A program made the translations under genes and the position numbers. Positions 1 to 25,699 of a stretch of 25,699 nt of DNA are shown here, piece by piece; position 1 is the first letter of the stretch; every line of letters starts with the position of its first letter. The notes beneath the pieces were generated by a model that saw only the letters and a program-made list of their open reading frames with translations, was not told the DNA's origin and ran no database searches. Source of the DNA: a virus; the IMG/VR virus record IMGVR_UViG_3300037189_026468, positions 1-25,699 of that record; one strand, 5' to 3'.

Positions 1-257
1 TCGCCAGTGAAGGTAATCGACGGGGTGCCGACTGCTCCAAGGGGATGAACTACAGGCAGGGTTGAAGTAGTTGCTGCGGTATCAACTGTTAGTCGCTGCG
101 TCCCATTAGTTGAGATAGCTAGCTGCCCCGAACCCGGAAAATAAATACCAGTCGTACTATTTGCGGAGTAGTTAATGCTGGGTGCTGCTGCACTGCCTGC
201 GCCAAATGAAACAGAAACTACACTGCCATCAAGAAGTTGTGCTTTTGTTTGCGACAC
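1..257 (-). CDS. Tail fibre protein, N-terminal part (cut by window edge)
   Basis: This is the first 85 codons of a gene that continues beyond position 1. No ATG lies in frame; an in-frame TAA stands just upstream, so GTG at 255-257 is the only good start (MSQTKAQLLDG...). The protein carries the phrase TTGIYFPGSGQLAISTNGTQ, the repeated beta-rich phrase of many phage tail fibres, also present in the fibre at 14854-16263 (PGIYSPGTDQVAISTNGT). That shared phrase makes the two genes paralogs at least in this domain. It follows the 263-430 gene by 5 bases, so it is the last visible gene of the minus-strand run starting at 1906. The role is inferred to be virion adsorption; the receptor-binding end is not in the window. 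Confidence 0.75.
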   Translation of the reverse strand, partial: MSQTKAQLLDGSVVSVSFGAGSAAAPSINYSANSTTGIYFPGSGQLAISTNGTQRLTVDTAATTSTLPVVHPLGAVGTPSITFTG

Positions 258-262
258 TGCTG

Positions 263-430
263 CTACTCGTTATTTTCTGATGTTTCTATTCTACATTGTT
301 GGTCAAAATTTGACCATGTTTTATCCCCAGGGATGGGTTCCATGCCGAAATCCCAATCGGAATAGGAGTCAGAATTACGCAATTTCTTGGCAAGTTCTGC
401 GATCCAGCTTTGGATGAGATGAGTCGGCAT
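263..430 (-). CDS. Small hypothetical protein (55 aa)
   Basis: I do not recognise this protein. It begins MPTHLIQSWIAELAKKL, a probable amphipathic helix, and ends acidic (IETSENNE). The middle has a Trp/Asp-rich stretch (SDWDFGMEPIPGD). Support for its being real comes from packing: its ATG lies 2 bases after the stop of the 433-900 gene, and its TAG lies 5 bases before the GTG of the tail fibre at 257, so it fills the gap exactly. There is no signal peptide or membrane segment. A small virion or assembly factor is possible from context only. Confidence 0.6.
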   Translation of the reverse strand: MPTHLIQSWIAELAKKLRNSDSYSDWDFGMEPIPGDKTWSNFDQQCRIETSENNE

Positions 431-432
431 GG

Positions 433-900
433 TTAGGCCGGAGGCAGTAAAGAATTGCGTAGTTGTTTAATTCTTCTTTCAAGTTCCCCAGGTTTAAGCC
501 TTGGGTAAGGTTTGGAGGCCGGATTTGCATTGAAATCTTGAATCCATTTATCGACGATTGGTGAATCTATGTCGGGAATCAGGTCAAAGGAGGGAAGGGA
601 GGCTTGCAGGTTACCGGGCGGTTGCTGCTGCTGTTTGTTCAGAAAATTATTAAGAAAATCTTTGGGTGGTTGTGTGATGGGGAGTGACAGTTTATCGATT
701 AAGTCCCGAGAGAAGGGTTGGCCGGGGCTGCCACCCACGCCGGGAGCTGGTGCGTTGGCAACATAACCACCAAGGTATGGGGGTACATCTGTACTAGAAC
801 CACCTGCGTAGCCGCCTTGAACACCGAAGGAGGGGATATCGGTCCCAGATTGGCCGAAGTAGTTATCTCCAGAAAATTGTTCGGCGTAATAGGAGGCCAT
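433..900 (-). CDS. Gly/Pro/Gln-rich hypothetical protein, probable virion component
   Basis: This 155-residue protein is low complexity in its first half, rich in Gly, Ser, Pro and Tyr (GGYAGGSSTDVPPYLGGYV). It then has a short helical stretch with PPKDFLNNFLNKQQQQ at about residues 78-93, and a basic C-terminus (ELERRIKQLRNSLLPP). FLNNF at residues 82-86 resembles the FLNQY motif found in three other minus-strand proteins of this window. There is no enzymatic motif, signal peptide or membrane helix. It lies between the 320-aa gene at 944-1906 and the small gene at 263-430, all co-directional and closely spaced, which suggests a virion or assembly role. No Shine-Dalgarno sequence is visible. 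Confidence 0.7.
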   Translation of the reverse strand: MASYYAEQFSGDNYFGQSGTDIPSFGVQGGYAGGSSTDVPPYLGGYVANAPAPGVGGSPGQPFSRDLIDKLSLPITQPPKDFLNNFLNKQQQQPPGNLQASLPSFDLIPDIDSPIVDKWIQDFNANPASKPYPRLKPGELERRIKQLRNSLLPPA

Positions 901-943
901 GTTACGTGCGCAGGTTAAGAAATGGTTAAATTATTTGAAATTG

Positions 944-1906
944 TTATTCGGGGCCGCCAAAGTAAACGGCGTAATCATTGCGGTTGTTAACCATATTTTT
1001 CTGCATGGCGGCATAATCACGGCCAGGGAAGTTGTAGCTGCCCCAATTTAAACCGGTTAGCTTCATGTTTTGCAGAAAATCCCCAGCACGCTGCAATGCG
1101 GTAGATGATTCTGTTCCCACCCCGGCTTGTTCTGCTGTTTTGAACTGTTGCTCTTGGGCCTCCGCTGCAGGGTTGAAGCTCGTGTCAAAACCGGAGACCG
1201 GGCTAGGACCGCCTGATGGTGCATAATACTGCCCACTTGCCATCGCAGCCCTGATTGCATCGTTGCTGGGACCGGCGGTAGGTGCGCCGCCACCGACACC
1301 CTTCCACAGTTCTTCCATTGACGGTACGTCACCACGTGCCTGCATCAGTGGGTTGAACGTACCAACGGCGCCACCGGGTTGAGCCATTTTGCTTCCGGCG
1401 TAGAAGTCTTTCCAGATGTCCATGCCTTGGTCACGGGCTTCTTGAGCGGCACCGGGGATGGGGCCTTTAGACGGATCGTAGCCTTGGAGGGCTTGACGGG
1501 CAAGGGTTGCTTGGTTGTTGTAGGCGTTGAGGCGTTGGCGATATTCGTCGGGGATACCGTCTTGACCTTGGACAATAGTGTTCGGGCTGACACCAGCGGG
1601 TCCGGCACCTGCAACGGGAGCTTGGCCACGGGTCGGTGCAGCCGGAGCTTGCCCCCGGATTGTGGGAATATAAGCGCCTGCATTGCCCCCACCCAGCCCC
1701 GTAGGCACACCTTCGGGATACTGCATGATCTGCCTTGCACTGGCGGGAAGATTACCAAAGTTTGGTCCACTACCTGCACGAGCCCTATAAAGAGCCCCTG
1801 TAGTGGGGTGATAGTCACTGACACCCTTTGGATTCGCTGGGGGCCCAAAAAAACGTGTAAATCCTCGTCCAAGCATATTTTCAAGTGTATAAGGATTGCC
1901 GGCCAC
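944..1906 (-). CDS. Hypothetical structural-type protein (320 aa)
   Basis: The start is GTG at 1904-1906 (MAGNPYTLENMLGRG); there is no nearby in-frame ATG. The protein is Gly/Ala/Pro-rich, with a central segment that is nearly repeated (RGQAPAAP, RGQAPVAG, about residues 84-103). A helical patch follows at about 120-165 (EYRQRLNAYNNQATLARQAL). The C-terminus is aromatic and Asn-rich (NMVNNRNDYAVYFGG). No catalytic motif, signal peptide or membrane span is seen. Composition and the head position in a minus-strand run of virion-like genes suggest an internal virion or tail-associated protein, but I do not recognise the family. It is divergent from the gene at 1947, with about 40 bases between the starts. 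Confidence 0.7.
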   Translation of the reverse strand: MAGNPYTLENMLGRGFTRFFGPPANPKGVSDYHPTTGALYRARAGSGPNFGNLPASARQIMQYPEGVPTGLGGGNAGAYIPTIRGQAPAAPTRGQAPVAGAGPAGVSPNTIVQGQDGIPDEYRQRLNAYNNQATLARQALQGYDPSKGPIPGAAQEARDQGMDIWKDFYAGSKMAQPGGAVGTFNPLMQARGDVPSMEELWKGVGGGAPTAGPSNDAIRAAMASGQYYAPSGGPSPVSGFDTSFNPAAEAQEQQFKTAEQAGVGTESSTALQRAGDFLQNMKLTGLNWGSYNFPGRDYAAMQKNMVNNRNDYAVYFGGPE

Positions 1907-1946
1907 GATTTTAACTTTACCTTTTCCTATAATTGTATCACCGGCA

Positions 1947-2180
1947 ATGATTACAACCGCTGTGGAACTGATCTCTACTTTGAAAAACGGGACAACGATA
2001 GAACAATACGTAGATGGTGGTGGGCATTTGACCTACCGGATCTGCACGCCAAGTCAAGCGATCTGCCGGTTGACGGACGTACACCATTGCGCAACCTCGT
2101 ATGCGGAGACGTTTGACCAGATGGCACTGAAACCCGGAACAGCCAAAACCGAGGGCAAAAGCGGGGTAGAAGAGGGCTGA
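1947..2180 (+). CDS. Small hypothetical protein (77 aa)
   Basis: I chose the ATG at 1947 (MITTAVELISTLKNGTT). An ATG at 1896 is in frame but would overlap the start of the divergent gene and adds a hydrophobic, non-signal-like extension. The protein reads as an ordinary globular sequence (TIEQYVDGGGHLTYRI, then three cysteines) with a Lys/Glu-rich tail. A TATAAT at 1929-1934 precedes it, but no good -35 is seen and the leader would be only a few bases. It is followed by the repeat-rich non-coding region. The function is unknown. Minus-strand reading frames over the same bases look like shadows. Confidence 0.45.
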   Translation: MITTAVELISTLKNGTTIEQYVDGGGHLTYRICTPSQAICRLTDVHHCATSYAETFDQMALKPGTAKTEGKSGVEEG

Positions 2181-2510
2181 AAGGGGCAATTGACACACAA
2201 ATAACTCCCCTAACTCCCCTGAAAAACGGTCAAAATCGTTAGGGGTGCAGGGGTCTTGCATGGGCTAGGGCAGCAAAACGCTGTCAGGGGCGAGGTTTTG
2301 AAGTTACTGATAGTGAGTTGATGGTTTGGGGTCATTTTGTTTCCCCGTGTAGCGGTTAGGGGTGGAACACTGTGTGTCATATTTGTGTGTCAGTTGGGGG
2401 CCGGAAAAATTTACACACAAATGTTACACACACTGTTCCACCCCTAGCTGCTTCTATAAGAAATAAAAGGAAGGGTATCCAGAAATTTAATATCAGTAAA
2501 TTCAAACCCG
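2181..2510. other. Non-coding region with nested direct and inverted repeats
   Basis: No convincing gene lies here. Two words recur. ACACACAAAT or its complement is at 2193-2202, 2381-2390 and 2413-2422. TAGGGG or its complement is at 2207-2212 (CCCCTA), 2240-2245, 2357-2362 and 2441-2446. CCCCTAAC at 2207-2214 and GTTAGGGG at 2238-2245 form an 8-bp inverted pair. The right part contains the 34-bp inverted repeat listed separately. Possible roles are an origin-like region, an end of a mobile segment, or a structured leader. The sequence alone does not choose between them. Confidence 0.6.
2357..2446. repeat. 34-bp imperfect inverted repeat with 22-base loop
   Basis: The left arm 2357-2390 begins TAGGGGTGGAACA and ends ATTTGTGTGT. 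The right arm 2413-2446 is its reverse complement at 31 of 34 positions; the mismatches are at arm positions 14, 22 and 24. The loop is 2391-2412. The stem has no following T-run, so a simple intrinsic terminator is unlikely. It lies between the small gene at 1947-2180 and the promoter and start of the HNH-like gene at 2567. Confidence 0.85.
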
Positions 2511-2539
2511 TTGACACAACTTGCTTTTTGCCCTACGCT
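2511..2539 (+). promoter_or_regulatory. Sigma70-type promoter candidate for the 2567 gene
   Basis: TTGACA at 2511-2516, a 17-base spacer, then TACGCT at 2534-2539. The -35 is perfect; the -10 keeps T1, A2 and T6. Expected initiation near 2546 leaves about 20 bases before the ATG at 2567, which supports that start over an upstream GTG at 2372. Confidence 0.45.
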
Positions 2540-2566
2540 ACCCATATCCCATACCAACCCCTAGCG

Positions 2567-3103
2567 ATGCGTTTAGTTGGTGATACCTACGCAACCGATT
2601 TTTGGTCGGTTTTTCTTCTCTCCGGTCTCACCAGGAAAGACGCTCTCTACGTTGCCGAAGCCATGGCCCACTTCCAAACGGTGGCGGCCCCCGGTCAGTG
2701 CTGGTGCGTCAAATCCCGTAAGCACTTAGTCCTCAAGGGTTTTGAGGGCGGCGGTAATCGTTTGGTTCCCTACTACAAGGGCAAGAATGCTCGCTTCCTT
2801 GTCCTTGCGCTAATCAACCAATTCGCCACCGCAGAGGCACCTGTAGCCGTCCGCAAGGCCGCCTGTAAGTCCCAGTGGTGCATCAACCCTGAGCACTATT
2901 ACTTCGGCACCAGGAGTGATGTGAAGCTCGAAGACAACAAAAGGAAGGGCGGTAACCTAAGCCCAGAGTTGATAGCGGAGATTCGGCAGCTGAAAGCCGA
3001 GGACCCACGGAAATGGACAGCTGCTGCTCTTGCTCGGCACTACAACATGCGCTACCATGTGGTTCGCAGGATTTGCTTGGGGGAGACCTTCGGTGGAAAT
3101 TGA
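2567..3103 (+). CDS. HNH-type homing endonuclease-like protein, first His missing
   Basis: The protein has 178 residues from the ATG at 2567. The frame is open back to 2372, but that extension runs through the inverted repeat and the promoter. Residues 43-115 follow the layout of phage HNH proteins of the CW...C-x4-C-x-NP-x-H type: GQCWC near 43-47, then C100, C105, N107, P108 and H110 in CINPEHYYFGT. The His normally placed a few residues before the first Cys is absent; AVRKAAC stands there, and the usual AHR motif reads NARF. Residues 131-175 look like a helix-turn-helix tail (LSPELIAEIRQLK...AALARHYNM). It therefore probably binds DNA, while cleavage is doubtful. Its stop overlaps the start of the next HNH gene. 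Confidence 0.65.
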   Translation: MRLVGDTYATDFWSVFLLSGLTRKDALYVAEAMAHFQTVAAPGQCWCVKSRKHLVLKGFEGGGNRLVPYYKGKNARFLVLALINQFATAEAPVAVRKAACKSQWCINPEHYYFGTRSDVKLEDNKRKGGNLSPELIAEIRQLKAEDPRKWTAAALARHYNMRYHVVRRICLGETFGGN

Positions 3104-3683
3104 AAATTCAAGCGTTTTGCAACAAAACTTAACCAAAATTCGTGGGAAATTTAGGGAGGAGCTAGGCAAGCATCAGCAACTACAGCTGGATTCCGTAAAG
3201 ACGACCTGCCCTTGGCACAAAGAAGGTAGCGTAGGTCACATTGGTAACTTTGGACGGATGCATGAATGTCTGGATTGCGTTGAGGAAATCAAGGTCGGGA
3301 GATGTGAACTAAATGTTAAGAACTTTAAGCTGAAAGATTACTGGATTATCAAAGCTTTTTGGGAAAAAGTTGATATTAAAGGACCAAATGATTGCTGGCT
3401 TTGGAAGGGCGCCACGCGAAAAAATGAAACAGAAACCATCGCATATTTTCCCTCTCCATTTCACAGTACAAAAAGTCAATCAGCTGCTAGGGTGGCTTTT
3501 TGGGTTACGCGGGGCTACACGGGTAAGCTACGGATTGCCCACCAAGAAGGCTGTCCTGCGCTATGCTGTAACCCGTCGCATCTGAAGGTGTTTGGGATTA
3601 AACCTGAACCCCCCAACACAAAAATCACTACAATAGATCTAAGTTATGGCAACATCTTTCAAACCCACAGCAAAACGCTCTGA
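3093..3683 (+). CDS. HNH endonuclease with N-terminal zinc-binding segment
   Basis: I chose the GTG at 3093 (MEIENSSVLQQNL), which overlaps the end of the preceding gene by 11 bases; no ATG fits better. Residues 39-62 contain C-x2-H and C-x2-C (C39, H42, C59, C62), a likely zinc-binding ribbon. The endonuclease domain at about 98-166 has NDCWLWKG, then RIAHQEGCPALCCNPSHL with H150, C154, C159, N160 and H163, the full H...N...H set. The AHR element upstream reads AAR. Family knowledge points to a free-standing homing or nicking endonuclease acting on phage DNA. Its C-terminus overlaps the next gene by 38 bases. Confidence 0.7.
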   Translation: MEIENSSVLQQNLTKIRGKFREELGKHQQLQLDSVKTTCPWHKEGSVGHIGNFGRMHECLDCVEEIKVGRCELNVKNFKLKDYWIIKAFWEKVDIKGPNDCWLWKGATRKNETETIAYFPSPFHSTKSQSAARVAFWVTRGYTGKLRIAHQEGCPALCCNPSHLKVFGIKPEPPNTKITTIDLSYGNIFQTHSKTL

Positions 3684-3939
3684 AACACTGGCTACGGCAT
3701 ATCACGTGCCCAATCCACGTTATTTTGCGTGGGTGTCCATCGGTGCGGAAGTAATCTATTCGGAACCGTATAACACCAGGGAAGAAGCGGATAACGAACG
3801 CCGCTGCATTGAAAAGCGCCTTAGCTACGAATTGATTGAAACAATGGAAGGCGAAGGCTGCTATCCCGAGCGTGCTAAACTTATGGAAGAGCGCTATCAA
3901 GCCAGCGGTCGAACCAACGGGCTGTATTCAAACTTGTGA
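3646..3939 (+). CDS. Hypothetical protein (97 aa)
   Basis: I do not recognise the family. The sequence is soluble and charged. Its middle is predicted beta-rich (RYFAWVSIGAEVIYSEPYN), followed by a long helix with many acidic and basic residues (TREEADNERRCIEKRLSYELIETMEG). The ATG at 3646 lies inside the 3' end of the HNH gene, overlapping by 38 bases, which fits the compact plus-strand run. The minus-strand frame over the same bases is low complexity and is taken as a shadow. The function is unknown. Confidence 0.6.
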   Translation: MATSFKPTAKRSETLATAYHVPNPRYFAWVSIGAEVIYSEPYNTREEADNERRCIEKRLSYELIETMEGEGCYPERAKLMEERYQASGRTNGLYSNL

Positions 3940-3999
3940 TAAAATTGTGGGACAGCGGAGTTCGCGCTCCCTGCCCCTGGCAACCTCACAACAGGTCAC

Positions 4000-4548
4000 A
4001 TGACTAAATTAGCATACAAGCCGCTCCCTCCGCTGGAGCTGCTTCAAGAACTTTTTGTAATTTCTATTGACTCGCCAAGTGGTCTGCGGTGGAAGTCCCC
4101 TAGAGCAAATCGCATCAAGGTTAACGACGTTGTAGGAACAAAAAAATTAGGTGGATACTGGCATGTAAGTATAAAAACAGATAAACCAAGGATATACAGA
4201 ACGCATAGAATTGTGTACTTTTTGCAAACAAAACAAGACCCAGGTTTATATCAAGTAGATCACGTCAACGGAACAGGTGACCCATTGGAACTTCGGTTGG
4301 CTACACCTGGAGAAAACCTAGCAAACAGTAAAAAAACACAATGTTACGGCGGCAAAAAGTGCAGCAGCATTTATAAGGGGGTTGGTTGGAATAAAAAAGA
4401 TTTCAAATGGCATGCAAAAATAATGTTTCAAGGCAAAAAAATTTTTCTTGGTTGCTTTGTTAACGAGATAGAAGCCGCAAAAGCCTATAACAAAGCTGCC
4501 TTAGAATACTTTGGTGAGTTCGCTAGAATTAATCAACTAGAAGAATAA
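4000..4548 (+). CDS. HNH homing endonuclease with C-terminal AP2 domain
   Basis: The protein has 182 residues. The N-terminal 20 residues are a linker or helix. Residues about 21-112 form an HNH_3-type nuclease domain: THRIVYFL with H69, QVDHVNGTGD with D87, H88 and N90, then ATPGENLANSKK. Residues about 122-177 form an AP2 DNA-binding domain (IYKGVGWNKK, FKWHAKI, FLGCFVNEIEAAKAYNKAA, EYFGEFARIN). HNH-AP2 fusions are a well-known class of phage and cyanobacterial homing endonucleases. It starts 60 bases after the preceding gene and is followed 4 bases later by the PPC-like gene. The base composition is more A-rich than the flanking virion genes, consistent with separate acquisition. Confidence 0.9.
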   Translation: MTKLAYKPLPPLELLQELFVISIDSPSGLRWKSPRANRIKVNDVVGTKKLGGYWHVSIKTDKPRIYRTHRIVYFLQTKQDPGLYQVDHVNGTGDPLELRLATPGENLANSKKTQCYGGKKCSSIYKGVGWNKKDFKWHAKIMFQGKKIFLGCFVNEIEAAKAYNKAALEYFGEFARINQLEE

Positions 4549-4552
4549 AAAA

Positions 4553-5224
4553 ATGACCAGATTTCTTGCTACCCTCCCGGAGAATTTTGGATTTTTTAAT
4601 CTTGGAACTGTTGAAAGCTATCCTGTTGGTGGCTCAGGGCCAACGGCTTATGGCTCTACTGGCATTTTTGGTTCAACACCATTGCCACCAAGGCCGGGTG
4701 ATAACTTAAACTCTGCAATTGATATTGGTAGTTTTGATAACGTTTACCGTAGCATTAATATAAAAAATACGCATGGCGGCAACAGCCGAATCCAAACCAC
4801 CTTCTATACATTTACACTAAATCGTTCCAGATCCGTACAATTTGTACAGGATTATAGCGAATTTGCATACACATCTAATACAAATCGAAATACTTTACTA
4901 TCCATTTATGTTGTTGAAGGCGGAAACCATCGCAGGGAGTTGCCAATTAATGATAATGGTTTTGTGTGCAATCAGGCCAGCCTTAATTATGACGAAGGAG
5001 ATGACACTCCATTAAGTGATTACAATACTACTCAATTAAATCCAGGTACATATATATTTTTGATCACAAACGATATTCGCTACCTGGAAACAACATACAG
5101 CATCACAATGCAAACATCAATTACCGATTGGCGGTATGTTACGGAAGGGGTTATCGATCGATTGGATTTTGATGCAGTCACCGGGCCGGTCACCGCATCC
5201 CTTGATTTTGGTACCGTGAGATAA
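4553..5224 (+). CDS. Secreted-type beta protein resembling PPC domains
   Basis: The protein has 223 residues. An N-terminal Gly/Pro-rich segment (about 1-48) precedes a beta-rich domain at about 50-190. Its order resembles bacterial pre-peptidase C-terminal (PPC) domains, common in cyanobacteria: GDNLNSAIDIG, then YTFTLNRSRSVQF, then LLSIYVV, then LNPGTYIFLITN and YSITMQ. No signal peptide is evident. The C-terminus (VTASLDFG) resembles cyanobacterial extracellular proteins. It follows the AP2-HNH gene by 4 bases, so the pair is probably co-transcribed. It may be a virion surface or host-derived binding protein; the function is unproven. Confidence 0.55.
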   Translation: MTRFLATLPENFGFFNLGTVESYPVGGSGPTAYGSTGIFGSTPLPPRPGDNLNSAIDIGSFDNVYRSINIKNTHGGNSRIQTTFYTFTLNRSRSVQFVQDYSEFAYTSNTNRNTLLSIYVVEGGNHRRELPINDNGFVCNQASLNYDEGDDTPLSDYNTTQLNPGTYIFLITNDIRYLETTYSITMQTSITDWRYVTEGVIDRLDFDAVTGPVTASLDFGTVR

Positions 5225-5263
5225 AACCCTACCTGCTAGGCTGTCATCAGCCGTTCACTTCCC

Positions 5264-5458
5264 ATGGAACACATTTCCTTGGACCAATTTGAAGAGTATT
5301 TTGACGAGATTATTGCTCGCGTAGTTGATGACAAAGTGCATTATCAAATCACTACAGACGAAGGCCTATCCGTAGTCCTATTACCTATTGAATCGTATGA
5401 CGTATTAAAAGAAACCTATAACTGCACCTTTGATCTTACCGATGAAAACTTTTGTTAA
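5264..5458 (+). CDS. Phd/YefM-like antitoxin, no toxin beside it
   Basis: The protein has 64 residues. The sequence follows the Phd/YefM fold order: a first helix (SLDQFEEYFDEIIARVVDD), a strand ending in YQITTDEG, a strand VVLLPIESY and a helix YDVLKETYN. In that family this N-terminal part binds DNA and represses its own operon, and the C-terminal tail neutralises a toxin. Here the tail is only about 14 acidic residues. No RelE- or Doc-like gene is adjacent; the downstream gene is convergent. It may act as a decoy antitoxin or as a small repressor. The family call is by pattern only. Confidence 0.5.
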   Translation: MEHISLDQFEEYFDEIIARVVDDKVHYQITTDEGLSVVLLPIESYDVLKETYNCTFDLTDENFC

Positions 5459-5461
5459 AAG

Positions 5462-5881
5462 TTACCCTGTTTTTTGCGAATCTTTAATTTCTTGCGCGGT
5501 CTGACCATACACCCAAGATGGGGGCACGTAATCAGGAGTCCCTGCACTGCGCGGGGGACCAGCGGCAGCACGATCTTTTGCTTTTTGCAACAAATCTGCT
5601 GAGACCTGTTTCAGTGAAGCAGAAGCCGCTCGGGGTAAGCTACTGGCGTAAGCTGCTGCAGACCGGGCTTCAGTCTCCAGTTGGCGCTGGCCAATTTGCT
5701 CAGGGGTTCCGCCTATGACATTTGATTCTGCAATAGCGGCTTGCGTTTGATCATACAAACGCTTTCCGTAATCCGCCAAAGCAATGTAGGCCTCTTTAGG
5801 GTTTTTATTTTGATAAACCGTTGGAGGGGGTGGCGGTGGGCTCATCACAATTGTTGGGGGGCTCGGAGAACTACCACCCAT
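5462..5881 (-). CDS. Pro-rich hypothetical protein, probable virion component
   Basis: The protein has 139 residues, beginning MGGSSPSPPTIVMSPPPPPP, a disordered Pro-rich leader. A long predicted helix rich in Ala, Gln and Leu follows (about residues 28-105: KEAYIALADYGKRLYDQTQAA; ETEARSAAAYASSLPRAASA), then a Pro-rich tail. This layout, disordered head plus alanine-rich helix, is common in phage internal or neck proteins, but I do not recognise the family. It is convergent with the antitoxin-like gene (3 bases between stops) and divergent from the 5941 gene. Confidence 0.6.
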   Translation of the reverse strand: MGGSSPSPPTIVMSPPPPPPTVYQNKNPKEAYIALADYGKRLYDQTQAAIAESNVIGGTPEQIGQRQLETEARSAAAYASSLPRAASASLKQVSADLLQKAKDRAAAGPPRSAGTPDYVPPSWVYGQTAQEIKDSQKTG

Positions 5882-5893
5882 GATGCTTACCTC

Positions 5894-5922
5894 TTGACAT
5901 GCACTTCTATGCTGATTCTATC
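5894..5922 (+). promoter_or_regulatory. Promoter candidate upstream of the 5941 run
   Basis: A perfect TTGACA lies at 5894-5899, and TCTATC follows after 17 bases at 5917-5922. The -10 is weak. If used, transcription would begin near 5929, which favours the ATG at 5941 over the one at 5899, which overlaps the -35 itself. Confidence 0.3.
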
Positions 5923-5940
5923 CGAAACAAACCCGTACAA

Positions 5941-6276
5941 ATGTTGAATGCCAATCACACCAGGGGGGAACAAAACCAAAACCAAAAGAAGTTCGGCCCA
6001 AGTCAAAGACTTTTTCATAGCAGCAGTCCGTTTAAGCAGGAGTTTAGCGCACTTTTGGAATCATTGTCCACCAAGGCGTTGGAATACCTTATGACCAACC
6101 AACAAAAAAACATGGCCAAGGCCTTATGGGAGGCTTGCAATTACGGCAATAGACCAAAGCCAGAGAATTTCAAGGACATGGAACCATTAAGGGATTACCA
6201 AATCTGGGTCCTCACCATAGAGCATGAACAACAATGGGCGGCCAAAGCCCTTTCCAAAACGCAGAAAAATTGTTAA
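5941..6276 (+). CDS. Hypothetical protein (111 aa)
   Basis: I chose the ATG at 5941 (MLNANHTRGEQNQ); an in-frame ATG at 5899 lies on a TTGACA box. The N-terminal 30 residues are polar and probably disordered. The rest is predicted helical (KQEFSALLESLSTKALEYLM; AKALWEACNYGNR; YQIWVLTIEHEQQWAAKALSK). No motif is recognised. It is the first gene of a four-gene plus-strand run reaching 7958 and overlaps the next gene by 53 bases. The function is unknown. Confidence 0.6.
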   Translation: MLNANHTRGEQNQNQKKFGPSQRLFHSSSPFKQEFSALLESLSTKALEYLMTNQQKNMAKALWEACNYGNRPKPENFKDMEPLRDYQIWVLTIEHEQQWAAKALSKTQKNC

Positions 6277-6928
6277 GCTACTGTCACAAAGCAATTTTTC
6301 CGTGATTGACCTACTGTCAGATGAAGAGGATTCCCTAGATGGTCTTGATCTTTTGGACGAACCTGATCCACAACGGCATCAATATCTTAGTTATAGATTC
6401 AATAAGCTGGATATTGACGAGGTTACGGTAGAAAACTATGAGGAGAAACTCGTATCGTCCTTGGCTCAACAAGTCGAAATGTTTATCCCGCCGTCAGGCA
6501 GTTTTGAGGATTTTGATTTACGTCGTTACTTGGAGCTGGTAAAAACTTACGAAACCAGCAGCAATGACCTTGTTCTGGGCCTCTCATTGGCAGATCAAAT
6601 ACGAATTACTTTCAGCGATATGAAACCAGCCACCATTTGTGAACGGTTTCCCGATATTGACCTGGCAACAAAACGCCGTTACAGGTGCGTAGCTGAATAT
6701 TTACTGCGGCAAAATGAAATCATGAAGTTACGCGATGAAAACGGGAAGCTAATCAAAAAAATTGGAAACATGCAGAAAATGGTTGTTATCTATCAACCAT
6801 TGCCAAGAATTCGTGAAACGTTGAAACGTTCTGGTCTGGGGCATTTTGTCAAATTTACGCGAGAGGAGTTGGAACAGCAACGCGCCCTTGCTATGATGTC
6901 GCCAGTTGGGAGCCAAACCCTTGGATAA
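6224..6928 (+). CDS. Hypothetical protein with acidic N-terminus and coiled coil (234 aa)
   Basis: The ATG at 6224 gives a basic head (KPFPKRRKIVKLL), then a very acidic stretch (SDEEDSLDGLDLLDEPD, about residues 32-48). A mixed domain follows, in which residues about 129-165 (DMKPATICERFPDIDLATKRRYRCVAEYLL) could form a helix-turn-helix. A coiled-coil-like segment (LRDENGKLIKKIGNMQKM) and a charged tail end the protein. It overlaps both neighbours (53 and 23 bases), so translation is probably coupled. I do not recognise the family; a phage regulatory or DNA-associated protein is one guess. Confidence 0.6.
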   Translation: MNNNGRPKPFPKRRKIVKLLSQSNFSVIDLLSDEEDSLDGLDLLDEPDPQRHQYLSYRFNKLDIDEVTVENYEEKLVSSLAQQVEMFIPPSGSFEDFDLRRYLELVKTYETSSNDLVLGLSLADQIRITFSDMKPATICERFPDIDLATKRRYRCVAEYLLRQNEIMKLRDENGKLIKKIGNMQKMVVIYQPLPRIRETLKRSGLGHFVKFTREELEQQRALAMMSPVGSQTLG

Positions 6929-7322
6929 AGACAGGAATCAAAAAGTTTCAAAGCTACTGTTTACTACGCTTTCCGAAACAGAGCAAAAGATGGCGGAACT
7001 TGTTCTGGAAAGGATTTGTGTGGACATGGCGGAACATTACTTAAAAATGTATTCTAATGAAGGCCCTGGGGCATTGATTTACATGCCAGAGGCAGAGCAA
7101 GAAAACCAAGCATTCTATTTGACGTTGCCGGCATTGCTTCAAGCTCAACATGATTTTAAATCAGAAGAACAAGAGGGCCCAGCTGAAGTCATGCGCAAGG
7201 CCATCGTAGAAGCAGAAGCCCTTGTACCCGGCAAAAGTGCACTATTTATTATTCAAGATTCAAAGCAAATGCGCTTGATTAACTACAAAATTGAACAAGA
7301 AAAGTCCCCGTTGTTTCTTTGA
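6906..7322 (+). CDS. Hypothetical protein (138 aa), TTG start
   Basis: The frame opens at TTG 6906, 23 bases inside the preceding gene (MGAKPLDKDRNQKVSKLL); a first ATG appears only at about residue 28 (MAELVLERI). The upstream part reads like protein, so TTG is preferred. The sequence is mostly helical: TLSETEQKMAELVLERICVDMAEHYLKMY, then LTLPALLQAQHDF, EVMRKAIVEAEALV, and a beta-like end (SALFIIQDSKQMRLINYKI). No motif is recognised. It lies 3 bases before the methyltransferase-like gene, so a shared transcript is likely. Confidence 0.6.
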   Translation: MGAKPLDKDRNQKVSKLLFTTLSETEQKMAELVLERICVDMAEHYLKMYSNEGPGALIYMPEAEQENQAFYLTLPALLQAQHDFKSEEQEGPAEVMRKAIVEAEALVPGKSALFIIQDSKQMRLINYKIEQEKSPLFL

Positions 7323-7325
7323 TAA

Positions 7326-7958
7326 ATGGTACTAAAGCTTCCGCCAAGTTTAAAGTATGCGCGATACAAGGCAGCTTCTCACGTTTATTCATTGGATACT
7401 GATTGGTTGACACCTGTCGATTATTTACCGTACATCGATGCAGTGCTTGGTGACATTGACTTGGATCCTTGCACTACCGAACGAGCCAATAATGAATTTC
7501 TCAAGGCCAAGCAAATCTATACACCCAAAGAAGATGGCTTGAATATTGAAGAGCCTTGGTGTGGAGTTACCTATATGTTTCCACCAACTTACGGGCGTTG
7601 CTCTTGGAACAAAATACGAGGCACTTACCGGTGGGGTTTGCATAGCGGTAGCAATTCGTCTTCTCCAGCAAAAGCGTGGTTCTTACGTTTGGAGCGTGAA
7701 TGGAAATTGCGTAATGTGCCGGAAGCAATTATGTACGCCACAAACCACGAAACTCTTCGTACTTGCCAACAAATTTGGGACTATCCTGTATGCATACCAA
7801 AAACCCGACCATACTTTATACATGGAAGGACTTTTGAATTTTCTCGAACACCTTTGACTTGGGGTTATTTTGTCTACTTACCCCGACTTGAATACGGATT
7901 TGATCAGGCCACTCGTTTCAAGGAAGTATTTTCTGAATTGGGGGCCGTAATTTGCTAA
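7326..7958 (+). CDS. Phage adenine-methyltransferase-like protein, altered catalytic motif
   Basis: The protein has 210 residues. The opening DTDWLTPVDYLPYIDAVLG and DIDLDPCTTERAN (about 25-55) match the start of phage Dam-type N6-adenine methyltransferases (PF05869), where an aspartate-rich strand binds S-adenosylmethionine. YTPKEDGLNIEEPW then matches the usual edDgL...W.g element. The next motif should be NPPY or DPPY, but here it is MFPPTYG (residues 84-90), with Phe in the Asn/Asp place and an extra Thr. The remaining order (AWFLRLEREW, EAIMYATNHETLR, WDYPVCIPKTRPYF, WGYFVYLPRL) keeps the general fold. The substrate-binding architecture is probably retained and methyl transfer is uncertain. 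Its stop overlaps the stop of the convergent gene by 4 bases. Confidence 0.6.
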   Translation: MVLKLPPSLKYARYKAASHVYSLDTDWLTPVDYLPYIDAVLGDIDLDPCTTERANNEFLKAKQIYTPKEDGLNIEEPWCGVTYMFPPTYGRCSWNKIRGTYRWGLHSGSNSSSPAKAWFLRLEREWKLRNVPEAIMYATNHETLRTCQQIWDYPVCIPKTRPYFIHGRTFEFSRTPLTWGYFVYLPRLEYGFDQATRFKEVFSELGAVIC

Positions 7959-8233
7959 AAATGTCGAGCCCGGAAAGGGTTGCGATAACTGGCTTGCGCG
8001 TCTGTATTGGTTATATTGCTCGGCATATCACTAACAGCTACGGTGCCCCCCATGGCAGGCATGATGACACGACCCTGCTGCTGGCGCTGGTCACCAATGG
8101 GATCTTTATCGGCAAGCCGTTTTTGTTGCACGTATTGATTTAAAAATTGCTGCCCAGTTTTATTATCCTGCGCTGGTTTCATGCCGCGATAACGGTTGTC
8201 AACACCGTATCCTTGACTTCCTTGTGGTTTCAT
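7955..8233 (-). CDS. Small disordered protein with FLNQY motif
   Basis: The protein has 92 residues, Gln/Gly/Asp-rich and probably disordered (MKPQGSQGYGVDNRYRGMKPA). FLNQYVQQKRL lies at residues 30-40, a predicted short helix. Its first five residues recur in the proteins at 8603-9382 and 10014-10169. A middle stretch (GRVIMPAMGGTVAVSDM) could be a short beta hairpin. There is no catalytic or membrane signature. It is divergent from the Nmad1-like gene (29 bases between starts) and convergent with the methyltransferase-like gene. It is likely a virion or assembly component by company; I do not recognise a family. Confidence 0.65.
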   Translation of the reverse strand: MKPQGSQGYGVDNRYRGMKPAQDNKTGQQFLNQYVQQKRLADKDPIGDQRQQQGRVIMPAMGGTVAVSDMPSNITNTDAQASYRNPFRARHF

Positions 8234-8240
8234 GTAATAT
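8213..8240 (+). promoter_or_regulatory. Sigma70-type promoter candidate for the Nmad1-like gene
   Basis: TTGACT at 8213-8218, a 16-base spacer, TAATAT at 8235-8240. Expected initiation near 8247 leaves a leader of about 16 bases before the ATG at 8263. It overlaps the 5' end of the divergent small gene. Confidence 0.45.
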
Positions 8241-8262
8241 ATTCTGACAGCACTGAACGCAG

Positions 8263-8562
8263 ATGTCCACCGAAACCCAGCTTGAAATTGCCAGCGTTTG
8301 CGACGAAGTTAAAGAATTATTGCTCAGCAAAAACGAAAAATATGGTGATTCTGCTTTGAATCCTGCGCGTATCTTTAGCCATGCCTCCGCAGTAGAACAG
8401 CTTTTGGTTCGGATTGATGATAAATTAAATCGAATTCAGAAGGGGGCTGGGCTGCTTGGTAATGATGAAGATGTCATAATGGATTTAATTGGTTACTTGA
8501 TCCTTTTGAAAATTGCATTTAAACGTTGGGCCAAAACACTAGATATTGGGCCTAAATCCTGA
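8263..8562 (+). CDS. Nmad1 (DUF1599)-type nucleotide-modification-associated protein
   Basis: The protein has 99 residues. It follows the family pattern closely: a first helix ending in LLLSKNEKYGDSALNPARIF (about 24-43), then LLVRIDDKLNRIQKG (about 53-67), then DEDVIMDLIGYLILLKIA (about 73-90). The KNxKYGDS and RxxDKxxRI...DxxxDLIGY elements are the hallmarks of Pfam PF07659, called nucleotide-modification-associated domain 1 because it occurs near DNA-modification genes in phages. Its exact reaction is not established; all-alpha MazG-like nucleotide handling has been proposed. The methyltransferase-like gene at 7326 is nearby on the same strand. Its own promoter is at 8213-8240. Confidence 0.75.
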   Translation: MSTETQLEIASVCDEVKELLLSKNEKYGDSALNPARIFSHASAVEQLLVRIDDKLNRIQKGAGLLGNDEDVIMDLIGYLILLKIAFKRWAKTLDIGPKS

Positions 8563-8574
8563 ATACTAATACAA

Positions 8575-8772
8575 ATGGACTACGACGAGCTTCTTTACCA
8601 TTTTACCCCTGAGCTTCAGTTGATTGATTTTCTGGATCAATTGACTTCAAAAAATTCCGTGGTGAGTCCATACCTCCTGGAACAGTATTCCAAATCCGCC
8701 AAAATCGACGAAGAACCTCCCCATTCTGATCCCATTCCACCAGCTTCCGCTCCAAATACTCCATCGCCTTAA
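8575..8772 (+). CDS. Possible small protein overlapping the GH24-like gene antiparallel
   Basis: The protein has 65 residues, starting 12 bases after the Nmad1-like gene. The first 45 residues look like ordinary helical protein (MDYDELLYHFTPELQLIDFL), and the rest is a Pro/Ser-rich tail. It overlaps the C-terminal 170 bases of the minus-strand GH24-like gene, so at most one of the two overlapping ends may be under protein selection. I report it because of its position and credible N-terminus, but it may be a chance frame. No function can be proposed. Confidence 0.35.
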   Translation: MDYDELLYHFTPELQLIDFLDQLTSKNSVVSPYLLEQYSKSAKIDEEPPHSDPIPPASAPNTPSP

Positions 8773-9382
8773 TCTGGTTCGGGGTCTGGTTGTAGCATTC
8801 TGCTACGTTAAGCAAACACTGTTTTAACTTGCATTTATGCTTATACAGCGTAGGGATTTCTTTGTCAGGCGCCAAGAACATATTGAGTTCCGCTCGGCGG
8901 CGCTGCAGTAAAAATGGAGCTTTGTGGCGATAAATTGGATTGATATAAGGCGACCACTCCCGGATGATGTCATTTTTTGAAGCGCGTTTATTGATTAACT
9001 CCAGTAAACGGCATTCTTTGAATGAAGGGATGCCAATGCTGTGCGCATAGCTCAAGATAGCCCCCTTACGCTTATCGTTTAAAGGCATCTGTACGTAATG
9101 CTCTACTAATTCAGCAAAAGGCTTCAAATCCTCGACTAATTGTTTAACGCAATCTTCTTTTGTAACTCGCAGCCCAGGACCCACACGCCGCCCAAACATC
9201 TTAGAACTAGCAAAACCAATACGCCATTCTTTATCAAAACCATCCTTGTATGGACGATACATCTCCATACCGACATGGGTTCGCATGCTGGTATAAAAAA
9301 CTATTAGCTTGATTCCGTATTGATTTAAAAAAGAAGAAACCTGTTCTTCGTTAGGCGACTCTGGCGCTTCCGCTGTACTCAA
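8603..9382 (-). CDS. GH24 (T4-lysozyme-like) domain protein with altered active site
   Basis: The protein has 259 residues. After a short head with FLNQY at 18-22, residues about 38-172 follow the order of phage GH24 muramidases: YRPYKDG (42-48), EWRIGF (52-57), VGPGLRVTKEDC (67-78), LNDKRKGAILSYAHSIGIPSF (101-121), and the terminal RRRAELNMF (161-169). D47 fits the catalytic Asp. The catalytic Glu would be expected at about residue 38, where Gly stands; E40 is two residues off. The Thr of TIG is Arg54. A further 85-residue helical tail (KAMEYLERKLVEW, RRFWRIWNTVPGGM) is extra to the family. It may be a peptidoglycan-active virion protein or an inactive structural derivative. Its start overlaps the end of the 9351-9749 gene by 32 bases. 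Confidence 0.55.
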   Translation of the reverse strand: MSTAEAPESPNEEQVSSFLNQYGIKLIVFYTSMRTHVGMEMYRPYKDGFDKEWRIGFASSKMFGRRVGPGLRVTKEDCVKQLVEDLKPFAELVEHYVQMPLNDKRKGAILSYAHSIGIPSFKECRLLELINKRASKNDIIREWSPYINPIYRHKAPFLLQRRRAELNMFLAPDKEIPTLYKHKCKLKQCLLNVAECYNQTPNQIKAMEYLERKLVEWDQNGEVLRRFWRIWNTVPGGMDSPRNFLKSIDPENQSTEAQG

Positions 9383-9749
9383 CGCTATACCCCTCGAACG
9401 TCAGCATCACAATATACACCTGACCCGCTCCAGAAGTGGTGGCACCTACAACGCCTTTACCCTTGCCAGTTTTGATAATGTCACCAAAAGATGTGTAGCC
9501 AGATGGAACCACCAAAGCGGTGCCATTTTGACGGAACAATTTAATGGATTCCACACCGGTTGAACGGTCAATCGTAAAGCTGAGAGTACCGTTGGTGGCG
9601 CTAGAAGTCAGCCTATAAAAACGTGTCATCAAACCACGATCACCGGCCGGTGGGTTGTGCCCCAAGTAAGTGACAAGGGTACCGCCATCAAGAGCTTTTA
9701 CGGAGCCGGTATCAAGTGTGCCTTTGATGGCGTAGTTAGTGGTGGCCAT
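9351..9749 (-). CDS. Beta-rich hypothetical virion protein (132 aa)
   Basis: The sequence is beta-rich with many Gly, Thr, Ser and Val: LDGGTLVTYLG, RFYRLTSSATNGTLSFTIDRST, SIKLFRQNGTALVV, QVYIVMLTFEGYSVEYSG. It has no enzyme motif, signal peptide or membrane segment. The composition is like small decoration or tail proteins such as the pair at 11104-11799. ATG at 9749 follows the NblA-like gene by 4 bases, and the 3' end overlaps the GH24-like gene, so it belongs to one minus-strand transcript. The family is not recognised. Confidence 0.65.
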   Translation of the reverse strand: MATTNYAIKGTLDTGSVKALDGGTLVTYLGHNPPAGDRGLMTRFYRLTSSATNGTLSFTIDRSTGVESIKLFRQNGTALVVPSGYTSFGDIIKTGKGKGVVGATTSGAGQVYIVMLTFEGYSVEYSGSARVA

Positions 9750-9753
9750 GGGA

Positions 9754-9975
9754 TCAAGAAATTTGGCTTTCGGTTAGGAATTTGAGGTTGATATCAGCGT
9801 CAATGCCATGATCCTTGAGAATACTCAAGAACATTTGGCGATCGATCATCTTTTGATGGAAGAGATCAATAAAAGCTTCTTCAAGCTCATCACGGTCAAG
9901 ATCTCTGGCATACAGGGCTGCGGCATGAATTTGAAACTCCGCATCCATGGGCAGTCCCGAAACTTCCGAGTTCAT
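9754..9975 (-). CDS. nblA: NblA-like phycobilisome degradation adaptor
   Basis: The protein has 73 residues. NblA is a small helical cyanobacterial and cyanophage protein that binds phycobiliproteins and brings them to Clp protease, dismantling the light-harvesting antenna. The match here is by order. DAEFQIHAAALYARDLDRDE (11-30) corresponds to the first helix and loop. LEEAFIDLFHQKMIDRQMFLSILK (31-54) corresponds to the second helix, ending in the Leu-Lys pair (L53, K54) at the position important for phycobiliprotein binding in NblA. A tail of about 19 residues is longer than in host NblA (usually near 60 aa in total). It sits among virion-type minus-strand genes with 4 bases to the next gene. 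An unrelated two-helix protein is the main alternative. Confidence 0.65.
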   Translation of the reverse strand: MNSEVSGLPMDAEFQIHAAALYARDLDRDELEEAFIDLFHQKMIDRQMFLSILKDHGIDADINLKFLTESQIS

Positions 9976-10013
9976 TGGCCGTCCAATACTGGATTAATTC
10001 TAGCAGCAATTAT

Positions 10014-10169
10014 TTAAACCATGTCGCGGTGCGGTTGAGCCGCCATGCCTCGGATATCCGTTGCAAATGAAGGTAGATCTGGGCCATCCTCAAACACACT
10101 GGGGGCGAATGCAGGCAGTCGTTCAGTGACGTACTGGTTTAAAAAAGCTTTCCCATCTTGATGATTCAT
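10014..10169 (-). CDS. Mini-protein with FLNQY motif (51 aa)
   Basis: The sequence begins MNHQDGKAFLNQYVTERLPAF and ends with DIRGMAAQPHRDMV. FLNQYV at residues 9-14 matches FLNQYV of the 7955-8233 protein and FLNQY of the GH24-like protein, but with different codons (AAC CAG instead of AAT CAA), which argues for a protein-level rather than a DNA-level repeat. The rest is Pro-rich and probably disordered. It lies 38 bases upstream of the NblA-like gene in the same direction. The function is unknown. Confidence 0.55.
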   Translation of the reverse strand: MNHQDGKAFLNQYVTERLPAFAPSVFEDGPDLPSFATDIRGMAAQPHRDMV

Positions 10170-10254
10170 GTCGATTAGAACGGTAATTGAAGGTCAGGAA
10201 GCTTACCAGGTATGAGCCGGCAAAGACAAGGGCTATCAACAATACAGATGGCAT
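10123..10254 (-). CDS. Possible 43-aa single-span membrane peptide
   Basis: The frame begins MPSVLLIALVFAGSYLVSFL, a clear hydrophobic segment of about 20 residues, followed by a polar, basic tail (NYRSNRHESSRWESFF...). It overlaps the start of the 51-aa gene out of frame by 47 bases. A TTGTTG...TTAAAT pair lies upstream on the minus strand but is weak. Possible roles for such a peptide in a phage include holin-like or membrane-anchoring functions. It could equally be a chance frame. Confidence 0.3.
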   Translation of the reverse strand: MPSVLLIALVFAGSYLVSFLTFNYRSNRHESSRWESFFKPVRH

Positions 10255-10257
10255 GAC

Positions 10258-10286
10258 TTGCCGATACTCATTTAATCCTGTAACAT
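10258..10286 (+). promoter_or_regulatory. Promoter candidate for the 2OG-oxygenase gene
   Basis: TTGCCG at 10258-10263, a 17-base spacer, TAACAT at 10281-10286. Initiation near 10293 would leave a leader of about 17 bases before the ATG at 10310. This fits a plus-strand gene isolated among minus-strand genes. Confidence 0.4.
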
Positions 10287-10309
10287 TTTAACCAACAACA
10301 ACCCACAGA

Positions 10310-11107
10310 ATGGACATTGAATTAGTGCTTCGCCACATGATCGCCAGTGCCTGCTCTGGGGTCAGCAAAAAACAGATCATACGTTTCCTGGAAGAGCACA
10401 ATGTAGAAAAAACGGAGATTTCAATGCTGATAAAAGCGGCAAATTTCAAAGAAGAACCGGAAGTCATTGATTACGAATATTTATATGATCGCCCAAAACC
10501 AACAAAGGCAATTAATCATGCTCCGTTGGGCTCCAAGGTTGCTCTATACGTTCTAGATAATTTCTTGACAACAGAAGAATGCAAAAAGTTGATAGCTCTT
10601 ATTGATAGAGAAAAACAACGCTCAACAGTTGCGGATCCAACTGACAGCGGCCTTGTGGGATCTTATCGCACCAGTAGTACAGCAAATCTGCACTCCTTCA
10701 CGGATCCAGTTGTGATTGAGGTAAATGAAAGGCTTGGAAGGCTTCTTGATTTAGATTTTTTCCTTGGGGAAGCTTTGCAAGGGCAAAAATACAAACCCGG
10801 CGAATACTATAAGGAACACAATGATTATTTTCATCCTCGAACAGCGGAGTTCAAAACTTACACGGAATGGATGGGGCAACGCACTTGGACAACGATGGTC
10901 TATTTAAACGACGTAGAAGAAGGCGGCGAAACTTACTTCAAACGTTTAAATCGTAAATTCAAGCCCAAAGAGGGCACTGTTGTGTTTTGGAGTAATCTAT
11001 ACCGCAACGGTAAAGTCAACCCTAAGACCCTGCATGAAGCCTTGCCTCCAATAAAAGGAGACAAGTACATAATCACCAAATGGTGGAGAAGTTGGCCCCT
11101 TATCTAG
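10310..11107 (+). CDS. 2-oxoglutarate/Fe(II) oxygenase, prolyl 4-hydroxylase type
   Basis: The protein has 265 residues. An N-terminal helical region (1-50) precedes the catalytic domain (about 75-262). The iron ligands are visible as H170 and D172 in YKPGEYYKEHNDYF and H242 in TLHEALPPIKGDKYIITKWW; K252 is the expected 2-oxoglutarate-binding Lys. TTMVYLNDVEEGGETYF (193-209) and GTVVFWSN (222-229) are also typical of P4H-like enzymes. These enzymes hydroxylate proline or another side chain using O2 and 2-oxoglutarate, and are frequent cargo of cyanophages. The substrate here is unknown. It stands alone on the plus strand with its own promoter, and its TAG shares CTAG with the stop of the convergent gene. 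Confidence 0.9.
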   Translation: MDIELVLRHMIASACSGVSKKQIIRFLEEHNVEKTEISMLIKAANFKEEPEVIDYEYLYDRPKPTKAINHAPLGSKVALYVLDNFLTTEECKKLIALIDREKQRSTVADPTDSGLVGSYRTSSTANLHSFTDPVVIEVNERLGRLLDLDFFLGEALQGQKYKPGEYYKEHNDYFHPRTAEFKTYTEWMGQRTWTTMVYLNDVEEGGETYFKRLNRKFKPKEGTVVFWSNLYRNGKVNPKTLHEALPPIKGDKYIITKWWRSWPLI

Positions 11108-11448
11108 TTGGCTGCTACTTGAAATTTAACGCTTGCATTGTTTCCACCCGTTTCAGAAAAGAAGTTTGCACGCAATTGTTTCACAGGAAAACCGCTTACA
11201 TTGTAAGCATACGTACCGTTTCTTTCTATTGAATTGGAAATCATTGCGCCAAAATTAGTTCCATCTACGCTGCCATCTAAACGCACAACTATAGAGGTAT
11301 CAATATTTGTAACCGTAGCAATTAATGTGTAATTTCGAGTTGACAAGTAATTGACGGTGTAAACGTCTACGGCATCTGTTACTCCAGGAGTTGTTAACGC
11401 AGGGAAATTAAATAATGCGGTTTGCTGATAACTCTCGAAGTAACTCAT
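11104..11448 (-). CDS. Beta-sandwich virion protein, paralog of the next gene
   Basis: The protein has 114 residues. The phrase TSIVVRLDGSVDGTNFGAM (about 51-69) followed by GTYAYNVSGFPVKQLRANF is found in similar form in the 11452-11799 protein (TSVVVRFEGSLDGTNFFNL; GTTGYSFSNFPLRAIRGRL). Small proteins with this pattern occur in many phages near capsid or tail genes and are probably decoration or tail-surface proteins. There is no signal peptide. It is 3 bases downstream of its paralog, consistent with tandem duplication. Confidence 0.7.
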   Translation of the reverse strand: MSYFESYQQTALFNFPALTTPGVTDAVDVYTVNYLSTRNYTLIATVTNIDTSIVVRLDGSVDGTNFGAMISNSIERNGTYAYNVSGFPVKQLRANFFSETGGNNASVKFQVAAN

Positions 11449-11451
11449 GAT

Positions 11452-11799
11452 CTATTTTGCGGACATGATGAACGCTACGGTAGGCGTCCCAGTGTTAATC
11501 GTCACAAGCCTACCCCGGATTGCTCTAAGCGGAAAATTGGAAAAACTATAGCCAGTGGTTCCATTGCTGGAAATGGTTGTATCAGATGCCGCCAAATTGA
11601 AAAAATTTGTACCGTCCAGGCTTCCTTCAAAGCGGACAACAACACTTGTGCCAATAGTAGTCACATTGACTTGGAAGCCAAAATTAACGGGGGCAAAGTT
11701 GTCTTGATTTACGGCAACACAGGTGGCTGTCACGCCTGTTGCAGTTAACGCTGTGGGAGCAAAGAACAGCGTATCAGTGAAAATAGGAGAGGCTGACAT
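11452..11799 (-). CDS. Beta-sandwich virion protein, tandem paralog
   Basis: The protein has 115 residues, co-linear with the 11104-11448 product from about residue 40 to the end. The N-terminal 40 residues differ (MSASPIFTDTLFFAPTALTATG against MSYFESYQQTALFNFPALTTPG) but share the same Ala/Thr-rich style. It lies 9 bases after the Dps gene in the same direction, suggesting late co-expression with it. A structural role in the virion is inferred from the family pattern and context only. Confidence 0.7.
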   Translation of the reverse strand: MSASPIFTDTLFFAPTALTATGVTATCVAVNQDNFAPVNFGFQVNVTTIGTSVVVRFEGSLDGTNFFNLAASDTTISSNGTTGYSFSNFPLRAIRGRLVTINTGTPTVAFIMSAK

Positions 11800-11808
11800 G
11801 GTGGATTG

Positions 11809-12270
11809 TTATTTATAATCCAGTGTACTCTTAAGCAACCATTGGAATTTCTTGTGCGCACGACCTCGCTCTACGGCCAAGTCCAAGGTTAGTTGATCGT
11901 TGATTTTATCTGCAGCCGCCGCCAGGGCTTCAAAATTGAGGGCAAGTTTATCGTGGTTTGCTGCCAGTTGTTCGATCAACTTATCTTGGGCAAAGCAGTC
12001 TTCCGTTAACTTTGGAAACGACGAAAAAGTTAGGTCTTCTACCGATCGGGGAGCACTGATGTCTAGGGAGCGGATATGCTCAGCAATGGTGTCAATACCT
12101 TCTTGCATCTCCTGATAAATCATCTCGGTCAATTTATGAATTGAATAGAACTTACCACCCATCAAATTCCAATGAACGATGGTGGTTTGGTTATACACGT
12201 AGGTGCTATCCCGTAGCGTCTGTACAAGATCGCGGTAGCAGGAATCTTTTTTGTCGGTCGGTTTAACCAT
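11809..12270 (-). CDS. dps: Dps-type ferritin with intact ferroxidase ligands
   Basis: The protein has 153 residues, a normal Dps length. HWNLMGGKFYSIHKLTEMIYQEMQEGIDTIAEHIRSLD spans the metal site and is described here by residue: H33, H45, E49, D60 and E64. They have the same spacing as H51, H63, D67, D78 and E82 of E. coli Dps, with Glu for Asp at one place. W34 and the terminal W144 are also typical. Dps forms 12-subunit shells that oxidise Fe(II) with peroxide, store iron and shield DNA. A phage copy could protect viral DNA or host metabolism from peroxide during infection. It has no basic DNA-binding tail beyond MVKPTDKK. It is placed among virion genes, 9 bases before the paralog pair. 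Confidence 0.85.
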   Translation of the reverse strand: MVKPTDKKDSCYRDLVQTLRDSTYVYNQTTIVHWNLMGGKFYSIHKLTEMIYQEMQEGIDTIAEHIRSLDISAPRSVEDLTFSSFPKLTEDCFAQDKLIEQLAANHDKLALNFEALAAAADKINDQLTLDLAVERGRAHKKFQWLLKSTLDYK

Positions 12271-12317
12271 TTAAAGTTTCTCCAGTGTCACCATTTTACC
12301 TTATTGGTTGTGCCAAG

Positions 12318-12605
12318 TCACCATTTGGTGCGATTGGCCCAGTAGGCGGCAGACATTTTACCTTTTTTGATGTTTTCTGCATGCCTTGCCTTAAAACTTT
12401 CACGCCGTTTTCTATAGGATTCCGATTCCCCCTCCTTATGGGGAGATCCTTTTACCCCTTGCTGACCAAAATGGATTATTTTTTCTTTTCCATTTTCACA
12501 AGCCTTTACTACATGGCTTTTGGTTGGATGGTCTGGGGTGCGTTTTGGGCAGTTGCACTTGAGGTGAGCCTTTGCAAGCCGCTTTGCCTTAGCGTGGTCC
12601 GCCAT
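12318..12605 (-). CDS. Conserved small phage protein, DUF6321-like
   Basis: The ATG at 12605 (MADHAKAKRLAKAH) lies 2 bases after the stop of the upstream gene; a TTG two codons earlier is less likely. The protein has 95 residues. The C-terminal two thirds read ENGKEKIIHFGQQGVKGSP, then RRESFKARH, then KMSAAYWANRTKW. This matches a small family seen in many T4-like and other phages and in large eukaryotic viruses, with a FG...G, F-x-ARH and YW..R..W pattern. Its biochemical role is not known to me. An N-terminal pair of Cys (CNC) and several His may bind metal. Confidence 0.65.
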   Translation of the reverse strand: MADHAKAKRLAKAHLKCNCPKRTPDHPTKSHVVKACENGKEKIIHFGQQGVKGSPHKEGESESYRKRRESFKARHAENIKKGKMSAAYWANRTKW

Positions 12606-12607
12606 GA

Positions 12608-12862
12608 TCAACTATTGTAATTAGCGGCCTGTGCAGGGGCGTTTAAGGCCATGCTTTCTGCGCCATTATTCAAATGATCCCATTCAGATGCAACTCGATA
12701 TTGCTTGTGTTGATTTAATACATCTTGCAAAACTGCTGCATACTGCTTGGCAAATTGCACAGGATTTGATTGTGGTTGCCCCTGTGCTTGCGTTTGTCCA
12801 GGAACAGGGGCCGTGCTGCCTTGCTGTGGGTTAACTGGCTGTCCAGCAGAGGTAGCTATCAT
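12608..12862 (-). CDS. Gln/Pro-rich small protein, probable virion component
   Basis: The protein has 84 residues. The first 33 are low complexity (QPVNPQQGSTAPVPGQTQAQGQPQ stretch). A predicted helix follows (VQFAKQYAAVLQDVLNQHKQY, about 35-55), then an Ala-rich end. The layout is the same as in other disordered minus-strand proteins here (433-900, 7955-8233). VLNQHKQY is only loosely like the FLNQY motif. Its start lies 32 bases inside the end of the HNH gene upstream, and it is followed after 2 bases by the DUF6321-like gene. Confidence 0.6.
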   Translation of the reverse strand: MIATSAGQPVNPQQGSTAPVPGQTQAQGQPQSNPVQFAKQYAAVLQDVLNQHKQYRVASEWDHLNNGAESMALNAPAQAANYNS

Positions 12863-13247
12863 GATCCAGATAAGGAACAGCGTGTTCCGTAGATAGTGAA
12901 GTTAAATGTAGGTGAGCCGGTTGCTGTTCAACCCACATCTTTATTTTACTGGCTCTTTGCTCTGAGTAGTGCGGATGGGTTTCGTTGTAGTAATCAAAAA
13001 CTGGACGAGATGCCTTCTGGAAGTTGCATTTTACGCAAGCAGCCGCCATGTTGGCTTTGGTGCTCTTGCCCCCCTTGTGGCGTGGACGGATATGATCAAT
13101 GGTGGCTGTGGTTTCGTTCAGATCACAGTCACAATAAGCACATTTCCAACCCCAGGACTCAAAAATGTGTTGCCTAAAACGTTTACGGGCCAGTTTTGGG
13201 CTTAAAACAACAAGATTAGCGAGGTAATCGTGTGCTGTATCGAACAT
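12831..13247 (-). CDS. HNH endonuclease, zinc-binding McrA-type
   Basis: I chose the ATG at 13247 (MFDTAHDYLANL); an in-frame GTG at 13271 would add 8 residues. In the 138-residue protein, C36-x2-C39 and C71-x2-C74 frame the classical core DHIRPRHKGGKS with D51, H52 and H57, then N66 and N75 (KCNFQK), giving the H-N-N variant of the motif. This is the common bacterial and phage HNH endonuclease layout. Functions in the family range from packaging-associated nicking to homing. It ends 32 bases into the next gene. The last 45 residues are extra and unfamiliar. Confidence 0.85.
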   Translation of the reverse strand: MFDTAHDYLANLVVLSPKLARKRFRQHIFESWGWKCAYCDCDLNETTATIDHIRPRHKGGKSTKANMAAACVKCNFQKASRPVFDYYNETHPHYSEQRASKIKMWVEQQPAHLHLTSLSTEHAVPYLDHDSYLCWTAS

Positions 13248-13360
13248 AAAAGAGCCTGAAACTCTAAACACAAGTTACGGTGCATAAACTTGTCGCAGGC
13301 TCGTGATTTGTATTCAGTTCTTGAGTGCTTCCACCCCGGATGGGGGTATATTATTTGGTA

Positions 13361-13564
13361 TTATTCAATACCAGCTAGAAGGCTTTCACTTTCTTGTTGA
13401 TTCTGCTTTTGTTTGATGATTCCGATGAGTTCCAGGGCGCCTTGTACCTTTAGGAATCCCTCTTTTTTGCCAATTAATTGCGTCTCTGCCAGCCGGATCT
13501 CTTGTTCCAGTGCCTCCAGTTGTGCTTTCAACCCAGAAGCAAGATCATCGATGAAGGATTCCAT
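13361..13564 (-). CDS. Small coiled-coil protein (67 aa)
   Basis: The whole protein is one predicted helix: MESFIDDLASGLKAQLEALEQEIRLAETQLIGKK, then the element GFLKVQGALELIGIIKQKQ. The order, a heptad helix then LQGALxxL, is shared with the 14406-14600 product (EEIIALQGAINALKEL). Similar miniproteins are frequent in phage genomes near structural genes, with no established role. It lies 33 bases downstream of the SH3-C39 gene in the same direction. A weak ACCCC/GGGGT hairpin at 13333-13347 follows without a T-run. Confidence 0.65.
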   Translation of the reverse strand: MESFIDDLASGLKAQLEALEQEIRLAETQLIGKKEGFLKVQGALELIGIIKQKQNQQESESLLAGIE

Positions 13565-13597
13565 AAAAAGTTGAGAACTGGCTTGATATTAACATGG

Positions 13598-14389
13598 TTA
13601 CCAGCCTTCAAAAACGATATACCACCCTGTCGCCCATCCTTCTACGGTCCATCTATAACGAAAGAAGATATCCGAATACTCTACGGCTTCCCCATTGGTG
13701 TGTTCATATACGCCATCTTTATGAAAAAATCTTCCGAGGGGATCATTGACGATATAACGTCGTTTATTTTCATCGTACCCCACGACGGTAATCCAATGCC
13801 CTTCACCACATACCTCTCGCATTCGTCCTTCATTTAAGACGCAGCAAACAATGGGAGAGCAACGATCGATTGCCCTTTTAAAATCTGCCTGGACACCGTT
13901 TTTGTAATAAGTTGCCTTGATACCTACACTACGTAGTAGGTCAACGTTAGCGTAGGGGGATTCGTGCCCACCAAATTCTTGTACGCGGTCGTAATATTCT
14001 TCTGGATTTAGGAACGCTTCACGTCGCAAGTACATGGCGACACAAGCGCAAGATAGGTAGAGGGAACTTCTATAACCCCCTTCCTCAATTGTTTTTTGTT
14101 GATAATAAGGTACATGTAGATGCAACCGCCCAACTTCTGTTGTGACAGAAAGTTCTTTTGATGGTGTTGGGCGGCCATCTAAACCCCACCAATAATCATC
14201 TTGTACCCACCACTCTCCTAGGGTTAACGGGAGTTTGACCAGGGTGTGATTGTTTTTCTTGTCGAGGATTTGACAGTTTTTCCATTCCCGGTTACTGATG
14301 ACTACCGCCTTCATGCTAGAAGGTAAAAGGTCTGCCGGTTTTGGTTCTTTTTTAAAAACCGTCCAGACCTTTGCTTTTATGGTTACCAA
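13598..14389 (-). CDS. SH3-like plus C39-type cysteine peptidase, probable lysin
   Basis: The protein has 263 residues with a TTG start at 14389. That start is kept because residues 3-20 (TIKAKVWTVFKKEPKPAD) match the N-terminal SH3-like domain found in cyanobacterial and cyanophage wall enzymes, which continues to about residue 68. The peptidase region runs from VPYYQQ (93-98) to the end: CACVAMYL (114-121), EEYYDRVQEFGG, LLRSVGIKATYY, GHWITVVGYD (197-206, H198) and NDPLG (215-219). This fits the C39-like papain fold. The nucleophile should lie about seven residues before AM; C114 and C116 are five and three before it, so its identity is unclear. A peptidoglycan crosslink cleavage role in lysis or entry is inferred. 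Confidence 0.7.
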   Translation of the reverse strand: MVTIKAKVWTVFKKEPKPADLLPSSMKAVVISNREWKNCQILDKKNNHTLVKLPLTLGEWWVQDDYWWGLDGRPTPSKELSVTTEVGRLHLHVPYYQQKTIEEGGYRSSLYLSCACVAMYLRREAFLNPEEYYDRVQEFGGHESPYANVDLLRSVGIKATYYKNGVQADFKRAIDRCSPIVCCVLNEGRMREVCGEGHWITVVGYDENKRRYIVNDPLGRFFHKDGVYEHTNGEAVEYSDIFFRYRWTVEGWATGWYIVFEGW

Positions 14390-14405
14390 CGAATTGGCTC
14401 AGTGT

Positions 14406-14600
14406 TCAAGAAACAACATCAGCGATGACGGGAGTGGCAACTTCTTCAGATTGCAGTTCCTTGAGGGCATTGATAGCACCTTGCAGAGCAATAATTTCTT
14501 CTTTGGTTTTCTCCAAAGTAGCAGCCGTTTCGTTATAGGTGTTGATTTTACCCTGGAGGTCAACCATCAAGGATTCAACTTTGGATGCAATAGCGGTCAT
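14406..14600 (-). CDS. Small coiled-coil protein (64 aa), first gene after a strong promoter
   Basis: The protein is a single predicted helix with heptads (KVESLMVDLQGKINTYNETAATL; EKTKEEIIALQGAINALKEL) and a short hydrophobic tail (VATPVIADVV). It is a probable paralog of the 13361-13564 product. The promoter at 14624-14652 (TTGAAA, 17 bases, TATAAT) gives a leader of about 17 bases. The SH3-C39 gene follows 16 bases after its stop, so it is probably the leading gene of that transcript. Its molecular role is unknown. Confidence 0.7.
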   Translation of the reverse strand: MTAIASKVESLMVDLQGKINTYNETAATLEKTKEEIIALQGAINALKELQSEEVATPVIADVVS

Positions 14601-14623
14601 GATGTGGCGATGAATGCCCCCAT

Positions 14624-14652
14624 ATTATAGGGGGTTTATCGACAGTTTTCAA
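14624..14652 (-). promoter_or_regulatory. Near-consensus sigma70 promoter
   Basis: On the minus strand, TTGAAA (14652-14647), a spacer of exactly 17 bases, and a perfect TATAAT (14629-14624). Initiation would fall near 14617 and read into the coiled-coil and SH3-C39 genes. This is the best promoter in the window and separates them from the tail-fibre block upstream. Confidence 0.6.
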
Positions 14653-14666
14653 ATATGGAAGACCGC

Positions 14667-14691
14667 CCTAGTAGAGGCGTTGACTACTAGG
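14667..14691. repeat. 8-bp perfect inverted repeat at the end of the 49-aa gene
   Basis: CCTAGTAG at 14667-14674 and CTACTAGG at 14684-14691 pair perfectly with a 9-base loop. The stop codon of the 14687-14836 gene lies inside one arm. No T-run follows, so it is at most a weak or factor-assisted terminator, or an RNA-stability hairpin. Confidence 0.45.
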
Positions 14692-14836
14692 CATCGGCAA
14701 GCCGCTTCATGCCATCATTGTTTTGCGCATACAGCGCATACAAAGCCGCAATAGCGCCTGCTTTGCCAACGTCATCCTGGTTGCTTAGATCCAGTCTGGC
14801 TTCGCAGTATACGTTCCAGGCATCGGTGTCAGGCAT
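14687..14836 (-). CDS. Mini-protein (49 aa), unknown
   Basis: The sequence opens MPDTDAWNVYCEARLDLSNQ and continues as an Ala-rich helix (KAGAIAALYALYAQNNDGMKRL). It starts 17 bases after the tail-fibre gene stop in the same direction, and it fills a gap that is otherwise without a gene. I do not recognise it. The helix-rich, compact sequence with balanced charge looks like a real small protein rather than a random frame. Confidence 0.55.
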   Translation of the reverse strand: MPDTDAWNVYCEARLDLSNQDDVGKAGAIAALYALYAQNNDGMKRLADA

Positions 14837-14853
14837 AGGAGTGAAGGTGACTA

Positions 14854-16263
14854 CTAAGCCAAGCGGTAAGTAACAAAGGTGCTTGTACTTGACTTACGTG
14901 AGGCAAAGCGGCCGGATGTGCCAGTGGCAACAGAACCGGAACCCACAACGGTGTGGCCAGTGTTAGCTAACACACGCACCAAGCTGGGGCCTGTATTAAT
15001 TACGCTCCACTGAAAGTTGTGGTTGTTGGGGAGAGAATAAAACCCGGTGTCTGTATCGGTACCAGTCGGCAACGTCATGTCGGTAGCTGCCGCTGAAGTG
15101 CTGGTAATAATGCCAGTCTTAAGGTTTGCAATAGTCAATGTTGCAGTTGTATCAACTGCGGCAGGTGTTTGTTGGTTATATGCAATGATGCCGTCATTTG
15201 TAATCCTCATCCGCTCAATAGAAACGGATAAGCCGTCTGGCGTAGTAGAGAACGTTAGGCGGCCAGGCATATCAGTGGTGCCGGGGGTGCCGTCTGAAAA
15301 AGCGCTGATACTTGCAGCTTGTAGAAAATTAGTGCCGTCTGAACCTTGGAATACAATACCTCCGATTTGCAGACCAGGAGAAACTATGGTGTTACCACCT
15401 ATGGTATCGCTAGTTTGTCTGCCAAAAATCAGGATAGGTGGGGCGACTCCAGAATTACCAGAAAGAATGGAAATAGCGCGATTAGTGGAATTTGTTGCTG
15501 TCTCTATTTGAAGCAACGGCGAAGTCACCCCAGCAAAGTTTGTACGTGCAGTAGATGTACCAACCAAGAGCTTGCCGCCGGAGTCGATGCGAGCGACCTC
15601 GCTGGCACTAATGTTGGTAACAAATGGTGCAGTTGATGCAGCAGATGTCAGCGTTGTAGTACCTGCACTATCAATTTTCATCCGCTCCGTGCCATTAGTT
15701 GAGATGGCTACTTGGTCTGTGCCAGGGGAATAGATACCAGGTGCGTAGGTAGTGCCGGTACCGACTGCAACAGCAGGAATAGTGGCGGAACCAGCTGATA
15801 ATATAGAAAGATTACCATTTGAATCAATTGTTGAACGCAATACACCAGCCGTTGTAAATCCAAGAGTAGAAACACCGGATAGATAAATGCCTGTTGTCTT
15901 GTTGGAATTAAAAGTAATACTCGGTGTTGCAGCGGCGCCATCTGGATAACTAACACCAACATTGACATAATCTGCGCCAGCAAGAACAACACCCCAAAAA
16001 GCCTCTCCTGTTTTAGGGGCAGAACTAAAGACAATATTGGTACCAGAAAACTTAAAACCTTCCGCGCCGGTAGGATCCGGTTTTTGCGGGACACCGCCAA
16101 CAGAAATCAATACGTTCTGTTCGTTGAGGGGGAAGGGTACAGGAGCAACACCGTTAACTTTAAGGGCAAATGATGTTGTGGTGCCATTAAAACTTGCACT
16201 CAAGCTATCAATTAAAAGATAGGATGAGTAAGCCGCCTGCAGGTTGTTCCCCAAATAAGCCAT
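14854..16263 (-). CDS. Tail fibre protein (469 aa)
   Basis: The N-terminal about 105 residues (LLIDSLSASFNGTTTSFAL, NVLISVGGVPQKP) match the beta domain that opens many phage fibres. A series of tail-fibre repeats follows: SITFNSNKTTGIYLSG, PGIYSPGTDQVAISTNGTERM, ARIDSGGKLLVGTS. A later region (FSTTPDGLSVSIERMRI) is of the same type. The C-terminal 60 residues (NNHNFQWSVINTGPSLV ... TGTSGRFASRKSSTSTFVTYRLA) probably form the distal head. No S74 autoprotease motif is seen. It is the last gene of the fibre block, 2 bases after the chaperone-like gene. The NGT repeat is shared with the partial fibre at 1-257. Confidence 0.85.
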   Translation of the reverse strand: MAYLGNNLQAAYSSYLLIDSLSASFNGTTTSFALKVNGVAPVPFPLNEQNVLISVGGVPQKPDPTGAEGFKFSGTNIVFSSAPKTGEAFWGVVLAGADYVNVGVSYPDGAAATPSITFNSNKTTGIYLSGVSTLGFTTAGVLRSTIDSNGNLSILSAGSATIPAVAVGTGTTYAPGIYSPGTDQVAISTNGTERMKIDSAGTTTLTSAASTAPFVTNISASEVARIDSGGKLLVGTSTARTNFAGVTSPLLQIETATNSTNRAISILSGNSGVAPPILIFGRQTSDTIGGNTIVSPGLQIGGIVFQGSDGTNFLQAASISAFSDGTPGTTDMPGRLTFSTTPDGLSVSIERMRITNDGIIAYNQQTPAAVDTTATLTIANLKTGIITSTSAAATDMTLPTGTDTDTGFYSLPNNHNFQWSVINTGPSLVRVLANTGHTVVGSGSVATGTSGRFASRKSSTSTFVTYRLA

Positions 16264-16265
16264 TG

Positions 16266-16859
16266 TTACTTCGTTTCAGTAATATCAATTGTAGCTGAAA
16301 CTGTTTCTGCGGACGCGATTGTAGAGATATCTACGGCGAGAACGATTCCTTCAACAGCCGAGGTTTCTGTATCTTCCGTCGCTACCACTACATCTACAGG
16401 TTTCAACGCAGGAAACGGGGCCACTTCCTCAACCGTCACAACCTCTGCTTCATGTTCGGCCACCACGTTGGCTGGAGTTTCCACTGGTTCAGGGGCCTCT
16501 TCTTTTGGCTTAGTATTGGGCCCAGCCGTGGAAGGTTTTTCCGGCCAAATAATACCAATCGGGTCGCAATTAGCAAAAGTTTGCGGGATGTCCCTCAGGA
16601 CTTGGCGATAAACGGCCCATGCATGCTGATCTACCGTACAACCAGGAATCATCGTCCAGTCTGACGCTGTCAAAGCTTTATCACGTTTTTCGATTGCTTG
16701 TTCCCATGTATAGGGTTTTACGCCGGGGTCGGGCTTAGGCTCATTCCCCTCTTCCAACCACTGCAAATAAATGATGTAATCAGAATTACATTCATCTGCT
16801 GGAATCAATGAGTTATCTTCTAAACGCAAGATGCTGGTTGAATTTGTTAGCTGATACAT
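16266..16859 (-). CDS. Tail-assembly-chaperone-domain protein
   Basis: The protein has 197 residues. The first 35 (SILRLEDNSLIPADECNSDYIIYLQWLEEGN) are the usual lead-in of fibre-associated chaperones. Residues 50-108 (WEQAIEKRDKALTASDWTM, then HAWAVYRQVLRDIPQTF and IGIIWPEKPS) match the phage tail assembly chaperone domain PF16778. That domain helps fibres fold or attach. After it comes a tail of about 85 residues, rich in Glu, Val, Ala and Pro, without known motifs. Its ATG shares an A with the TAA of the upstream gene (TAATG), so translation is coupled. The target is probably one of the neighbouring fibres. Confidence 0.8.
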   Translation of the reverse strand: MYQLTNSTSILRLEDNSLIPADECNSDYIIYLQWLEEGNEPKPDPGVKPYTWEQAIEKRDKALTASDWTMIPGCTVDQHAWAVYRQVLRDIPQTFANCDPIGIIWPEKPSTAGPNTKPKEEAPEPVETPANVVAEHEAEVVTVEEVAPFPALKPVDVVVATEDTETSAVEGIVLAVDISTIASAETVSATIDITETK

Positions 16860-17737
16860 TATGAAACCTCCGCAGAGTAAGTAATGCTTGCTGTTGCCTT
16901 GGATGTTTGAGATTCAACCAAGACTTCACCGTTGCCACTATAGCTATATCCTGCACCACCACCAGCTGCCGTTGGCGTTGCTCTCATTGTGACAATATGA
17001 TACTTGGCTTGATTTAACAGCGACGTATCTACAATCCAAGCAGCGCTTGTCTTCTGGTAATAACGTTGGCACAATCCAAGCTCCTGTTGATAACTACGTT
17101 GTTCAAAAGTGCTGTTTACCAATCCACTCTCAAGCTGTACGTTACCGATTGTCCACGTCCCGCTAGTCTGTGCACCAACAGTAAACACAATTTCAATTCC
17201 AGTTGTAGCTGCTGCTGGAATTGCAATATTTGCTGAGTACCGCGTTACCGTACTGGAAACCGTAAAAGTTCCCGTAGCAATTTGTGTCTTAGTTGCCGTA
17301 CCCACGGTACCAAAAGCATCCGTTGAAGTAGCATAATTCGCTGTCCAGGTTACCGTCGTCAGTAACGAATTGGCAAGATCAACGCTGAGAGTAGCATTGC
17401 TGCCAGCAAGATCATAAGAATTGAGTGTTTCGATACGTTGGCCAATGCCAACAGCTGTAACAGAAGCCGCACCTGTGATCTGCAAACGGTTTCTAACCGC
17501 ACCAGAACCAGAAACTTGGGCTGCTGTAACGTTCGCACCAGTGGAGTAAACATACCAACGATCAACGGTAGGATAACCGGTACTTGCGGTTGGAACCGTA
17601 GTACCAGCAGTTACCGTAGCTGATGTCCCTCTTTGTGCAATTTGCATTGCACCATTGATCAGACGATTACGAAAAGGACCAACAACGCTAAATACGTTGG
17701 AGTTCAATTGGTTTGCATCAACTTGAGTGAGGGCCAT
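16859..17737 (-). CDS. Receptor-binding/tail protein with INGAMQIAQRG motif (292 aa)
   Basis: The motif GPFRNRLINGAMQIAQRG (about 20-37) and DRWYVYS (about 59-65) open a jelly-roll-like carbohydrate-binding region widespread in phage tail proteins. NVQLESGLVNSTFEQRSYQQELGLCQRYYQK (about 198-228) is the equally typical end of that region. A C-terminal domain of about 60 residues (ITYSAEVS end) follows. The family is associated with adsorption and probably binds host surface glycans. Its ATG overlaps the upstream TAA as TAATG at 17737, and its own stop overlaps the chaperone-domain gene in the same way. Confidence 0.8.
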   Translation of the reverse strand: MALTQVDANQLNSNVFSVVGPFRNRLINGAMQIAQRGTSATVTAGTTVPTASTGYPTVDRWYVYSTGANVTAAQVSGSGAVRNRLQITGAASVTAVGIGQRIETLNSYDLAGSNATLSVDLANSLLTTVTWTANYATSTDAFGTVGTATKTQIATGTFTVSSTVTRYSANIAIPAAATTGIEIVFTVGAQTSGTWTIGNVQLESGLVNSTFEQRSYQQELGLCQRYYQKTSAAWIVDTSLLNQAKYHIVTMRATPTAAGGGAGYSYSGNGEVLVESQTSKATASITYSAEVS

Positions 17738-18096
17738 TAGGTCTGCTGCAGATAGCTAATGGTTACATCTAGGGCCGTGGCGGTATCTGAGCTTGCCCGA
17801 AGGATATCGTTAGCCGTCATGATGATCTTACTACCTGAAATCATCTCCAAAGAAGATCCCGCCGGCACCGGAGCATTCTTCAACAAGTAAACACCTGTAC
17901 CACCACTGGGCAACAAATACACATTACTATTGGCGCTGCTTCCTGTTTTATTGGAAACCAGGATACTCAAGATAATGAGCGTTGCCGAGCCACCAGCTGT
18001 AACAATATCAAAGGTAGTCGCAGTATTTGATTCATTGGTACCCGTAGTGGACTGCACCAAACTGGACTTTGTACTTCTTGTGAATGTATTTGCCAT
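17737..18096 (-). CDS. Small beta-rich virion protein (119 aa)
   Basis: The sequence begins MANTFTRSTKSSLVQSTTGTNE. A beta sandwich follows (TLIILSILVSNKTGSSANSNVYLL; YLLKNAPVPAGSSLEMISG; IIMTANDILRASS; VTISYLQQ). Small proteins with the order KxAPVPxGSSLxxxxGxKIxxxxxDxLRxxS are common in pelagic and freshwater phage tail modules and are probably structural. It starts 2 bases after the MTD-like gene stop and is coupled to the next gene by TAATG. The exact place in the virion is unknown. Confidence 0.75.
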   Translation of the reverse strand: MANTFTRSTKSSLVQSTTGTNESNTATTFDIVTAGGSATLIILSILVSNKTGSSANSNVYLLPSGGTGVYLLKNAPVPAGSSLEMISGSKIIMTANDILRASSDTATALDVTISYLQQT

Positions 18097-18097
18097 G

Positions 18098-18502
18098 TCA
18101 GCCTAAAGCAACGATAAGGGCGAGGTTGTCAGAGGAAGTAAACGTCCCCCCAATTGAAACATTACCGGTAATGGAAACATTCCCAGGGATGGTGATAGCA
18201 CCGGATGAATCTATTGTAAGCCCTGCCACACCATTGGCTACAAGCGCCACTGAATTCAAAACGGGACTATAAATTCCAGTGTTTGCACTATTTGCAAATC
18301 TAACTGCACAACTGGCCAGGGAACCGGGGGATAGGCCAATATTTGTGCAATCCTCACGCAAGAGGGGGAAACCACCCGCTTGTACACCGTTATTAACAAC
18401 AACGGTATTCTTCGTGATATCAACAACAACTTCTCCAACGGCTCCAGTAAAGCCGCTGATATCAGCTGTTGTTCCCCTACGGAATTGTACTTGTGTTGAC
18501 AT
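18098..18502 (-). CDS. Fibre protein with major-tropism-determinant-like N-terminus (134 aa)
   Basis: The opening MSTQVQFRRGTTADISGFTGAVGEVVVDITKNTVVV, with GGFPLLRED, matches the Mtd N-terminal domain (PF18454), which forms the trimeric base of phage receptor-binding proteins. Behind it lies a short fibre segment (SANTGIYSPVLNSVALVANG and ITGNVSIGG). The end ALIVALG resembles the end IAIALG of the upstream 660-aa fibre. The protein is short for a complete receptor binder, so it may be an adaptor or base. No diversity-generating retroelement parts are seen in the window. It lies 4 bases downstream of the large fibre gene. Confidence 0.8.
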   Translation of the reverse strand: MSTQVQFRRGTTADISGFTGAVGEVVVDITKNTVVVNNGVQAGGFPLLREDCTNIGLSPGSLASCAVRFANSANTGIYSPVLNSVALVANGVAGLTIDSSGAITIPGNVSITGNVSIGGTFTSSDNLALIVALG

Positions 18503-18506
18503 AATA

Positions 18507-20489
18507 CTATCCTAACGCAATTGCAATTGCAGTGGCAAAGTCCTGCGATGCAATAGTTCCTGTTTCATCTGGAATCGTCAACGTTCTATTTGCTGTCAAT
18601 GTAGTAGGCGTAAGGGTTGCTGCATAACTACTGGACCCACCTGCCCTACCATTTAAAATGATGCCATCCTGTGTTGAGGTTTGCCGAAAAGTCTGTCCTG
18701 TCGTATTTGTGAACGTATTGGCGCCAGTAAAGGCATTATTACTACCAAGATAAGCAATTGTACCGCCGGCACCAAATGCAATACTTGATCCATCTGTTCC
18801 AGTGAATGTCAGCGTATTGGACGCTGTCAGGGTTTTACCATCCGCGATTGTTAATGTTGAACCGGTGGCTGGTGCTGTAATCGTTACTTTATTGATGCTG
18901 GTAGCGGACGCCACGCCAAGTACCGGAGTGGTCAATGTGGGCGATGTGGCGAGGACAACAGCACCCGTACCTGTTACAGCAGTAAGACTGGTTCCATTAA
19001 CCTTTAGTACGTTCCCCGTTGCAGCCGTATCAATTGTTTTATTGGTTAAAGTATCCGTTGTTGCCTTTCCAATTAGCGTATCCGTAGCAGCAGGAAGCGT
19101 CAGAGAACCTGATGCTGTTGCTGAAGCCAATAAAATTGTTGTGCCGGATGTAGCACCACTGAAGTTTGCCCCCGCACTCCCGATTGTCGGTGTGATTAGT
19201 GATGGCGAAGAAGCAAAAACAAGTGATCCCGAACCGGTTTCATCGCTTATTACACCCGCCAGTTGTGAAGAGGTTGTTGCTGAAAAAAATGAAAGGTTAT
19301 TGGTACTTAATGCGGCCGTTCCTGATGCGTCCTGAAGGGTTACCGTTCGTGCAGCGGTCGGATTGGTGACTACAATTTTTGTTGTGTTTGCACTAGCAAC
19401 GCTGCCTTGGAATACAAGAGCGCTTGCAGTGCCATCAAGATATATTGAATTAGCGGCACCCAACGTACCCCCATAGAGGCTAGTTGCCGTAAGGGAGGTA
19501 AGCCCAGCAACAGTATTAGTGCTGCCCCCAAGTGCTATCGAAGTGCTGCCAATTTGGACATTGGAGTTTGCTAACTGGCTGTTTGGAATTGCACTGGTGC
19601 CAAATATACCTGTGCTGGAGCTATAAGTTAAACCTGAGCCTACAGCGACGCTGAGACTTCCACGAATATTGGCATCAGTAACAACAGCAAAATCGTAATT
19701 ACCAGTCGAGCTGCTGTAAGTAAGCGAACCATACCCCGTACCTGTTGTAGAAGCGGAAAGAACCCCTCGGATATTGTCCGAAGTGACTACATTGTACGTG
19801 ATCGTACCGGTACTGCTGTTGTAGCTAAGACTGCCAAAACCCGTACCGCTATTGGCAACAGAGATTGAGTTCAACAATGCCAGGGTACCGCTGGCGTCTG
19901 GTAACAGGATTGAACGTGTACCAGTGGGATCTACAACGCTAAGTGTTGTTTTGTTTGCGTCAGCAGTTGCACCTTCAAAGATGATACCGGTGCTACCAAG
20001 GGTGATGCTATTTGCTGCACCAGCCGCACCCGAAATGACGTTGGTGCTGCCTATTACTGTTGTAGCGGTAAGACTTGTGAGACCGGTAATTGTACCAACA
20101 GTTCCCCCCAAAGAAACGGAACTACTACCAATCGTTATGGAGCTGTTGGCAAGCTGGGAGTTGGGTATTGCGCTGGTTCCGAATTCCCCCGTCGAACTGT
20201 TATATGTCAACCCTGAGCCTGAAGCAATGCTCAGGCTGCCACGGATATTGGAGTCAGTAACAACGGTGTAAGTGAATAATCCGGTTAAAGTGTTGTACGC
20301 TAAGGATCCATATCCTGTGCCGTTATTACTTACCGATAGAGCGCCGAATACCCGAGCATTTGTGTAATAAAGATTAGTACCTTCAAGAAGGTCGGTTGTT
20401 GTATTGCCCGCTAAGTCAAGCTTGTCTGTTGGGGTATTAACTTCCTGGAGCAATCCGCTGACCAGGGCAATTGACTTTCTGGTTGCCAT
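18507..20489 (-). CDS. Large repetitive tail fibre (660 aa)
   Basis: The N-terminus (DLLEGTNLYYTNARVFGAL, about 33-51) is the typical TNARV fibre motif. The unit TGYGSLxY...VVTDxNIRGSLS occurs three times (about 58-88, 216-246, 251-281). GSGLTYxSSTGxFGTSAIPN occurs twice (91-110, 284-303), each time followed by a TGLTSLTAT segment and a VxxPTxxRxxxLxDASGT beta repeat. The second half has similar LTTP, LTNKTI and NAFTGANTFTNTTGQ units. This is an elongated beta-helical fibre shaft. It starts the block of six fibre-related genes down to 14854, all separated by 5 bases or fewer or overlapping. Confidence 0.9.
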   Translation of the reverse strand: MATRKSIALVSGLLQEVNTPTDKLDLAGNTTTDLLEGTNLYYTNARVFGALSVSNNGTGYGSLAYNTLTGLFTYTVVTDSNIRGSLSIASGSGLTYNSSTGEFGTSAIPNSQLANSSITIGSSSVSLGGTVGTITGLTSLTATTVIGSTNVISGAAGAANSITLGSTGIIFEGATADANKTTLSVVDPTGTRSILLPDASGTLALLNSISVANSGTGFGSLSYNSSTGTITYNVVTSDNIRGVLSASTTGTGYGSLTYSSSTGNYDFAVVTDANIRGSLSVAVGSGLTYSSSTGIFGTSAIPNSQLANSNVQIGSTSIALGGSTNTVAGLTSLTATSLYGGTLGAANSIYLDGTASALVFQGSVASANTTKIVVTNPTAARTVTLQDASGTAALSTNNLSFFSATTSSQLAGVISDETGSGSLVFASSPSLITPTIGSAGANFSGATSGTTILLASATASGSLTLPAATDTLIGKATTDTLTNKTIDTAATGNVLKVNGTSLTAVTGTGAVVLATSPTLTTPVLGVASATSINKVTITAPATGSTLTIADGKTLTASNTLTFTGTDGSSIAFGAGGTIAYLGSNNAFTGANTFTNTTGQTFRQTSTQDGIILNGRAGGSSSYAATLTPTTLTANRTLTIPDETGTIASQDFATAIAIALG

Positions 20490-20491
20490 GG

Positions 20492-21019
20492 TTAACTCAA
20501 TTTAATTGATGGGGTAAGTTGAATAGATAATTGCACCGCTGTCACCGCTTGTCCTACACTCACCACATATTTTCCGGCCCCGCTAGGAGGGGTTGTTGTT
20601 ACTAAACCGGCAGTGCTTGCGGAAAGGTAATAATGACTACCCACGCTAAGGCCTGAGGTCCCTAAAATACCTGCCACCAGGATTTGTATCAAATTCCCCG
20701 CAGTCTGTGTTTGATTGGCGAAACCTGCAACATGTGCTTGTTCCTCGGTTCCATTGGCAATTGCCAAATAAGCTTGGCCGGTCGTGTGATCTAAATAAAC
20801 AGCAGAACCCTGTGATATTGTTTGACCAGCTGTTACCTTAAATCCTACGACCGGAGCAACATAGATAGGAAAACCCTCCTTGAGATCGATTATGGCGTCA
20901 ACAAGACCACGATAATTAGGTGCATACGGTTCGCGTGTCATTGCAAAGCCATTACCAGACATCAAGTCAACAAGTGCTTCGATTGCACCTACTATATTGG
21001 GATCGTAGGTAGCCGTCAC
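20492..21019 (-). CDS. Tail/virion protein with DUF2190-like beta domain (175 aa)
   Basis: The start is GTG at 21019 (MTATYDPNIVGAIEALVDL). Residues 1-50 are helical; then APVVGFKVTAGQTISQGSAVYLDHTTGQAYLA and HVAGFANQT, with YYLSASTAGLVTTTPPSGAGKYVVSVGQAV. This Val/Gly-rich pattern resembles the beta domain of DUF2190-type proteins and of phage fibre heads that share it. It is the first gene of the fibre transcript and lies 2 bases before the 660-aa fibre. Upstream is the inverted repeat at 21039-21071, which may regulate it. Confidence 0.7.
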   Translation of the reverse strand: MTATYDPNIVGAIEALVDLMSGNGFAMTREPYAPNYRGLVDAIIDLKEGFPIYVAPVVGFKVTAGQTISQGSAVYLDHTTGQAYLAIANGTEEQAHVAGFANQTQTAGNLIQILVAGILGTSGLSVGSHYYLSASTAGLVTTTPPSGAGKYVVSVGQAVTAVQLSIQLTPSIKLS

Positions 21020-21038
21020 ACCATTGCTTCTTTCTTGG

Positions 21039-21071
21039 TTTATTCTAAGTTGTTGAATCCATTAGAATAAA
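21039..21071. repeat. Perfect 10-bp inverted repeat in a divergent intergenic region
   Basis: TTTATTCTAA (21039-21048) and TTAGAATAAA (21062-21071) pair perfectly around 13 bases. Each arm contains TAGAAT reading outward, a possible -10 for the minus-strand fibre operon and for the plus-strand gene at 21092, although no good -35 is visible. The site may be a dyad operator or a symmetrical pair of phage-specific promoters. Confidence 0.6.
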
Positions 21072-21091
21072 GGGAGCATATTTAGTTTAAC

Positions 21092-21349
21092 GTGGGCCTG
21101 GACATTATCTTTGCAGCTGCTTCCGGGGCCATCGGTGCATTTACCGGTATCACCAGGGCTTTCTCCGGCTTTCAAAATAAAATTGATCGCCGCTTGGAAC
21201 GAATTGAGGATGATTTAGATACCTTGGAGGACCGTGTCATCCGAGATTATGTACTGAAAGAAGATTTTCGGCGGGAAATGGAGTCTGTACATAAAAAATT
21301 AGATCGTATCTTGGATTATCTGATACGAACCGGTGGATTAACCAATTAA
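21092..21349 (+). CDS. Small membrane-anchored coiled-coil protein (85 aa)
   Basis: The start is GTG at 21092; AAGGGAG lies about 20 bases upstream. The N-terminal MGLDIIFAAASGAIGAFTGI is a moderately hydrophobic Gly/Ala-rich helix. A long charged helix follows, FQNKIDRRLERIEDDLDTLEDRV, then RDYVLKEDFRREMESVHKKLDRILDYLI, both clear coiled coils. This shape fits a spanin-, holin-accessory- or tail-tape-like membrane protein, but I recognise no named family. It is isolated on the plus strand inside the fibre block, and its TAA shares TTAA with the stop of the convergent gene. Confidence 0.7.
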   Translation: MGLDIIFAAASGAIGAFTGITRAFSGFQNKIDRRLERIEDDLDTLEDRVIRDYVLKEDFRREMESVHKKLDRILDYLIRTGGLTN

Positions 21350-21771
21350 ATTGCCAACCAAGTCGTTGTTGCGGTGTCATAAATATACAGTGCGCTCAAC
21401 GTTTTATCGTAGTGCAGTTGTCCGTCGACCGGATTTGATGGTTTACCTATAAAAATAGAAGCCACTGCTTTGTTGGTTTGCCAGGCAGAACCGTCATAAA
21501 TTTTGAAAATATGGGTGCTTACTGTATCTAGCCAGGATTCCCCCTTGGAAAGACCTGTATGGCCTGTTGGGAGCAAGTTGGGCGCGGTGCTCCCGACAAA
21601 GGTGGGACCGGCCTTGATGAGCCCTGTACTGGGCGCTGCTGTGTTATCGGCAAAGTAAATACCTGGGTCCCCAGGATTATTGTTTACAGCGATTTCCGCT
21701 GACCCCATCCGTGTCGGCAGTGGGCGGTCATATAGAAGCGAAGAACGCCGATTAAGAATTTGTTCGGTCAT
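21346..21771 (-). CDS. Virion protein (141 aa)
   Basis: The opening MTEQILNRRSSLLYDRPLPTRMGSAEIAVNNNPGDPGIYFAD is typical of fibre or collar proteins that start with a short LNRRS lead. SKGESWLDTVSTHIFKIYDGSAWQ (about 75-98) and GQLHYDKTLSALYIYDTATTTWLAI are the WLD...YDG.W beta repeats seen in many phage structural genes. No enzyme motif is present. It starts 12 bases after the 813-aa gene stop in the same direction and is probably part of the same late transcript. Confidence 0.75.
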   Translation of the reverse strand: MTEQILNRRSSLLYDRPLPTRMGSAEIAVNNNPGDPGIYFADNTAAPSTGLIKAGPTFVGSTAPNLLPTGHTGLSKGESWLDTVSTHIFKIYDGSAWQTNKAVASIFIGKPSNPVDGQLHYDKTLSALYIYDTATTTWLAI

Positions 21772-21783
21772 GACAAAATGTTA

Positions 21784-24225
21784 TTAATCGTAAGTACCGC
21801 AATCAATTACGGTGGGTTGGGCCGTAAGAGGATCATAGGTTCCGCAATCTATTGTACTCATTGCAATAGCTATTCCAGTGCCAGTTCCAACACCAGTGGC
21901 TTGAAATTCTATGTATTGAGCATTGGAAGCGGCTCCAATGGCAGTAAAATCCGTATCTCCAACCGTATCAATAATATACCAAGATCCGATGATAAAGGAT
22001 CCCGCCGTTACAAAGGTATTCAGGGGGTCCATGGTCACCCCATTTAAATATTGACCAGCATCTATCAAGCCGAATTGATAGTCGTTTGTGTAGTTAATTA
22101 AAGGCTCATTTAGAAATCCAAATTTAGTGCTAACAATTAATGTTGGGTTAAGGTTTACAACTTTACTGACAACAGAAATCAAACGCTGTGTGCTGTTTTG
22201 AATGGTTCCATCTGCGCTGACAATATTTCCCTTGGCATCACGTTGCACATTATCTGTTAACAGGGAGGTAAGGAGATAAGGTTGATAATTTCCGATAGAT
22301 TGCGGTTGATTCTTGAAATCTTTTGCTTGTGCAGATCCCCTCCAGTCCTTGCCCATTCTTAACATAGCCAAACGCTCAGCACCCTGCCTAACACGTGTAT
22401 GCTCTTTTCTTAAATTTTCATAGAACAAGTCAGCACCATCGCCAACTGGATGATCGCTCGGTTCCTTTAACCAAGATGAAACATAATCATGTTGTTTTAA
22501 ATTTTGAACAGAACAATAACCAGAGGTGGTTTGGGTATAGGGATAAGCAATAGTAAAAGTATTGCTATCTTGTACGCTGCTAACCGAATATTGACCGCTT
22601 AAGACTGCCCCACTGGTGACCACAAGTTGTACTTTTGTGTTAACTGTTAATCCATGCCCTAAAGCGGTAATAACTACGTTGGTGCTCGCTGTTTGACTGA
22701 AGGAACCAGAAATATTAAGCGGGGCACTACCTTCTTCGTGTGCCAAGGAAAAGAAAGATGCATAAATATGTTTGCACCACCTAAGTTGGTAATACTGCAA
22801 TCCGGTGTAGCAGGTTTCCTCTTTATCCCCATAATCAGGAAGTTGGTAAAAATTACCGCTTGTTATGTAGCCCAAATCACTGAAAACACCGATGTTTTCC
22901 CGGAGATTTGTTGTTGTATCGTCTTTATTCAATAGGGTACCCGGTTTGACGGATGTAATGGCGCTTTCTGGAAATCTATTTTTTGTGTTACTGCTGTAAA
23001 GGTCGTAGGATTCCCTCCTCGTGTAATCCGGGCAAGTGCACTGGTATCGCAATTCCGTAGTAAGAAAATTGCCAACAGCAAATCCACGATGTGCCGGAAC
23101 TACAACATCCGTAACGGTATTCGTAGTGGTGGCCCCATAGCTATACCCACGTTGGCAGATAATTTCATTATTTGTTATGTCCAGTGCTTTTACCGTGTAA
23201 CCTACGTAATCCGTGTAATTATACTTTTCAATCAACCGGTAAACGGTTGCCACGCCGCTGGTAGATCCAGTTTCAATTGTTGTAAGCGTAAAAGCAACAC
23301 TTGAAGTTACAGTGATCGGGTAAATACTAGCAATGGCATTACCAGTTGTTGTGTTTAGACGAATTTCGTTTCCGGTAGCTAAGCCATGGGGCGTAGAGCA
23401 CGTGACCGTTACCGTGCTACCTATTCTTGAATATGTAGCTGAAAGCCCCGGATCAGCTTCTTCAATGCGGTCAGTTATTCGCTCACCAATAAGGGAGTTA
23501 CTCGGAGTGGGTAAATAACGTAGGCGTGCTCTTATTTCAGTCCAACGAGAATCGGAAAATGTAGTAGATAATGCCGCCGAGACATTGCCAACTGTTGTGG
23601 CACTTATTGCTGCTGTACAAGTAAATGAATTAGCCGTTTTTGAAACAATTGCCAAAGTTGCCGTGGTACTTGTGCCACTCAAGAATGACAAATAGATGTT
23701 GTCCCCAAGTTGGTAACCATGGTTGGGGTATGAAACCGTAATTGCAAATCCTGATTGCGAATAAGGTACTACAGCGGCATCCCCAAGGTAACGTACCCCC
23801 AGAATTGGCAATCCAAAATCATAAAAATTTAATGCATTGGCGTCCCGCATCGCTACAATGTGCTCTCCGGTCTCCACAGAAGAACTTGGGTAAGCAAAAA
23901 TCCTTGCCGGAATAAATACTCCAGGATATTGTTGAAAAGCGCAATAAGATCTGTAATCACCTATATCCGCCCGCTTGGTTGCACCCGATGCAAATACACT
24001 TTGCATCACTGTGTAAATTTCATAACCCCGACGCCAACGTGCCCACAAGGAGTCCCTATCGTAGAAACGAATGCGACTCTTAAAATCATCTTTTTGTGGG
24101 GTAAACTTAAACGGATTATCTGCTACCCCGTAATTACTCAATGCAGATATCTTGTCCCCAGGACTATTGAAACCTTTGTTTACGCTTTTATCAAAGTTGC
24201 CTGTAAACCCGTTAAATCGAGCCAT
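21784..24225 (-). CDS. Large virion protein with FCCH-like repeats and a SWIM-like Cys/His set (813 aa)
   Basis: It is the longest gene here. Residues 1-155 form an N-terminal domain (RFYDRDSLWARWRRGYEIY). Three related beta modules of the HGL..G..V.L kind, often annotated as E1 FCCH-like in phage proteins, lie at about 158-205, 268-316 and 513-562. Between them, CTCPDYTRR (C396, C398) and WCKHIYA (C484, H486) form a C-x-C ... C-x-H set like a SWIM zinc finger, with a longer insertion than usual. Residues 741-787 carry the fibre unit AGSFIIGSWYIIDTVGDTDF and GVGTGTGIA. The protein ends with IDCGTYD twice (792-798, 807-813). It is probably a major tail or baseplate-type component. It is followed by the 141-aa virion gene and preceded by the 246-aa protein. 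Confidence 0.8.
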   Translation of the reverse strand: MARFNGFTGNFDKSVNKGFNSPGDKISALSNYGVADNPFKFTPQKDDFKSRIRFYDRDSLWARWRRGYEIYTVMQSVFASGATKRADIGDYRSYCAFQQYPGVFIPARIFAYPSSSVETGEHIVAMRDANALNFYDFGLPILGVRYLGDAAVVPYSQSGFAITVSYPNHGYQLGDNIYLSFLSGTSTTATLAIVSKTANSFTCTAAISATTVGNVSAALSTTFSDSRWTEIRARLRYLPTPSNSLIGERITDRIEEADPGLSATYSRIGSTVTVTCSTPHGLATGNEIRLNTTTGNAIASIYPITVTSSVAFTLTTIETGSTSGVATVYRLIEKYNYTDYVGYTVKALDITNNEIICQRGYSYGATTTNTVTDVVVPAHRGFAVGNFLTTELRYQCTCPDYTRRESYDLYSSNTKNRFPESAITSVKPGTLLNKDDTTTNLRENIGVFSDLGYITSGNFYQLPDYGDKEETCYTGLQYYQLRWCKHIYASFFSLAHEEGSAPLNISGSFSQTASTNVVITALGHGLTVNTKVQLVVTSGAVLSGQYSVSSVQDSNTFTIAYPYTQTTSGYCSVQNLKQHDYVSSWLKEPSDHPVGDGADLFYENLRKEHTRVRQGAERLAMLRMGKDWRGSAQAKDFKNQPQSIGNYQPYLLTSLLTDNVQRDAKGNIVSADGTIQNSTQRLISVVSKVVNLNPTLIVSTKFGFLNEPLINYTNDYQFGLIDAGQYLNGVTMDPLNTFVTAGSFIIGSWYIIDTVGDTDFTAIGAASNAQYIEFQATGVGTGTGIAIAMSTIDCGTYDPLTAQPTVIDCGTYD

Positions 24226-24234
24226 GGCAATACA

Positions 24235-24975
24235 TCAATAGTAGCCGCCCTGGAGGTTAACATAGAAACCATTGGTCAGCGCTGTGGTACCTCCCACGGA
24301 GACATACAGGGAAGAGCCATTACCAATCAGCAACCCCCTGGTTTTTGGCGATACGGTGCTATTCGTGCTGGTAAAATTTGCACCACCATGAACAACGGGT
24401 TGATTCACCAAAGGAAGAATAGCATTAAGCGTTAGGCTATAATTTGTGTTTGCTGCGATACTGGGAATACTTACAGTGAATAGGGGGAAAAATTGATTAG
24501 TGCTGGTAATACTGCTCGCATTGACCAGATAAAAACAAAAATCCGTGGGGGGATAGAAGGTTACGTTACCACTGGTGGTCAACGTTGATGCGCTGACACC
24601 AACAAAAGTATTTGCCGTAATTGATGTAACGGTAATAATTTCATCTACGCCGGTACCACTTGTGTAATCGAGGTAAACTTTTTGCCCAACTTGAAGGTTA
24701 TGGTTGGCGTAAGTAATTGTAACAGCCGTGCCCGACTGAGAATAGGTACCACCCGAGCCAGTGACAGGCGCAAAGTAGTTATTGGAAAATTGGCTATATT
24801 GGAACCAAATCTCATCAATATATGCACCACTAATTGAATTATCCGTGCCAGCTGTGTTTACGTCAATAATTTGAGTTGAGTTACCAACAGCCGTAGGGAT
24901 AAGGCTGGTAGCAAAGGATTGGCCTGATGCGACAGTCACCAACGTGCTCTTTAGCACGGGGCGATCTATCATCAT
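24235..24975 (-). CDS. Virion protein with FCCH-like module (246 aa)
   Basis: The start is an ATGATG doublet at 24975. Residues about 1-70 are beta-rich (STQIIDVNTAGTDNSISGAYIDEIWFQY). The module at about 78-130 (YSQSGTAVTITYANHNLQVGQKVYLDYTSGTGVDEI, TANTFVGVS) is the same kind as the three modules in the 813-aa protein, best matched to its first one (YSQSGFAITVSYPNHGYQLGD). The C-terminal half resembles a decoration or fibre head (RGLLIGNGSSLYVSVGG). It sits 9 bases upstream of the 813-aa gene, so the two are probably expressed and assembled together. Confidence 0.75.
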   Translation of the reverse strand: MMIDRPVLKSTLVTVASGQSFATSLIPTAVGNSTQIIDVNTAGTDNSISGAYIDEIWFQYSQFSNNYFAPVTGSGGTYSQSGTAVTITYANHNLQVGQKVYLDYTSGTGVDEIITVTSITANTFVGVSASTLTTSGNVTFYPPTDFCFYLVNASSITSTNQFFPLFTVSIPSIAANTNYSLTLNAILPLVNQPVVHGGANFTSTNSTVSPKTRGLLIGNGSSLYVSVGGTTALTNGFYVNLQGGYY

Positions 24976-25075
24976 GGGCTGCCGATTGACTGAGGTAGAA
25001 CTGATACCCTATGTCACCCTGTCTTATGGTAAGATTCGACAGGGGCCTCCGAAACACTCCCCTTATTTTACAGCC

Positions 25076-25699
25076 ATGTCACCTACCCGTCTTTCAGCAA
25101 ACTGCGAAATTTGTGGGCAATTTTTTACACGTGCCAAATCCGAGATGATTCGTTCCCTAAAACGCTCTTCGCGCATAATCTGTATTGATTGCCGTGCGGT
25201 AACACATGGGCATTCCAAAACAGCAGAGTATGTTAGCTGGGGCGCTATGAAACAAAGATGTAATAATAAAAATTTTAAAAATTACCACCGTTATGGGGGG
25301 CGTGGAATTACCTATCAAGAAAATTGGGACAAATTTGAGAATTTTTTTGCAGACATGGGGAAAATGCCTATGCCAAAAATGGAAATAGATCGGATTAATA
25401 ATGATGGTAACTATACCAAAGAGAATTGTCGATGGGCAACACGTAAGGAGCAAGCACGTAACCGTGGCGGCAAAAATGCCACAAGGCTTTATACTTTTGA
25501 CGGGAAAACAATGTGCGCTGCAGATTGGGCGCAAGAAATTGGTATTTCGCGGCAAGCTTTGCTAAAACGTTTAAACAAAGAGTGGCCGCTGGAAATCGCT
25601 CTTAGCCCTGAAAAACACGATGGTGGGGATCGATCTAAGCATGTGACACCTACTGAAAGCCCTACAAAGGGTAAAACAGTGCGCAATAAAAATGCCAAA
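25076..25699 (+). CDS. Homing-endonuclease-like protein with NUMOD-type tail (3' end outside window)
   Basis: 208 codons are visible without a stop. C10-x2-C13 and C36-x2-C39 form an N-terminal zinc ribbon. Residues about 51-130 carry the core of a frequent phage endonuclease-like family: SWGAMKQRC, YHRYGGRGITY, WDKFENFFADMG, EIDRINNDGNYTKENCRW and EQARNR; the DRINNDGNY...N element resembles the HNH-type metal site. Residues 137-178 (LYTFDGKTMCAADWAQEIGI, LLKRLNKEWPLEIALS) form a NUMOD-type helix-turn-helix DNA-binding tail. It is divergent from the 24975 gene with a 100-base gap and A-rich relative to the tail genes. It is probably mobile. Confidence 0.8.
   Translation, partial: MSPTRLSANCEICGQFFTRAKSEMIRSLKRSSRIICIDCRAVTHGHSKTAEYVSWGAMKQRCNNKNFKNYHRYGGRGITYQENWDKFENFFADMGKMPMPKMEIDRINNDGNYTKENCRWATRKEQARNRGGKNATRLYTFDGKTMCAADWAQEIGISRQALLKRLNKEWPLEIALSPEKHDGGDRSKHVTPTESPTKGKTVRNKNAK

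Follow-up and report, generated by a model that had tools for sequence, protein, structure and literature searches.

The locus analyzed here raises the question of why one pentapeptide, FLNQY, recurs in minus-strand phage proteins that are otherwise unlike each other, and whether it could be a short linear motif that recruits cargo to a common virion partner, as a preliminary description had proposed. The window (i.e., the whole stretch of DNA that was analyzed) is a 25.7-kb virus record. FLNQY, followed by V, was found at residues 30-34 of the 92-aa product of 7955-8233, which is predicted to be mostly disordered (copy at 8132-8146), and at residues 9-13 of the 51-aa product of 10014-10169 (10131-10145); followed by G, it was found at residues 18-22 of the GH24-like product of 8603-9382 (9317-9331). 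FLNNF, followed by L, occupies residues 82-86 of the product of 433-900 (643-657). All of these copies are encoded on the minus strand, at the residues first reported for them. The set first reported did not contain a further minus-strand copy, FAKQY at residues 37-41 (FAKQYA, residues 37-42) of the product of 12608-12862 (12740-12754). The codon usage was also found to be as originally described, with the copies at 8132-8146 and 9317-9331 reading TTTTTAAATCAATAC and the copy at 10131-10145 reading TTTTTAAACCAGTAC. When the 46 window proteins were shuffled, some 5-mer was common to at least three proteins in 418 of 2000 trials (21%), and the real window holds two further 5-mers common to at least three proteins; since such sharing is frequent in shuffles, the window alone proves nothing. 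One other occurrence of FLNQY, at 4555 in L013, was discarded as it lies in a stretch with stops and not in a gene.

Close relatives of the products of 7955-8233, 8603-9382 and 10014-10169 were found on other viral contigs, where the gene order is the same. The capsid protein of one 42-kb close relative (G004) shares 71% identity with its counterpart in Synechococcus phage S-EIV1, the sole isolate match, and the terminase of an 84-kb relative (G009) is 65% identical to the S-EIV1 terminase. By these sequence identities, the window is assigned to the S-EIV1 lineage via the capsid and terminase genes of its relatives, both of which are absent from the window itself. The S-EIV1 lineage is widespread (PMC5332604; PMC8790148). 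Searches of Pfam and PHROGs with the small motif proteins did not yield a confident match.

Among the products carrying FLNQY in the window, the one encoded by 8603-9382 is a folded GH24 lysozyme-like protein, so that the claim that the carriers are mostly disordered does not hold for it. This protein matches Pfam PF00959 (Phage_lysozyme, 1.2e-13), with a Foldseek value of 6e-8, and aligns with solved lysozymes at Z scores of up to 16.5 over 148 residues, beginning at residue 16; identity to 8app, at Z 16.5, is 24%. In the AF2 model (mean pLDDT 77), residues 21-30 are helical with a pLDDT of 94. The segment around FLNQY reads PFL[NT]xx[GA][IV]xLI in the orthologs, in which the position of the Tyr is mostly T, D, E, K or L and is Y in 5 rows. 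FLNQY is here the start of the lysozyme fold (helix 1), and its resemblance to the motif is coincidental. The GH24 protein, which had been named as the recruited cargo, was therefore excluded from the motif set because FLNQY opens the lysozyme fold and the Tyr is replaced in most orthologs. While the fold is that of GH24 phage lysozymes, the usual active-site pattern FEG...WTIGYG, with its catalytic Glu and Thr, appears as YTP...WRIGYG in this family; by sequence comparison alone, the orthologs read LIxxYTP...WRIGYG and a second GH24 protein on the same contigs reads LIKEFEG...LTIGYG.

The other copies in the window belong, as their orthologs show, to a looser motif that can be written roughly as [AGS]-x-x-F-[LA]-x-x-[YF]-[AVIL]. 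The exact string FLNQY, initially taken as the motif, proved to be too narrow and is one variant among several in the orthologs, which include FLKEYI, FLTRYI, YLKTYI, FAQDYA, FLNDYI and others. Orthologs of the 7955-8233 product, collected from about 80 neighbourhoods, read FLNQYI, FLKEYI, FLTRYI, FLNRYI, FVKNYI or FLSQYM, among others, within the family pattern VDNRY...GxxFLxxYI...YxFKNAF. One subclade of this family lost the motif (GKRAAARAVAQRR), and AAARAV replaces it in about one third of the nonredundant members. The consensus is [FYH]LxxY[VIL]xERLP among orthologs of the 10014-10169 product and F[AL]xxY[AVI] among those of the 12608-12862 product. The motif codons differ synonymously among ten close relatives, which bears out the conservation at the protein level that had been read from the codons of the window.

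For a broader analysis, the genes of 160 neighbourhoods (the 7955-ortholog set and the terminase surroundings), of the window and of its relatives were clustered into 62 families with at least 6 nonredundant members, and a motif was called conserved in a family if it was present in at least 40% of the members and at least 3 times as often as in shuffles. F[LA]xx[YF] was conserved in 7 of the 62 families, i.e., families 6 (the small late protein of 7955-8233), 33 (433-900), 35, 43, 52 (the small late protein of 10014-10169), 53 (small late proteins of the 12608-12862 type and relatives) and 57, although the pattern was loosened after part of the data had been viewed and the family members are related, so that P-values are approximate. 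Among the controls, patterns with the same residues in permuted geometry were conserved in 0-2 families, and the motif read in reverse was conserved in 1; three control patterns made from other residues reached 3-6 families, mostly different ones. Across nine families (adding 12 and 31), the consensus has a small residue at -3, Lys at -2, F, [LA], two polar residues, [YF] and an aliphatic residue at +5, and the preferences at -3, -2 and +5 emerged without being part of the search pattern. The motif lies near the N-terminus in families 52, 31 and 12, centrally in families 6 and 35 and C-terminally in families 43 and 57, so that copies are found as early as residue 9 and as late as the last 12 residues; in family 33, a probably disordered late protein, it occurs at several positions in different members. 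What was upheld of the preliminary description is that a short motif recurs in late proteins that are unrelated and probably mostly disordered, and that orthologs and held-out families retain it far more often than they do permuted patterns.

The extended motif also showed a strand bias. In five long-contig relatives, the late strand held 27 copies, where shuffles gave 11.1, and the early strand held 5, where shuffles gave 7.3 (P=0.005), with 75.8 thousand late-strand and 46.8 thousand early-strand residues compared; the reversed pattern occurred 5 times on each strand. Late and early were defined by strand relative to the terminase where one was found; in G011 and G012, the strand on which the orthologous late genes lie was taken as late. 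A late excess was absent from S-EIV1 itself (2 late, 2 early).

Outside the small late proteins, the motif was found in the products of a pair of neighbouring genes that lie next to the head genes. One is an SLT transglycosylase (Pfam SLT, up to 5.6e-19), and the second is presumably an M15-type peptidase, judged by sequence features; a Pfam search with this second protein returned no match. In G012 and G014, both enzymes end in a proline/glutamine-rich linker followed by FLNDFI, YLTDFL, FLSDFL or FLSNYL, often with DPxxLLxxAF after the motif, and the SLT protein of the 42-kb relative carries DPVTFANSYAARL. From 80 loci of the second gene, 39 dereplicated SLT/M15 tails were tested. F[LA]xx[YF] was present in 22 of these, compared to a mean of 1.1 in shuffles (maximum 5 in 1000) and to 0 for the reversed pattern; the tails were gathered once the pattern had been fixed, but the motif had already been noticed in a few members of this hydrolase family, which was the reason for picking it. 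The wider [FY][LA]xx[YF] was present in 26 of the 39 tails; 17 lack the F form, 13 of which lack the [FY] form as well. Recurrence in non-homologous proteins above what composition predicts, by which short linear motifs (SLiMs) are recognized, was thus found both in the 7 of 62 families and in the 22 of 39 hydrolase tails, and it is very probable that this is a real functional motif. Its presence in the P/Q-rich and probably disordered hydrolase tails fits the docking of cargo to a common virion partner. The idea of lysozyme-type cargo bearing the motif survives in part, with the SLT and M15-type hydrolases taking the place of the GH24 protein that had been named. As in known virion-associated SLT/M15-type peptidoglycan hydrolases and ejection proteins, the SLT domain is encoded beside head genes, but the phage-specific C-terminal tail with a motif common to both enzymes is unlike those hydrolases.

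The tails also bear on an alternative based on shared descent, by which one module, a tail or a small protein, would have been duplicated and joined to numerous late genes, leaving the motif stretches as its remnants. Independent convergence would then not be required, and the module may still dock something. Within one phage, the M15 and SLT tails resemble each other along 50-80 residues, and in L245 they are almost the same. Among 10 dereplicated phages, the two tails had a mean local score of 114 when they came from one phage, compared to 50 when they came from different phages (0 of 20000 permutations as extreme). A phage-specific shared tail would be the expected outcome of docking to one co-evolving partner, but duplication of the tail or gene conversion could likewise produce it without docking. 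Descent from one module is further favored by the families of the 7955-8233 and 10014-10169 products, whose profiles could be aligned along 20 columns (hhalign 51%) and which have a second common motif, [YF]x[VAT]D[NQ]R. However, the two common motifs are in swapped order between these two families, motif positions vary within family 33, and outside the tails the likeness between other pairs of families is of motif length only (hhalign 1% and 23%). Shared descent is, overall, considered unlikely, though it is the most probable of the alternatives.

What was observed directly is that the motif recurs and is conserved, that it is specific in direction and biased to the late strand, and that it is present in hydrolase tails, which are more alike within a phage. 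From this, we infer that the motif, specific to the S-EIV1 lineage, forms an amphipathic helix that docks onto a common virion partner, with a probability of just over one half (0.52); the docking of cargo to such a partner, rated by itself, is put at about even odds. On an alpha-helix, positions -3, 0, +1, +4 and +5 lie on the same side, and the F, the L/A, the Y/F and the following aliphatic residue could form a helix face that fits a hydrophobic groove on the partner. In the AF2 model of the 92-aa product of 7955-8233, a single helix at residues 25-42 spans the motif and the rest is disordered, the helix being of low confidence (pLDDT 64-69). The motif windows are only moderately amphipathic, with 23% above the 95th percentile of hydrophobic moment. 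The motif proteins are tentatively placed in the virion by gene order beside the capsid and portal genes, and the partner would most likely be a part of the particle close to the portal or on the inner side of the head; a comparison of capsid and portal with solved structures, in which a candidate groove was sought, gave no sequence match at E values of up to 1. The small late proteins and the cell-wall hydrolases may be taken into, or held in, the particle and delivered at infection. A broader and more tentative reading is a lineage-wide docking code, in which a single degenerate helix motif, at any position within a disordered region, would address at least 10 unrelated proteins, the two cell-wall hydrolases with their co-evolving tails among them, to one virion receptor site. 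Taken together, the proposal of a linear motif that recruits cargo to a common virion partner is supported with respect to recurrence, conservation and hydrolase tails, but not with respect to the exact string FLNQY or the GH24 copy.

Short motifs that occur in disordered regions independent of position, and in families 43 and 57 close to the C-terminus, could also be targeting or regulatory signals for a host factor or a phage protease, acting in recruitment or cleavage after ejection or in maturation and not in virion docking. The concentration of the motif in late genes, including those of hydrolases encoded beside head genes, argues against such a signal, evidence for a host factor or a protease was not found, and this explanation is regarded as improbable. 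Even less probable, and largely refuted already by the family, tail and strand counts, is that the pattern arose by chance together with the helix preferences that disordered proteins rich in Q, A and N have in general. The frequency of shared 5-mers in shuffles of the window and the coincidental GH24 copy are in line with chance, but the reversed pattern, which is equally amphipathic, was not enriched in families or tails where the forward pattern was, and the flank preferences recur in held-out families. Finally, a DNA-level signal, i.e., a regulatory element within the coding sequence, is refuted despite the 15 identical bases common to two window copies, as all real copies are in one reading frame, relatives show synonymous codon changes, and wider orthologs vary the two middle residues and retain F, L and Y/F.

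If the motif is indeed a docking motif, the closest parallel is found in T4. The capsid targeting sequence (CTS) of T4 is N-terminal, is removed by the prohead protease and suffices for the packaging of foreign proteins, whereas the motif of the S-EIV1 lineage can be N-terminal, central or C-terminal. The two also differ in sequence, and hydrolases are among the carriers of the S-EIV1-lineage motif. Like that motif, the CTS is a short peptide common to otherwise unlike late proteins; T4 internal proteins have been described as diverse cargo for which a conserved targeting sequence is the sole common feature (PMC3012670). By analogy, the motif would resemble the T4 CTS in how it works without being a member of that system. 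It also resembles short linear motifs that form a helix on binding, which likewise comprise about 9 residues with few defined positions and occur at varied positions in unrelated proteins. The disordered setting typical of such motifs is predicted for the 7955-8233 product and suggested by the P/Q-rich composition of the hydrolase tails. Compared to this general class, the motif described here is found in one phage lineage.

Cargo choice by tailed phages is well understood in few systems, such as T4. A position-independent docking motif would allow likely virion cargo to be predicted from sequence in a widespread cyanophage lineage and, if true, would supply a tag for loading foreign proteins into particles. 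The late genes of the S-EIV1 lineage are mostly unannotated, and with the motif, dozens of small proteins of this lineage that had been uncharacterized acquire a function that can be tested.

The families of the small minus-strand late proteins encoded at 7955-8233 and 10014-10169 also have a second brief motif in common, [YF]x[VAT]D[NQ]R, which takes forms such as DYDVDNRY and SFTVDQRY. Relative to FLxxY, the looser pattern of the proposed docking motif, the order of the two elements is swapped between these families. At locus L245, the M15-type and SLT peptidoglycan hydrolase genes are adjacent and encode different enzymes, and the C-terminal tails of their products, about 60 residues long, are nearly identical, which suggests recent tail copying or gene conversion.

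Many late proteins of the 84-kb relative contig G009 (loci L021-L025) terminate in tyrosine followed by an aliphatic residue (YV, NYL, NYA), and such an end was also found in 13 of the 17 members of protein family 37. The two ends of the G009 contig, at the start of L021 and the end of L025, overlap within the same gene, so that a circular or terminally redundant genome is probable. The terminase large subunit of G009 has 507 aa, as compared to 1202 aa in the 42-kb relative G004 (L016:1228-4836) and 846 aa in Synechococcus phage S-EIV1 (L030:14080-16620), the greater lengths being probably due to inteins.

In the window, the gene at 10310-11107 and other plus-strand genes are interleaved among the minus-strand late genes. 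This interleaved order is kept in relatives, and one such plus-strand gene, judged by eye, looks like a 2-oxoglutarate oxygenase.

The minus-strand GH24 lysozyme-like protein (8603-9382) and its orthologs carry YTP...WRIGYG in place of the usual FEG...WTIGYG active-site pattern, and many of the same contigs encode a second, normal-looking GH24 protein. The 8603-9382 product may represent a catalytically dead lysozyme fold that has been reused for something else.
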